From the NCBI GenBank assembly GCA_028715415.1, contig JAQURX010000013.1, forward strand, positions 1 through 50,672: 50,672 nucleotides of DNA. Reading direction: 5' to 3'. The DNA is from Candidatus Omnitrophota bacterium. Its GTDB lineage: Bacteria > Omnitrophota > Gorgyraeia > Gygaellales > Profunditerraquicolaceae. The position numbers and the translations under genes are program-made. Positions 1 to 50,672 of this stretch are shown here, one piece after another; position 1 is the stretch's first letter; each line of letters starts with the position of its first letter. The notes under the pieces are model-generated. The model saw nothing but the letters and a program-made list of their open reading frames with translations. It searched no databases and was not told where the DNA came from.

Positions 1-122
1 GGATCTCCTATCCCAATATCTATAATATCTCTTCCCTCTGCGCGTGCTTTTCTTTTTGCTTTATCAATCTCTAAAAATAAATAAGGCGGAAGGCTGTTGA
101 GTTTCTTAGAAAGCTAAAACAT
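1..122 (-). pseudogene. dapL: LL-diaminopimelate aminotransferase, 5' end only, with in-frame TAG at codon 3
   Basis: Reading leftward from an ATG at 122, codons are Met-Phe-TAG, then an open frame to the window edge. That frame contains LPPYLFLEIDKAKRKA and then GRDIIDIGIGDP, the conserved N-terminus of the class I/II PLP enzyme DapL. DapL converts tetrahydrodipicolinate directly to LL-DAP. An AGGAG stands about 10 bases before the ATG, and dapB stops just upstream, so this is the last visible gene of the arg-lys operon. No ATG, GTG or TTG follows the TAG before the conserved block. The gene is therefore disrupted, starts at a non-standard codon, or carries a base error (AAG read as TAG would restore it). 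The family call is strong; the pseudogene label is provisional because the rest of the gene lies outside the window. Confidence 0.75.
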
Positions 123-140
123 GGTTCTCTATCTCCTATA

Positions 141-854
141 TTATTTACTTAAAACATCCTGCATTGAATATAAACCTGCTGGTTTACCTACAACCCACTT
201 TGCTGCTTTTAAAGCACCCAGCGCAAATAAATCACGTGTGTGTGCTTGATGCTTTATTTCAATACGCTCAGAGTTGCCACAGAAAATAACCGTATGGTCT
301 CCGATAATATCTCCCAAACGCACAGAATGGGTAGGAATAGTTTTTTTTGTTGCATCAACAAGCACTTGCTGCATTTTTTTTGCAGTGCCGCTTGGAGCAT
401 CTTTCTTTGCTTTGTGGTGCGCCTCTACAATTTCAATATCATAATCAGGGCCTAATTTTTTTGCTATCTCAGGAAGCATTGAGAACAAAACGTTTACCCC
501 TATCGCCATATTGGGAGAAAATACTACCGGCACCACGTTAGAAACTTCTTCAACTTTTTTTATTTGCGCATCACTTAACCCGGTAGTACCCAAGACGAGT
601 GCTTTTTTGTACCTAGCTACATAATCTAAGTTAATTTCCGTTGCTTCAGGAATTGTAAAATCTATCAACACATCAATAAGGAATAAACCATCGGAATTGG
701 AAGAAATTTTTAATTTACCTAATTCTTTCCCAATTAATGGCGTACCTTTTTTCTCTAATGCCAAATTAACTTCAAAATCACTGTTATGAGAAGCCAATTC
801 GTAGATTCTCCTGCCCATTTTCCCGCAGGCACCGGCAATCCCTAATTTAATCAT
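141..854 (-). CDS. dapB: 4-hydroxy-tetrahydrodipicolinate reductase
   Basis: Cytosolic enzyme of lysine/DAP synthesis that reduces the DapA product with NAD(P)H. The 237-residue protein begins with the Rossmann motif GIAGACGKMGRR at residues 5-16. It carries the DapB signature EAHHKAKKDAPSGTA near residues 143-157, which holds the catalytic His pair and Lys. The length is slightly below the usual 240-270 but all landmarks are present. It follows dapA after a 74-base spacer made largely of heptamer repeats, and it precedes dapL. This is the expected pathway order DapA, DapB, DapL. The start at 854 is supported by an AAGGAG upstream. Confidence 0.96.
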   Translation of the reverse strand: MIKLGIAGACGKMGRRIYELASHNSDFEVNLALEKKGTPLIGKELGKLKISSNSDGLFLIDVLIDFTIPEATEINLDYVARYKKALVLGTTGLSDAQIKKVEEVSNVVPVVFSPNMAIGVNVLFSMLPEIAKKLGPDYDIEIVEAHHKAKKDAPSGTAKKMQQVLVDATKKTIPTHSVRLGDIIGDHTVIFCGNSERIEIKHQAHTRDLFALGALKAAKWVVGKPAGLYSMQDVLSK

Positions 855-928
855 ATATAAACTCCTTATTATTAGCTACAAGCTACAAGATTCAAGTTTT
901 TACTTGTGCTCTTGTGCCTTGTACCTTA
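855..928 (-). repeat. Opposed heptamer arrays between dapA and dapB
   Basis: On the minus strand the spacer reads as units AAGGTAC, AAGGCAC, AAGAGCAC and AAGTA. Four A residues follow, then the opposite-sense units CTTGAAT, CTTGTAG, CTTGTAG. The ACAAG and CTTGT cores can pair, so the transcript can form a degenerate hairpin just before the dapB ribosome-binding site. Similar arrays occur in lysA, truA, fabD and before argH. Any regulatory effect on dapB is inference. Confidence 0.7.
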
Positions 929-1807
929 TCAACTTAGCAATCCGTAATCTTTTAAAGCTTTTCTTAGTTTTTCTAAATTCTCCGGTAACATTGAACACAT
1001 TGGCAGCCTTAAATCCGGCTCACACATCCCTAATAAACCCATAGCAGTTTTTACTGGTATAGGATTTGTCTCAATGAACACAGCTTTAATTAAAGGCAAT
1101 AATTTGAAATGAATCTCCTGGGCTTTTGCAATATTGCCTTTTTCAAATTCTGCAACTAAGTTTGCCACATCTTTAGGAACAATATTAGCAACAACAGAAA
1201 TTATCCCCACCCCTCCAATTGATAACACTGGAAGAGTTAAGCTGTCATCTCCAGAAATTAGCTCAAAACTTTTTGGGCATAATTGCCTTACCCTTGACAT
1301 CTGATCAAGGTTGCCAGACGCTTCTTTTACCGCAGCCATATTTTTGCAATCATTAGCTAACCTTGCCATAGTCTCAGGCTCAATATTAACACCGGTCCGG
1401 GAAGCAATGTTGTAAAGGATTATCGGAATCTTAACCGAATCTGCTACAGCTTTAAAATGTTCATATAAACCTTTTTGCGTAGGACGGTTGTAATAAGGAG
1501 AAACCTGCAGAGAAGCATCTGCTCCAGCTTTAGCAGCATGTTTCGTCAGCATCACTGCTTCCTCAGTAGAATTTGAGCCAGTGCCCGCAATGACAGGAAC
1601 TCTTTTTTTCACCTGATCAATAGTAATCTCAATTACTTTGTCATGCTCCTCAAAAGACAATGTCGCAGACTCCCCAGTTGTGCCGCAAGGAACAATCCCA
1701 CTAGTCCCGTTTTTAATTTGAAACTCAATCAAATCCCTCAGCTTTGCTTCGTCGATTTTCCCATTACGAAAAGGAGTAACAATTGCTACAATTGAGCCTT
1801 TAAACAT
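929..1807 (-). CDS. dapA: 4-hydroxy-tetrahydrodipicolinate synthase
   Basis: Class I aldolase condensing pyruvate with aspartate semialdehyde, the entry step of lysine/DAP synthesis. With the start chosen here the protein has 292 residues and begins MFKGSIVAIVTPF, the typical DapA N-terminus. An upstream in-frame ATG at 1822 is less likely, because the bases between it and 1807 include AAGGAG, a good ribosome-binding site for the inner ATG. Visible motifs are GTTGESATL, YYNRPTQKGLYEH, LYNIASRTG and AAVKEASG, which contains the Schiff-base lysine. It overlaps the end of dapF by eight bases, so translation is probably coupled. Confidence 0.96.
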   Translation of the reverse strand: MFKGSIVAIVTPFRNGKIDEAKLRDLIEFQIKNGTSGIVPCGTTGESATLSFEEHDKVIEITIDQVKKRVPVIAGTGSNSTEEAVMLTKHAAKAGADASLQVSPYYNRPTQKGLYEHFKAVADSVKIPIILYNIASRTGVNIEPETMARLANDCKNMAAVKEASGNLDQMSRVRQLCPKSFELISGDDSLTLPVLSIGGVGIISVVANIVPKDVANLVAEFEKGNIAKAQEIHFKLLPLIKAVFIETNPIPVKTAMGLLGMCEPDLRLPMCSMLPENLEKLRKALKDYGLLS

Positions 1808-2654
1808 AGTAATCTCCTTCATAGACTATTTTAGCTTCACCTTCCAACCAAACATTTGTAAAATGGACTCTTGTTCTTTCAAAATAAACTTTTAAAATTT
1901 CTCCACTCTTTGTATGCACATTTACTTTATTGCCGCTGTCTGTTTTCAAAGAAAAAATTACCGATGAAGCAACTGAACCAGTGCCGCAGGCTAAAGTTTC
2001 ATCCTCAACCCCTCTTTCATAGGTACGAATCTTAAATGAATTCTTATCAATCGGCTCAATAAAATTAACATTAGTACCTTTTGGAGCAAATTCTTTGTGA
2101 TAGCGGATATAAGGGGCGATGTCAGTTATTTTAATCTTATCCAAACCTTCTGCAAAAATAACTACATGAGGAACGCCTGTATTAACAAAATTTACTTTTA
2201 AAAGCCTATTATTGACTTTGATAGGAATATCTAATCTGATTCCAAAAGGATCAGTCAATTGTATTTTAACTTCTTTATCCTTCACTTCCGAATTAATTAT
2301 TCCTGCTTTTGTTTCAATTTTTACAATTTTCTTCCCAGTCCAGTAAGCAGCGCAACGAGCACCATTTCCACACATCTCAGCCTCTGAACCATCAGCATTA
2401 AATATGCGCATCCTGATATCTGCGATTTTAGAATTCTCCATTACCAACAAACCATCAGCCCCAATGCCAAATTTTCTATCACAGGCTTTCTTTGCTAATT
2501 TACTGTATTTTTCTGTAGACAGCCCTAGGCTTTTCACAACTACAAAATCGTTTCCTGCGGCAACCATCTTTTTAAACCCACACACCAATTGTGGTTTTTT
2601 TAAAGAACGGCTTGTTTCAATTGGTGTGTGGGTAGCTTTCATCATTTTATTCAC
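1800..2654 (-). CDS. dapF: Diaminopimelate epimerase with a palindrome-encoded N-terminal extension
   Basis: Converts LL-DAP to meso-DAP with a two-cysteine mechanism. Both half-sites are visible: AEMCGNGARC (first catalytic Cys) and LACGTGSVA (second). KKMVAAGNDFVVV is the normal family start, but here about 27 extra residues precede it. They are encoded by a stretch carrying a perfect 15-base inverted repeat. The listed start is a GTG overlapping the lysA stop; ATG codons at 2645 and 2642 are equally possible, and none has a strong ribosome-binding site. A TTG or GTG inside the palindrome would give the normal length. The enzyme call is secure; the start is not. Confidence 0.93.
   Translation of the reverse strand: MNKMMKATHTPIETSRSLKKPQLVCGFKKMVAAGNDFVVVKSLGLSTEKYSKLAKKACDRKFGIGADGLLVMENSKIADIRMRIFNADGSEAEMCGNGARCAAYWTGKKIVKIETKAGIINSEVKDKEVKIQLTDPFGIRLDIPIKVNNRLLKVNFVNTGVPHVVIFAEGLDKIKITDIAPYIRYHKEFAPKGTNVNFIEPIDKNSFKIRTYERGVEDETLACGTGSVASSVIFSLKTDSGNKVNVHTKSGEILKVYFERTRVHFTNVWLEGEAKIVYEGDYYV
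2577..2632 (-). repeat. Perfect 15-bp inverted repeat at the dapF 5' end
   Basis: The arm CCCACACACCAATTG at 2577-2591 is repeated exactly, inverted, at 2618-2632 with a 26-base loop. On the minus strand it lies immediately upstream of the conserved DapF start and would form a strong RNA hairpin at the lysA-dapF junction. It may be an inserted palindromic element or an attenuating structure. The pairing is seen directly; the role is unknown. Confidence 0.85.
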
Positions 2655-3906
2655 AAAAAATTGGCATTACTTCATTGCGAGTAATATCTTCATAAGTTTC
2701 TCTTTTACGAATCACCTGAACACAATCTTTAACCACCATTACTTCCATGGCCCTCGGCCTTGAATTATAATTTGATGACATGCTAAACCCATATGCGCCA
2801 GCGCTCATTACTGCAATAAAATCTCCTTCTTTTACTTTAGGAAGCATTCTTTCTTTGGCAAAAAAATCCCCACTCTCACAAATAGGCCCGACCACGTCCG
2901 CCTTTTCTTGTGACTTTGTGCCTTGTGCCTTTTTAAGCGGAAGTATATTATGATAAGCCTCATAAAGTGCCGGCCTAATCAAATCATTCATCCCGGCATC
3001 CGTAATAATAAATTTCTTTTTTGGGGTATTTTTAATATATAGAACCTTTGCCACAAGCACCCCGCTGTTTCCGACAATAAACCTTCCCGGCTCTAAAATT
3101 ATTTTTAATCCAGTTTTCTTTAATAGGGGCAAAATTTTTGCAGCATATATTGCTGCGGTCTGAGGGGTTTCATTATTATAAACAATGCCTAAACCCCCTC
3201 CTATATTCAAATACTCCAAAGTTACACTCTTCTTAATCTTAAGAATAAAATCGGCAACTTTTTTTATAGCTGCTACAAAAGGGTCACTCTCGGTTATCTG
3301 AGAACCTATGTGTATATGAAGCCCCGAGATTTTAGCATTCCTAAAATTTCTGCTCATCATAATAATTTTATAGGCCGTCTTTAAATCGATACCGAATTTA
3401 TTAGTAATTTTACCTGTAGTAATGAATTTATGTGTTTTTGCTTCAACATCCGGATTAATACGAATTGCAACCCGCGTAATCTTGCCTAATTTCTTGGCAA
3501 TGCGGTTAATATTGGTTAATTCCGGTAACGACTCCACATTAAAAAACAATATCCCGCATCTAATCGCATCCTCAATTTCTTTATCGGTTTTCCCAACTGA
3601 AGCATAAACAATCTTTGATGCAGGGCAGCCAGCTTTTAAAGCGCGATACAACTCTCCTCCTGAAACAATATCAAGGCCAGAGCCCATATTGACAAGAGAT
3701 TTAAGAATTGCCAAATTAGAATTTGCTTTTACCGAATAGCAGACTAACGCATCTACACTTTTAAAAGCCTCTTTTATCTTAAGATAATGGTCTATAAGCG
3801 TATTGTAGCTATAAACATAAAGAGGCGTGCCATATTTTTTAGCCAAATCCTCAATCTTTACCTTCTCGCAGCATAAACTATTTCCTACATATTTAAATTC
3901 ATGCAT
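2647..3906 (-). CDS. lysA: Diaminopimelate decarboxylase with heptamer-encoded insert
   Basis: PLP enzyme of fold type III that decarboxylates meso-DAP to lysine. The 419-residue length is normal. VCYSVKANSN holds the PLP lysine; HIHIGSQITE, GGGLGI, EPGRFIV and CESGDFFAKER are the cofactor- and substrate-binding blocks. Between ILPLKK and ADVVGP a short Lys/Gln-rich segment (KAQGTKSQEK) interrupts the conserved C-terminal domain just before the catalytic Cys-Glu-Ser. It is encoded by the heptamer array at 2907-2936. The gene overlaps argH by a few bases on its 5' side and runs into dapF, tying lysine formation to the arginine genes in one transcript. Confidence 0.96.
   Translation of the reverse strand: MHEFKYVGNSLCCEKVKIEDLAKKYGTPLYVYSYNTLIDHYLKIKEAFKSVDALVCYSVKANSNLAILKSLVNMGSGLDIVSGGELYRALKAGCPASKIVYASVGKTDKEIEDAIRCGILFFNVESLPELTNINRIAKKLGKITRVAIRINPDVEAKTHKFITTGKITNKFGIDLKTAYKIIMMSRNFRNAKISGLHIHIGSQITESDPFVAAIKKVADFILKIKKSVTLEYLNIGGGLGIVYNNETPQTAAIYAAKILPLLKKTGLKIILEPGRFIVGNSGVLVAKVLYIKNTPKKKFIITDAGMNDLIRPALYEAYHNILPLKKAQGTKSQEKADVVGPICESGDFFAKERMLPKVKEGDFIAVMSAGAYGFSMSSNYNSRPRAMEVMVVKDCVQVIRKRETYEDITRNEVMPIFCE
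2907..2936 (-). repeat. Heptamer array inside lysA
   Basis: On the minus strand the units are AAGGCAC, AAGGCAC, AAAGTCAC and AAG. They encode an extra loop in LysA, read in frame without disrupting the protein. Same family as the arrays in fabD, truA and the dapA-dapB spacer. Confidence 0.75.
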
Positions 3907-5278
3907 TTAACCTTTTACTCCATTTCTTAAGTTGGTTAGTAACTAGTTTTGGGTTCGTTGAACCGTAAGATTGCTTTAAATTAACTGAAGCCCAGGCATT
4001 AAGGATCCCTCTTACTTCAGGACCTAATTTTGGTGAAAATTTCTTAAGCTCTTGATTCGTAAGGCTTGAAATCTTCTTGCCTTTATCCAAGCAATCTTTT
4101 ACAATATTTCCAACAATATCATGTGCATCCCGATAAGAAACGCCTTTCTTGATTAGATGCTCCACAATATCAACCGAAAACAAAGATTCATCCATTACCC
4201 TTGCTGCAATTGCTTCTTTCTCTATCACAATATTTCCAAAAAGATCAATAAATATTTCCAAAATATCCTTCACCGTATCAATTGCATCAAAAAGCGGAGG
4301 CTTATCTAATTGCAAATCTCTGTTGTAAGACGATGGCAGGCCCTTCATTAACATTAGAATATTAGAAAGGTCCCCGTGAATCTTTCCAGCTGATCCCCGG
4401 ATTAACTCCAAAACATCTGGATTCTTCTTGTGCGGCATAATACTTGATCCGGTGCAAAAAGAAAAATCAATATCAATAAAATTGAATTCTTTAGTAGACC
4501 AGAGGATTAAGTCTTCGGCAATCCGCGACAAATGTACGGAAAGAATTGATAAATCAGCCAAGACCTCAATAATAAAATCCCTGTCGCTTACACTATCAAT
4601 GCTGTTTTCAGTTACTTTGCTAAAACCTAATTCCTTGCTTACATAATGCCTATCAATGGCTAAGCCTGTCCCTGAAAGAGCCCCGCTTCCCAGAGGCATC
4701 AAATTTACCCTCTTGTAAGCGTCGTTTATCCTTTCCTTATCCCTCTCCAAACTTTCCAAATAAGCAAGCAAATGATGGCTCAAGAGAACGCACTGTGCAA
4801 CCTGTAAATGCGTATATCCGGGTATAATTACCTTTTTGTTATTATTAGCAAATTTTAATATTGACTTCTGAAGTAAACTTATTAGATCGAACAATTCTTC
4901 AGTTTCATATTTAATATACATCCTTATATCCAAAGCAATCTGGTCATTCCGGCTCCTTGCAGTGTGTAACTTATGAGCGGCTAGCCCAATTTTCTTCGAT
5001 AATAAATCTTGAATATTAGAATGGATATCCTCTGCCTCAGGGCTAAACTTAAATTTCCCTGTATTGATATCTTTTAAAATTGAGCTTAAACCTTTAACAA
5101 TCAAGTTTGCGTCTTTTGCAGGAATAATTTTCTGCCTGCCTAACATCTTCGCATGGGCAATGCTTCCTAAAACATCGTACTTTGCAAGCCTCTTATCAAA
5201 AGAAATGCTTGAAGTAAACCTATCAGTTAAACTATTTGTTTTCTTAGGAAACCTGGTGCCCCATAGTTTTTTACTCAT
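3899..5278 (-). CDS. argH: Argininosuccinate lyase
   Basis: Final arginine step: cleaves argininosuccinate to arginine and fumarate. The start at 5278 (MSKKLWGTRF, 459 residues) is chosen over a longer open frame because AGGAG lies six bases upstream and this is the family's normal N-terminus. The upstream codons fall in a repeat-rich leader. Landmarks are HTARSRNDQIALD and the superfamily signature GSSIMPHKKNPD near residue 280, containing the catalytic serine loop. It follows argG and overlaps the lysA start. Confidence 0.97.
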   Translation of the reverse strand: MSKKLWGTRFPKKTNSLTDRFTSSISFDKRLAKYDVLGSIAHAKMLGRQKIIPAKDANLIVKGLSSILKDINTGKFKFSPEAEDIHSNIQDLLSKKIGLAAHKLHTARSRNDQIALDIRMYIKYETEELFDLISLLQKSILKFANNNKKVIIPGYTHLQVAQCVLLSHHLLAYLESLERDKERINDAYKRVNLMPLGSGALSGTGLAIDRHYVSKELGFSKVTENSIDSVSDRDFIIEVLADLSILSVHLSRIAEDLILWSTKEFNFIDIDFSFCTGSSIMPHKKNPDVLELIRGSAGKIHGDLSNILMLMKGLPSSYNRDLQLDKPPLFDAIDTVKDILEIFIDLFGNIVIEKEAIAARVMDESLFSVDIVEHLIKKGVSYRDAHDIVGNIVKDCLDKGKKISSLTNQELKKFSPKLGPEVRGILNAWASVNLKQSYGSTNPKLVTNQLKKWSKRLNA

Positions 5279-5284
5279 TCTATC

Positions 5285-5330
5285 TCCTCGGCTTTTACTT
5301 GAATCCTGCAACTTGAAACTTACAACCCAA
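5285..5330 (-). repeat. Heptamer-like repeats in the argG-argH spacer
   Basis: On the minus strand the leader of argH reads AAGTTTC, AAGTTGC, AGGATTC, AAGTAAA in seven-base steps. It is a more degenerate version of the AAGNNAC arrays elsewhere in this operon. Confidence 0.5.
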
Positions 5331-5335
5331 TCTAT

Positions 5336-6517
5336 TTACCTTTTATAAGGCATCCCCCAAATCTTAATAAACCCTTCAGCTAACTGCTGATTAAACTTAT
5401 CTTCCTTGCCGTAGGTAGCTAATTCTTTTTTATAAAGCGAATTGGAAGACTTCCTTCCAACCGGAACACAGCTGCCCTTAAATAATTTTAACTTTATTGA
5501 CCCCGTAACTAACTTTTGCGTAGAATTAACAAAACTATCCAATGCATCCTTAAGCGGCGAATACCATAATCCGTAATAAACTAACTCAGAGTATTTTAAA
5601 GCAACAATTTCTTTAAAATGCGCTAATTCCCTGTCCAAAACCAAACTCTCCAATTCCTTATGTGCTACATGGAGCATTGTCGCAGCAGGCGCTTCATAAA
5701 TTTCCCGAGATTTAATCCCTACTAACCTATTCTCAACAAGGTCACTCCTGCCAACGCCAAATGATCCGCCAATTTCATTTAAATGACTGATTAGAGTTTT
5801 TAACTTATAAGTTTTCCCGTCAACTTTCTTTGGCACACCTTTTTCAAAATATACCTCAACATATTTCGGATAACTTGCTGAATTCGTCTGTGTTTTTGTA
5901 ATCATGTAAGCGTCTTCCGGAGGCTCCTGCTCTAAATCTTCCAATACCCCGGATTCAATACTTATCCCCCATAAATTCCTATCAATGCTATAAGGCTTTT
6001 TCTTGGTTACATCAATAGGAATATTGCGCTGCTCGGCATATTCAATTTCTTCCTCTCGCGATTTAAATTCCCAAGTCCTCACAGGAGCTAGAATTTCTAA
6101 TTTTGGGTCAAGGATTCCTGCTGCAACTTCAAGCCGCACCTGATCATTTCCTTTACCGGTACAGCCGTGTGCAACGCTATCTGCTTTTTCTTTATGCGCA
6201 ATCTCAACTAAATATTTTGCAATTAAAGGCCTTCCTAACGCAGTGGCCAGTAAATATTTTCCTTCATAAATTGCGTTTGCTTTTAAGGAAGGAACGATAA
6301 AATCCTCAACAAACTCATCCTGCAGGTCTTTAACATAAACCTTTGAGGCTCCTGCTGCAAAAGCCCTTTTTTCTATGGCGGATATATCTTCCCCTTTGCC
6401 TAAACCTTGCCCTAAATCTGCCATAAAACAAATAACATCATAATCTTTATCTTTAAGCCACCTGACTATACAAGAAGTATCTAACCCGCCGGAATATGCC
6501 AATACTACTTTTTTCAT
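5336..6517 (-). CDS. argG: Argininosuccinate synthase
   Basis: ATP-dependent joining of citrulline and aspartate. The 393-residue protein starts VVLAYSGGLDTSC, the N-type ATP pyrophosphatase P-loop. It also shows AHGCTGKGNDQVR (residues 116-128) and NLWGISIESG, both diagnostic for ArgG. Its ATG overlaps the argF stop in an ATGA arrangement, indicating coupled translation. Nothing unusual. Confidence 0.97.
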   Translation of the reverse strand: MKKVVLAYSGGLDTSCIVRWLKDKDYDVICFMADLGQGLGKGEDISAIEKRAFAAGASKVYVKDLQDEFVEDFIVPSLKANAIYEGKYLLATALGRPLIAKYLVEIAHKEKADSVAHGCTGKGNDQVRLEVAAGILDPKLEILAPVRTWEFKSREEEIEYAEQRNIPIDVTKKKPYSIDRNLWGISIESGVLEDLEQEPPEDAYMITKTQTNSASYPKYVEVYFEKGVPKKVDGKTYKLKTLISHLNEIGGSFGVGRSDLVENRLVGIKSREIYEAPAATMLHVAHKELESLVLDRELAHFKEIVALKYSELVYYGLWYSPLKDALDSFVNSTQKLVTGSIKLKLFKGSCVPVGRKSSNSLYKKELATYGKEDKFNQQLAEGFIKIWGMPYKR

Positions 6518-7398
6518 TTCACCTCTCCCAATAACTTAATTAATACCGCTTTTTGCACATGCATCCTGTTTTCAGCTTCATCAAAAACTACGGAATTCTT
6601 GCTATCAATAACGTCACTTGTTATTTCTTCTCCCCGATGTGCAGGCAAACAATGCATAACAAGGCAGTCCTTCTTAGCTAATTTCAAAAGATTTGAATTA
6701 ATCTGAAAATCCTTAAATATTTTCTTGCGCTCCTGGGCTTCTTTTTCCTGCCCCATGCTTGCCCAGACATCAGTATATAAAACATCTGCGTCTTTGGCTG
6801 CATCAATTGGATTATTAAAAAGTTTTAGCGTTGCACCTTTTGCCTGCGGCTCATAGCCTTTAGGAGTAGCCACATTAATATTCATCCCTACTTTAGAACA
6901 GATAAAAATCAAAGAATTACAAACATTGTTTCCATCCCCCAGGTATGTAAGCGTTTTACCTTTTAATGTCTTAAGTTTTTCTTTTGCTGTATAGATATCT
7001 GCCAGCCCCTGGCAAGGATGAGAGAAATCAGACAAGCCATTTATTACCGGGATATCCGCATGTTTTGCCATCTCTAAAACATTTTCATGGCCAAAGGTCC
7101 TTAAAACAATCCCTTGGACATACCTGGATAACGTCTTTGCAACATCATGGATAGTCTCCCGGACTCCTAAATTTATTTCTCCCGGGCTTAAATAAATGGA
7201 ATTTCCTCCCAGCTGAAACATCCCAACCTCAAAAGAAACCCGAGTCCTGTTTGAAGGCTTTTGAAAAATAAGCGCGATGGTCTGTCCAGACAAAGCCTTG
7301 GCAAATTTAAGCTTATTTGCTTTTAGCTTATCGGTTAAACTAAAAATACCTTCAATTTCTTTTGTGCTTAAATCTTTGATTGAAATTAAATCTTTCAT
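6514..7398 (-). CDS. argF: Ornithine carbamoyltransferase
   Basis: Makes citrulline from ornithine and carbamoyl phosphate. At 294 residues it is slightly short for the family. The carbamoyl-phosphate loop is KPSNRTRVSFEVG; most homologues have STRTR, here SNRTR, a tolerated variant. The ornithine-binding MHCLPAHRGEEI is present near the C-terminus. These motifs separate it from aspartate carbamoyltransferase, as does the gene order argD-argF-argG. Confidence 0.96.
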   Translation of the reverse strand: MKDLISIKDLSTKEIEGIFSLTDKLKANKLKFAKALSGQTIALIFQKPSNRTRVSFEVGMFQLGGNSIYLSPGEINLGVRETIHDVAKTLSRYVQGIVLRTFGHENVLEMAKHADIPVINGLSDFSHPCQGLADIYTAKEKLKTLKGKTLTYLGDGNNVCNSLIFICSKVGMNINVATPKGYEPQAKGATLKLFNNPIDAAKDADVLYTDVWASMGQEKEAQERKKIFKDFQINSNLLKLAKKDCLVMHCLPAHRGEEITSDVIDSKNSVVFDEAENRMHVQKAVLIKLLGEVK

Positions 7399-7399
7399 T

Positions 7400-8575
7400 T
7401 TATGTACCTCTTAATACGCTATCTAAAATCTTGGTAGCTTTATCAATTTCACTCTTTGTAATATTTAAGGCTGGCATAAGCCTTAATACTTTTTCATGAG
7501 TGCAATTTATCAAAAGCCCTTTTTCTATACATTTTTCAACTATTGATTTTCCATTCACATTTAATTCAACCCCGACCATAAGCCCCAAACCCCTTACATC
7601 GGTAATAACCTTATATTTGCTTTTTAATTCATTAAGTTTCCCAAAAAGATATTCTCCCATCTTTTGCGCGTTTGACAACAATTTTTCTTTTTGTATCGCA
7701 GTTAGGACTGCAAGAGCTGCCTTACATATAACAGGCCCTCCGCCAAAAGTTGACGCGTGCATCCCCGGGCTTAAAGTATCGGAAATCTCTTTTTTTACTA
7801 TCATAACACCTATTGGAAGCCCTCCTCCTAGCGCTTTAGCTAAAGTCATAATATCCGGAGTTATGCCGTAATGTTTATAGCAAAACAGCTTCCCGGTCCT
7901 GCCAACTCCAGTCTGAACCTCGTCAATAATAAGAAGGATATTCTTTTGGGTACAAATCTTCCTTAACTCAAGAACAAATTCTTTTGAAGCTACGTTTATC
8001 CCGCCCTCACCCTGGATTAACTCAAGCATGATCCCTGCGGTTTTATCGGTTATCGCAGCTTTAACCGCCTCAATATCATTATACTTAACTATTTTAAAGC
8101 CTTCCGGAAGAGGAGCAAAACCTTCCTGATACTTCTTCTGCCCCGTAGCTGCAAGGGTTCCAAGCGTCCTCCCATGGAAAGAATTCTCAAAAGAAATTAT
8201 TTCATACCTTCCTTTACCAAACTTTCGGGTAAATTTTATCGCTGCCTCATTTGCCTCAGCACCTGAATTACAGAAGAAAACTTTGGCCGGAAAATTCCAA
8301 TAAACCAATTCCTTCGCCAGTTTCGCCTGAGGAATATGATAATAATTATTAGGTATAAAAATTAATTTTGATACCTGGTCCCTTACTGCCTGCATAACTT
8401 TAGAATGGCAATGCCCAAGATTCCCAACACCCCAACCGGGGAAAAAATCAAGATAAACCTTATCGTGGATATCCCAAAGCCTGCTGCCTTTCCCCTTTAC
8501 AAAAACCAATGGCACCTTTGTATAAGTAGGCAGTATATAATTACTGTAACTTTCAAATATTTCTTCTTTCTTCAT
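7400..8575 (-). CDS. argD: Acetylornithine aminotransferase
   Basis: Class III PLP aminotransferase forming N-acetylornithine from the semialdehyde. The 391-residue protein shows FCNSGAEANEAAIK, SFHGRTLG, the cofactor motif LLIIDEVQTGVGRTG and TLAKALGGGLPIG with the PLP lysine. Position between argB and argF supports the arginine role. Some homologues also act on succinyl-DAP intermediates, but a DapL route makes that unnecessary here. Confidence 0.95.
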   Translation of the reverse strand: MKKEEIFESYSNYILPTYTKVPLVFVKGKGSRLWDIHDKVYLDFFPGWGVGNLGHCHSKVMQAVRDQVSKLIFIPNNYYHIPQAKLAKELVYWNFPAKVFFCNSGAEANEAAIKFTRKFGKGRYEIISFENSFHGRTLGTLAATGQKKYQEGFAPLPEGFKIVKYNDIEAVKAAITDKTAGIMLELIQGEGGINVASKEFVLELRKICTQKNILLIIDEVQTGVGRTGKLFCYKHYGITPDIMTLAKALGGGLPIGVMIVKKEISDTLSPGMHASTFGGGPVICKAALAVLTAIQKEKLLSNAQKMGEYLFGKLNELKSKYKVITDVRGLGLMVGVELNVNGKSIVEKCIEKGLLINCTHEKVLRLMPALNITKSEIDKATKILDSVLRGT

Positions 8576-8576
8576 T

Positions 8577-9431
8577 TTATTTTATTATCTCTGTTCCGAT
8601 ACCTTTATCAGTAAATATTTCAAGAAGCAAAGCATGCGGGATACGCGCGTCAATAACGTGAGTCTTCTTTACCCCGCCCTCTAAAGCCTGAACACAAGCA
8701 TTTACCTTCGGAATCATCCCCTGCTGAATAATATTCTCATCAATTAAACCCTTGGCTTCCTCGGTTGTCAAGGTAGATATAAAAGAATTCTGATCCTCGG
8801 CATTGCGCATAATCCCTTTGACATTAGTCAACAAAACAAACTTTTCTGCTTTTAAAGCACAGGCAATATTTGAAGCAGCTTCATCAGCATTAACATTATA
8901 TGTTTTTTTGTCAGCTCCGACACCCATCGGCAACACTACAACAATTTTATCATTCTTTAAATTAGCTAATATTGGCTCTGTGTTTATCCCTGTAATATGC
9001 CCAACCAAGCCTAAATCTACTTTTGCCTTCTTCTTCTGCGCTTGTATAACAGCTTCACTTTTCCCGTTTAAACCAATTGCCTTTGCGCCCAACTCACATA
9101 TTTCATTTACTATTATTTCATTTAATTTTTCAAGCTCTTCCTCAACTACTGCCAGCGTATCAGCATCAGTAACACGCATACCATCTACAAACTCTGCTTT
9201 CTTTCCCGTAGAGCGCATCCTGTCGCTAATATTTGGACCGCCTCCATGCACTAATACCGGCTTTAACCCCATGAAATTGAGGAATACAATATCCTCTAAA
9301 ACGCCCTTCCTGATTTTTTCTTCACCGAGAATACTTCCGCCGTATTTTATAACCACTATCTTCTTATGAAATTGTTTTATATAAGGCAGAGCCTCAACTA
9401 AAACCTGCGCCTTCCTGATTGCTTCTTCCAT
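8577..9431 (-). CDS. argB: Acetylglutamate kinase
   Basis: Phosphorylates N-acetylglutamate, usually the arginine-regulated step. The 284-residue amino-acid kinase fold shows VVIKYGGSIL (ATP phosphate binding), PVLVHGGGPNIS and NVNADEAASNIA. The N-terminal helix EEAIRKAQVLVEALPYI resembles the helix found in arginine-sensitive hexameric enzymes, so feedback control is plausible. That control is inference from family knowledge. Confidence 0.96.
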   Translation of the reverse strand: MEEAIRKAQVLVEALPYIKQFHKKIVVIKYGGSILGEEKIRKGVLEDIVFLNFMGLKPVLVHGGGPNISDRMRSTGKKAEFVDGMRVTDADTLAVVEEELEKLNEIIVNEICELGAKAIGLNGKSEAVIQAQKKKAKVDLGLVGHITGINTEPILANLKNDKIVVVLPMGVGADKKTYNVNADEAASNIACALKAEKFVLLTNVKGIMRNAEDQNSFISTLTTEEAKGLIDENIIQQGMIPKVNACVQALEGGVKKTHVIDARIPHALLLEIFTDKGIGTEIIK

Positions 9432-9442
9432 TTTATCCTTTC

Positions 9443-10582
9443 TTAATTATATTCAGCATTAATCTTAACGTATTCATAACTTAAATCTGAAGTATAAACT
9501 GTAGCGCTATTTTTTCCTTTATTTAAAATTACATCTATCCTTATTTCTTTCTTCTTTAAAGGGCTGTATTTAATTTCTAATTTATCTTCAACCACACCCG
9601 CTCCGCTTGCACCCACGGCAGCAACAATCCTGCCCAATATATTCGGGCTTGAAGCAAACATCGCGGTTTTAAAAAGCGGAGAGTTGGCGATATTTATTGC
9701 AACAGACCTTGCCTCGGAAACCGACTGTGCTTTATTTACATTTATTTGGATAAACTTGGTAGCTCCTTCGCCGTCTTTGACAACCATTTTTGCTAATTCA
9801 AGGCAAACTGTACTTAATGCCTTTGTAAATAATTTCAAATTTTCTCCGCCATTAATCTCTGCGTTACCTGCTTCTCCGTTCGCCAATACCATAACGGAAT
9901 CATTGGTACTCATACAACCATCAACGGTTATACAATTAAATGAATTATCAACTGCGAGTTTTAATGCAGCATTCAAAGCACCCTGCTTGATATTCGCATC
10001 TGTAAAAATAAAACAAAGCATGGTTGCCATATTAGGCGAAATCATACCGGCACCTTTAGCAATACCGCAAATTGTAATTGATTTATTCCCAATATTTAAT
10101 TTAACGGTAATCTCTTTGCTAAACTTATCGGTCGTCATTATTGCTTTTTTTGCTTTATCTATCCCGGATTGCGATAACCCTTTAATCAAAATAGGCACAC
10201 CGGATTTTATTTCTTTAATAGCTAATTTCTTGCCGATAATCCCGGTTGAAGCAACCAAGACGCTTTTAGGCTCAATCCCAAGATCATCTGCCGCAAAACA
10301 GCTCATATCATAAGCGTCTTTTAACCCTTGTTTTCCTGTAAAACAATTGGCGTTTCCGCTATTTGCGATAATCGCCTGAAAGGTTTTTGCTTGCTTAAGA
10401 TATTTTTTGCAGACAACAACCGGAGCAGCAAGAATTGAGTTAGCAGTAAACAGGCAGCTTGCTTTCGCAGGTTTTAAGGAATAAAACAAAGCTAAATCCA
10501 ATTTTCCATTCTTACGGATACCCGAATGAATTCCATTGGCCTTAAACCCAAGAGGAAGAATTGCTTTTTTATAAATAGCCAT
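9443..10582 (-). CDS. argJ: Bifunctional glutamate N-acetyltransferase / ornithine acetyltransferase
   Basis: Recycles the acetyl group from N-acetylornithine to glutamate and may also acetylate glutamate with acetyl-CoA. The 379-residue precursor contains GAGMISPNMATMLCF; ArgJ self-cleaves between the Ala and Thr of this motif to expose the catalytic threonine. GEGATKF occurs in the beta chain. ArgJ replaces the need for argE, consistent with a cyclic pathway. It begins a few bases after the argC TAG stop. Confidence 0.96.
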   Translation of the reverse strand: MAIYKKAILPLGFKANGIHSGIRKNGKLDLALFYSLKPAKASCLFTANSILAAPVVVCKKYLKQAKTFQAIIANSGNANCFTGKQGLKDAYDMSCFAADDLGIEPKSVLVASTGIIGKKLAIKEIKSGVPILIKGLSQSGIDKAKKAIMTTDKFSKEITVKLNIGNKSITICGIAKGAGMISPNMATMLCFIFTDANIKQGALNAALKLAVDNSFNCITVDGCMSTNDSVMVLANGEAGNAEINGGENLKLFTKALSTVCLELAKMVVKDGEGATKFIQINVNKAQSVSEARSVAINIANSPLFKTAMFASSPNILGRIVAAVGASGAGVVEDKLEIKYSPLKKKEIRIDVILNKGKNSATVYTSDLSYEYVKINAEYN

Positions 10583-10583
10583 T

Positions 10584-11600
10584 CTATAACAACCCTAGGC
10601 TTTCAGGGTATTTATACATAATATTCATATTTTGCACTGCCTGTCCGGAGGCACCCTTAAGTAAATTATCAATAGCAGCGATTATGATTATCATTTCCCC
10701 ACAATCTTTAATTCCGATATCACAGAAATTCGTCCCAGCAACATCCTTGATACTTGGGAAGCTGCCCTCTTCTTTAATCCTTACAAACGGTTCATCCTTA
10801 TAGAATTTATTGTACAAACCAACCAAATCTTTTGATTTTACCCCCCTGAATTTCTTTATATAAATCGTCTCCAGTATACCCCTGTTTATAGGCAATAGAT
10901 GGGGGACAAATGTAACCGAAGCTTTCCCACCGGAAAGTGAAGATAGTATTTGATTAATTTCAGGCGCATGCTGATGCGCATTTACTTTATAAGCTTTAAA
11001 ATCTTCATTAACCTCGGAGAACAAAAACCCTTCTACCAATTTCTTACCCGCTCCTGTTACTCCGGATTTAGCATCAATAATTGCAGATTTTAAATCCGCA
11101 ACACCCAAACTAATCACAGGAGCAAGAGCTAAAATCGCAGCAGTAGGATAACAACCGGGATTCGCAATTAATTTAGCTTGCTTGATTTTATTCCTGTAAA
11201 GTTCAGGCAAACCATAAACCGCAAGCCTTAAATTAGGCTTATCTAAATGCTTTACTTGATAATGCTTCTCATAGACTTTTTCATCAGAGAGCCTATAATC
11301 AGCGCTTAAATCAATAACGCGCTTACCTAATTTTATCAATTTAGGGGCAATCTCCATTGAAGCAGTATGGGGAAGCGTTAAAAAAACAAGCTCACATTTA
11401 TCGTTGATTAATTTTAAATCAGTGACGCCGCAAGGCAGATTAATCCTGCCTTTAAACTTTGGAAAGATTTCTTGAAGCGTTGAGCCTTGAGCTGTTTTAC
11501 GCGAAGCATAAACAAGCTTTACATTGGGATGATTAAGAAGAATATCAATGAGGGTTTCGGCGGTATATCCTGCTGCACCTACTATTCCTACGTTTAACAT
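10584..11600 (-). CDS. argC: N-acetyl-gamma-glutamyl-phosphate reductase
   Basis: NADPH-dependent reductase acting after ArgB. The 338-residue protein begins NVGIVGAAGYTAETL (Rossmann). It has ANPGCYPTAA with the catalytic cysteine at about residue 148, and HQHAPEI for substrate binding. It is the first gene of the operon, with AAAAGGAG before the ATG and a promoter about 60 bases upstream. It ends in TAG, showing that TAG is a working stop codon here. Confidence 0.97.
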   Translation of the reverse strand: MLNVGIVGAAGYTAETLIDILLNHPNVKLVYASRKTAQGSTLQEIFPKFKGRINLPCGVTDLKLINDKCELVFLTLPHTASMEIAPKLIKLGKRVIDLSADYRLSDEKVYEKHYQVKHLDKPNLRLAVYGLPELYRNKIKQAKLIANPGCYPTAAILALAPVISLGVADLKSAIIDAKSGVTGAGKKLVEGFLFSEVNEDFKAYKVNAHQHAPEINQILSSLSGGKASVTFVPHLLPINRGILETIYIKKFRGVKSKDLVGLYNKFYKDEPFVRIKEEGSFPSIKDVAGTNFCDIGIKDCGEMIIIIAAIDNLLKGASGQAVQNMNIMYKYPESLGLL

Positions 11601-11611
11601 TAATACTCCTT

Positions 11612-11649
11612 TTAGTAGTATCCGATTAGTAGTATCCGACGTCCGTCGG
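11612..11649 (-). promoter_or_regulatory. argC leader: 14-bp tandem repeat and 14-bp palindrome
   Basis: Plus-strand coordinates 11612-11625 and 11626-11639 hold the identical 14-mer TTAGTAGTATCCGA twice. Overlapping its end is the dyad CCGACG-TC-CGTCGG (11636-11649). Both lie between the predicted transcription start and the argC ribosome-binding site. They may bind a repressor or structure the leader; function is unknown. Confidence 0.6.
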
Positions 11650-11660
11650 CATGTTCATTT

Positions 11661-11689
11661 ATCTTAAATTAAATTTCAAATATAGTCAA
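11661..11689 (-). promoter_or_regulatory. Promoter of the arg-lys-dap operon
   Basis: On the minus strand TTGACT (11684-11689) and TAAGAT (11661-11666) are separated by 17 bases, a good sigma70-type match. Transcription would start near 11654, leaving a leader of about 55 bases before argC. Confidence 0.75.
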
Positions 11690-11744
11690 GTCTTTTTGTC
11701 GTCGATCCGCTAAATCAAAACATATTTAAATTCTACGAAACAGC

Positions 11745-11905
11745 GAGAGGCTGCCAAGGCTTGTTCTCGCAGCACCGCTCGGATTTCCCCACCGAGGAAA
11801 TCCTCGCTTGGAGTTTGCGCTCGCTCTCACTAGAGTTTATAGCGGGTGAACCTTGGCCGCTCGCACAAACTACATGCTGCGAGAATCAAGCCTCGTCACC
11901 CTCCC
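11745..11905 (-). ncRNA. Candidate structured RNA or palindromic element upstream of the arg operon
   Basis: This gene-free stretch folds strongly on either strand; the minus strand is described. The outer arms GAGGCTTGATTCTCGCAGCA and TGCTGCGAGAACAAGCCT pair with one bulge. Inside, AGTTTGTGC pairs with GCGCAAACT, and GCGAGGATTTCC pairs with GGAAATCCGAGC through one small mismatch. The element begins with GGGTGACGAGG, which also occurs at 47598-47608. The layout could be an RNA gene or a mobile palindromic unit. I recognise no known RNA family, so the type is tentative. Confidence 0.45.
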
Positions 11906-11921
11906 CTAGTACGCCTAAAAT

Positions 11922-11952
11922 AAAAATCCCGCTTTTATCCAGCGGGATTTTT
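11922..11952 (-). terminator. Terminator after rpsI
   Basis: AAAAATCCCGCT and AGCGGGATTTTT flank a seven-base loop, giving a perfect 12-base hairpin with T runs on both strands. It ends the rplM-rpsI transcript and could act in both directions. Confidence 0.9.
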
Positions 11953-12001
11953 ATTTGGAACTTATTAATCTATTATTTAGTTAAATTTATCTTCTAATAG
12001 T

Positions 12002-12397
12002 TTACCTCTTTGTCCACTGGAAGCGTTTACGCGCGCCCTTCTGTCCGTATTTCTTTCTTTCCTTCATACGCGGATCGCGGGTTAGATAGCCAAGCTTACG
12101 CAATGACTCTTTAAGCTCCGGCTGCGCTAAAATTAACGCGCGGGAAATCCCGTGTCTTAATGCTCCTGCCTGTCCGGTTAAACCACCGCCACTTAAATTA
12201 GCAATAATGTCATATTTATCAGCAATATTTGCGGCTGCAAGAGGCTGCCTTAAAATAATCCTATCAGTCTCACGGATAAAATATTTATCACAAGGCCGGC
12301 TATTAACCAAAATCTCGCCTTTACCGGGCATAAGAATAACCCTGGCTATTGATTCCTTGCGCCTTCCTACTGCAACAACTTTTTCTTTCTTTTCCAT
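12002..12397 (-). CDS. rpsI: 30S ribosomal protein S9
   Basis: Small-subunit protein contacting P-site tRNA. The 131-residue protein has GRRKESIARV at the N-terminus and GGGLTGQAGALRHGISRAL in the centre. The C-terminal tail DPRMKERKKYGQKGARKRFQWTKR is slightly variant: the usual last residues are QFSKR, and here the anticodon-contacting tail ends WTKR. It follows rplM in the conserved L13-S9 pair. Confidence 0.98.
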   Translation of the reverse strand: MEKKEKVVAVGRRKESIARVILMPGKGEILVNSRPCDKYFIRETDRIILRQPLAAANIADKYDIIANLSGGGLTGQAGALRHGISRALILAQPELKESLRKLGYLTRDPRMKERKKYGQKGARKRFQWTKR

Positions 12398-12403
12398 ATC
12401 TAA

Positions 12404-12844
12404 TTAAACCTCCAACACAACCGGCTTTTGAGAAATATGAGGATGCTTATCATCAACATAAACTTTTAATTTCTTTATTAAATCACGGCCTAATGGGCCC
12501 CTAGGCAACATTCTACTAACCGCAAGCCTCATTACTGTCGCAGGCTTCCTGCTTAGCATATTCTCCAAAGTTACTTCCCTTAAACCGCCCGGATAACCTG
12601 AATAACGACGGTAAACATTTTGTTTAAGCTTTCGGCCTGTAACCTGGATTTTTGAGGCGTTTATCACAACTACGTTATCTCCGGTATCCAAATGCGGGGT
12701 AAACATAACTTTATGCTTGCCTCTAAGGACAACGGCAACTTTAGCTGCTACACGGCCAAGTATTTTATCCTTGGCGTCAACAATATACCACTGCCTTTTA
12801 ATCTCTGCTTTTTTAGGTTCGTATGTTTTGTTAAGTTTGTTCAT
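12404..12844 (-). CDS. rplM: 50S ribosomal protein L13
   Basis: Early-assembling large-subunit protein. The 146-residue protein starts with the usual K-x-W-Y-I-V-D-A block (RQWYIVDAKDKILGR). It has NVVVINASKIQVTGRK and the MLPRGPLGRDLIKKLKVY signature. It is followed six bases later by rpsI, and the pair has its own promoter and terminator. Confidence 0.98.
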   Translation of the reverse strand: MNKLNKTYEPKKAEIKRQWYIVDAKDKILGRVAAKVAVVLRGKHKVMFTPHLDTGDNVVVINASKIQVTGRKLKQNVYRRYSGYPGGLREVTLENMLSRKPATVMRLAVSRMLPRGPLGRDLIKKLKVYVDDKHPHISQKPVVLEV

Positions 12845-12902
12845 TTTTTCCTCTCCTCATCTTTTTACAGAAAAGTCCTGCTAAAAAGACGATAGACGTT
12901 AA

Positions 12903-12930
12903 ATTATAACATATTTTTATCTTAAGTCAA
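12903..12930 (-). promoter_or_regulatory. Promoter of rplM-rpsI
   Basis: Minus-strand TTGACT (12925-12930) and a perfect TATAAT (12903-12908) with a 16-base spacer. It lies about 60 bases before rplM, just after truA, so the ribosomal pair can be transcribed separately from the long upstream operon. Confidence 0.85.
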
Positions 12931-12939
12931 ATATTATTT

Positions 12940-13698
12940 TTAATATTTTACCTTAACCAAGCATAGCCCACAAGCATGCGCAGTTGGCCCGGCAAGCCTT
13001 CTGTCTTTAGATTTTAGCACGTTTTTAACCGTTCCAACCGGTAATTTATGCTTGCCTACCTCAATAAGCGTCCCAGCTATGTTTCTTACCATGTTATATA
13101 AGAAACCGTTAGCTTCTATATCTATTGTTATCAAGTTACCGCTCTTTTTTAATCGAGCTACCTTAACAACCCTAACCGTATTATGCTTCTTTGCGCCAGA
13201 AGCCTGAAAGCCTTTAAAATCATGCCTGCCTTCAATAACTTTTAGCTCCCTCTCCATCAATTTTACATCCAGAGGGCGCATATAAAAATAGGCAAGATTA
13301 TTTAAAAATGGCGAAGGAAAAGAGCGATTTAAAATACTATATTGGTATACTTTTGATTTTGCGCTAAAACGGCTATGGAAATCAGGCTTTACTTCTTTAA
13401 TCCCGATTATGGCAATATCTTTCGGAAGAAGAGCGTTTATACCTAACTGCAATTTATCAAGCGGAGTTTTTGAACTAGTCAAGAAATTCGCTACTTGAGC
13501 TTTTGCGTGGACACCTGCATCGGTCCTACCGGAAACAATCAGCTTAACTTTTTCCTGCAGGATCTCTCTGAGAACTTTTTCTATCGTTTCCTGAATGCTT
13601 TTCTTGTTCCTTGTTTCTTGTGGCTTGTGCCTATTTTGCACCTGCCAACCACAGTAATTGGTGCCTTCGTATTCAATCTCTACCCTGATATTACGCAT
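12940..13698 (-). CDS. truA: tRNA pseudouridine(38-40) synthase with repeat-encoded insert
   Basis: Isomerises uridines 38-40 in the tRNA anticodon arm. The 252-residue protein shows the catalytic block VSGRTDAGVHAKAQVANF with the nucleophilic Asp near residue 60, plus GFLYNMVRNIAGTLIEVG. Between GWQVQ and IQETIEKVL lies NRHKPQETRNKKS, longer than the usual loop and encoded by a heptamer array. Its start overlaps the asd stop by 19 bases. Confidence 0.95.
   Translation of the reverse strand: MRNIRVEIEYEGTNYCGWQVQNRHKPQETRNKKSIQETIEKVLREILQEKVKLIVSGRTDAGVHAKAQVANFLTSSKTPLDKLQLGINALLPKDIAIIGIKEVKPDFHSRFSAKSKVYQYSILNRSFPSPFLNNLAYFYMRPLDVKLMERELKVIEGRHDFKGFQASGAKKHNTVRVVKVARLKKSGNLITIDIEANGFLYNMVRNIAGTLIEVGKHKLPVGTVKNVLKSKDRRLAGPTAHACGLCLVKVKY
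13603..13633 (-). repeat. Heptamer array inside truA
   Basis: On the minus strand the units are AGGCAC, AAGCCAC, AAGAAAC, AAGGAAC and AAG, in frame near the TruA N-terminus. It is the same seven-base pattern seen in lysA and fabD, more diverged. Confidence 0.65.
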
Positions 13699-14705
13699 TC
13701 AGCAATCTGCACGGCATTAGTAGCAGCTCCCTTACGCAGATTATCAGCTACAACCCAAAGCCATAAGCCATTCTTAACAAAACAGTCTTTTCGGATTCTA
13801 CCCACAAAAGTTTCATCTTTGCCTTCTGAATCTTTTGGCATTGGATAAATATTCTTTTTTACGTCATCCATAAGAATTACTCCAGGAGCCTTAGCAAGTA
13901 ACGCTCTTACTTTATCCGGATCAATCGTTTCTTTAGTTTCAATATAAACTGATTCTGAATGTCCCGTTCTTACAGGGACTCGAACCGTAGTTGCAGAAAT
14001 CTTGATTTTATCGTCATGCATAATCTTATGTGTTTCCTTAACCAATTTCCATTCTTCATTTGTATAGTCACATTCCACAAAACTTCCGATATGCGGAAAT
14101 ACATTATAACCTAATTGTTGCGGCATAGCTCTATTTGCCAAGTCAACATGCACATTTTCAAAGCCGCCGGAAGCAATCTTTGAAACTTCTTCTTTTAATT
14201 GCTCAACTGCAGCCTTACCAGCCCCACTTGAAGCCTGCAGGGTTGTCACAATAATTCTTTTTATACCGACTTTCTTATGGATTGGCGCTAATGCCACAAC
14301 CATCTGTATAGTTGAGCAATTCGGATTTGCAATTATTCCTTTGTGTTTTTTAACATCCTTACCATTTACCTCCGGGACAACTAAAGGCACTTTAGGATCC
14401 ATACGGAAATCCGCACCATTATCTATAACAACTGCCCCTCTTTTAATAGCGTCATTGGCATAAGTTACTGCAGCGCCTTTCTCTCCTTCAGTACCTGCAA
14501 AAAGGGCGATGTCTATGCCATTAAAACCGTCTGGAGAAATTGCCTGAACGGGATATTTAACCCCATCAACTTCTATTTCTCTTGCAGAACGGGCAAAAAC
14601 CCGCAATTCACCAATAGGAAAATTACGCTGTTTTAGAACTCTAAGCATCTCAATCCCAACAACTCCAACACCAACTACAGCTACATTATATTTTGCTTTC
14701 TTCAT
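13680..14705 (-). CDS. asd: Aspartate-semialdehyde dehydrogenase
   Basis: Reduces aspartyl phosphate to the semialdehyde that feeds DapA, threonine and methionine. The 341-residue protein has the Rossmann motif VVGVGVVGIEML and ANPNCSTIQMVVAL with the catalytic Cys near residue 130. Active-site His and Arg are likely in VRVPVRTGHSES. It lies after leuB in the same run and thus links the leucine block to the lysine operon that begins about 2 kb further on. Confidence 0.95.
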   Translation of the reverse strand: MKKAKYNVAVVGVGVVGIEMLRVLKQRNFPIGELRVFARSAREIEVDGVKYPVQAISPDGFNGIDIALFAGTEGEKGAAVTYANDAIKRGAVVIDNGADFRMDPKVPLVVPEVNGKDVKKHKGIIANPNCSTIQMVVALAPIHKKVGIKRIIVTTLQASSGAGKAAVEQLKEEVSKIASGGFENVHVDLANRAMPQQLGYNVFPHIGSFVECDYTNEEWKLVKETHKIMHDDKIKISATTVRVPVRTGHSESVYIETKETIDPDKVRALLAKAPGVILMDDVKKNIYPMPKDSEGKDETFVGRIRKDCFVKNGLWLWVVADNLRKGAATNAVQIAECVISG

Positions 14706-14724
14706 GCAATCTTTCTCCTTACTA

Positions 14725-15774
14725 TTAGAGAGAACCTACCACCAAATCCCCAACTTGGGTTGTCGAATATCCCATTTTTCCTGCAGCTAATGATTTTAAT
14801 TTATTCGCAGCAATATTTATAACTGCCTTTTCAATAGCTTTACCTGCTTCAATTTCACCTAGATTTTCAAGCATCATCCCTGCGGCACAAATTGCAGCTA
14901 AAGGATTAATTACATTCTTACCTGTATATTTAGGAGCACTCCCACCAATAGGTTCAAACATTGATACGCCTTCGGGATTAATGTTGCCACCTGCAGCAAT
15001 ACCCATTCCACCCTGGATCATTGCTCCTAAATCCGTAATAATATCCCCAAACATATTATCAGTCACAATTACATCAAACCATTCGGGATTTTTAACAAAC
15101 CACATCGTGGTTGCATCGACATGTGCATAATCAGTAGTTACATCAGGATATTCTTTAGCAACTTCATTAAAAGTCCGCTGCCATAAATCCCATGCATATG
15201 TTAAGACATTTGTCTTACCGCAAAGGGTTAATTTCTTCTTTTTATTGCGCTTGCGCGTAAATTCAAAAGCATAACGCAGGCAACGTTCAACGCCTTTACG
15301 CGTATTATAGGAAATCTGGATTGCAACTTCGTCCTTTTTTCCTTTCTTCTGAAATTCACCCATTCCTTTATAAAGCCCTTCGGAATTTTCACGGACAACT
15401 ACAAAATCAATATCCTCCGGCTTCTTATCTTTCAAAGGGCAAAAAGCTGAATTATAAAGTTTAACCGGACGTAAATTTATATACTGATCCAAAGCAAATC
15501 TTAACCTTAACAAAACACCTGTCTCAATAATTCCGGGTTTTACATCCGGATCTCCAACTGCCCCTAAGAAAATAGCAGAATGTTTCTTAAGCTCCTCAAT
15601 ATCTTTATCATCAACGAGTTTGCCTGTCTTTAAACACCTTTTACCGCTAAAATCAAATTCCTTGGTTTCGTATTTAAAGTTAAATTTCTTACTTACTGCC
15701 TTTATAACTTTTAACCCCTCATTGACTACTTCAGGGCCAGTGCCATCTCCCGGGATAACTGCAATTTTATACAT
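14725..15774 (-). CDS. leuB: 3-isopropylmalate dehydrogenase (isocitrate/isopropylmalate dehydrogenase family)
   Basis: Beta-decarboxylating dehydrogenase. The 349-residue protein has IAVIPGDGTGPEV at the start, then LLRLRFALDQYINLRPVKLY and NMFGDIITDLGAMIQGGMG, and it ends in the nucleotide loop EPIGGSAPKYTGKNVINP. The substrate loop LLRLRFALDQ is not the most typical LeuB version and also resembles tartrate- or homoisocitrate-type members. Adjacency to leuC and leuD makes leucine synthesis the best reading. No leuA is in the window. Confidence 0.85.
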   Translation of the reverse strand: MYKIAVIPGDGTGPEVVNEGLKVIKAVSKKFNFKYETKEFDFSGKRCLKTGKLVDDKDIEELKKHSAIFLGAVGDPDVKPGIIETGVLLRLRFALDQYINLRPVKLYNSAFCPLKDKKPEDIDFVVVRENSEGLYKGMGEFQKKGKKDEVAIQISYNTRKGVERCLRYAFEFTRKRNKKKKLTLCGKTNVLTYAWDLWQRTFNEVAKEYPDVTTDYAHVDATTMWFVKNPEWFDVIVTDNMFGDIITDLGAMIQGGMGIAAGGNINPEGVSMFEPIGGSAPKYTGKNVINPLAAICAAGMMLENLGEIEAGKAIEKAVINIAANKLKSLAAGKMGYSTTQVGDLVVGSL

Positions 15775-15776
15775 TC

Positions 15777-16268
15777 TTATTTACCTTTCTTGCTTTTAAC
15801 ATAATTCAAAAGCCCGCCCTTCTCTACGATTTCTTGTAAGAATTTCGGGAAGGCCTCTGTTTTATAGCTTTTATTTTTGGTTATATTCCTAATTACTCCA
15901 CTTGATAAATCTATCTCCAAATCATCTCCTTCAGAAATTTCTTCCGGATTTTCTATCTCTAAAAATGGCAAGCCTACATTTATAGCGTTACGGAAAAAAA
16001 TACCCGCGAAACTCTTTGCTAAGACCGCGGAAATTCCACAACCCTTGATAGCTACCGGTGCGTGCTCACGGGATGACCCACAGCCGAAATTCTTTCCGGC
16101 AACCATAATATCCCCTACATTTATTTTCTTTACAAAATCAGGGGCAATTGCCTCCATGCAGTGGCTGCCTAATTCTTTCTCGTTGGTAGTCACTAGATAT
16201 TTAGCGGAAATAATATCGTCCGTATTAACATCATCGCCAAATTTATGAGCCTTACCTTTAATAATCAT
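15777..16268 (-). CDS. leuD: 3-isopropylmalate dehydratase small subunit
   Basis: Swivelling domain of the aconitase-family isomerase that works with LeuC. The 163 residues include KFGDDVNTDDIISAKYL and the substrate-binding GKNFGCGSSREHAP. The compact length fits the bacterial/archaeal type-2 small subunit. It lies between leuC and leuB with almost no spacing, and the ATG is separated from the leuC stop by three bases. Confidence 0.94.
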   Translation of the reverse strand: MIIKGKAHKFGDDVNTDDIISAKYLVTTNEKELGSHCMEAIAPDFVKKINVGDIMVAGKNFGCGSSREHAPVAIKGCGISAVLAKSFAGIFFRNAINVGLPFLEIENPEEISEGDDLEIDLSSGVIRNITKNKSYKTEAFPKFLQEIVEKGGLLNYVKSKKGK

Positions 16269-16271
16269 AAC

Positions 16272-17528
16272 TTACACCTTATCAGGATGTGTAATTACAC
16301 CCGTAACTGCCGAAGCAGCAGCTACAGCAGGATTAGATAAATATACGAAAGACTTTGGGCTTCCCATTCTTCCGATAAAATTTCGGTTAGTAGTTGCAAT
16401 CGCAACTTCACCTTCGGTTAAAATCCCAACATGCCCGCCAAGGCAAGGCCCGCAAGTAGGAGTTGAAAAAACTCCTCCTGCTTTAACAAAGATTTCCACC
16501 AAGCCCTCTTTCACAGCTTCCAGATAAATCTTCTGTGTTGCAGGAATAACAATTAATTTCAATCCCGGAGCAATTTTCTTGCCTTTTAATATTGAAGAAG
16601 CAATCCTTAGGTCTGAAATTCTTCCGTTTGTACACGAACCAATAACCACCTGATCAACTTTAATGTTGCTTAATTCGCTAACGCGTTTAGTGTTACTCGG
16701 CAGATGGGGGCAAGATACAATCGGCTCTAAATCGGAAACATCCCATTCATATACCTTCTCGTATCGCGCATCATCATCCGACTCGTAATATTTAGCTTTA
16801 CGCTTAAATTTAGAAACGTATTTTTTAGTAATTTCATCGGGTGCGATAAGGCCAGCCCTTGCGCCAGCTTCTATTGCCATATTTGACATGGAAAATCTAT
16901 TATCCATGCTTAGCTTTTCAATAACCGGGCCGCAAAATTCCATTATCTTATATAAAGCGCCGTCAACTCCAATTTTCCCGATAGTAAACAAAATCAAATC
17001 TTTCCCGCCGACCCATTTATTTAATTTTCCTTTATAAACAAACTTTATAGTCGGTGGAACTTTAAGCCAAATCTTTCCATCAACAAATGCGCGCGCAAGG
17101 TCAGTTGAGCCAATCCCCGTAGAATAACAGCCCAAAGCTCCATAGGTACAAGTATGCGAATCAGCTCCAATTACCAAATCTCCCGGCAGAACTAAACCTA
17201 ACTCAGGCAATAATGCATGCTCAATACCCATACAGCCAATTTCAAAATAATTCTTAATACCTTGCTCTTTGGCAAAATTAGCTAAAATCTTACATTGATT
17301 TGCACTCTTTAAGTCTTTTGCCGGGGCAAAATGATCCGGCACAAGCACGATTTTATTTTTATCAAAAACTTTCTTAAACCCTGCTTTCTTGAATTCTTCT
17401 ATCGCAATGGGCGCAGTAATATCATTACCCAAAGCTACATCAACTTTAGCTTCAATAAATTCACCCGGGGAAATAGACTTCTTGCCCGAATGATTCATTA
17501 ATATTTTTTCTGCTATTGTATAACCCAT
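16272..17528 (-). CDS. leuC: 3-isopropylmalate dehydratase large subunit
   Basis: Carries the 4Fe-4S cluster of isopropylmalate isomerase. At 418 residues it matches the shorter LeuC2 type. Cluster-binding cysteines are visible in [12 protein letters not shown] and [32 protein letters not shown] is the substrate-binding region. Homoaconitase-like members are close relatives, but pairing with leuD and leuB supports the leucine role. No clear ribosome-binding site is seen before the ATG; it follows fabF by 17 bases. Confidence 0.93.
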
Positions 17529-17545
17529 TTTAGAAATTTAAGAAA

Positions 17546-18793
17546 TTAACCTTTGAATTTTTTTACAACGAGAGTAGCATTATGCCCGCCGAAACCTAAA
17601 GAATTAGACATGCAAACACTAACTTCTGCCTTACGGGCGGTGTTAGGAACATAATCGAGGTCGCATTCCGGGTCGGGATGTTCATAATTTATTGTAGGAG
17701 GGATTATCCCATCTTTTATTGCCAAACAACAAACTACAAATTCTACTCCTCCGGCTGCACCCAAAAGATGGCCGGTCATTGATTTAGTAGATGAAACCAT
17801 TACTTTCTTAGCATGAGCACCTAAAGCCAACTTTATAGCTAATGTCTCAACTTTATCATTTAATTTAGTGGAAGTTCCGTGCGCATTGACATAGGTGACC
17901 TCTTCCGGATTCAGATGCGCATCCTTTAATGAAATCTTCATAGCGCGCGCAGGGCCATCTCCAGTTGGCTCAGGGGCAGTCATATGATATCCATCGCAAG
18001 ACATGCCATATCCTGCCATTTCAGCATAAATATGCGCATTTCTTTTTTTGGCGTGTTCGTAAGTTTCTAAAACAACTATCCCGCATCCCTCTGCCATAAC
18101 AAAACCATCCCTGTCTCTTTCAAAAGGCCGCGATGCTTTCTGAGGTTCGTTATTGCGCGTTGAAAGTGCTTTTAACGCGCAAAATCCTCCAACACCAGTT
18201 GGGACAACAGAACTTTCTGTGCCTCCACAAATCATAACATCGGCATCGCCGCGGGCTAAAATCCTGAAAGCATCCCCAATAGAATGAGAGCCAGATGCAC
18301 AAGCAGTAGCAACGCAAGAATTAGGGCCTTTCAAGCCAAAAGTAATGCCGATCTGGCCTGCTGCTTCATTAACAATCAACATTGGAATCAAAAAAGGTGA
18401 TAATCGAGAAACACCTTTATTCAAATAAACGCTGTGTTCTTTCTCAATAATATCAAGCCCTCCGATACCAGAGCCGACAATAACACCAATCCTGTTTCTA
18501 TCTTCTTTATTCAAATCAATACCCGAATCTTTAATCGCCTGAAAAGTGCTTGCAACTGCAAACTGCACAAATCTATCCATGCGTTTGGTATCTTTAAGAG
18601 AGATTCCGTATAGCGCGGGTTCAAAAGTTTTCACCTCTGCGGCAATGCGAGAATCAAAGTTAACAGGATCAAAAGAAGTCAAAGGCCCAACACCGCTTTT
18701 TCCTTCTTTCATAGCCTTCCAAAAAGACGCAATATCATTCCCAACCGGAGTGATCACGCCTAAACCAGTAACAACTACTCTTTTCTCTTCCAT
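17546..18793 (-). CDS. fabF: Beta-ketoacyl-ACP synthase II
   Basis: Condensing enzyme for chain elongation. The 415-residue thiolase-fold protein starts RVVVTGLGVITPVG. VATACASGSHSIGDA holds the nucleophilic Cys near residue 164. The catalytic histidines lie in NAHGTSTKLND and STKSMTGHLLGAAGG. It follows acpP after a strong hairpin, so its dose relative to ACP may be set by partial termination. Confidence 0.97.
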   Translation of the reverse strand: MEEKRVVVTGLGVITPVGNDIASFWKAMKEGKSGVGPLTSFDPVNFDSRIAAEVKTFEPALYGISLKDTKRMDRFVQFAVASTFQAIKDSGIDLNKEDRNRIGVIVGSGIGGLDIIEKEHSVYLNKGVSRLSPFLIPMLIVNEAAGQIGITFGLKGPNSCVATACASGSHSIGDAFRILARGDADVMICGGTESSVVPTGVGGFCALKALSTRNNEPQKASRPFERDRDGFVMAEGCGIVVLETYEHAKKRNAHIYAEMAGYGMSCDGYHMTAPEPTGDGPARAMKISLKDAHLNPEEVTYVNAHGTSTKLNDKVETLAIKLALGAHAKKVMVSSTKSMTGHLLGAAGGVEFVVCCLAIKDGIIPPTINYEHPDPECDLDYVPNTARKAEVSVCMSNSLGFGGHNATLVVKKFKG

Positions 18794-18810
18794 ATGCTTT
18801 TATAAAATTT

Positions 18811-18835
18811 ACCCCGCTTAAAAGAAAAGCGGGGT
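18811..18835 (-). terminator. Hairpin between acpP and fabF
   Basis: ACCCCGCTT and AAGCGGGGT pair perfectly over an eight-base loop. Downstream on the minus strand the T content is only moderate, so partial termination or mRNA stabilisation of the abundant acpP message is likelier than a full stop. Confidence 0.6.
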
Positions 18836-18861
18836 AAAATAGCTATATTTTTTTTAAGAAA

Positions 18862-19101
18862 CTATTTATTTCCAGATTTTTCTTCAATGTACTTAACAGC
18901 ATCTCCAACGGTTGTAATCTTCTCTGCATCTTCATCTGGTATTTCAATACCAAACTCTTCTTCCAATGCCATGACTAATTCTACAGTATCCAAAGAATCG
19001 GCACCTAAGTCATCAACGAATGATGCCTCAGGAGTTACTTCTTCCGGTTTTACTCCCAGCTGTTCTGCTATTATTGATTTAACCTTATCTTGTACTGCCA
19101 T
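18862..19101 (-). CDS. acpP: Acyl carrier protein
   Basis: Small acidic carrier of acyl chains. The start at 19101 gives 79 residues beginning [17 protein letters not shown], preceded by GGAGG at good spacing; a longer frame starting at 19152 has no such support. [15 protein letters not shown] contains the phosphopantetheine serine. It lies between fabG and fabF, the classic arrangement. Confidence 0.97.
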
Positions 19102-19126
19102 TCTTTTTTCCTCCTTGTTATGAAAC

Positions 19127-19870
19127 TTATACCATAACCATTCCGCCGTCAACTACAATAGTTTGGCCGGTTATATAACTGGAATCTTCTGACGCCAAGA
19201 ATAAACAACACGCTGCAACATCTTCAGGCGTGCCAAACTTATCTAGCGGGATAACTTCCTTCATTTTCTGCTTTACTTCTTCAGGAAGCTTTGCCGTCAT
19301 TTCTGTCTGGATGAACCCAGGAGCAACCGCATTGACGTTTACGTTTCGTGAAGCCAGTTCTTTTGCCGTAGTTTTTGTAAGAGCAATTATCCCTGCTTTT
19401 GAAGCGGCGTAGTTTGCTTGTCCTGCATTTCCGATTATACCGATAATTGAGGCAATGTTAACTATCCTGCCGAATCTTGCTTTTATCATCGGTTTGGATA
19501 CAGCTTTTGTGCAATTAAATGTGCCTTTTAAATTCACATTTATGACTGCATCCCACTCTGGCTGGCCCATTCTTAACAAAAGATTATCTTTTGTTATCCC
19601 AGCATTGTTAACTAATATATCAACCTTTCCAAATTTGTCAAGAATTTTATTTATCGCTTCCTCTACTTTTGTAAAATCTGTCACATCCATCTGCAGCCCT
19701 AAGGTTTTCCTCCCTAAAGCTTCAATTTCAGCACAAGTTTTCTCGGCGTCTGCCGGATTTACATCAGCTATAACAATATCTGCGCCCTCTTGGGCAAATC
19801 GCATAGCAATAGCTCTTCCTATTCCTCTTGCTCCACCAGTAATTAAAGCTACTTTATCTTTAAGACGCAT
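19127..19870 (-). CDS. fabG: 3-oxoacyl-ACP reductase
   Basis: NADPH-dependent short-chain dehydrogenase reducing beta-ketoacyl-ACP. The 247-residue protein has [12 protein letters not shown] (cofactor), [14 protein letters not shown] and the catalytic YAASKAG motif near residue 150 with its preceding Ser. It ends [14 protein letters not shown], typical of FabG. Nothing unusual. Confidence 0.97.
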
Positions 19871-19884
19871 ATACTAGCTCCTTC

Positions 19885-20793
19885 CTAAACAATAATATCT
19901 GCTTTTTTCTCTACTGTTTTAACTTCAGCATTAACATCTATTCGCCGCATAAGCCCTTTTAACACTTTACCCGGGCCGAATTCAATAAATTTACTTACTC
20001 CTGAATTTAATATGAATTTCATTGAATCTTCCCAAAGCACGCTTGAAGCAACCTGCTTAATCAAATTCTCTTCAATTTCAAATGCTGAGGCAACAGGCTT
20101 TCCGCTTACATTGCTAATAACGGGAATACGAGGAGCATTAATTTTAACGCTATCTAATTCTTTAGCCAGCTTTAAAGTAGCTCCTTTCATAAAAGAAGAG
20201 TGGAACGCACCGCTTACATCCAAAATAATAGCCATCCTTGCTCCAATTTCCTTGGCTAATTTTACTGCCTCCTCTATTCCAGAAGGGCTTCCGGATATCA
20301 CAATCTGTCCGGGGCAATTAATATTCGCTATTTCTGTATTAGTTTTTGCACAAACCTCTTTAACCTTAGAAAGATCAAGGCCAATCAGAGAAGCCATCTT
20401 ACCGGGATTCTTAAGCGCTTCTTCTTCCATGTATTCACCGCGGCGCCTTACCAGATAAATAGCATCTTCAAAACTAATCGCTCCAGCTGCAACCAACGCC
20501 GAGTACTCGCCTAAGCTTAACCCAGCAACAAACTTAACTTGTGCCTTGTCACTTGTGCCTTGTGCCTTATAAGCTTCCAAAGCAGCAATACTTGCCGCAA
20601 CAATCGCTGGCTGGCAATTTTTAGTCTTAGTAAGTTCTTCTTGCGGGCCTTCAAAACAAAGCTTGGATATTGAAAATCCTAAAACTTTGTCCGCCTTATC
20701 AAATACAGCCTTACTTTCGGGGAAAGACTCATAGAGGTCTTTGCCCATACCTATATATTGTGCGCCTTGCCCTGCAAAAAGATAAGCTACCAT
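19885..20793 (-). CDS. fabD: Malonyl-CoA:ACP transacylase with repeat-encoded loop
   Basis: Loads malonate onto ACP. The 302-residue protein starts YLFAGQGAQYIGMGKDL and has the nucleophile elbow GLSLGEYSALV; most homologues have GHSLGE, so Leu replaces the His next to the active serine. SGAFHSSFMK gives the catalytic His. Just before the elbow, YKAQGTSDKAQVKF is an unusual Lys/Gln-rich loop encoded by a heptamer array. Its 5' end overlaps the fabH stop. Confidence 0.95.
   Translation of the reverse strand: MVAYLFAGQGAQYIGMGKDLYESFPESKAVFDKADKVLGFSISKLCFEGPQEELTKTKNCQPAIVAASIAALEAYKAQGTSDKAQVKFVAGLSLGEYSALVAAGAISFEDAIYLVRRRGEYMEEEALKNPGKMASLIGLDLSKVKEVCAKTNTEIANINCPGQIVISGSPSGIEEAVKLAKEIGARMAIILDVSGAFHSSFMKGATLKLAKELDSVKINAPRIPVISNVSGKPVASAFEIEENLIKQVASSVLWEDSMKFILNSGVSKFIEFGPGKVLKGLMRRIDVNAEVKTVEKKADIIV
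20537..20569 (-). repeat. Heptamer array inside fabD
   Basis: Clearest copy of the family. On the minus strand the units AAGGCAC, AAGGCAC, AAGTGAC, AAGGCAC and AAG follow at exact seven-base steps. The array is read in frame and adds a hydrophilic loop before the FabD active-site serine. Confidence 0.85.
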
Positions 20794-21764
20794 TTAATAA
20801 CACAAGCTCCCGAAACAAGGCCCGCGCCAAAAGCGTCCAAAAGGACAATATCTCCTTTTTTGACTCTTCCTTCTTTAACTGCTTCGCACAAAGCTATGGC
20901 AGTTGACGCTGAAGACATATTGCCGTATCTTTCAATATTCAAATATATTTTGTCTTCCCCTAAACCTAATTTCTTTGCAACCGCCATAATAATCCGGGAA
21001 TTTGCTTGATGCGGTATGATTAAATTTACATCGGAGAATTTTAGATGGGCTTGTTTTAAAACAGTTTCTGCCGCTTCAGTCATACTTTTAACCGCTATCT
21101 TAAATAATTCATTGCCCTGCATCTTTATAAAATGCATCCTCTTAGCAACCGTTTCAGCTGTAGCAGGATGCTTTGAACCGCCTGCGGGAACATTTAACAA
21201 ATCAACCTTTGTCCCATCGCAGCCAAGATATGTTGAAATAATGCCGCCGCCATTTACTTCTGCCAACACAGCAGCTCCTGCTCCATCACCGAATAAAACA
21301 CAAGTATTCCTATCTTCCCAATCAGTTACGGAAGATAGCATCTCAGCTCCAATAACTAATGCATTTTTATAAGCACCCTGTGAGATAAATTGCTGCGCTA
21401 TAGATATAGCATAAACAAACCCTGCACAGGCTGCAGAAACATCAAAACATACTGCTTTCATCGCCCCAAGTTTTGCCTGCAAAATACAAGCTGTTGCAGG
21501 GAATTGCATATCTGGGGTTATTGTTGCGACGATAATTAATTCAATATCTTCCGGCTTTAATTTTGCATCCTCAATTGCTTCTTTAGCTGCCCCTAACCCT
21601 AAATCAGAAGTAACTTCATTCTTAGCAGCTAACCTTCTTTCTTTAATGCCGGTCCTGGTCGTAATCCATTCATCAGAAGTATCTACCATTTTCTCAAGGT
21701 CAGCATTAGTCAAAACCTTTTGAGGCAAATATTTTCCTAAACCGATTATCCCAACTTTTTTCAT
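20787..21764 (-). CDS. fabH: Beta-ketoacyl-ACP synthase III
   Basis: Starts fatty-acid synthesis by condensing acetyl-CoA with malonyl-ACP. The 325-residue protein has DVSAACAGFVYA with the catalytic Cys near residue 113, LIIPHQANSRI with the His, and a typical Asn loop (ERYGNMSSAS). It ends in TAG, again showing normal use of that stop. The order plsX-fabH-fabD-fabG-acpP-fabF is a widespread lipid operon. Confidence 0.97.
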   Translation of the reverse strand: MKKVGIIGLGKYLPQKVLTNADLEKMVDTSDEWITTRTGIKERRLAAKNEVTSDLGLGAAKEAIEDAKLKPEDIELIIVATITPDMQFPATACILQAKLGAMKAVCFDVSAACAGFVYAISIAQQFISQGAYKNALVIGAEMLSSVTDWEDRNTCVLFGDGAGAAVLAEVNGGGIISTYLGCDGTKVDLLNVPAGGSKHPATAETVAKRMHFIKMQGNELFKIAVKSMTEAAETVLKQAHLKFSDVNLIIPHQANSRIIMAVAKKLGLGEDKIYLNIERYGNMSSASTAIALCEAVKEGRVKKGDIVLLDAFGAGLVSGACVIKW

Positions 21765-21788
21765 TTATTTTACCTTAAGCTATTTGAC

Positions 21789-22796
21789 TCAGGCCTGTTT
21801 TTGATGAAGGGAACTTATTGCTTCCACGATCTTTTTGTTAACTTGCCTCTCTACTTCCTCTTTAGCTACCCTAATCGCGTTTTTTATCGCCCTTGCATGA
21901 GACCTGCCATGACCAATTATTACAACACCATTAACTCCTAATAAAGGAGCTCCACCAAATTCTGCATAATCCATCTCTTTTTTAAACTTAATAAATGTAT
22001 TCTTCAAAAGAAGGATGCCAATTTTTCCCAAGAGATTAGTTTTTAAAAGATGGCGTTTCAAAAATACCTGTATTGCTTCGGCAGTGCCTTCCGTAACCTT
22101 TAATGCAACATTCCCCACAAAGCCATCGCAAACAATTACATCACATTTACCTGTAAAAAGAGCCTTTCCTTCAATATTACCTATAAAATTAATATTACTT
22201 TTAGAAAGCAGCTCGTAAGTTTCTTTCACAAAACCAGTACCCTTGCTTTCTTCTTCGCCGACATTTAAAAGGCCAATACTTGGATTCTTGATATTAAATA
22301 TATTCTGCAAATAAGCGCTACCCATGATGCCGTATTGCAATAAATGTAACGGCTTAGCGTCAATATTCGCACCAACATCAACAATCAAAGAAATGCCTTT
22401 TACGGATGGCGTAACAATAGCTATGCCTGGCCTCTCGACTTCGGGAAGGAGCCCCAAAAATAAAGTTGCAGCACAGACAACCGCCCCGGTATTTCCGGCG
22501 CTAAAAAAAGCATCTCCCTTGCCTTCTTTAACTAAATTAATCCCTATTGAAATTGAAGAATTTCGTTTTTTGCGGACACTGACTGCCGGAGACTCATGCA
22601 TTTCAATTACTTCCGGAGCGTGATAAGTAGAGATTTTATCCTTAGGATAATTCTTCTTCTCTAAAAGCTGCTTTATCTTTGCCTCATCGCCTACAAGGAC
22701 AACTTCCGTATCATATTGATTAACTGCTTCCACAACGCCATCAATCACAACTTCCGGCGCGTGATCCCCTCCCATAGCATCAACTATAATCTTCAC
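21789..22796 (-). CDS. plsX: Phosphate acyltransferase PlsX
   Basis: Makes acyl phosphate from acyl-ACP for the PlsY route of phospholipid synthesis. The 335-residue protein starts IIVDAMGGDHAPEVVIDGV and carries KKRNSSISIGINLVKEG, SAGNTGAVV and DGFVGNVALKVTEG, all PlsX landmarks. It follows rpmF and yceD, a conserved bacterial order. Confidence 0.97.
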   Translation of the reverse strand: MKIIVDAMGGDHAPEVVIDGVVEAVNQYDTEVVLVGDEAKIKQLLEKKNYPKDKISTYHAPEVIEMHESPAVSVRKKRNSSISIGINLVKEGKGDAFFSAGNTGAVVCAATLFLGLLPEVERPGIAIVTPSVKGISLIVDVGANIDAKPLHLLQYGIMGSAYLQNIFNIKNPSIGLLNVGEEESKGTGFVKETYELLSKSNINFIGNIEGKALFTGKCDVIVCDGFVGNVALKVTEGTAEAIQVFLKRHLLKTNLLGKIGILLLKNTFIKFKKEMDYAEFGGAPLLGVNGVVIIGHGRSHARAIKNAIRVAKEEVERQVNKKIVEAISSLHQKQA

Positions 22797-22894
22797 GCCT
22801 AAACTCTCCTGTTAGTAATTACAATGATTAAAGATATTTTAGCGAAATTTATACTTTGCTTCTTATATCAAAGGATAAAATTAGCAGCTATAGT

Positions 22895-23098
22895 TTATTG
22901 CTTCTTGTGCTTCTTCTCTTTTACCTTAATCTCAATTACCTGCCTGCCGTCATAATAACCGCAGACCTTGCAAACCTGATGAGAAACTTTTGGTGTTTTG
23001 CATTGAGTACAAGGGACAAGAGTAGTCTTTGCTATCTTCCAATGCGTACGGCGCTTTCTGCCGCGCGTTGTTGAATGCCTTCTTTTAGGTAGTGCCAC
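22895..23098 (-). CDS. rpmF: 50S ribosomal protein L32
   Basis: Zinc-ribbon ribosomal protein. The 67 residues begin MALPKRRHSTTRGRKRRTHW. The zinc site is CTQCKTPKVSHQVCKVCGYY with two CxxC pairs. The tail is Lys-rich. It overlaps the yceD stop by 14 bases, as in many genomes where the two are coupled. Confidence 0.97.
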   Translation of the reverse strand: MALPKRRHSTTRGRKRRTHWKIAKTTLVPCTQCKTPKVSHQVCKVCGYYDGRQVIEIKVKEKKHKKQ

Positions 23099-23498
23099 AG
23101 GAACATCCTCCTTCGTTTAAATTCTTGCCACATTTTACACAAAGCCCTAAGCAATTTTCCTTGCAGAGGAACTTTATGGGATAACCTACGATTATCTCTT
23201 CTCTTATATCCGGATCAAGATCAATCTTTGATTCCGTCTTGCTCACCGGATAATTAAATTTTAATTCCCGATTCAAATCAATTTCAAATTCTTCCAGACA
23301 ACGGGCACAAACAGCATGAATCTTACCGGTTAGGTTTAAATCAACGCTAACCGCGTTACTTATCTTAGTTATAAACGCCCGCGCATTTATTAAACCCTGA
23401 TACTTAATTAAATCGGTTTCAAGGTCCAAATCCGAAGGATTAATTTTTTCAATTAATGTTAAGCCTTCAATCGGTATGCTATTTATATCTATCTTCAA
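23085..23498 (-). CDS. yceD: YceD/DUF177 family protein
   Basis: Family linked to 23S rRNA accumulation and almost always placed before rpmF. The 137-residue protein contains the VCARCLEEFEIDL block near its centre. It ends with a Cys-rich segment, LCKENCLGLCVKCGKNLNE, probably metal-binding. Biochemical function is not established beyond its role with ribosome assembly. Identification rests on the CxRC motif and the neighbour. Confidence 0.88.
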   Translation of the reverse strand: MKIDINSIPIEGLTLIEKINPSDLDLETDLIKYQGLINARAFITKISNAVSVDLNLTGKIHAVCARCLEEFEIDLNRELKFNYPVSKTESKIDLDPDIREEIIVGYPIKFLCKENCLGLCVKCGKNLNEGGCSCGTT

Positions 23499-23541
23499 GC
23501 CGCAAATCCCTTCTGATAAAAATTACAACTTTCCTTTAAAC

Positions 23542-24036
23542 TTATCCCTTAAGATTTCTTTTTAATTTCTTTTTCAGTTCCTTTTCCACGAAATCCGGCA
23601 CAAACCTGGATACATCTGCGCCTAAAGATGCTGCTTCTTTCAACAGTTTAGAGGAAAGATAGCTGTAGGATTCATGAGGCATGAGGAAGATTGTTTCTAC
23701 ATCTGAAGCAAGTTTCCTATTTGTCAAAGCCATCTGGAATTCATATTCAAAATCCGAAATCATGCGAAGCCCGCGGATTAACACTTTGGCTTTCTTTTTA
23801 CGGGCGAAATCTACAACTAAGCCGTCAAAATCAGTAATCTCAATCCCCGGCAAATCAACTGTTGCCTCCTTAAGCAATTTTACTCTTTCCTTAACGCTAA
23901 AAAGAGGTTTTTTATGGGGATTATGGGCAACTGCCACAATGACTTCCGAGAATATCTCTTGTGCTCTCTTAATAAGATCAATATGTCCGTAGGTAATCGG
24001 ATCAAATGTCCCCGGATAAATAGCTTTTTGGCACAT
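23542..24036 (-). CDS. coaD: Phosphopantetheine adenylyltransferase
   Basis: Fourth step of coenzyme A synthesis. The 164-residue protein has AIYPGTFDPITYGHIDLIKR (the T/HxGH nucleotidyltransferase motif), VLIRGLRMISDFEYEFQMA and SSKLLKEAASLGADVS. It follows rsmD, the common rsmD-coaD pair, and supplies the cofactor arm for the ACP encoded downstream. Confidence 0.97.
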   Translation of the reverse strand: MCQKAIYPGTFDPITYGHIDLIKRAQEIFSEVIVAVAHNPHKKPLFSVKERVKLLKEATVDLPGIEITDFDGLVVDFARKKKAKVLIRGLRMISDFEYEFQMALTNRKLASDVETIFLMPHESYSYLSSKLLKEAASLGADVSRFVPDFVEKELKKKLKRNLKG

Positions 24037-24050
24037 TAATTAACTATCCT

Positions 24051-24590
24051 TTAAGCTTTTCTATAGAAAGATAACACAGTATCGCCGTAAACAGCCTCTT
24101 TTATTAAAACCAGCTCTCCGTCTTCCTTGGGAAGCTGGTCTTTTTTAAAATGCTGAGCGACTATAAAACCATTGGGCGCTAATATATCACAAGGGCCTAA
24201 CATTTGCAAGGTTTTTTTTGCCAAGCCCTCATAATAAGGAGGATCAAAGAAAATAATATCAAATTGGCGTTTTTCCTTGCGCAGGATTTCTATTGTTTTC
24301 TGGGTATCCATAGGATACAAGTCGCAATTTTGGAGCTTAAGGCTAAGTATATTCCTTTTTATAGAACGCAGGCTTTCTTTGTTAAATTCAACCAAAGTAA
24401 CATGTTTGGCCCCTCTTGAAGCCGCTTCAAAGCCTACCGCACCAGTACCTGCGAAAAGCTCCAGGAAAGTCAGCCCTTCCATATCCCCTAAAATATCAAA
24501 TATGGCTTTCCTCACCTTATTCTGAGTCGGCCTTATGCCTTTTGGCATATGGATAACCATGTTTCTATATTTACCTGTAATTATTCTCAT
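24051..24590 (-). CDS. rsmD: 16S rRNA (guanine966-N2)-methyltransferase
   Basis: SAM-dependent methyltransferase of the small-subunit rRNA. The 179-residue protein begins MRIITGKYRN, has FLELFAGTGAVGFEA (SAM binding) and the catalytic FFDPPYYEGLA. It lies five bases after recG and before coaD. Confidence 0.95.
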   Translation of the reverse strand: MRIITGKYRNMVIHMPKGIRPTQNKVRKAIFDILGDMEGLTFLELFAGTGAVGFEAASRGAKHVTLVEFNKESLRSIKRNILSLKLQNCDLYPMDTQKTIEILRKEKRQFDIIFFDPPYYEGLAKKTLQMLGPCDILAPNGFIVAQHFKKDQLPKEDGELVLIKEAVYGDTVLSFYRKA

Positions 24591-24594
24591 ACCC

Positions 24595-26667
24595 TTATCC
24601 TGCTGCCATCAGTTTCTCATATTCAGGAAACCTGTGCAGCAATTTTTCCTTTAATAACGCATTTTGATGCATATTAAGCGAAGGATCCAATTCTACAAGC
24701 TTCAACGCTTCTTCTCTTGCCTGTTTTAAAAGCTGCATCTGTATTAAAGGATTCCCTATTTTTAGCTCGCTTAAGCCCGATTGCCTTGCGCCAAAAAATT
24801 CCCCCGGGCCTCTTATTTTTAAATCTTCCTCGGCAATACGAAAGCCATCGCTAAATTTTACCATTGCTTCCATCCGCGCTTTCGCGTCATCATTTTGCGC
24901 CTCAGAAATGAGTATGCAAAAAGATTCAAACTTATCCCTGCCTACGCGGCCACGCAATTGATGCAATTGGCTTAAGCCAAACCTTTCTGCTGATTCAATA
25001 ATCATACACGTTGCTTTCGGAATATCAATACCTACTTCTAAAACAGTAGTTGAAACCAGAAGATCCAATTTGCCATCCTTAAATTTCTGCATAATATCAT
25101 CTTGCTCTTTTTGTTTCAACCTGCCGTGGATTAAACCTAATTTAAAATCCTTAAACTCTGTTTTTCTTAATTCATCATACATCTTCTTTGCACCGGCAAT
25201 ATCCAACATAAAAGATTCCTCAATCGTCGGATAAATAATATACGCCTGCATCCCCTTCTTTAACTCTTCTCTTGCAATTTCATACCCTGATTTTTTATTT
25301 TGCGGGGTAAAATGCATTGTTTTAATCGGGACGCGGCCCGGAGGCAATTCATTTATAACAGAAATATCTAAATCTCCGTAAATTGTAATAGCAAGAGTCC
25401 TTGGAATTGGAGTTGCGGTCATAATCAGGACATCCGGACTTACGCCTTTTTTCGGAAGCAGAGCTCGCTGGCCCACACCAAACTTATGCTGTTCATCAAT
25501 GACAACCAAACCTAAGTTCTTAAAGACAATGTCCTCTTCTAGTAATGCGTGCGTACCGACAACTAAATCAATCTTGCCATCTTTGATTCTTTTGCAAATG
25601 TTTTCTTTTTCCTGTTTTGTAAGGCTCCCCGTAAGTAAGCCGATTCTTATTTTCCCCTCGTAAGATAAAAAATTTGCATAATGCTGGCGCGCCAAGATTT
25701 CAGTTGGCACCATAAAAGCTGCCTGGTAACCGCCTTGAATCGCGGCAATACTGGCGATACCGGCAACTACAGTCTTACCCGAACCAACATCTCCCTGCAG
25801 TAAACGTTGCATAGGGACAGCCCTTTGCATATCGGATTTTATTTCTTCAATAACTTTTTCCTGAGATAAAGTTAATTTAAATGGCATACTTGCGATAAAA
25901 TCATTTACTAATTTCCCTTCCACAATATGAGCTATCCCTTTTTTTTCTTTTTTCTCGCGTTTGCGCATTGCAAGCGGGACCTGGAATAAAAAGAATTCTT
26001 CAAATGCCAATCTATCATAGGCAAGTTTTTGCATATCAAACGACTCAGGGAAATGAATATTAAGAAGGCTTTTGGCAAGATTAAGAAGGTTATGTTTGGA
26101 GCGCATATCATAAGGCAAGAAATCCTGGATAGACACAAGATATTCGTCAATAGCCTGTTTAATAACTTTACGAAGGACCCTTTGCGACAAGCCTTCCAGC
26201 AAAGAATAAACAGGGACAATTCTTCCCGTATTAAGGCTGGAATCGGTTTCTTCAGAAATTATCTCAAACTCCGGAGAACTCATCTGCAATCTTACGCCGT
26301 AACGTTCTACTTTCCCATAAAGAATCAAATTTACTCCCGGCTTGAAATAATTCCTAAGATAAGGTTGATTAAACCAAACACAATTTATCTTACCCGTCTC
26401 ATCCCCTACCACTATCTCAGTTATACTAAAGCCTCTTCTCCTGAATGACCTGCGTTCTCCTCCCACGATAACCTGCGCTTTAATCGCTTGAACTTGGCCT
26501 TCCTGAAGTTTTGATATTTTAGAAAGGTTTGACCTGTCTTCATAACGATAAGGGAAATAATAAAGAAGGTCTTCAACAGTAAAGACCCCCTTAGAGGCGA
26601 ATGCCGCTGCTCTTTTAGGGCCAATGCCTTTTAAATATCTAACAGGAGTATTTATTTTTTTTATCAT
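24595..26667 (-). CDS. recG: ATP-dependent DNA helicase RecG
   Basis: Regresses stalled forks and branch-migrates Holliday junctions. The 690-residue protein has an N-terminal helix-hairpin-helix-like start (VRYLKGIGPKRAAAF) and an OB wedge at residues 60-150. The helicase core has GDVGSGKTVVAG (Walker A), VIDEQHKFGVGQR (DExH) and MTATPIPRTLA. The second lobe has STTVLEVGIDIPKA and QLRGRVGR. Length is normal. Confidence 0.97.
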   Translation of the reverse strand: MIKKINTPVRYLKGIGPKRAAAFASKGVFTVEDLLYYFPYRYEDRSNLSKISKLQEGQVQAIKAQVIVGGERRSFRRRGFSITEIVVGDETGKINCVWFNQPYLRNYFKPGVNLILYGKVERYGVRLQMSSPEFEIISEETDSSLNTGRIVPVYSLLEGLSQRVLRKVIKQAIDEYLVSIQDFLPYDMRSKHNLLNLAKSLLNIHFPESFDMQKLAYDRLAFEEFFLFQVPLAMRKREKKEKKGIAHIVEGKLVNDFIASMPFKLTLSQEKVIEEIKSDMQRAVPMQRLLQGDVGSGKTVVAGIASIAAIQGGYQAAFMVPTEILARQHYANFLSYEGKIRIGLLTGSLTKQEKENICKRIKDGKIDLVVGTHALLEEDIVFKNLGLVVIDEQHKFGVGQRALLPKKGVSPDVLIMTATPIPRTLAITIYGDLDISVINELPPGRVPIKTMHFTPQNKKSGYEIAREELKKGMQAYIIYPTIEESFMLDIAGAKKMYDELRKTEFKDFKLGLIHGRLKQKEQDDIMQKFKDGKLDLLVSTTVLEVGIDIPKATCMIIESAERFGLSQLHQLRGRVGRDKFESFCILISEAQNDDAKARMEAMVKFSDGFRIAEEDLKIRGPGEFFGARQSGLSELKIGNPLIQMQLLKQAREEALKLVELDPSLNMHQNALLKEKLLHRFPEYEKLMAAG

Positions 26668-26682
26668 AATGCTACAGAGAAC

Positions 26683-27147
26683 CTAAAGAGTGACTTTTGG
26701 TTTCTCTGAACCTTGCTCAGAAGGAAGTGGAAAATCAGATTTTTCTTTTTTGGGGACAGCAGGCTTTGTTTTGCCGGGCAGAACTTCAATTTCAAATGAT
26801 TCTGTTGAATAAGTCTTACCGTGAACAACTATACTTGAAGGGAGTATTTTAATTTTTCCAGTAGCAGTGGGGACCAGGATAACTGTAATCGCTATAAAGG
26901 TGTGGACTTCTTTCGCATAAGACATGGTAGTTGATTGCGCGGAAGAAACAATTTCAAATCCTTCTAATTTAGGCAGAGTAAGCGGCGGGAGCTTTTTTTC
27001 CGAAGAAACAATTGAAATCTTATAAGTAAGCAGCTCATCTGTAGTCAGGCTTCTTTTATCAACTTCGGCCTTAATTGAAGTCTCGGCAAAAGCCGGCAGG
27101 ACCAAAACAAATATAAAAACAGGTATTAAAATAAACTTAGGAATCAT
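26683..27147 (-). CDS. Short secreted protein resembling the first domain of BatD
   Basis: The 154-residue protein has a signal peptide (residues 1-21, ending AFAE). An Ig-like segment follows: KAEVDKRSLTTDELLTYKI, then LPPLTLPKLEGFEIVSS, which resembles the N-terminal repeat of BatD (aerotolerance) proteins. Full BatD proteins are several times longer with several such domains and a membrane anchor. This one ends after a single domain and a Lys/Pro-rich tail. It is either a one-domain relative or a remnant. It is the first gene upstream of recG, with a possible promoter close to its ATG. Confidence 0.65.
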   Translation of the reverse strand: MIPKFILIPVFIFVLVLPAFAETSIKAEVDKRSLTTDELLTYKISIVSSEKKLPPLTLPKLEGFEIVSSAQSTTMSYAKEVHTFIAITVILVPTATGKIKILPSSIVVHGKTYSTESFEIEVLPGKTKPAVPKKEKSDFPLPSEQGSEKPKVTL

Positions 27148-27154
27148 ATTTTAT

Positions 27155-27181
27155 ATTTATCATAATCTCTTTTTTTGTCAA
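27155..27181 (-). promoter_or_regulatory. Possible promoter of the recG-fab-leu run
   Basis: A perfect minus-strand TTGACA at 27176-27181 is followed by AT-rich sequence with a weak -10 (TAAATA) at 16 bases. The start point would lie within about a dozen bases of the BatD-like ATG, implying a very short leader. Confidence 0.4.
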
Positions 27182-27195
27182 TACCAGAGTGCATC

Positions 27196-27224
27196 TTGAA
27201 TTTCAGAAAAAAATATGGCATACT
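27196..27224 (+). promoter_or_regulatory. Promoter of the 27231 small RNA
   Basis: TTGAAT (27196-27201) and CATACT (27219-27224) with a 17-base spacer point rightward into a gene-free stretch that ends in a terminator. Confidence 0.6.
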
Positions 27225-27230
27225 TAATTA

Positions 27231-27319
27231 AGGTTGAACAACAAGGAGGTTCTCGGATAGCGAAAGCTAAAGAGGCCTATCACCTACAAGAAACCCCCAG
27301 TATTTTCGGGGGATTTTTT
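27231..27319 (+). ncRNA. Candidate standalone small RNA of about 90 nt
   Basis: Between two minus-strand genes this plus-strand unit has its own promoter, no open frame, and a rho-independent terminator (five C, loop, five G, then six T). The body contains a small GAAA-capped hairpin (AGC-GAAA-GCT). GATAG at 27256-27260 can pair with CTATC at 27277-27281, enclosing that hairpin. An AAGGAGG stretch is followed by no start codon. I do not recognise an Rfam family; SRP RNA, 6S RNA and common riboswitch cores were considered and do not fit. Confidence 0.55.
27292..27318 (+). terminator. Terminator of the small RNA
   Basis: ACCCCC and GGGGG arms close a loop of about nine bases and are followed by ATTTTTT on the plus strand. 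Confidence 0.8.
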
Positions 27320-27324
27320 GTTGA

Positions 27325-27357
27325 GCACAATAATGCACCAAAGGTGCATTATTGTGC
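27325..27357. repeat. Perfect 15-bp palindrome with 3-base loop
   Basis: GCACAATAATGCACC and its exact inverse complement are separated only by AAA. No T run follows on either strand, so it is not a standard terminator. It lies just past the small RNA and before a second inverted repeat. Confidence 0.85.
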
Positions 27358-27360
27358 GAA

Positions 27361-27402
27361 ATCCCGAGTGGCTATATTCTAAACTTGTTGCCACGAGGGA
27401 TA
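27361..27402. repeat. Imperfect inverted repeat next to the dusB 3' end
   Basis: ATCCCGAGTGGC near 27363 and GCCACGAGGGAT near 27391 pair with one misaligned base around an 18-base loop. With the preceding palindrome it makes a compact two-hairpin block ending at the dusB stop. A palindromic mobile unit is possible. Confidence 0.55.
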
Positions 27403-27404
27403 AA

Positions 27405-28364
27405 CTATCCAGCACACTCCCTAATAATCTCCTCCATCTCCTGCTTTGTCTTCGCCCGGGAGGATTTCTCTCTTAGAGGCCGGACATGACGGAAACCTTT
27501 TGTATACCAGGCAAAGAATTTACGAAAGATCACAACCCCGCTTCTTTCTCCATAATAATCTATACAAGAATTAAGATGCTTTAAGATAATCCTGACAACT
27601 TCATCAGAAGGCGGCCGTTTAATTATCTCTCCATTCTTCAAGAAGCTTTTTATCTCTTTAAAAATCCAAGGATTCCCTAAGGCTCCCCTTGCTACGGCAA
27701 TCCCGTCGCAGCCGGTTTCATCAATCATTTTCTTTGCTAATTGCGCAGACAAAATATCCCCGCTTGCAATAAGCGGAATTTTTATAGCCTTCTTTACCGC
27801 GGCTATTACTTTATAATCAACACTACCGCTGTAACCTTGCAGTTTTGTTCTCCCATGAATAAATAACCCGTCAATTCCCGCATCTTCTGCTAAACGCGCA
27901 ACTTCAGAAGCATTAATTGAATCCTTATCCCAGCCCGCGCGGATTTTTAAAGTTACCGGCACACTTGAATTATCAACTACTAACTTCAGCAGCTTCTGCA
28001 ACTTTTTTGGTTCTTTTAAAAGGCTCGCCCCTTCTCCCCTTCGTGTTACTTTCTTCGCAGGGCATGCGGCATTGAAATCAAGGATGTTAAATTTATATTC
28101 CTTTAAAACATCCAGCGCTTTTAAGATATAATTTGCTTCACAGCCTAAAAGCTGAATTCCAAGCGGCTTATCTTTAAGGTTAGAAGTAAGCATCATACGC
28201 GTTCTTTTGCTTTTATGACTGATGGAACGCGCATTAATCATCTCTACAAACGCTAATTCACATCCAAATTCACGGTTAAGGATGCGAAAAGGCAGATCGC
28301 TGATTCCTGCCATAGGAGCAAGGATTAAATTTGATTTTAATTTTAATTTACCAATTTTTAGCAT
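27405..28364 (-). CDS. dusB: tRNA-dihydrouridine synthase
   Basis: FMN enzyme reducing uridines in the tRNA D-loop. The 319-residue TIM barrel starts LILAPMAGISDLPFR. FNAACPAKKVTRRGEGASLL contains the catalytic Cys; homologues usually read GCPxxKV, and here Ala precedes the Cys. LKIRAGWD, FIHGRT and VARGALGNPWIF complete the FMN site. The DusB-type subfamily is most likely from these motifs. Confidence 0.93.
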   Translation of the reverse strand: MLKIGKLKLKSNLILAPMAGISDLPFRILNREFGCELAFVEMINARSISHKSKRTRMMLTSNLKDKPLGIQLLGCEANYILKALDVLKEYKFNILDFNAACPAKKVTRRGEGASLLKEPKKLQKLLKLVVDNSSVPVTLKIRAGWDKDSINASEVARLAEDAGIDGLFIHGRTKLQGYSGSVDYKVIAAVKKAIKIPLIASGDILSAQLAKKMIDETGCDGIAVARGALGNPWIFKEIKSFLKNGEIIKRPPSDEVVRIILKHLNSCIDYYGERSGVVIFRKFFAWYTKGFRHVRPLREKSSRAKTKQEMEEIIRECAG

Positions 28365-28414
28365 AGTAGCTCCAAAACCAATTCTAATATATTTTCAGGA
28401 ATTTAGCAGAATTT

Positions 28415-29887
28415 TTAGAGGATAAATTCTGGATTCTTTATTAGCGGGTTGTTTTTTATCTGGTCAGCGATAGCCGAGCTTAATCCGGGTTTGCCCAATT
28501 TGTAGTACATATAATTTTTGTATCCTTCCACTCCCGGCTGGTCAAAGGCATTTACTTCCAAAAGTTCACCTTCAAAAGCAACTGCCATTTCAAAAAAGAA
28601 TAGAAGCGCACCCCAAGTATAGGCCGAAACCTCTGATAAAACAATCGTACAGCTTGGTCGAGCCTGTTGCTTAAGAGCCCATTCAGTGGCTTCCTGTGCC
28701 AACTTAATCAAATCAGAATAACTTTTACCCGACAAAAGATCGTTTTTTGCAGTAACTTTACAATCACTCTTAAATTTCTCTACCCTGATAAAAGTTGTTA
28801 CCTTGTCATTCTGGCCTTCAATATTATTTTGCTGGATAGAATGTAAATCGTTTGTGCCGCGCGCAGGGATTGGGGTCCTGCCTACGTTAAGAATACGCTC
28901 TTTATCATTAACCCACGCCTCGTCTCCATTATTTAAAACCTCAATTTTTCTGGCGTATTTTTTCCCTAAACTTTCAGCTAAAAGCTGGACATACCAATCC
29001 GCAGTAGATTTTAAAGTCTCGGAAAAAGGCATTAATACCGCAATAGGCTTACCTTTATTTCGATAAAGTATAAAATGTAAAACTGCATAAAGATAGGCGG
29101 GGTTTTTTAATATATCCGGATTGCTGCATCTTACTGCCATATCCTTAATGCCCTTAAAAACTTCTTCTATATTAACCCCGATAATCGCGAGGTGCAAAAG
29201 CCCCATATTAAATTCGGAGAATCTGCCGCCAACACCTTTTAATAAAGGAAAACTTTTAAAACTTAAACTATCCCTGCCCTGCTCTTCGTTAACTCTACTG
29301 CGCAAAGTTCCACTCTCAGGATCGGTGATAGCAATTATCTGCCTGCCGTAATTCTTCCCAACGCCCTTCTTTAACCAATTATCCACAATCATGAATGCAG
29401 CCTTCGTCTCAGTAGTCTCTCCTGATTTTGAAATCACAATTACAAAAGTTTTCTTAGGATTCAAATTCTTAAGTAAAGCGCTTAATGTATCGGGATCAAG
29501 ATTATTGCCCTCAAAATAAACTTTAGGATTACCTTTTCTTAAAGAAGAGAATTCATTGTAGTATGGAGGGCAGAGAGCATCCTGCGCCGCCTTTAAACCT
29601 AAATATGAACCCCCGATCCCTAAAGAAATCACATTATCGTATTTCTTTGATATTTCTTTCCCAAGCTTTTGGATTTCTTTGATTTTATTTTTATCCTGAT
29701 TAGCCAAGTTGGCCCATTCTAACCCAAGCTTTATCCTAAGAGAAGGACTGCTTAAAATCTTTTTCAGATGCTCGTCGGCACAATGCACAGAAGGCATCAA
29801 TTGATCAATATCAGATTGTTCAACTCCATGGGTTTTCCCAACATTTGAACTAAACATATTATTAAAATCAAACTTGATATCTTTCAT
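28415..29887 (-). CDS. pgi: Glucose-6-phosphate isomerase
   Basis: Glycolytic/gluconeogenic isomerase. The 490-residue protein has SLGIGGSYLGLKAAQDAL, VISKSGETTETKAAF, KGVGGRFSEFNMG with the active-site Glu region, and DLHSIQQNNIEGQ plus DQPGVEGYKNYMY near the end. The type resembles the thermophile/Gram-positive-like single-domain Pgi. It precedes dusB in the transcript with about 50 bases between. Confidence 0.95.
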   Translation of the reverse strand: MKDIKFDFNNMFSSNVGKTHGVEQSDIDQLMPSVHCADEHLKKILSSPSLRIKLGLEWANLANQDKNKIKEIQKLGKEISKKYDNVISLGIGGSYLGLKAAQDALCPPYYNEFSSLRKGNPKVYFEGNNLDPDTLSALLKNLNPKKTFVIVISKSGETTETKAAFMIVDNWLKKGVGKNYGRQIIAITDPESGTLRSRVNEEQGRDSLSFKSFPLLKGVGGRFSEFNMGLLHLAIIGVNIEEVFKGIKDMAVRCSNPDILKNPAYLYAVLHFILYRNKGKPIAVLMPFSETLKSTADWYVQLLAESLGKKYARKIEVLNNGDEAWVNDKERILNVGRTPIPARGTNDLHSIQQNNIEGQNDKVTTFIRVEKFKSDCKVTAKNDLLSGKSYSDLIKLAQEATEWALKQQARPSCTIVLSEVSAYTWGALLFFFEMAVAFEGELLEVNAFDQPGVEGYKNYMYYKLGKPGLSSAIADQIKNNPLIKNPEFIL

Positions 29888-29900
29888 CAGAAGATTCTCC

Positions 29901-30338
29901 TTAAAATATTTTTAAAAGATTAAGCCCGGTTTTTGGATCAATATCCTTTGAAGCCTTAACGCCTTTTAACTCAAAGACTATTGCCTCAATTACTAAAAAA
30001 ACTTTTGATTTACCCCTGACGCATCCAGTAAGAACCGCGTTCTTCTTGCCCATACTGCCATGGATATGTATCTGCGGGCCGGAAGAATTGCTGAAAATCG
30101 TCCCTATCCCCATTACCTCCCAGCCATCTTTAAAAAAAACTTTATTTGGCTCAGGCGGAATTACCGGTTTTTTAGGCCCTGTCACAAGGTCGCCTTTTTT
30201 AAGCGCCCCGATAAAAACCATAGCAGCTGACTTTACGCGCTCTTTTTTAATAAATCCAGAGAGCTTTTCAATCAGGATATCATCATCTTCAAACTTTAAA
30301 ACAAAAATCCTTCCAATTGTTCCTTTTGTATATTTCAT
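29901..30338 (-). CDS. PPC/DUF296-domain protein
   Basis: The 145-residue protein is a single PPC domain: FIGALKKGDLVTG at 42-54, EVMGIGTIF, and GPQIHIHGSMGKKNAVLTG, whose clustered His residues are a metal-site candidate. Family members occur alone in bacteria and fused to AT-hooks in plants, and the bacterial role is unresolved. No DNA-binding motif is visible, so a DNA role should not be assumed. It lies 13 bases upstream of pgi in the same unit. Confidence 0.85.
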   Translation of the reverse strand: MKYTKGTIGRIFVLKFEDDDILIEKLSGFIKKERVKSAAMVFIGALKKGDLVTGPKKPVIPPEPNKVFFKDGWEVMGIGTIFSNSSGPQIHIHGSMGKKNAVLTGCVRGKSKVFLVIEAIVFELKGVKASKDIDPKTGLNLLKIF

Positions 30339-30339
30339 A

Positions 30340-30666
30340 TCAAACCCTACTTATGATTTTAACTGTTGTATGCACTCCGTCCTGCCAAGGCCATAGCATA
30401 GCGAAGACTTCTTTCTTTTCTTCTTCCAGAAAATAAAGCGTCTGACCGGGCATAATCCCGCCGTAAGATTTGATTGCTTCTTCCAGCTGAAAACTTAGCC
30501 TTTTACCAGAAGGCCAGACTGGCTTACCGAAAACATTCTCCAGCCTTTTTACAAGTTTTTCCAATTCATCCTTGATAATTACAGCCTCAAAATGATTATC
30601 GCAATCAAGGCGTTTTGAGTCAAAAGTTACGGCTTTTAATTCATCCCTTAATTTATCAAGTTCCAT
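30340..30666 (-). CDS. Hypothetical protein, 108 residues
   Basis: I do not recognise this family. The protein is soluble, charged at the N-terminus (helical, DELKAVTFDSKRLDCD) and has a compact C-terminal part with KPVWPSGKRLSFQLEEAI and LYFLEEEKKEVFAMLWPWQDG. There is no signal peptide or membrane segment. Its stop is one base before the PPC-domain gene and it follows the metallo-beta-lactamase gene by two bases, so it is certainly part of the operon. Confidence 0.75.
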   Translation of the reverse strand: MELDKLRDELKAVTFDSKRLDCDNHFEAVIIKDELEKLVKRLENVFGKPVWPSGKRLSFQLEEAIKSYGGIMPGQTLYFLEEEKKEVFAMLWPWQDGVHTTVKIISRV

Positions 30667-30668
30667 AT

Positions 30669-31508
30669 CTATTCCTTTCCTTGTGTTGAAACCGAATATT
30701 TTCCCTTAGAATCAATATCAACAATTACCTCTCCGTCTTCATCGGTTCGATAAATCTTAATTCCTCTTTTCTTTAACAAATTAATCGTTTCGCTGCTAGG
30801 CGCTTTCTCAATCCTATTAGTCGGGCCAACGCTGATAATTGCTATTTCCGGAGAAACTATTTTTAAGAATGCTTTACTTGTCGCATTTTTATAGCCATGA
30901 TGCCCGACCTTTAAAACCGCAGATTTCAAATCTGATTTTTCTTTTAATAATTGCTCCTCACTCTGACTGCCTAAATCGCTTGTTAACAAAATTCCAACTC
31001 CGCAAGCCTTAAGCTTTAACACAAGAGAATTATCATTAAAAGAACTGCCTTGCGCCTCTTGAGGCCAAAGCACATCCAAAGTTATCCCCCCAAGCTTAAG
31101 CTGGTCACCCTTCTTAAGCACCAGGTAATTTTTCTTTGAACGCACGAGCATACCATATGATTCCTGGGTATAATCATCATTATCCAAAACCTGCCCATTA
31201 TCAAAAATCTTTTCAATATCAATTTGAGGTAAAACAAAAAATGCTCCACCGAAATGATCCGGATGAGGATGGGTAACTATGAGATATTTTAAACTAACAA
31301 TTTTATTTTTCTTAAGATAATCAACAACTCTGTACCCGCTAAGGAATCCTCCGGTGTCAATTAAGGCATTTTCATTACCCGATTGGATTAAAACCGCCTC
31401 TCCTTTTCCGGTGTTGATAAAATGCAGTTTTGAACAATTAGCGGCAAAACAAATATTTGCAAGGAATAAAAATACCGTAGTTATAAAAACTAACCTTATG
31501 CTTTTCAT
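30669..31508 (-). CDS. Secreted metallo-beta-lactamase-fold protein, ComEC C-terminal-like
   Basis: The start at 31508 (MKSIRLVF) is chosen because it overlaps the VanZ-like stop as ATGA and gives a clean signal peptide ending CFAAN. The 279-residue protein then has FINTGKGEAVLIQSG and the metal motif THPHPDHFGGAF (HxHxDH). LTSDLGSQSEEQLL and KVGHHGYKNATS supply further ligands. This is the layout of the hydrolase domain of ComEC and of free-standing relatives that act on DNA or other phosphoesters outside the membrane. The ComEC channel itself is absent here. The substrate is unknown. Confidence 0.85.
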   Translation of the reverse strand: MKSIRLVFITTVFLFLANICFAANCSKLHFINTGKGEAVLIQSGNENALIDTGGFLSGYRVVDYLKKNKIVSLKYLIVTHPHPDHFGGAFFVLPQIDIEKIFDNGQVLDNDDYTQESYGMLVRSKKNYLVLKKGDQLKLGGITLDVLWPQEAQGSSFNDNSLVLKLKACGVGILLTSDLGSQSEEQLLKEKSDLKSAVLKVGHHGYKNATSKAFLKIVSPEIAIISVGPTNRIEKAPSSETINLLKKRGIKIYRTDEDGEVIVDIDSKGKYSVSTQGKE

Positions 31509-32002
31509 CTTAATATATATAAAATAACTCCAAAAATTCCGCTGATTAAATCCGCAAAAACATCTCTTATATCTCCGACGCGCCAAGGAATAAATCTTTG
31601 GAAGATTTCATCAAGAGATCCAACCAACAATATGAATACCGCCGCGAATATTATCGCCCGAATAGGCTTGTTAGCCTTTTGAAAATCTTTTATCGCAAGA
31701 TAACCTATTAAGCCATACTGCAAGAGATGCGTTCTTTCCTCAAAAATATCAAAACCCTGCCAATACATAACCGCTAAAATAATTACCAATAAATTAACTG
31801 CAATCTTTAAAAAACCGCTTTTCTTCTTAATTAAATTAAAAAATAGGTAAAAAATAGCCACTAAACCAACCGAGGCGAAAAACATCCTCATATTGTTAAC
31901 GCCGAACACCTTATCAAAGAACTCCAAAACCTGCCTCATGAAAAAAGCAGACAGGATTGTAAAAATACTAAAGCCTATTGTGAATTTAGATAATTTCAAC
32001 AT
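31505..32002 (-). CDS. VanZ-like membrane protein
   Basis: The 165-residue protein has about five hydrophobic segments and a VanZ-type pattern near the end: LVGSLDEIFQRFIPWRVGDIRDVFADLISG, quoted here by its key residues D-E-x-x-Q and R-x-x-x-x-x-D. VanZ relatives are small membrane proteins of mostly unknown function; some give low-level teicoplanin resistance. It is translationally coupled to the secreted hydrolase, so the two may act together at the envelope. Confidence 0.8.
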   Translation of the reverse strand: MLKLSKFTIGFSIFTILSAFFMRQVLEFFDKVFGVNNMRMFFASVGLVAIFYLFFNLIKKKSGFLKIAVNLLVIILAVMYWQGFDIFEERTHLLQYGLIGYLAIKDFQKANKPIRAIIFAAVFILLVGSLDEIFQRFIPWRVGDIRDVFADLISGIFGVILYILR

Positions 32003-32018
32003 CTATGCAATTACAAAA

Positions 32019-32414
32019 TCAATCTCTGGATTTCCATTTCCAGATCTGCGGCTTTTCCCCTGCATGGAGATCCTGCCCGAAGGATTCTTCTTTCTTTTGC
32101 TCACTTTCATAAGTGTGCCCCATAAACGGGTCAGATTGGTTATACGCATCAGCATTAAACTTTACATCTGTTGAAGGGCCGCTTGAGCTTGAAACAGTTG
32201 GGGCAACAGGCTCTTCACCCTTAAAACTTTCACTCATATAAGGATCATAAGCCGGGCTGGTATCAATACTAAATTGCTGCGAACCGGAAACTTCTCCGTT
32301 AGTAGTATAAACCTCCTTGCCGTCTTCAGCCCTATTAACAACTTCCTGCGCAAACGAAAACTCTACGGGAAGAATTCCCAAAAATAAAGCCAGTGAAATT
32401 ATTACTTGCTTCAT
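32019..32414 (-). CDS. Secreted hypothetical protein, 131 residues
   Basis: Signal peptide at residues 1-22 (FSFAQ cleavage region), then a low-complexity, Ser/Glu-rich, likely disordered region with repeats of short acidic-aromatic pieces such as AYDPYMSESFKGEEP and QSDPFMGHTYES. No known domain seen. It starts inside the end of the alpha/beta hydrolase gene (four-base overlap) and is followed by the VanZ-like gene. Confidence 0.65.
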   Translation of the reverse strand: MKQVIISLALFLGILPVEFSFAQEVVNRAEDGKEVYTTNGEVSGSQQFSIDTSPAYDPYMSESFKGEEPVAPTVSSSSGPSTDVKFNADAYNQSDPFMGHTYESEQKKEESFGQDLHAGEKPQIWKWKSRD

Positions 32415-33238
32415 TTAGCCATTCCTTGCAGGATTATTTCATATATATCCAATACCGAAGCATTCTCTATATGCATAAAATGCCCGACGCCTTTTATAAT
32501 CCTGATTTCGCAATCCGGGATTTGTGTCGCAAGAAACTTAACATCATCCAAATCAATAATAGTATCTTTTTCTCCGCTTAAAAGGATTGTCCTAGCTTTA
32601 ATCTTTTTTAAATCAACCATATCACTTAACTTTTTTGAAGAAATCACAAACAGCCCATGTTCACAGAACGCGCGCAGATTCTCTTCTTTCATCTTTCGGA
32701 ATTGATTAACAATTTTCTGTTTAAAATCCAAAGGCAGATTTTCTCCAAAGGCTTTTATCAATACCTGCGCCATTGTATCGCGGTCATGCGTTTCCAAAGC
32801 ATGCCCCTTCATAATAGTTTCTACCATTTTCTTATTCGGTTTTGTTCCGAGGCTAGCCAAAACCATCTTCTTGATTCTATCCGGATATTTTGCGGCAAAA
32901 GCAACTGCCACTACTCCGCCCCATGAGGCTGTACACATAATTGCATTTTCATTCATATTGGTTTTTTCTAAGACTGCTAAGAGTATTTGCACTTGCTCAT
33001 CAAGGGTTACATGAGGCAAGCCGGAAAGAATTTCCGCTTTTCCCTGTCCCGGAAAATCAAAAAGCACAATTCTGTATTTAGAAGAAAAGCGCGAGATGAA
33101 AGACTGCCACATAGCCATTGACTGCTGGACACCGTTAATACATATAATCTGCGGGCCATTATTCTCATAAATCCTATAAGGGATAATAAATCTCCCTACT
33201 TTTAATGTATCTTTTAAGCTGGAGCATAAGGTTTTCAT
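32411..33238 (-). CDS. Alpha/beta hydrolase
   Basis: The 275-residue protein follows the hydrolase fold: IICINGVQQSMAMWQ (oxyanion region), VLFDFPGQGKAE, and the nucleophile elbow CTASWGGVVA with Ser. LLSGEKDTIIDLDDV carries the acid and GVGHFMHIEN the catalytic His. The elbow has Thr in place of the usual first Gly. It lies at the 3' end of the lipid-transport genes and overlaps the PqiC-like gene, so a lipid or ester substrate is a reasonable guess but unproven. Confidence 0.88.
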   Translation of the reverse strand: MKTLCSSLKDTLKVGRFIIPYRIYENNGPQIICINGVQQSMAMWQSFISRFSSKYRIVLFDFPGQGKAEILSGLPHVTLDEQVQILLAVLEKTNMNENAIMCTASWGGVVAVAFAAKYPDRIKKMVLASLGTKPNKKMVETIMKGHALETHDRDTMAQVLIKAFGENLPLDFKQKIVNQFRKMKEENLRAFCEHGLFVISSKKLSDMVDLKKIKARTILLSGEKDTIIDLDDVKFLATQIPDCEIRIIKGVGHFMHIENASVLDIYEIILQGMAK

Positions 33239-33894
33239 TTTTTTATAGAAGCCTCTTCTTTTGAATCAACAGGGACTATTACACCGAGCTTACGCTTATC
33301 AATCAAAGAAACCAAATCAATAGCAATATCCCTGCTTAAATCAACACAAGCGGAACTTAAGGCTTGAACCAAACCCATATAATTATTTGGGCTAACCGGA
33401 TGGCGGAATTCCGATCTTTTTGTAAACACCTTCTCTTTATTACGCAAATCAATAACCGACCATTGAACAGTAAAAATTAATTCCTTTTCCGGGTCGGCTT
33501 CAATATTAATAACATCAACCATAACCTGGTAATCCGCAGAGATGGCCGTATTGCAAGGGAACATTTCTAAGGTTATATTTGGCACTAAGACCATAAGGTC
33601 TTCCCTTATTATGCGCGCAAGTCCGGAATCCAAAGCCTCCCCCCAACGGTCAAACTGAGAAAAATGAAGCATCCTTTCCTTATCAAAGGTTACAATCTGC
33701 GGACGGTTCAAATATTCGGGGATCTTAACCGGGCCTAAGCCGATAATCAAATCCGGAGAGATATCAATTTTCTCTTTTACCTGTTCTTTATCTACGGGCT
33801 TAAGCATATAGAACCGCGGGTTTGGGCTGTCCGGGATAGACATACAACCTGCTAAAAATACGGCTAATAAACCAAATAATAAGGCCTTCTTCAT
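33235..33894 (-). CDS. PqiC-like ABC-transport auxiliary lipoprotein
   Basis: The 219-residue protein has a lipoprotein signal with lipobox LAGC at residues 14-17. Next comes the NPRFYMLKP opening and LIIGLGPVKIPEYLNRPQIV, typical of the ABC_trans_aux domain found in PqiC/YmbA proteins. These lipoproteins sit at the outer membrane and complete an MCE lipid channel. The gene overlaps the MlaD-like gene (ATGA-type), fixing its partnership. Confidence 0.88.
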   Translation of the reverse strand: MKKALLFGLLAVFLAGCMSIPDSPNPRFYMLKPVDKEQVKEKIDISPDLIIGLGPVKIPEYLNRPQIVTFDKERMLHFSQFDRWGEALDSGLARIIREDLMVLVPNITLEMFPCNTAISADYQVMVDVINIEADPEKELIFTVQWSVIDLRNKEKVFTKRSEFRHPVSPNNYMGLVQALSSACVDLSRDIAIDLVSLIDKRKLGVIVPVDSKEEASIKK

Positions 33895-34601
33895 TTTCTA
33901 TCTCCTTTATTAATAGGTTTTCCTTTTAAGAGTGCTTCGGGATGCTGCTCAAGATATTCAACAAAGAAATGAATAGAACGCATCGCCTCTGTTATTTCTC
34001 TAAGCGTTTTATCTAACCCGATCAAACCCTCTGAATTTACCAATCTATTCATTCCAGCAACTGTCTGCTCAAGTTGTTTTGATATTTCTTTAATAGGGAT
34101 CTCATTCATAATCTCAAAAATATCTTTTGATATAGGGAGTACCGGAAGCTCAGGATGTTTATTTACAAAATCATGTAACTTTGCAGGCCTATCCGGATAA
34201 TAGTCAAACGCAATCATCAATTGGCCCGTGATAAAACTCTGGATTTCCAGTTTGCCGCGTATACCACGCTCAATTATTCTTTTATAATTTGGATAGCCAA
34301 TTTTATCAGGTAAACCTTCCACGCGAGCTAACTCCACATCTATAACTACCGGGATTATCACCTCTTTATTTACCGGATTATAAACCAAGCTTATATCCGA
34401 AACATTACCGATTTTAACACCCCTAAATATTACCGGAGCTCCCACGGAAAGGCCTTTTATTGAGCCATCAAAGTATAAAACATATTTATCTGCCCGCTTA
34501 AATAACGCCCCCGATCCAAAAATAACTATCGCGGTTATTAATAAAACTATAGCCACAATCACAAACACACCAATCAATACTTTGTTTGATTTTCTAATCA
34601 T
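33891..34601 (-). CDS. mlaD: MlaD-type MCE-domain protein
   Basis: Inner-membrane-anchored lipid-binding ring protein. The 236 residues have one N-terminal membrane segment (residues 8-30). An MCE domain follows, with YFDGSIKGLSVGAPVIFRGVKIG shown by its key GLSxGAPVxxRGVxxG pattern. A C-terminal helical tail may contact the ring or the lipoprotein. It overlaps the ATPase gene by four bases. Confidence 0.92.
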   Translation of the reverse strand: MIRKSNKVLIGVFVIVAIVLLITAIVIFGSGALFKRADKYVLYFDGSIKGLSVGAPVIFRGVKIGNVSDISLVYNPVNKEVIIPVVIDVELARVEGLPDKIGYPNYKRIIERGIRGKLEIQSFITGQLMIAFDYYPDRPAKLHDFVNKHPELPVLPISKDIFEIMNEIPIKEISKQLEQTVAGMNRLVNSEGLIGLDKTLREITEAMRSIHFFVEYLEQHPEALLKGKPINKGDRK

Positions 34602-35371
34602 TGTCCGGCTCCTCGCGTCTTACCTCTTGTTAAAAATTGAATGACCCTTGGGTCTTTAGAATTATTTAATAAATCCTTTGGAGCGCCTTGCGCAATCGCA
34701 GTCTTACTCTCCGCGTCAAGGAATACAGAATTATTCCCCACAGCAAAAATACTGGCAAGTTCATGGGTGACCACTACAAACGTTGCCCCTAGAACATCCC
34801 TTAATTGTATAATTAAATCATCAAGCATGCGGGCACTGATTGGGTCAAGCCCGGCAGAAGGTTCATCAAAAAAGATTATATCCGGGTCAAGCGCTATCGC
34901 CCGGGCAAGGCCAGCCCGTTTACGCATCCCTCCGCTAATCTCCGCGGGATAATAATTTTCATACCCGCCAAGCCCTACTAAAGAAAGTTTAAATGACACC
35001 AATTCCTGAATTTGTGAAACTGATAGCTTGGAATATAATTCCAAAGGAAGCGCTACATTTTCTCCAAGAGTTAAAGAACTCCACAGAGCGCCCCCCTGAT
35101 ACAAAACCCCAAACCTGCGCATTAATCTTTGCTGTTCTGTTTCAGATTCCTCCCAAAAACTTTTTCCTTCATATAAAACAGTGCCTTTTTCCGGTTCCTT
35201 AAGCCCAATAAGAGCTTTAAGCAGCGTACTCTTTCCGCAGCCGCTTCCTCCCATGACAACAAAAATATCGCCTTTATTAATGTTAAAATTTAAACCGCGC
35301 ATCACAACATAATCATCATAAGATAAATCAAGGTTGCGTATTTCAATGACAGGAAGCAAAGCTTTTTCCAT
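34598..35371 (-). CDS. mlaF: MlaF-type lipid ABC transporter ATPase
   Basis: ATPase of the MCE lipid transporter. The ATG at 35371 is chosen over a TTG three bases earlier, giving 257 residues. Walker A is MGGSGCGKSTLL, the signature is ISGGMRKRAGLARA and Walker B is IIFFDEPSAGLDP. It is followed closely by mlaD and preceded by the permease, whose TAG stop is three bases before this ATG. Confidence 0.94.
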   Translation of the reverse strand: MEKALLPVIEIRNLDLSYDDYVVMRGLNFNINKGDIFVVMGGSGCGKSTLLKALIGLKEPEKGTVLYEGKSFWEESETEQQRLMRRFGVLYQGGALWSSLTLGENVALPLELYSKLSVSQIQELVSFKLSLVGLGGYENYYPAEISGGMRKRAGLARAIALDPDIIFFDEPSAGLDPISARMLDDLIIQLRDVLGATFVVVTHELASIFAVGNNSVFLDAESKTAIAQGAPKDLLNNSKDPRVIQFLTRGKTRGAGQ

Positions 35372-35374
35372 CAA

Positions 35375-36499
35375 CTAAACCCCCAAGATCTGGCAGACAA
35401 ATGTGATGATTGCAGTGGCAATTACAATACAGGTAATCGCGGTAACTACTGCTGAAGTTGTCGCTTCACCAACAGCGGCGGAACTCCTCTGGCATTTCAT
35501 CCCGCGCAGGCATCCTGAAACCGCAATAATGATACCGAAAACAAAACCATGGACAAGCCCAATCCAGACATAGTTCATTTTTATTGCTCTTTGTGTATGC
35601 TGCAAATATTCAACCGGATTAAGCCCAAGAAAAAACGTACTTATCGTATAGCCGCCAATAATACCCAAAAGGTCAGCATAGATAGTTAAAAGCGGAAGCA
35701 TGATAACCAAAGCCATAACACGAGGCATTACTAAATATTCAACCGGGTTAATCCCTAAAGTTTTTAGAGCGTCTATCTCTTCATTTGTCTGCATAATGCC
35801 TAACTCGGCAGCAAAAGAAGCACCAGTCCGGCCTGACATAAGCACGCCGGTCATAACCGCCCCCATTACGCGCACCATTCCAATACCTACGATATCCGCG
35901 ATATAAATCTGCGCGCCAAACAATTTAAGCTGGATTGCTCCGATAAAGGCAAGAATTACACCGACCAAGAAACTAATCAAAGAAACCAATAATAATGCAT
36001 CAATTCCGCATTTCTGCACTATAGGGAAAAAATCAGTTTTACGAAAATATGCTTTTCCTAGGATAAGCCTGCCAAAAGCAACAGCTATTTCTCCTAAAAA
36101 ATCCAACAGAGAACTGATACTTTCAATAACTTTGATTGTCCTGTCGCCCACCCTTGCCAGGAAAGGCTCTTTTACTTCTTCAGCGATTTCTTTTTCTTCA
36201 ATCGTTAAAGCAAGCGTTAGTAGTTTCTTTACCCCCTGAGGCAGGCCTTCAAGATTAACATTTATATTCTTCTTTTCGCAATTCCTGGCCAAGTGCAATA
36301 AAAACGAAATAATACCGCTATCCCATTCTTTTAATTGCAGAGCCTCAAAATTAACCTGAGCAATATCAGGATGTTCAGCGAAGAATGAAATTACCTTATC
36401 TTCTCCGGGAAGCCCAGAAGAGATTCTCCAATCGCCGCTTAATTTTATAAGAAGATTTTTTGAATCAGAGTATTCTAGCTCAATTTTTTCTGGAAACAT
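35375..36499 (-). CDS. mlaE: MlaE-type permease with N-terminal STAS domain
   Basis: The 374-residue protein fuses a STAS-like domain (residues 1-100; DWRISSGLPGEDKVISFF, then WDSGIISFLLHLARNCE) to the MlaE permease fold with five or so membrane segments. FLVGVILAF, GRTGASFAAELGIMQTNEEIDAL and VFGIIIAVSGCLRGM match the permease family. In Escherichia coli the STAS part is a separate protein (MlaB); here it is built in. This suggests the same regulatory contact with MlaF. The order E-F-D-lipoprotein is complete, but no MlaC-like periplasmic carrier is in the window. Confidence 0.92.
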   Translation of the reverse strand: MFPEKIELEYSDSKNLLIKLSGDWRISSGLPGEDKVISFFAEHPDIAQVNFEALQLKEWDSGIISFLLHLARNCEKKNINVNLEGLPQGVKKLLTLALTIEEKEIAEEVKEPFLARVGDRTIKVIESISSLLDFLGEIAVAFGRLILGKAYFRKTDFFPIVQKCGIDALLLVSLISFLVGVILAFIGAIQLKLFGAQIYIADIVGIGMVRVMGAVMTGVLMSGRTGASFAAELGIMQTNEEIDALKTLGINPVEYLVMPRVMALVIMLPLLTIYADLLGIIGGYTISTFFLGLNPVEYLQHTQRAIKMNYVWIGLVHGFVFGIIIAVSGCLRGMKCQRSSAAVGEATTSAVVTAITCIVIATAIITFVCQILGV

Positions 36500-36516
36500 G
36501 GAGCCTTAATCCTTTT

Positions 36517-36846
36517 TTAAACCTTGCACGCGCATTTTTTACGCTTAAGATTTTTTAATTGGTCCTTAACAGAATCTACAAATTGATTTTGCCTCAAACT
36601 TCCGCAAGCCAAACTTTTATTAAGATTGCTATAATGCCTATAGCCCCTCCTGGATAATTCTTCCATCAAAAGCTTATGCCTTGCGTATAAAGCTTTAAGC
36701 CTACCCTCCCATCTTAAGACTTCTGGATGACGGGAATATCCTTTTTTTCTTTTAGTAAGTATAGACCAGATTGCATGCAGCTCCCTATGCTCGCCTAACA
36801 AATGGTTCCGGCATAACCTGCTTGGGGCTATATCCCATATCCGCAT
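36517..36846 (-). CDS. Pyrimidine-dimer glycosylase/endonuclease V-like protein
   Basis: The 109-residue protein begins MRIWDIAPSRLCRNHLLGEHRELHAIWS. NHLLGEHREL aligns by eye with the T4 endonuclease V region HLMAEYREL that holds catalytic Glu23 and Arg22. KGYSRHPEVLRWEG and LMEELSRRGYRHYS follow. T4 enzyme uses the amino group of Thr2; here residue 2 is Arg, so the attacking amine or the activity may differ. The Cys/Lys-rich C-terminus is short. Transcribed between the lipoprotein and mlaE. Confidence 0.78.
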   Translation of the reverse strand: MRIWDIAPSRLCRNHLLGEHRELHAIWSILTKRKKGYSRHPEVLRWEGRLKALYARHKLLMEELSRRGYRHYSNLNKSLACGSLRQNQFVDSVKDQLKNLKRKKCACKV

Positions 36847-36859
36847 CGGAAATAAAAAT

Positions 36860-37180
36860 TTAGCTTCTTTCTTTTTGTTTTTCTCTTAGCCTCAGGGATT
36901 CCTCTTTATTAATAACACCAAAAAATCTTAGGATTTTGATATCGTTCCAAGTTAAAGGCTGGCCCTGAACCCATTCTTTGAATTCTTTAACCTGCTCAAC
37001 GGGCTCCCCATTATTTTGTTTCTCAATATTCGCTGCTTCAACGCTGGCTTTATATCCATTATATTGCTTTGAGTATTTTGCTTTAAGATCGGCATATCCG
37101 GCAGAAGAAGCGACAAAAGACACACAACCCGAAAAAACCAAAACAGAAGAAATTAATAAAATAATAGTTAAGTTTCTCAC
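36860..37180 (-). CDS. Small lipoprotein, 106 residues
   Basis: Signal with lipobox VFSGC at residues 15-19, followed by a charged helical domain (YADLKAKYSKQYNGYKASV and WVQGQPLTWNDIKILRFFG). The start is a GTG preceded by GGGGGATT. No family recognised. It heads the transcript containing the endonuclease-like and lipid-transport genes, after a promoter at 37204-37232. Confidence 0.7.
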   Translation of the reverse strand: MRNLTIILLISSVLVFSGCVSFVASSAGYADLKAKYSKQYNGYKASVEAANIEKQNNGEPVEQVKEFKEWVQGQPLTWNDIKILRFFGVINKEESLRLREKQKERS

Positions 37181-37203
37181 AATAATCCCCCTTGCTAAAA
37201 AAC

Positions 37204-37232
37204 ATTATAACTCTAAACATGAAAAATCCCAA
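37204..37232 (-). promoter_or_regulatory. Promoter before the lipoprotein/mla unit
   Basis: Minus-strand TATAAT (37204-37209) with a 17-base spacer from TTGGGA (37227-37232). The -35 lies in one arm of the terminator hairpin at 37224-37260, so terminator and promoter overlap. Confidence 0.6.
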
Positions 37233-37260
37233 GCGCTATTCTTAGAAGCGCTTGGGATTT
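37224..37260 (-). terminator. Terminator after the small PLDc_N-like gene
   Basis: AAATCCCAAGCGC and GCGCTTGGGATTT pair perfectly for 13 bases across an 11-base loop, followed by T on the minus strand. Confidence 0.85.
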
Positions 37261-37282
37261 CAAAAACAAATATCTTTTTAAA

Positions 37283-37450
37283 CTATTTCTTTTTCGCGAG
37301 CAGAAAATACAAAACCATACCGATAAAAGGCAGTATGAGTATCAAAATAATCCACAAAGCCTTTTTCGCTGTATCTTTCGTGCTTTTCAGAAGATCAACA
37401 ATCGCAATGATGTCAAGGACAAGGATGATTAAAGCAAGTAATCCACCCAT
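37283..37450 (-). CDS. PLDc_N-type tiny membrane protein, 55 residues
   Basis: Translation gives MGGLLALIILVLDIIAI, a charged loop KSTKDTAKKALW and a second hydrophobic segment ending FLLAKKK. This two-helix layout with a conserved Trp after the basic loop is that of the PLDc_N domain, a small membrane module found alone or before phospholipase D-like domains. GGAGGGGAAT precedes the ATG, and the stop is TAG before a strong terminator. Function unknown. Confidence 0.8.
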   Translation of the reverse strand: MGGLLALIILVLDIIAIVDLLKSTKDTAKKALWIILILILPFIGMVLYFLLAKKK

Positions 37451-37488
37451 ATTCCCCTCCCTCCGGGCATATGCCCGTTTTTGTTTAA

Positions 37489-37866
37489 TTACGATTTCTT
37501 ATTCTTCCCTGCTTCTTTCCTATCTTCAACCTCGCAACGAAGCTGCTTGCTTATAATCCTTTCCGTTTCCGCCCTTGTCTCGGCATTCCTAAGAAGCTCT
37601 TCTTGTAATTTCAGGCGCCTGGAGGTTTCTTTTTTTAACTCGCTCCACCTGCGCAAGGAGAAAATGCCAAAGCATATACTTAAAGTCAAAAGAAGGACGA
37701 TAATCTCATCAATAGACTGAGCCAAAGAAGGATTTTTCTGGAATAATTCTACAAGGAATAAAAACAAATTGAAGAAAAAAGAAAGGATGAACAAAACAAT
37801 TACGATAATAACAATGACGATTAAATCTTTGAGCGAATTTGAAAACTTAATCTTTTTACCAGCCAT
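37489..37866 (-). CDS. Membrane protein with coiled-coil tail
   Basis: Start at 37866 gives 125 residues (an in-frame TTG six bases earlier is the alternative). Two hydrophobic segments lie near residues 15-40 and 55-75, then a charged helix WSELKKETSRRLKLQEELL likely forms a coiled coil. No family recognised. It is the first of a row of tiny membrane-protein genes. Confidence 0.7.
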   Translation of the reverse strand: MAGKKIKFSNSLKDLIVIVIIVIVLFILSFFFNLFLFLVELFQKNPSLAQSIDEIIVLLLTLSICFGIFSLRRWSELKKETSRRLKLQEELLRNAETRAETERIISKQLRCEVEDRKEAGKNKKS

Positions 37867-37938
37867 TATCAATTTCCTTTACCATACTTTCATTATACAA
37901 CCCAAAACAAAAATCTCAATTTCTATCTTCAGAAAAAA

Positions 37939-37976
37939 AAGGGGACGGTTCTATTTTTAACAATAAAACGCCCCTA
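37939..37976. repeat. Possible solo REP/IS200-like end
   Basis: GGGGACGGTTCTATTTTT followed shortly by CGCCCC can form a hairpin (GGGGACG against CGCCCC with a bulged A). This motif often flanks Y1 (TnpA_REP) transposase genes in other bacteria; no transposase is present here. The association is from memory, not from a search. Confidence 0.45.
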
Positions 37977-37993
37977 TTTTTACATCGATCTCC

Positions 37994-38125
37994 TTATTTT
38001 TTTACTGCATCCGAAAGGCTGTCAATAAATTTACTTAGCCTAAATAACACAAATGCTAAAACCAAGAGCACAACCAATTGCCCTATCCCTGAAAGAATAT
38101 TTAAAACCGTAGTCGCACCATCCAT
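37994..38125 (-). CDS. Single-helix membrane protein, 43 residues
   Basis: Short open frame beginning MDGATTVLNILSGIGQ, with a hydrophobic helix LVVLLVLAFVLFRL and a charged end. AAAGGAGGG precedes the ATG at ideal distance. It starts almost directly after the stop of the 37-residue gene at 38128, so the two are co-transcribed. Too small for most ORF filters; no family recognised. Confidence 0.6.
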   Translation of the reverse strand: MDGATTVLNILSGIGQLVVLLVLAFVLFRLSKFIDSLSDAVKK

Positions 38126-38127
38126 GC

Positions 38128-38247
38128 TTATCCCTCCTTTTTTTTAATAATTTTCAGTAACTTTACAATTAAAAAAAGCATATAGGCTATCAATAACAAT
38201 AAAATAATTGCTAATCCAACAATAATGATAAAACCAAACATGCTCAC
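38128..38247 (-). CDS. Single-helix membrane protein, about 39 residues
   Basis: A GTG at 38247 (six bases after GGAG) or an ATG at 38241 starts this frame. The bulk is one hydrophobic helix (GFIIIVGLAIILLLLIAYM) followed by KLLKIIKKKEG. The next gene's ribosome-binding site is formed by its last codons. It may form a small hydrophobic pair with the downstream 43-residue protein, as in small type I toxins or assembly factors, but that is speculation. Confidence 0.55.
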   Translation of the reverse strand: MSMFGFIIIVGLAIILLLLIAYMLFLIVKLLKIIKKKEG

Positions 38248-38261
38248 AATCAACTCCTTTA

Positions 38262-38873
38262 TTATTTTTTTAACATCGTATAGAAATACAAATCAGTTTT
38301 AGGGACAAAGAATTTCTCAAGCAGCTTAAAACCGTAATGCTCGTAAATAGAAACATTTTTCTCGCTCTGCGTTTCCAGATAACAAGGCAACCTCTCTTGC
38401 TCAATTCTCGCTAACATTGGCTTGATTAACTTTCCGGCAAAACCCTTACCCTGAAAATCCGGATCTACCCCGATAAAAGCAAGATACCAATGGCGAAAAG
38501 GCGCATTTTGCTCATGCTTATCTTCAATAAAATTATATATTGGCTGCACCTGTTCAATTATTTCTTTTCCTAATTTAGCCATCAATCCTTCTGAGCCTAC
38601 TTTCGCCATTAGTTCAGGAGTCATCTTGGCATATTCAGAAGGAAGCCACGCAGCAACTCCTTCTATACTAGGAGATGGAGCGTAAGCTTCGCCAAATAAA
38701 ATTACATACCTCAGAAAAAATTCAAAAAAAGCCAAAGCCATATCATCTCTTTTTTTCTCATCCGTATATAAATAAACTTTAAGCGGCTCATTATGGAATG
38801 CCCGCATATACACTCTTGCTGCAGCAGGTATATGTTTTTCTTCAATGCGTAAAAGGCTGTTTAAATCATCCAT
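38262..38873 (-). CDS. GNAT-family N-acetyltransferase
   Basis: The 203-residue protein has the acetyl-CoA motif GVDPDFQGKGFAGKLIKP (R/Q-x-x-G-x-G/A form) near residue 145, and the late motif SIYEHYGFKLLEKF. The middle part is typical of GNATs of unknown substrate. It overlaps the membrane-protein gene upstream by eight bases, suggesting a two-gene unit. Confidence 0.85.
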   Translation of the reverse strand: MDDLNSLLRIEEKHIPAAARVYMRAFHNEPLKVYLYTDEKKRDDMALAFFEFFLRYVILFGEAYAPSPSIEGVAAWLPSEYAKMTPELMAKVGSEGLMAKLGKEIIEQVQPIYNFIEDKHEQNAPFRHWYLAFIGVDPDFQGKGFAGKLIKPMLARIEQERLPCYLETQSEKNVSIYEHYGFKLLEKFFVPKTDLYFYTMLKK

Positions 38874-39498
38874 TTATTGCCTTGCAGTATTTTTCCCAAT
38901 ACCATCGGGGAAACATAATAGTGAAAATAAATAAAGCGACTAATATCGGTATCCAGGCAAACATATCAATCTGGCCTACTGTTTTTAAATCTTTTACATT
39001 CATCAATACCAAAATAAGCGCATATAATAGATAGGTGACTCCCCACACAAAAGTAACAATGCGCCAAGCTTTTGAGTAATATCTTGAGCACTTCACAGCT
39101 TCCGGTGCCTTTGAGCCAACCGCATCAGCAAACACTTCCATAATTGTACGCTTAAAGAAAAGAGAAACTAAGAAGATGAGCCCAAAGATAATCTCATCTA
39201 ATGCCACCAAAATCAAATACAGCCGGGGGTCTCTTTCCGCAATTACAACGAGTATGCGGATTAAAATCAATACCAATGCCAAAATTGCGAAGATATTGAC
39301 TTTACGAGTCTTTGTATAACCGATAAAGAAAACCACTAAACACCAAATAATAGCATATCCGCCCCACACAAAAGGCATTTTGCGGTTTAATCCGTAAAGA
39401 AAAATTACCTTGGGGATTAAAAACCCTAGTATTACATCTCTCCAGGGAAAATTTTCAATAAAGATTTGCCAAGTTGATTTCGCTTTTTCATTTTCCAT
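38866..39498 (-). CDS. Multi-pass membrane protein, VC0807-like
   Basis: The 210-residue protein has about six hydrophobic segments. FLIPKVIFLYGLN and FLVSLFFKRTIMEVFADAVG recall the VC0807 and intracellular-septation-like membrane families. Only loose resemblance is claimed. It is coupled to the GNAT gene downstream. Confidence 0.6.
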   Translation of the reverse strand: MENEKAKSTWQIFIENFPWRDVILGFLIPKVIFLYGLNRKMPFVWGGYAIIWCLVVFFIGYTKTRKVNIFAILALVLILIRILVVIAERDPRLYLILVALDEIIFGLIFLVSLFFKRTIMEVFADAVGSKAPEAVKCSRYYSKAWRIVTFVWGVTYLLYALILVLMNVKDLKTVGQIDMFAWIPILVALFIFTIMFPRWYWEKYCKAING

Positions 39499-39662
39499 TT
39501 GGCCATCCTTTTTAAATGTATTATACCCCCAAAACCAAAAACAAGCACCTTATGTTTTTATCCAGCGCAATCCTTTCAGATTATTATAGAATTTTTGTGA
39601 ATATACTTAAGATCTCTTTTAGAAATTCAATATCATTCTGAATTAGGCCAATATTAATTATC

Positions 39663-39908
39663 CTATGCCTGCGCTACTCTATGCAAAATCTCGGAAATAA
39701 GAGTCTGATATTTAATCCCGGCTTTACGCGCCTTCTCCTTAAGATTATTTAAATCATATTTATTAATCCGAATATTTAGCACCGCGTCCTTTTTCTTACG
39801 CTCAAGCATTGCAATGATCGCATCACGCTCATGGCCGGTTATCGGAACAAATTCTTCAGCATGATCTTCATACCACTGTTCTTCTTTTGTCAGCTTAATT
39901 CTTTTCAT
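39663..39908 (-). CDS. CopG/BrnA-like antitoxin
   Basis: The 81-residue protein has an acidic N-terminal part (EDHAEEFVPITGHERDAIIAM). A ribbon-helix-helix domain follows, seen in VLNIRINKYDLNNLKEKARKAG and YQTLISEILHRV. It follows its toxin by three bases. As with other toxin-first modules, it likely binds the toxin and represses the shared promoter, whose region contains a 10-bp inverted repeat. Confidence 0.85.
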   Translation of the reverse strand: MKRIKLTKEEQWYEDHAEEFVPITGHERDAIIAMLERKKKDAVLNIRINKYDLNNLKEKARKAGIKYQTLISEILHRVAQA

Positions 39909-39911
39909 TCG

Positions 39912-40238
39912 TCACCTCGTTTTATAAAGTTTTTTGTATTTCCGGCTCGGGTATATTGTTTTTAAGAAAATTCCTTTTCCCTCAAAAACAAATGGCACTA
40001 TCCAAGTATAACTTTTACATTCAAACACTAAAACTCTTTGATTATTCCTACCCGGATTTTTTCCAGAGCCAAGTAAATTAGCTTGAATTATTTCTTCAAA
40101 CGATATATGCCGAGTAAGTCTTAAACGGATATTTTTGAGCTTATTCCATCTTATTTCACCTGTTAGCATCTCGCCAGATTCTTTGTATATACAATTGTAT
40201 ATACTTTTAAGCGCCTTGTCAAGATCTTTCTTCATCAT
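39912..40238 (-). CDS. BrnT-like toxin of a type II TA pair
   Basis: The start at 40238 follows GGGAGGCAGGGT; the longer frame to 40280 lacks support. The 108-residue protein has a basic, beta-rich C-terminus: GKNPGRNNQRVLVFECKSYTW, shown by the NPGRNNQR pattern, then IVPFVFEGKGIFLKTIYPSRKYKKLY. This is a RelE-fold-like mRNA interferase layout common beside CopG antitoxins. The fold and partner are inferred from motif feel, gene order and size. Confidence 0.75.
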   Translation of the reverse strand: MMKKDLDKALKSIYNCIYKESGEMLTGEIRWNKLKNIRLRLTRHISFEEIIQANLLGSGKNPGRNNQRVLVFECKSYTWIVPFVFEGKGIFLKTIYPSRKYKKLYKTR

Positions 40239-40278
40239 ACCCTGCCTCCCTTTACTAACAATAGACGAAGAAAACATC

Positions 40279-40307
40279 AAAATCTAACATAATTTTTGTT
40301 AGATTTT
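40279..40307. promoter_or_regulatory. Operator-like 10-bp inverted repeat between TA and radC
   Basis: AAAATCTAAC and GTTAGATTTT form a perfect dyad with a nine-base spacer in the divergent promoter region. Likely binding site for the RHH antitoxin or the toxin-antitoxin complex. Confidence 0.6.
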
Positions 40308-40342
40308 ACGGCTTTTTACGTCTATTGGTATAAGAGGATAAA

Positions 40343-41032
40343 ATGAACAATCCTATAAACAACTGGCCCCAAGAAGACCAACCCAGAGAAAAACTGATAA
40401 AAAACGGCGAGCACACCTTAAGCAACTCCGAGCTTTTGGCAATTATTCTTAGGACAGGATCCAAAGGGCAAAGCGCAATCGACATCGCACGAAAGATTCT
40501 TGATAAATTTAAGAATTTCCGCAATATGAGCCATACCGATTTATCCCATTGGAAAGAATTTAAAGGTTTAGGCAGAGCGAAACTTGCTCAAATAAAAGCT
40601 TCTCTTGAAATCGGCAGAAGATTCCGCGAAGAAGAAACTAAAGACAACCGACAAAAAATAACTTCGGCTAAAGACGTAGCGAAAATCTTAACCCCAAGAA
40701 TGAGAGATTTGAAAAAAGAGGTTTTTAAAATCCTGCTTCTTAATTCACAAAACCAAATTATAGATATCGTAGAAATTGAAAGTGGGTCTGTAAATCAGGC
40801 CTACCCGATAATCAGAGAAGTTTTCCAGAAAGCGCTTCAAGAATTCAGCGCCTTCATCATCTGTGCACATAATCATCCATCGGGTAACCCCCTGCCCAGC
40901 CCAGAAGATGAAAAATTCACCCAAGAAATGATACAGGCAGGAAAAATCCTCCAAATAGAAACACTTGATCATATAATTATCGGAGATAACTGTTATTTTA
41001 GTTTTTCGGAGAAAAAGAGGAGGATTATTTAA
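40343..41032 (+). CDS. radC: RadC-family JAB-domain protein
   Basis: The 229-residue protein has an N-terminal UPF0758 part (LSNSELLAIILRTGSKG, then FKGLGRAKLAQIKASLE, helix-hairpin-helix). The JAB/MPN metal site is AHNHPSGNPLPSPED. Despite the name, its role in repair is not firm; relatives are often in mobile or defence islands. First plus-strand gene in the window; convergent with the Xre gene, overlapping its end by eight bases. The start follows AGAGGA. Confidence 0.93.
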   Translation: MNNPINNWPQEDQPREKLIKNGEHTLSNSELLAIILRTGSKGQSAIDIARKILDKFKNFRNMSHTDLSHWKEFKGLGRAKLAQIKASLEIGRRFREEETKDNRQKITSAKDVAKILTPRMRDLKKEVFKILLLNSQNQIIDIVEIESGSVNQAYPIIREVFQKALQEFSAFIICAHNHPSGNPLPSPEDEKFTQEMIQAGKILQIETLDHIIIGDNCYFSFSEKKRRII

Positions 41033-41246
41033 TGAAGAAATCTAACTTCTTTTTATACAGTGCGGCGAGTTCTTTTAACTGGACAATGTCAACCCTGCGC
41101 TGGCCGATTTCAATCTTTGAGATATACGACTGGCTGCGGCCTAATTTCTTTGCAGCCTCTACTTGTTTTAAGCCGGCCTTTTTGCGGGCATCAATAAGCT
41201 TGCCAACAAGCAACTTATGAGTTTTTGTATAAATTGTTCCGCCCAT
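41025..41246 (-). CDS. Xre-family helix-turn-helix regulator
   Basis: The 73-residue protein is one Cro/C1-type HTH: ARKKAGLKQVEAAKKLGRSQSYISKIE, given by the L-K-Q-x-x-A-A and S-Q-S-Y-I-S-K-I-E pattern, then VQLKELAALYKKKLDFF. It could control radC or the response-regulator gene next to it. Its own ATG follows AAGG. Confidence 0.88.
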   Translation of the reverse strand: MGGTIYTKTHKLLVGKLIDARKKAGLKQVEAAKKLGRSQSYISKIEIGQRRVDIVQLKELAALYKKKLDFFIK

Positions 41247-41249
41247 ACC

Positions 41250-41278
41250 TTGACACTTCCTTAAAAATATGATATGCT
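41250..41278 (+). promoter_or_regulatory. Promoter of the receiver gene
   Basis: TTGACA (41250-41255) and TATGCT (41273-41278) with a 17-base spacer, about 60 bases before the coding start. Confidence 0.75.
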
Positions 41279-41346
41279 TTTTTTAGACATAGTCCAAAAT
41301 GGAATATTGATTTTAGGAACCTAATCAGAAAGTCCAGGTGACTAAA

Positions 41347-41721
41347 ATGGATAAGCAAATCAAGATTCTACTGGTTGATGACGATGAAGATATCAGAAAT
41401 ATCTTAAGTTTATTACTTCAAAAAAGAGGTTTTATTACCGAAAAAGCCAAAAACGGGATAGAAGGCTTGGAAAAAATCTCTGCGCTTAAACCGGATATTA
41501 TAATCCTTGACACAATAATGCCTCAGATGGGCGGAATCCAGACATGTTACAAACTAAAGACCAGCCCCTTAACACAAGACATTCCGATTATATTTTTATC
41601 TGCTTATAAAGAAGCGGCAAATTTTATAGGTGAATTACCGGGAGCAACGATTGAATTCATGGATAAGCCTTGCAGCTTTGAATCGTTGATTACCAGGATA
41701 CAGACCCTAACTCACAATTAA
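41347..41721 (+). CDS. Single-domain response regulator
   Basis: The ATG at 41347 (after AGGTGACTAAA) gives 124 residues; a GTG nine bases earlier is possible. The receiver has ILLVDDDEDIRN (acidic pocket), DIIILDTIMPQMGG with the phosphorylated Asp, then PIIFLSAYK and the Lys of EFMDKPCSF. There is no output domain and no kinase gene nearby, so it may act by protein contact. Confidence 0.93.
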   Translation: MDKQIKILLVDDDEDIRNILSLLLQKRGFITEKAKNGIEGLEKISALKPDIIILDTIMPQMGGIQTCYKLKTSPLTQDIPIIFLSAYKEAANFIGELPGATIEFMDKPCSFESLITRIQTLTHN

Positions 41722-41757
41722 ATCATCCCCGCCAGCCACGGAAGAAACAAGATTTAA

Positions 41758-42006
41758 TCACCACTTAAGCACAGAGACTTTTCCTTCTATATCAATATTC
41801 GTATCAATATTACTAGCAGCACTTGCGCCTTGAGCCTGTTTAACCTTCTGGCTTTTTTTATTACTGCTGGCATTAGAGCTGGCCTTACTACTGCCTGAGT
41901 TCTGAGTATTTACCGGAGCGCTGACATTGCTTGAAGCACTATAACTAAGCTGGCTTGAAGCGCAACCAAACAAAAGAACACATAATAAAACAATTAGCTT
42001 TTTCAT
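41758..42006 (-). CDS. Small Ser/Asn-rich lipoprotein
   Basis: Start at 42006 (MKKLIVLL) gives 82 residues; an upstream ATG adds two. Lipobox LFGC at residues 11-14 here, then a low-complexity Ser/Ala/Asn segment with SNxS repeats and the end IDIEGKVSVLKW. Likely lipid-anchored and disordered. No family recognised. Confidence 0.65.
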   Translation of the reverse strand: MKKLIVLLCVLLFGCASSQLSYSASSNVSAPVNTQNSGSSKASSNASSNKKSQKVKQAQGASAASNIDTNIDIEGKVSVLKW

Positions 42007-42015
42007 AAACATTCC

Positions 42016-42268
42016 CTAAAACCTGAAATGCACAAATATCCTGCCGAAATTTTTATCGTCTTTTTCAATGCGGCGGTAAAGCTTCTTTATCTGCGGCTGC
42101 TCCAAGAAACGCAAAACTCCCTTCTTCAGCTGCCCACTCCCTTTCCCGGGAATAATTTCCACAAGCTCAATTGCCCTACGAAGGGCACACTTGCGCAATT
42201 CCGATAAGCGCAAGGTGCGCCCTGCTATCACTAAAAATATCATGTAAGTCTAATTTAATCTTAGCCAT
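42016..42268 (-). pseudogene. Smr-domain protein, frameshifted
   Basis: An ATG at 42268, after a good promoter, starts MAKIKLDLHDIF, the LDLH opening of an Smr domain. This frame hits TAG after about 30 codons. The frame one base away continues RAIELVEIIPGKGSGQLKKGV, the Smr catalytic H/GxG half, then RFLEQPQIKKLY and NFGRIFVHFRF to 42016. Together they make one small Smr protein of normal size if a single indel lies between 42180 and 42230. That interval contains an imperfect palindrome. It is either a real frameshift mutation or a sequencing/assembly error. Confidence 0.75.
42181..42222. repeat. Imperfect palindrome inside the Smr gene
   Basis: AAGGGCACACTTGCGC and GCGCAAGGTGCGCCC pair over most of their length around an 11-base loop. 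It spans the place where the Smr reading frame is lost. Confidence 0.55.
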
Positions 42269-42274
42269 AAAATT

Positions 42275-42303
42275 ATTATATCGCCTTAAACTTAAATACT
42301 CAA
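42275..42303 (-). promoter_or_regulatory. Promoter of the Smr gene
   Basis: Minus-strand TATAAT (42275-42280) and TTGAGT (42298-42303) with a 17-base spacer. The context GCGATATAATAA recurs before two other genes in this region. Confidence 0.6.
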
Positions 42304-42336
42304 TAAACAAATTAGAATGTTGGAAGGCGGGCCCAC

Positions 42337-42507
42337 CTAACAACATTCGCAGAAATCATGACAGGCTTTAACTAAAGCCTTCAATGATTCTGTTTTGGAA
42401 GCATCCTTTGCTTTTATATCAACCTGAACGCCATTTTGTGTTTCTTTTACTTTGCATTCAAGCTGCTCGCAAATAGACTTCATATCCTTTCCGCAACAGC
42501 TAAACAT
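42337..42507 (-). CDS. Cys-rich small protein, 56 residues
   Basis: Starts MFSCCGKDMKSICEQLECKV and ends CHDFCECC, with a polar middle, so seven or eight Cys are clustered at the two ends. GAAAGGAGGTGAT is a very strong ribosome-binding site. It lies just downstream of an ArsR-type regulator with a dyad between them. Metal or metalloid binding is the natural guess; no known metallothionein or chaperone pattern is claimed. Confidence 0.7.
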   Translation of the reverse strand: MFSCCGKDMKSICEQLECKVKETQNGVQVDIKAKDASKTESLKALVKACHDFCECC

Positions 42508-42533
42508 AGCATATCACCTCCTTTCATTCTATA

Positions 42534-42551
42534 GTTCGAAGATACTCGAAC
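42534..42551. promoter_or_regulatory. Dyad between the ArsR-type gene and the Cys-rich gene
   Basis: GTTCGA-AGATAC-TCGAAC is a perfect 6+6 inverted repeat located after the regulator's stop and before the strong ribosome-binding site of the small Cys-rich gene. A binding site for the regulator is plausible. Confidence 0.5.
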
Positions 42552-42569
42552 AATAAAGACAAAAAAATT

Positions 42570-42890
42570 TTACTTTAAGAAATCTTTAATAAGATTAACC
42601 GTATCCATATTGACCTTACAGCGGTACATCTGCCCATCTCTTTCGCAGCTGATCAACCCTGCGTTTTGAAGCTCCTTAAAATGATGGGATATCGTTGACC
42701 GTGACAGATTCATGCAATCACACACTTTGGTAAAAGCCCTTTCAACAGGGCAACAGATTGATTCCTTCACCGGAAATACAGCTCCCTCTTTTGATCCTTT
42801 TGAAGCATGCTCATATATCATCATAAAAATCTTGAGCCTCTGCTCGTTCGATAGAGCCTTAAATATCTTTGAATAGTTCGATTGTTTCAT
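42570..42890 (-). CDS. ArsR-family winged-helix regulator
   Basis: The 106-residue protein has FKALSNEQRLKIFMMIYEH, then VCDCMNLSRSTISHHFKEL (recognition helix; C-x-C just before it is the classic alpha3 metal-sensing position) and AGLISCERDGQMYRCKV. An extra CCP at about residue 46 adds two Cys. The sensing Cys set suggests a soft-metal or metalloid inducer. A perfect-spacing promoter lies upstream. Confidence 0.92.
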   Translation of the reverse strand: MKQSNYSKIFKALSNEQRLKIFMMIYEHASKGSKEGAVFPVKESICCPVERAFTKVCDCMNLSRSTISHHFKELQNAGLISCERDGQMYRCKVNMDTVNLIKDFLK

Positions 42891-42897
42891 AACAATG

Positions 42898-42926
42898 AAT
42901 ATAACCTTTTATCAGCAATCTGTCAA
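42898..42926 (-). promoter_or_regulatory. Promoter of the ArsR-type gene
   Basis: Minus-strand TTGACA (42921-42926) and TATATT (42898-42903) with a 17-base spacer. The regulator's ATG follows within about ten bases of the -10. Confidence 0.75.
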
Positions 42927-42963
42927 GAATTTATTTTAGTACTTATAATCATTACCATAACCT

Positions 42964-44118
42964 TTATTTACTAAAAATCTTCCCCTTAAGCCATAGGTCG
43001 CGCAAAATATAGCCGGTAACAATAAGCATAACTCCCAGCATTAAAGAACTTAAGGCAGAGCCTAATGTAGACCAGACATGGCTAAAGAAAAGCGTATAAG
43101 AATCAATGATTAAAAAGGTTAATCCGTAATTAAAAAACATCTTATCTTCTTTTACCGCTCCATAAAACAAAGATGTTAAACAAGCTGCCATAAAAAGAAT
43201 ATTTGCCATCCATAATTCATGAGTCATTGGCGAAATAAAATAATTCTCTTTAAAAGTAAATCCCCATATAGACATAATCCACAAAGAAATAAAAGCAAAG
43301 AGAATCCCCGTCCATTCATACGTCCTGCCGAACATAAATAGAAAACTGTCTTCCCTGAAACGGGATTTTTCTACATGAAAGAGCCCTACAAATAATAAAA
43401 GAATACCTACAAGAAGCTGAATCGCAGGAAATTGCACGCCAATTACATAACAAGCGGTAAAATATGTGGTAAATAGCCCGACTGCATGCGCAAGGAAAGC
43501 TATCCCGAAAAGAAGCGCGATCTGGTCTTCCATAAAATACGCAATCATCATAAAGAAAATTATCCCCAAGAAAGAAAACAATGGAAATATGGCTGCCTTA
43601 CCTAAATATAGATAAGGATCTTTCGGGTAAGTTGCGTAATTAAACAACTGCAATCCCCAAGAAGCTAAAATATAGCCTAAAGTAAACGAAGTTGTGCCAA
43701 GGCGAAGTTCCTTTTCCTGAAAATATCCTAATTGCGTTGTCCTTAAATCAGATTTTTTTCTTAATACCATTCCCAGCCATTGGAATACACCCCATCCCAA
43801 GAAACAGCCAAGGCCTCCTAAGATTTCCCCATAATGTTGCGGAGACAATGATTTAACAAGTTTAATAATAGGGCTTACTAAATTATATAAAAACTCTCCA
43901 ATAACAACAAAAATCTCAATATTGATTAATCTTAAAGTAGCAACAACTCCAACAAACAACCAAAAGGCTCCAATAACAAAAAGAATCTTAATTAGTTTTA
44001 AAAATTGCCTGTGGCGCTCAATCTTCATATAATCGGAGATCTTTACCACCTGATCTTCGTTAATTAACCCTGACTGCTGCCACTTCCGCAGATAACGCAT
44101 CAACCGCCCCATGCGCAT
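42964..44118 (-). CDS. Multi-pass membrane protein, DUF2157-like
   Basis: The start at 44118 follows GGAGGCTAT; a longer frame to 44166 is not supported. The 384-residue protein opens with LRKWQQSGLINEDQVVKI, the short cytosolic helix typical of DUF2157 proteins. About ten hydrophobic segments follow, with paired Trp and Gly-rich helices. Function of the family is unknown. The C-terminal part ends in GYILRDLWLKGK. Confidence 0.7.
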   Translation of the reverse strand: MRMGRLMRYLRKWQQSGLINEDQVVKISDYMKIERHRQFLKLIKILFVIGAFWLFVGVVATLRLINIEIFVVIGEFLYNLVSPIIKLVKSLSPQHYGEILGGLGCFLGWGVFQWLGMVLRKKSDLRTTQLGYFQEKELRLGTTSFTLGYILASWGLQLFNYATYPKDPYLYLGKAAIFPLFSFLGIIFFMMIAYFMEDQIALLFGIAFLAHAVGLFTTYFTACYVIGVQFPAIQLLVGILLLFVGLFHVEKSRFREDSFLFMFGRTYEWTGILFAFISLWIMSIWGFTFKENYFISPMTHELWMANILFMAACLTSLFYGAVKEDKMFFNYGLTFLIIDSYTLFFSHVWSTLGSALSSLMLGVMLIVTGYILRDLWLKGKIFSK

Positions 44119-44173
44119 ATAGCCTCCTTTAATTAATTTATTATACCATTCCCACATAAATAACAAACAAAAA

Positions 44174-44235
44174 AGGCATTCACCTCTGTTACTAACTCGG
44201 CCCTAAAAGAGTAGTTAGTAACGAGACAAACGCCT
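44174..44235 (-). terminator. Terminator after the TPR gene
   Basis: GTTACTAACT (44188-44197) and AGTTAGTAAC (44213-44222) pair perfectly, extended by CTCT/GAGA and AGGC/GCCT arms. On the minus strand the structure ends GCCTTTTTT. Confidence 0.8.
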
Positions 44236-44252
44236 ATTATTAAATCTAATAT

Positions 44253-45290
44253 TTACTGCTCTAACTTACCTGCATCAACTAATTCTTTCCTAATAGTCAC
44301 CAAACCAGCAAAATCAGGATTAATAGATGCCCCAATGCGATAATAATTTAAGGCTGAATCATAATCCTGTCTTTGCAAATAAATTCTAGATAAACCACAG
44401 ATTGCCCCCAAATCTTTAGGATTAACCTCATATCCCTTAAGAAATTCTTCAAAGGCTTTGTCCAGATTTCCTTCTTTAATAAGAATAAGATTTGCCCTGT
44501 ACACATGGACTTGAGAAAATGATTCTTTGTCTGACCGAAGCGAAGACTTTCTGTCTAAAGCCAATTCGGCTTTATTTAAATCTTTAACTGCCATGCCTAA
44601 ATCGTTCTTCTCAATATCGTTGATTAACAGAGTAAAATACCATGCCGGACTATGATATAGATATAAAAGAGGAAATGCGGATTTATTAGTTACTGCAACA
44701 GTCATATATCCGGGAGTTCCCACAACATCAAAATTAGGCTGCATATCAGGCATAAAGCTGTCCATCGAGTTTGCCTTCATAAGACAATCTAATCCTTTAT
44801 CACTATTATTATTCATGTAATACATTGAACCTAAGTTGCCATATGCCTGAGAAAAGTAAGGAAGAAGGCTGAGTGCCTTATCGTAATATTCTTTTTCCAT
44901 CTGCTGATTGCCAAATTTCCCATACATGCTTCCCAGATTAAAAAAAATTACACCTCGTGAAGGAACTTCTTCTTTATACGCTACCTTTTCTAATATTGCT
45001 ATAGCCTTAGCATATTCTCCGTCGCAAGCATAAGCTACTCCCAAATTACAAGCACAACCCAAATGCTCCGGATTAATTTTTAAACAATCTTCCAGCTTCA
45101 AAGATGCTTCATAGAAAAAACCATTTTTAATGAAATCTGTTCCGCTTTTAAACAAAGCTTCGGCATCTTGACAGTAAGCTTTACCATAAATCAGGCTAAA
45201 TAAAACGATGCAAAGAAAAAAACGTGCTTGTTTTCCCACTTTCTTGATTTTAAGAAAGTGAACCCATCTCATCCCCATTATTCTAACCAT
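44253..45290 (-). CDS. Secreted TPR-repeat protein
   Basis: The 345-residue protein has a basic N-terminus and a signal segment (ARFFLCIVLFSLIYGKAYC). TPR units are visible as DAEALFKSGTDFIKNGFF, LGCACNLGVAYACDGEYAKA, FFNLGSMYGKFGN, FSQAYGNLGSMYYMNNNSD and, near the end, AICGLSRIYLQRQDYDSALN. It may be periplasmic or lipid-anchored; a Cys follows the signal (KAYC). Any of three early ATGs may be the start. It has its own promoter and terminator. Confidence 0.85.
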   Translation of the reverse strand: MVRIMGMRWVHFLKIKKVGKQARFFLCIVLFSLIYGKAYCQDAEALFKSGTDFIKNGFFYEASLKLEDCLKINPEHLGCACNLGVAYACDGEYAKAIAILEKVAYKEEVPSRGVIFFNLGSMYGKFGNQQMEKEYYDKALSLLPYFSQAYGNLGSMYYMNNNSDKGLDCLMKANSMDSFMPDMQPNFDVVGTPGYMTVAVTNKSAFPLLYLYHSPAWYFTLLINDIEKNDLGMAVKDLNKAELALDRKSSLRSDKESFSQVHVYRANLILIKEGNLDKAFEEFLKGYEVNPKDLGAICGLSRIYLQRQDYDSALNYYRIGASINPDFAGLVTIRKELVDAGKLEQ

Positions 45291-45296
45291 GAAATT

Positions 45297-45324
45297 ATTA
45301 TACCGCCCTAAAACAAAAATTCAA
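45297..45324 (-). promoter_or_regulatory. Promoter of the TPR gene
   Basis: Minus-strand TATAAT (45297-45302) and TTGAAT (45319-45324) with a 16-base spacer; the first ATG is only about ten bases downstream, so the leader is very short. Confidence 0.6.
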
Positions 45325-45348
45325 TTCCCATATATTAATTATCTGGAA

Positions 45349-45420
45349 TTAATCCTGAGCAAATTAGATTTTAGAATGGATATTGCGAATGACCCAAGAC
45401 CTTTTGGAGCTTAGGATTAA
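45349..45420. repeat. Long inverted repeat between TPR and membrane genes
   Basis: TTAATCCTGAGC and GCTTAGGATTAA pair with one G-T mismatch across about 48 bases, with an inner CCAA/TTGG pair. On the minus strand it may end the upstream membrane-protein transcript. Confidence 0.5.
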
Positions 45421-45448
45421 TTAAGTATTGCGTCCCTGAAATCCCACT

Positions 45449-46075
45449 TTATTTTTCTGCTTTTTTTAATAAATCTTCCAGAATCATAGTTTGTCTTCTT
45501 GCCAATATATATAAAACAATATTACCAATCACGGTAACAAGAAAAAGCCCCATTGCTTTTCCCCATTGAAAATCACGTAACCAAAGAATAATTTTTGAGC
45601 CAACAAAACCGTAAATAATAGATAAACCGTTGCCTATTGTAAATATATTATAAACCCCATTACTCTTTATTAATTCAAAGTTTTCTACAGCTCTATTCTC
45701 TGCCGAAAGCATTTTAACAGCTTTTCTTTCTTCACGAGTTTTAATAGCAGCTGCTTCTAACTGAGCAGATTTCCACCTACCAGCGACTTTTAAAGCAAGC
45801 CAAATAGCAATAAACTCTGGTTTGTTTATCAGAAAAGATGTGATATACAATAATATTTCAATATCTCCTACCCTACGAGCATACCATGTATAAGCTTTAG
45901 TCTCATTAATACTAAAACTAGAAAAATATAACTTCTCCTTTATTTCGTCTAAAGTGAATTTTATTAGAAAGCCTCCTATAAAGAGAGTACAACCATACCC
46001 TATAATAAGCGGCCAAATCCAATTAAAAATAATCACTAAAGACTCATAAGTTACAATACAGGCCCCCTCCACCAT
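45449..46075 (-). CDS. Membrane protein, 208 residues
   Basis: Starts MVEGACIVTYESLVIIF after AGGAGGTTATT. About four hydrophobic segments surround a charged central stretch (KSAQLEAAAIKTREERKAV). No family recognised. It has its own promoter overlapping the terminator of the SecB-like unit, so it is probably regulated separately. Confidence 0.7.
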   Translation of the reverse strand: MVEGACIVTYESLVIIFNWIWPLIIGYGCTLFIGGFLIKFTLDEIKEKLYFSSFSINETKAYTWYARRVGDIEILLYITSFLINKPEFIAIWLALKVAGRWKSAQLEAAAIKTREERKAVKMLSAENRAVENFELIKSNGVYNIFTIGNGLSIIYGFVGSKIILWLRDFQWGKAMGLFLVTVIGNIVLYILARRQTMILEDLLKKAEK

Positions 46076-46129
46076 AATAACCTCCTAGTAAAAAAATTAG
46101 CTTTATTTCTTACTCCTTCATTCATCTCT

Positions 46130-46157
46130 ATTATATCGCTTAAATAAAATATCCCAA
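46130..46157 (-). promoter_or_regulatory. Promoter of the 208-residue membrane protein gene
   Basis: Minus-strand TATAAT (46130-46135) and TTGGGA (46152-46157), spacer 16. As at 37204-37232, the TTGGGA is an arm of a terminator hairpin. Confidence 0.5.
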
Positions 46158-46177
46158 GCCCTTTTCGAGCTTGGGAT
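46151..46177 (-). terminator. Terminator after the SecB-like gene
   Basis: ATCCCAAGC and GCTTGGGAT form a perfect nine-base stem over a nine-base loop, followed on the minus strand by ATTTTATTT. Confidence 0.7.
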
Positions 46178-46200
46178 TAATAAAAAACTGCCCCCTTTAT

Positions 46201-46608
46201 TTATTCTTGGTTATTATTTATTAAACCTTCTACCAAGCTCTCCGGTATTATAAGAGGAGAAAACCCAAGCTTAGTAGTCATTTCAGAAAACAATTGAATT
46301 AAATAAGGAACTACGGCGAGAAGACATATTTTCTTTAATTCCAAAGAATCAATTTCATCTTGTGACAAAGTTCGCACAAACTCTGTAGTTAAAACTCCTT
46401 CAACGCTTGCGTTCAAAACATCACTTCTTAAATCAACGCCGATATTGAACTTAATACCCATTTTTTCTTTATGAATACCTTTAACATCCCATCTAAAACT
46501 CAAATTATACTGTAAATTTATCCTACTACCACCAGAGATCAATTTTCTTTCAAAATTAATTTTAGTAAATATAACCTGAACAAGTTTTATTTGCTCTTTA
46601 TCTATCAT
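46201..46608 (-). CDS. SecB-like chaperone-fold protein
   Basis: The 135-residue protein has the SecB-type beta pattern and the C-terminal hallmark PYLIQLFSEMTTKLGFSPLIIP, recalling SecB's PYAR...R-G-F-P-x-L-x-L-x-P segment by layout. SecB-like proteins outside Sec export act with toxin-antitoxin-chaperone modules or in other specialised systems. Here no classical toxin is next to it; it follows two small membrane proteins in one unit. Identification is moderate. Confidence 0.65.
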   Translation of the reverse strand: MIDKEQIKLVQVIFTKINFERKLISGGSRINLQYNLSFRWDVKGIHKEKMGIKFNIGVDLRSDVLNASVEGVLTTEFVRTLSQDEIDSLELKKICLLAVVPYLIQLFSEMTTKLGFSPLIIPESLVEGLINNNQE

Positions 46609-46610
46609 GT

Positions 46611-47033
46611 CTATCCCTCAGCGATTAAAACTATTCTTGAGTTTCTTTCTGATAAACCAGAAAATGTACTATGTTGTACTGCATTATAATCACTTTCGTT
46701 CGCTTCCCGATCTAGGCTAAAGAAAGACCTTACTACATCTCTTAATAATATAGTTCTGCGCTTACTATATTTGGTTACGGTATACAAAAAATCGTCAACT
46801 GCGTTACTAACAGATATTATTTCTGTCGAAGCTATTTTTTTAGCCAATAATGTTTTCTTTTCAGGGATTTCTCGCACAAAATACAGAATTATGCCAAGTG
46901 GAACTAAACACAATATCAACATATTCATAGTTATAGCAAAATCAATACCTAAGCTAATCATTACTATACCAATCAAGAATATACTCATAAAACTAAAGAC
47001 TAAAACAAGAATCTCTTTCAGAGTTTTCTTCAA
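46611..47033 (-). CDS. Two-helix membrane protein, 140 residues
   Basis: A TTG start overlapping the previous stop as TTGA is supported by AAAGGATGAGAG upstream. Two hydrophobic segments lie in the first 50 residues. A soluble, basic-to-polar C-terminal region follows, with IISVSNAVDDFLYTVTKYSK and RDVVRSFFSLDREANESDYN. No family recognised. It is coupled to both neighbours, so the three products probably form one system. Confidence 0.7.
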   Translation of the reverse strand: MKKTLKEILVLVFSFMSIFLIGIVMISLGIDFAITMNMLILCLVPLGIILYFVREIPEKKTLLAKKIASTEIISVSNAVDDFLYTVTKYSKRRTILLRDVVRSFFSLDREANESDYNAVQHSTFSGLSERNSRIVLIAEG

Positions 47034-47398
47034 TTTCTCTCATCCTTTCCCAGCCAGAATTTAACCGCATTAATAATCTTCTTTATCAAAATCCTTACTA
47101 TATCAATAGTAATATACAAACAATATAGCACCCAAACACCAACTTCACTCAAATAATTAGCCCAATTAATTAATTCATCTGGTGCGGGGAATTTTATATT
47201 TTTGGCTACGGGGCAAAAAGAATGAACAACAGGCCTTAACTTAGACACTACAACTAAAACATGAGACAAAAAAAGCAATATGATTGCTAAACAAACAAAC
47301 GTAAACGAATCTTTTAGAACGAGATGAACAAGTTCAAAAGATTTAGCAAACTTAAGATATCTTTCTTTAATATTGTCCCACGACATTAGTATAACCAT
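47030..47398 (-). CDS. Membrane protein, about 122 residues
   Basis: First gene of the SecB-like unit. The ATG at 47398 is used here; a GTG at 47425 and an ATG at 47386 (MSWDNIKERYLKF) are alternatives. Hydrophobic segments lie near the middle (FVCLAIILLFLSHVLVVV) and later (VGVWVLYCLYITIDIVRIL), with a conserved-looking CPVAKNIKFPAPDELINW loop between. It ends in AATTGA overlapping the next start. Confidence 0.65.
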   Translation of the reverse strand: MVILMSWDNIKERYLKFAKSFELVHLVLKDSFTFVCLAIILLFLSHVLVVVSKLRPVVHSFCPVAKNIKFPAPDELINWANYLSEVGVWVLYCLYITIDIVRILIKKIINAVKFWLGKDERN

Positions 47399-47559
47399 AA
47401 TCCTTAACCATCGCAATGTCAACACAAGATAATAGAAAGAATTGTAGACAGTCTATATAAATATCTGTCAAGCAAAGCGTTATAAAAGAATCGCGCTTTT
47501 CTTTATTTTACTCCTCTTATTTATCATGTCAACCCAAAATACCACAAAATCCCTCTAGT

Positions 47560-47645
47560 AATTTTCGCAGCGAATCACGATTTTAGCCAATATTCGCGGG
47601 TGACGAGGCGCGACTTACTGGATTCCCGCTTTCGCGGGAATGACA
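47560..47645. repeat. REP-like palindromes in the gap before the AbrB/RelE pair
   Basis: In the 47426-47731 gap, GCGAAT (47570) pairs with ATTCGC (47592) and is followed by GGGTGACGAGG, shared with the element at 11891-11901. ATTCCCGC-TTTC-GCGGGAAT then lies at 47622-47641. The latter is a common dispersed palindrome; a second copy is at 48424-48443. Confidence 0.6.
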
Positions 47646-47674
47646 AAAAGATATGCGGAAATGACATTAAAATC

Positions 47675-47723
47675 AGGGACAGGTCCCCCGGATTAGCATC
47701 TTAATAGGTCGGGACCCGTCCCT
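47675..47723. repeat. REP-like inverted repeat of the GGGACAGGTCCC type
   Basis: AGGGACAGGTCCC (47675-47687) and GGGACCCGTCCCT (47711-47723) pair with one mismatch over a 23-base loop. This resembles REP units mobilised by Y1 transposases; no transposase gene is present. Confidence 0.6.
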
Positions 47724-47731
47724 TTGCAGCC

Positions 47732-48010
47732 TCAAGATTTCCTCAAAAACCTCTTAATATCCTCATGGTTTCCGGCAAGAATAAATTCTACTAAATCCTT
47801 ATTCCAGCGGAAAATAAGGCGGGTTTTAAGGCCATGCCTTACTTCCCAATAATCACCCTTGAGCCGTTTAAGGCCAATACCTTTATAAATAAACCTATCT
47901 TGAGATAATATATCGATTGTCTTAAGGCAGGCGTTCTTAATCTGTGTTTTAAGTTTTGGATGAAGCGATTTTAAAGAGTGCTCAAAAGACGGTTTAAATT
48001 CAAACCTCAT
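47732..48010 (-). CDS. RelE/ParE-superfamily toxin
   Basis: The 92-residue protein is a RelE-fold toxin by layout: FKPSFEHSLKSLHPKLKTQI, then GLKRLKGDYWEVRHGLKTRLIFRW and FILAGNHEDIKRFLR. The GDYWEVRHG-K-x-RLIF block is the usual central strand. It overlaps the end of the AbrB-type gene by four bases, the normal antitoxin-first order. Confidence 0.88.
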   Translation of the reverse strand: MRFEFKPSFEHSLKSLHPKLKTQIKNACLKTIDILSQDRFIYKGIGLKRLKGDYWEVRHGLKTRLIFRWNKDLVEFILAGNHEDIKRFLRKS

Positions 48011-48273
48011 ACAGACTTGAGGTGTCTTTTGGCTCCTTCTGCAGAGGTAAATAATTTCCCTTTTTCTCCGGCAAGCTTATCAATCTTCGCCCACTCGTCT
48101 TTGGTAAATCCTGACGGCTCGACATTGATATTGCAGCGCGCGATAACCACTCCGCTTTTATCAAGGCAAAATGCGATATTTTGCCCGCGATTTAGCTTAA
48201 GCATCTTGCGCACGGCAGCGGGAAGTGTAACTTGTCCTTTTGAAGTTATTTTTGACATACCTATTACAGTCAT
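48007..48273 (-). CDS. AbrB/SpoVT-type antitoxin
   Basis: The 88-residue protein has MSKITSKGQVTLPAAVRKML near its start, the swapped-hairpin AbrB domain, then GQNIAFCLDKSGVVIA and a longer acidic C-terminal part that likely wraps the toxin. AGGAG stands eight bases before the ATG at 48273. An AbrB-type antitoxin with a RelE-type toxin is a mixed but known combination. Confidence 0.88.
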   Translation of the reverse strand: MTVIGMSKITSKGQVTLPAAVRKMLKLNRGQNIAFCLDKSGVVIARCNINVEPSGFTKDEWAKIDKLAGEKGKLFTSAEGAKRHLKSV

Positions 48274-48311
48274 CTTGTCTTCTCCTTACTTCCTTACATT
48301 CTTACAATATA

Positions 48312-48340
48312 AGTATAACTTTAAAAACAGAAGCTGTCAA
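48312..48340 (-). promoter_or_regulatory. Promoter of the AbrB/RelE pair
   Basis: Minus-strand TTGACA (48335-48340) and TATACT (48312-48317) with a 17-base spacer. Confidence 0.8.
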
Positions 48341-48423
48341 GACAACTCTTTCACCTCCTTTCTATTATAATAGACGTAGGAAGTGGGGAAATCTAACGGG
48401 GTTATTTAATAGAAATAGCATGG

Positions 48424-48443
48424 ATTCCCGCGTTCGCGGGAAT
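48424..48443. repeat. Second copy of the ATTCCCGC palindrome
   Basis: ATTCCCGCG-TT-CGCGGGAAT, nearly identical to 47622-47641 and in the same flanking context (TGGATTCCCG...GGGAATGACA). The two copies bracket the AbrB/RelE pair. Confidence 0.75.
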
Positions 48444-48453
48444 GACAGGATAA

Positions 48454-49071
48454 TTAGAGTTGTTGAAGATATGATTTAATTGCGGAGGAGATGCTAGAGA
48501 AGTCTTTAGCTTGGAGCCACTCTTTTTTAAAGACACTTGCGCCGAAGGAGATGGCACTTGCACCACAGGCAAAATAATCCTTCATATTCTGCGGAGTTAC
48601 GCCTGAACAAGCAAGGAGTTCAATGTCATTAAACGGAGCTTTTATTTCGCGGAAATATTCCGGGCCAAAGAATTTAGCAGGGAAAACCTTTACCATCGTT
48701 GCACCTTCCTTCCATGCTGCATAAATTTCAGGAGGAGTAAGCGCTCCGGGAAAAACCGGAATTTTATTCTTTACACAATACACGACAACTTCTTTAACTA
48801 AACATGGCATTACAATAAATGTTGCGCCTGCATCAAGTGCAGATTTTAAACTATCCATATCCAGCACAGTGCCAGCGCCCAAAACAAGCTTGCCTTGTGC
48901 TTTTTGCTTTGCAGTTTTAATTAATTGCGCGGCTCCCTTAGTATTCATCGTTATCTCTAAAGTCTTTAGCCCGCTTGCAATCACCGTCTCAATTAACGGC
49001 TCAATCTCTCCGGGCTCAACACCGCGCACAATACCTAAAACAGGCTGTTTTTTAAACTCAGCAACATTCAT
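48454..49071 (-). CDS. KDPG/KHG aldolase family protein
   Basis: The 205-residue class I aldolase has LGIVRGVEPGEIEP, LKTLEITMNT, GAGTVLDMDSLKSALDAGA, VFPGALTPPEI and MVKVFPAKFFG with the Schiff-base Lys. These are Eda-family landmarks. The substrate could be KDPG, KDPGal or another 2-keto-3-deoxy acid phosphate; no edd-like dehydratase is visible. It is directly after the DRE-TIM aldolase gene, stop to start within a base, so the two likely share a pathway. Confidence 0.88.
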   Translation of the reverse strand: MNVAEFKKQPVLGIVRGVEPGEIEPLIETVIASGLKTLEITMNTKGAAQLIKTAKQKAQGKLVLGAGTVLDMDSLKSALDAGATFIVMPCLVKEVVVYCVKNKIPVFPGALTPPEIYAAWKEGATMVKVFPAKFFGPEYFREIKAPFNDIELLACSGVTPQNMKDYFACGASAISFGASVFKKEWLQAKDFSSISSAIKSYLQQL

Positions 49072-50022
49072 TTATTCTTCTGCCTCGCCAACAAAACTTT
49101 CATAATATTCACGGTAATTTTCTTTTTTATCAGACTCACGCAAAGCAATTGCTGTGCGCGGATGCTCATCTAAAATTCCGGTTATCGCATAAGGAATAAA
49201 ATATCCCCACTCAATCTTCTTCTGCAAAGGAACAAATTCTTTGGAGATAACATCCAAAATCGGACGGATATCATATTTCGGATTCTTTAAAAACCCAAGC
49301 AATAATTCTGTAGGGCAATTTCCGGCGGCTCTACCTAATCCATAAATCGACCCATCCACATAATTTGCATTATGAATAATTGCTTCAATCGTATTTCCAA
49401 AAGCAAGCTGCTGATTGTTATGCGCATGCATCCCAACTTCTTTAGATTTTAAAATATCTTTTGCCTTCTTAATTAAGAACTCTGTTGTCTCCTGATATAA
49501 TGAGCCGAAACTATCAACTATATAAACAATCTTCGCCTTACATTCTTTTTCTAACTGCTCCAAGGCTTCTGTTAATTCATTATCAAGGGCGCGCGAAATT
49601 GCCATAATATTTACTGCAGTCTCATACCCCTTATCGCTAAAGTGATTTGCTAAGAAAATTGCTTTATCAACATCTTTAACGTAAGTTGCAACTCTAATCA
49701 TATCAACCGGGCTGTCTTTCTTAGGCAAAACATCTTCCACGTCAACTCTATCAACATCAACCATAACAGAAATCTTTGTCTGCGATTTAATTCCATGGAT
49801 TACCTCTTTTATGTCACCGTCTTCGCAGAATTTCCATTTACCATATTCTTTCTGGTTAAAAAGGCGCTTTGAGTTTTTATAACCAATCTCCATATAATCT
49901 ATGCCTGCCTCGGAAATTGCTTTGTAAACCGCGCGCACAAAATGCATGTCAAAATCATGGTTATTCATTAACCCGCCGTCGCGAATCGTGCAATCCAATA
50001 CTTTAATTTTTTCCCTGAACAT
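49072..50022 (-). CDS. DRE-TIM metallolyase, 4-hydroxy-2-oxovalerate aldolase-like
   Basis: The 316-residue protein begins KVLDCTIRDGGLMNNHDFD, containing the DRE-like D-x-T-x-R-D-G-G metal/base motif, and has GMHAHNNQQLAFGNTIEA with the metal-binding His pair, then IYGLGRAAGNCPTELLL. These are HMGL-like/MhpE-type aldolase features; citramalate- and isopropylmalate-synthase regulatory domains are absent. The substrate is uncertain. Pairing with a KDPG-type aldolase suggests a sugar-acid or branched pathway of unknown end product. Confidence 0.88.
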   Translation of the reverse strand: MFREKIKVLDCTIRDGGLMNNHDFDMHFVRAVYKAISEAGIDYMEIGYKNSKRLFNQKEYGKWKFCEDGDIKEVIHGIKSQTKISVMVDVDRVDVEDVLPKKDSPVDMIRVATYVKDVDKAIFLANHFSDKGYETAVNIMAISRALDNELTEALEQLEKECKAKIVYIVDSFGSLYQETTEFLIKKAKDILKSKEVGMHAHNNQQLAFGNTIEAIIHNANYVDGSIYGLGRAAGNCPTELLLGFLKNPKYDIRPILDVISKEFVPLQKKIEWGYFIPYAITGILDEHPRTAIALRESDKKENYREYYESFVGEAEE

Positions 50023-50137
50023 GTTGCCTCCTAAAATAATCTTAATAGATTTTTTCCGACGATTTGACTTAATTTATATCTTTAAAGTTTAACATAATCT
50101 TTATGAACGTGCAAGCGGGAATAAGGACAGTATAAAA

Positions 50138-50166
50138 AAAGGGCTAGCTTATAAAGCTAGCCCTTA
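50138..50166 (-). terminator. Terminator of the rRNA operon
   Basis: AAGGGCTAGCTT and AAGCTAGCCCTT pair perfectly around ATA and are followed on the minus strand by seven T, just after the 5S gene. Confidence 0.93.
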
Positions 50167-50174
50167 AAGTATAA

Positions 50175-50288
50175 GGGGCATCTACCTACTCTCACATATC
50201 CTTACGAATACACTACCATCGGCCTTGGAGAGCTTAACTTCCGTATTCGGAATGGGAACGGGTGTTTCCTCTCCAGCATAAATACCCC
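50175..50288 (-). rRNA. rrf: 5S ribosomal RNA
   Basis: Minus-strand sequence GGGGTATTTATGCTGGAGAG, then ACACCCGTTCCCATTCCGAA, a loop-A/B/C pattern typical of 5S rRNA, ending with a 3' arm AGATGCCCC that pairs with the 5' GGGGTATTT. About 114 nt; ends are set by this helix and may be off by a few bases. Confidence 0.95.
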
Positions 50289-50427
50289 AAGTCTTAAAAA
50301 AACTTCTACAACTATAATTCAAGTTGATAAAACTACTATTATAACCTTGGATCAGTTACTCCTTGCTTTCAATACTTTTGCTTAAAGAAAGCTCGGAGTT
50401 ATCCTCTCTTAAAATTAAGAAAGAATA

Positions 50428-50672
50428 AAGGCCAAGCCAATTGGCTATTAGTACGCATTAGCTTAAACTCTTACGAGTCTTACACTTTGCGCCTATCAAG
50501 GTCGTAGTCTACGACCAGCCTAATGGGGATACTAATTCTTGAGGGGGGCTTGGCACTTAGATGCTTTCAGCGCTTATCCCTTCCGAACATAGCTACCCGG
50601 CCTTTGCCCTTGGCAGGACAACCGGAACACCAGAGGTTCGTTTCTCTAGGTCCTCTCGTACTGAAGAGAACT
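50428..50672 (-). rRNA. rrl: 23S ribosomal RNA, 3' end only
   Basis: The minus strand carries the 3' part of 23S: AGTTCTCTTCAGTACGAGAG, with the sarcin-ricin loop AGTACGAGAGGACC, through TGCTGAAAGCATCTAAGTGC to a 3' end near GGCTTGGCCTT. The gene continues beyond the right edge. About 140 bases separate it from the 5S, with no tRNA in between; the spacer has short complementary runs (AACTCC/GGAGTAACT) that may form a processing stem. Confidence 0.95.

Follow-up and report, generated by a model that had tools for sequence, protein, structure and literature searches.

What is a tandem seven-base repeat doing inside fabD, directly ahead of the codons for the nucleophile elbow of malonyl-CoA:ACP transacylase? 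The original prediction saw in it the best-preserved copy of a single element, the heptamer AAGGCAC, that spreads or expands in coding DNA, with further copies in lysA and truA. We have followed the repeat through the window (the whole stretch of 50,672 nucleotides in which it was first read), through the genome to which the window belongs (G000), and through related genomes. FabD matches in named genomes put the window in Candidatus Omnitrophota, and the FabD array belongs to an interspersed family of degenerate tandem arrays, short ones of about four units, found in one Omnitrophota order.

The FabD array and its companions in the window

On the coding strand the array reads AAGGCAC-AAGGCAC-AAGTGAC-AAGGCAC-AAGT, and its translation, KAQGTSDKAQVK, lies directly N-terminal to the GLSLGE nucleophile elbow. 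Sequence and translation alike bear out its predicted location within fabD and its reading as AQGTSDKAQ (Table 1). The “four exact steps plus a partial unit” originally described hold for the spacing, which is exactly 7 nt at all steps, but not for the units themselves: only three of the four full ones are exact, the third (AAGTGAC) being changed at two bases relative to AAGGCAC, with a last, partial AAGT. In the AlphaFold2 model of FabD (mean pLDDT 96), the array forms loop 78-85, joining helix 57-77 to strand 86-91, and the internal pLDDT minimum, at about residues 81-90, falls at this loop. The idea of an insertion just before the elbow is right as to place, the array adjoining GLSLGE, but we reject FabD as a clean insertion: in PDB alignments its loop is 4 aa longer than that of S. 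pneumoniae FabD (3im8) and no longer (+0) than that of the FabD of 3qat, loop length here varying anyway.

Table 1. Heptamer arrays in the window and the gene that hosts the FabD copy
Feature	Position	Strand	Details
fabD, malonyl-CoA:ACP transacylase	19885..20793	-	302 aa; PDB homologues and AlphaFold2
FabD heptamer array	20537..20569	-	4.4 units, ACAAGGC type; encodes AQGTSDKAQ
lysA array, AAGGCAC AAGGCAC AAAGTCAC	2911..2934	-	encodes KKAQGTKSQE; +2 aa relative to PDB LysA
truA array, ACAAGNN x4 (AGGCACAAGCCACAAGAAACAAGGAACAAGAA)	13600..13635	-	encodes NRHKPQETRNKK; 8 aa not in E. coli TruA
Inverted heptamer pair, left arm (AGCTACAAGCTACAAGATTCAAGTTT)	874..899	+	dapA-dapB spacer
Inverted heptamer pair, right arm (AAGGTACAAGGCACAAGAGCACAAG)	903..929	-	dapA-dapB spacer
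Weak related copy (CAAGTTGCAGGATTCAAG)	5297..5326	-	argG-argH junction
Weak, partly decayed copy (KTAKQKAQGK)	48889..48911	-	in ORF 48454-49071

The lysA and truA copies are likewise present as described. The earlier list held coding copies only, and overlooked both the degeneracy of the word and an inverted pair in the dapA-dapB spacer (874-929), which folds at -18.6/-21.8 kcal/mol (z about -4.9) and lies immediately 5' of a possible dapB ribosome-binding site (AAGGAG). Allowing up to two mismatches, AAGGCACAAGGCAC has seven matches in the window, against 0.26 expected.

A degenerate word dispersed through the genome

The genome-wide array search proposed with the original prediction yields 13 matches to AAGGCACAAGGCAC at no more than one mismatch, and 36 to ACAAGNN x3 at no more than two, against none for the reversed control in either case. 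These counts cover 1.22 of the 1.85 Mb of G000, taken as stretches, 72 kb of which (contig C1, 24001-96000) are N, with any arrays there uncounted. Over 0.84 Mb of this genome, a scan of periods finds 7 over-represented, together with its double, 14. The notion of one fixed heptamer, AAGGCAC, did not survive: the unit in G000 is the degenerate CARGNNN, and one and the same site carries different words in different genera. Within the unit, the first four positions are 79-91% fixed and the last three (5-7) vary, in a phase set by CAAG and hence biased toward fixed positions 1-4. The main sub-dialects are CAAGTTT/CAAGTTG and CAAGGCA, and octamers occur too (GTCACAAG x4, in PurL and a fumarate hydratase-like gene, both named from sequence). 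As with STRR-like repeats, a tandem 7-nt unit thus recurs, a few units at a time, in many dispersed copies per genome, and the word is common to the loci of one genome, with exceptions such as CCAGTAT in G045.

In-frame arrays of G000 lie in FabD, TruA, LysA, IspD, FolC (two), PyrD, PyrK (three), PurD, PurQ, PheT and others. Names other than FabD, TruA, LysA, FolC, PurD, IspD and PyrD were assigned by reading the sequence, and the greedy gene calls, which overcall coding DNA, served only to locate candidate genes and give no estimate of coding enrichment. Alignment with PDB sequences places residues found only in the query at the arrays of FolC (12 + 8 aa), PurD (7), IspD (7), PyrD (11), TruA (8) and LysA (2); judged by sequence comparison, IspD and FolC are cleaner cases of insertion than FabD. 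Intergenic arrays are often inverted pairs, six of which fold with z from -4.9 to -9.7 (dapA-dapB included); two single intergenic arrays gave no fold in the folding test. Coding copies are probably tolerated passengers, and the hairpins between genes may influence how mRNA is processed or how stable it is. Of the proposed spread through coding DNA, the recurrence stands, genome-wide and in many housekeeping genes rather than three, but the restriction to coding DNA does not, given the intergenic inverted pairs.

Contig C2 of the same genome (L094-L102) also holds a giant open frame, 22777-71331, which runs for 16,185 codons to a 100-N gap; after the gap, 71434-196044 continues for 41,537 codons with no stop to the contig end. 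Huge proteins have previously been reported for Omnitrophota (PMC11573180).

The same loops, in different words, among relatives

For each gene, orthologous loops from as many as 30 genomes were compared, all of relatives from the same order; the relatives named from the FabD search are metagenome-assembled genomes (MAGs). Loops at four sites (FabD, two in FolC, IspD) were extracted by regular expression, with the IspD of G017 and G028 entered manually, giving 101 site-instances. Arrays of 7-mers occur in 36.6% of these and arrays of 8-mers in 7.9%, as compared with 0.1-0.4% in shuffled controls. Periods 5, 6, 9, 10 and 12 give zero arrays in the same set and period 11 a single one (about 1%), and many of the orthologous sites carry no array of any kind. 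The original prediction was to be given up if the genome held no other copies and distant FabD proteins conserved the loop; further copies are present, and in 31 FabD loops from outside Omnitrophota no array was found at the same threshold.

Mapped onto the protein of the window genome, all ten FabD arrays fall at residues 76-88. Those of IspD lie near 138-152, except for two at the C-terminal end, and those of FolC near 93-107, 210-223 and 254, with one outlier. FabD loops are written in ACAAGGC (window genome), ACAAGTT, GCAAGCC, TCAGCTG, CCAGTAT and AGTCATA, along with the octamers AGTGTCAA and CCGTTAAC; IspD loops in AAGGCAC (window genome), TCAGCTN, ATCCAAA, ATCAAAA and GTGTCAG, with the octamers GTCACAAG and GTCGCCAG; and FolC loops in AAGTTTC (window genome), AAGTCAC, ACCAAAC, ACCGACA and ATCAAAA. 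A single genome, G032, carries an 8-mer array in FabD and a 7-mer array in IspD, both built on the same core. IspD loops measure 21 nt without an array, 42 nt with a 7-mer array and 45 nt with an 8-mer array; the second FolC loop measures 15/18 nt without and 36/39 nt with an array; and FabD loops measure 54 nt (7-mer) versus 57 nt (8-mer). Loop lengths therefore cluster at +21/+24 nt, the common change being three units, with exceptions of 30, 33, 39 and 54 nt in IspD.

Other inserts are found in array-hosting loops as well. Palindromic ones of the CTGCCTGCCGGCAGGCAG type, encoding LPAGRQ-like peptides, occur in the FabD of G029 (L132) and G050 (L141), the IspD of G015 (L278) and the FolC of G004 (L300). 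The FabD loop of L150 and L151 bears a REP-like CCCCGCGAAAGCGGGG insert (VIPAKAGI peptide); these two FabD copies, which share the loop, are oppositely oriented on a single contig and may stem from duplication in the assembly. At FolC sites 1 and 2 of G048 (L373) and G049 (L374), larger non-heptamer inserts stand beside short array remnants. The IspD genes of G048 (L365) and G054 (L367) each contain one in-frame TAG, which may reflect a pseudogene, a sequencing error or recoding.

Arrays in different genes of one genome tend to share their word. The mean sharing of 5-mers between such arrays is 0.226, versus 0.061 for permuted genome labels (p=0.0005), a control that only partly corrects for relatedness; neighbors in the FabD tree carry different words. 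In G006, the TCAGCTN word has 189 matches versus none for its reversal. To say that all arrays of a genome evolve in concert would be too strong, as different genes carry mixed words in G010, G017, G019 and G023, and CCAGTAT in G045 is confined to fabD, with no other genomic copy. In many cases the word runs on into the flanking codons (AGTTAT in FabD, AAGTC in IspD). In three genomes the reversed control patterns are in excess themselves (TATGACC-type in G003, 32, and G051, 15; GAACANN-type in G023, 24), which suggests that more genome-specific words exist.

Genera lie about 0.3-0.6 changes/site apart in the FabD tree, yet the arrays are near-perfect and their words different; the arrays must therefore be younger than the genera. 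Turnover is seen even inside a genus, in genera other than that of the window: at FolC site 1, G048 has AGCCGAT together with an unrelated insert where G049 has AAGTCAA x4, and FabD holds CCAGTAT x5 in G045 and a palindromic insert in G050. On the other hand, the FabD array of G045 recurs, slightly altered, in G039, which belongs to another genus of the family (CCAGTAT/CCGGTAT), so some arrays persist across genera.

Origins, and repeats of the same kind elsewhere

What has to be explained is a distribution that is directly observed: a family of arrays at shared sites, in differing words, with periods of 7 and 8, usual steps of +21/+24 nt, word sharing within genomes, and hairpins between genes. 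The account we favor, and to which we give about an even chance of being right, is an STRR-like interspersed heptamer repeat that is repeatedly born and rewritten at tolerant loops. Each genome would possess a repertoire of a few 7-8 nt words (CARGNNN here; TCAGCTN, ATCAAAA and others in relatives), and arrays would keep arising at a restricted number of tolerant places, either enzyme surface loops or intergenic spacers. New arrays would be seeded by microhomology-mediated template switching from existing ones and then lengthened by slippage, with selection keeping those that are in frame, hydrophilic and located in loops. The typical step of three units (21 nt for 7-mers, 24 nt for 8-mers) would represent the smallest number of units that keeps the frame, and arrays would later decay or give way to another word. 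Mixed words per genome, inherited-looking arrays across genera, lengths off the +21/+24 steps and a copying enzyme that is only hypothetical all count against this account. With regard to copying between loci in particular, the sequences suggest a contrary reading, in that the fabD-only CCAGTAT fits purely local slippage and words that blend into their flanks hint at local seeds.

Indeed, flank-blending words and words with no other genomic copy make purely local slippage a serious rival, if a rather unlikely one; here a polymerase prone to 7-8 nt slippage would duplicate a local heptamer in a tolerant loop, and nothing would be copied between loci. The coexistence of periods 7 and 8 on the same core (FabD and IspD of G032; GTCACAAG octamers and CAAG heptamers in G000) fits this readily, but the sharing of words within genomes and the dialects (36:0 and 189:0 against reversed patterns) would be unexpected from independent local seeds. 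We consider it improbable that the arrays are selected sites for a DNA- or RNA-binding factor (regulatory, nucleoid-associated or DNA-uptake-like) that co-evolves with the word in each genus. Genus-specific dialects, the stable hairpins of inverted intergenic pairs, and fixed followed by variable unit positions (a pattern toward which the CAAG phasing itself leans) are what such a factor might produce; reuse of protein loops in three-unit steps better fits a mutational process, the array is absent at many orthologous sites, and the arrays of G000 were not seen to keep any set position with respect to promoters or gene starts.

Dispersed copies in both orientations, and the palindromic REP/RPE-like inserts in the same loops (FabD of L132, L141 and L150; IspD of L278), bring to mind a small mobile element with a dedicated enzyme, either a REP-associated Y1 transposase or a reverse transcriptase. 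We regard this as very unlikely, since the arrays lack fixed ends or length and neither enzyme is detected in several array-rich genomes. No Y1 (RAYT) transposase was detected in array-rich G003, G029, G030 and G031 (incomplete MAGs, 79-98%), and G000 has two matches, so its presence or absence does not track the arrays; no reverse transcriptase (RVT_1) was detected in G000, G006, G024, G027 and G030 (incomplete MAGs). On the strength of these searches of incomplete MAGs, we reject both the transposase as mover and any copying by reverse transcriptase, whether of the retro-element, diversity-generating or telomerase-like kind. Nor do the arrays match the REP/RAYT palindrome (20-40 bp, conserved ends), as coding arrays are direct repeats and only intergenic ones form inverted pairs, or phase-variable contingency repeats, as the hosts are housekeeping genes and the usual +21/+24 steps keep the frame. 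A long shot, in our estimation, is a sequence-specific trans-acting activity, independent of reverse transcriptase and Y1, that would write about three more units of the genome's own 7-8 nt word into recurrent sites and keep them in step with the evolving word; essential proteins would then bear a record resembling interstitial telomeres. The relatives identified via FabD being metagenome-assembled, one might also think of assembly error, or else of chance in low-complexity coding sequence; this we take to be practically negligible and refuted by the near-zero shuffled and reversed controls, with independent MAGs in agreement and reading frames intact.

The repeated birth and rewriting of arrays that we favor has partial parallels elsewhere. 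Rickettsia palindromic elements place in-frame repeat DNA in housekeeping proteins at tolerated sites, and are longer, defined palindromes. The Omnitrophota arrays are likewise inserted in frame into housekeeping proteins but, unlike these elements, are tandem, short and without fixed ends. DNA uptake sequences are words bound by a competence pilin and preferentially taken up; species dialects and hairpin pairs resemble them, and we know of no tandem 7-mer form of such sequences.

Closer in form are the heptameric repeats of Xanthomonas (GGGAATC/GGGANTN) and Nostoc (GGGGAYT), which are G-rich and have been studied as G-quadruplexes (PMC4692102). According to the accessible part of that account, they share with ours about two degenerate positions, a clear preference for four units and a dispersed, inter- and intragenic distribution; the Omnitrophota words, in contrast, are mostly not G-rich, and the reuse of orthologous loops with differing words in three-unit steps is not reported in that part for Xanthomonas or Nostoc (PMC4692102). 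The P6b stem of the Nostoc trnL intron, built of heptanucleotide repeats (TDNGATT/NNTGAGT), also shows degenerate 7-mers at one fixed, hairpin-forming site with repeated shifts between two unrelated words, but it is a single RNA site with two words, as opposed to many protein-coding sites with many words (PMC4476775). Geobacter metallireducens has four-unit GGGACCG elements (49 loci) and five-unit MTYCTGA pairs, which are similarly four or five tandem heptamers, inter- and intragenic, some as hairpins; the comparison of orthologous sites and words between genera made here is absent from the accessible part of that account (PMC2700814). The TAACTGA direct repeats of Beggiatoaceae and Cyanobacteria are likewise genome-wide short heptamer arrays (2-6 copies), but consist of one word placed mostly directly 5' of start codons, whereas Omnitrophota arrays often lie inside coding loops and have genus-specific words (PMC4679880). 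The GATAGRA satellites of Chloroflexus are repeats of the same broad kind (PMC6749651). A literature search, of incomplete coverage, found no description of heptamer or tandem repeats in Omnitrophota, and “repeats,” “heptamer” and “repetitive” do not occur in the text of the main Omnitrophota genome paper. Short heptamer arrays as such are known; what appears undescribed is the reuse of orthologous coding loops across an order, with changing words, alternation between 7 and 8 nt, and three-unit steps.

For the unexplained origin and spread of the short heptamer arrays known in several bacteria, the orthologous loops provide a natural replicate, in which dozens of genera with and without an array, in 7- or 8-nt steps, have words that can be read against the repertoire of their genome, and which could separate local slippage from copying between loci. 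A caution follows for Omnitrophota protein alignments, where such inserts reflect a DNA process and not protein function. The arrays also keep supplying essential enzymes with new loops of 7-8 aa.
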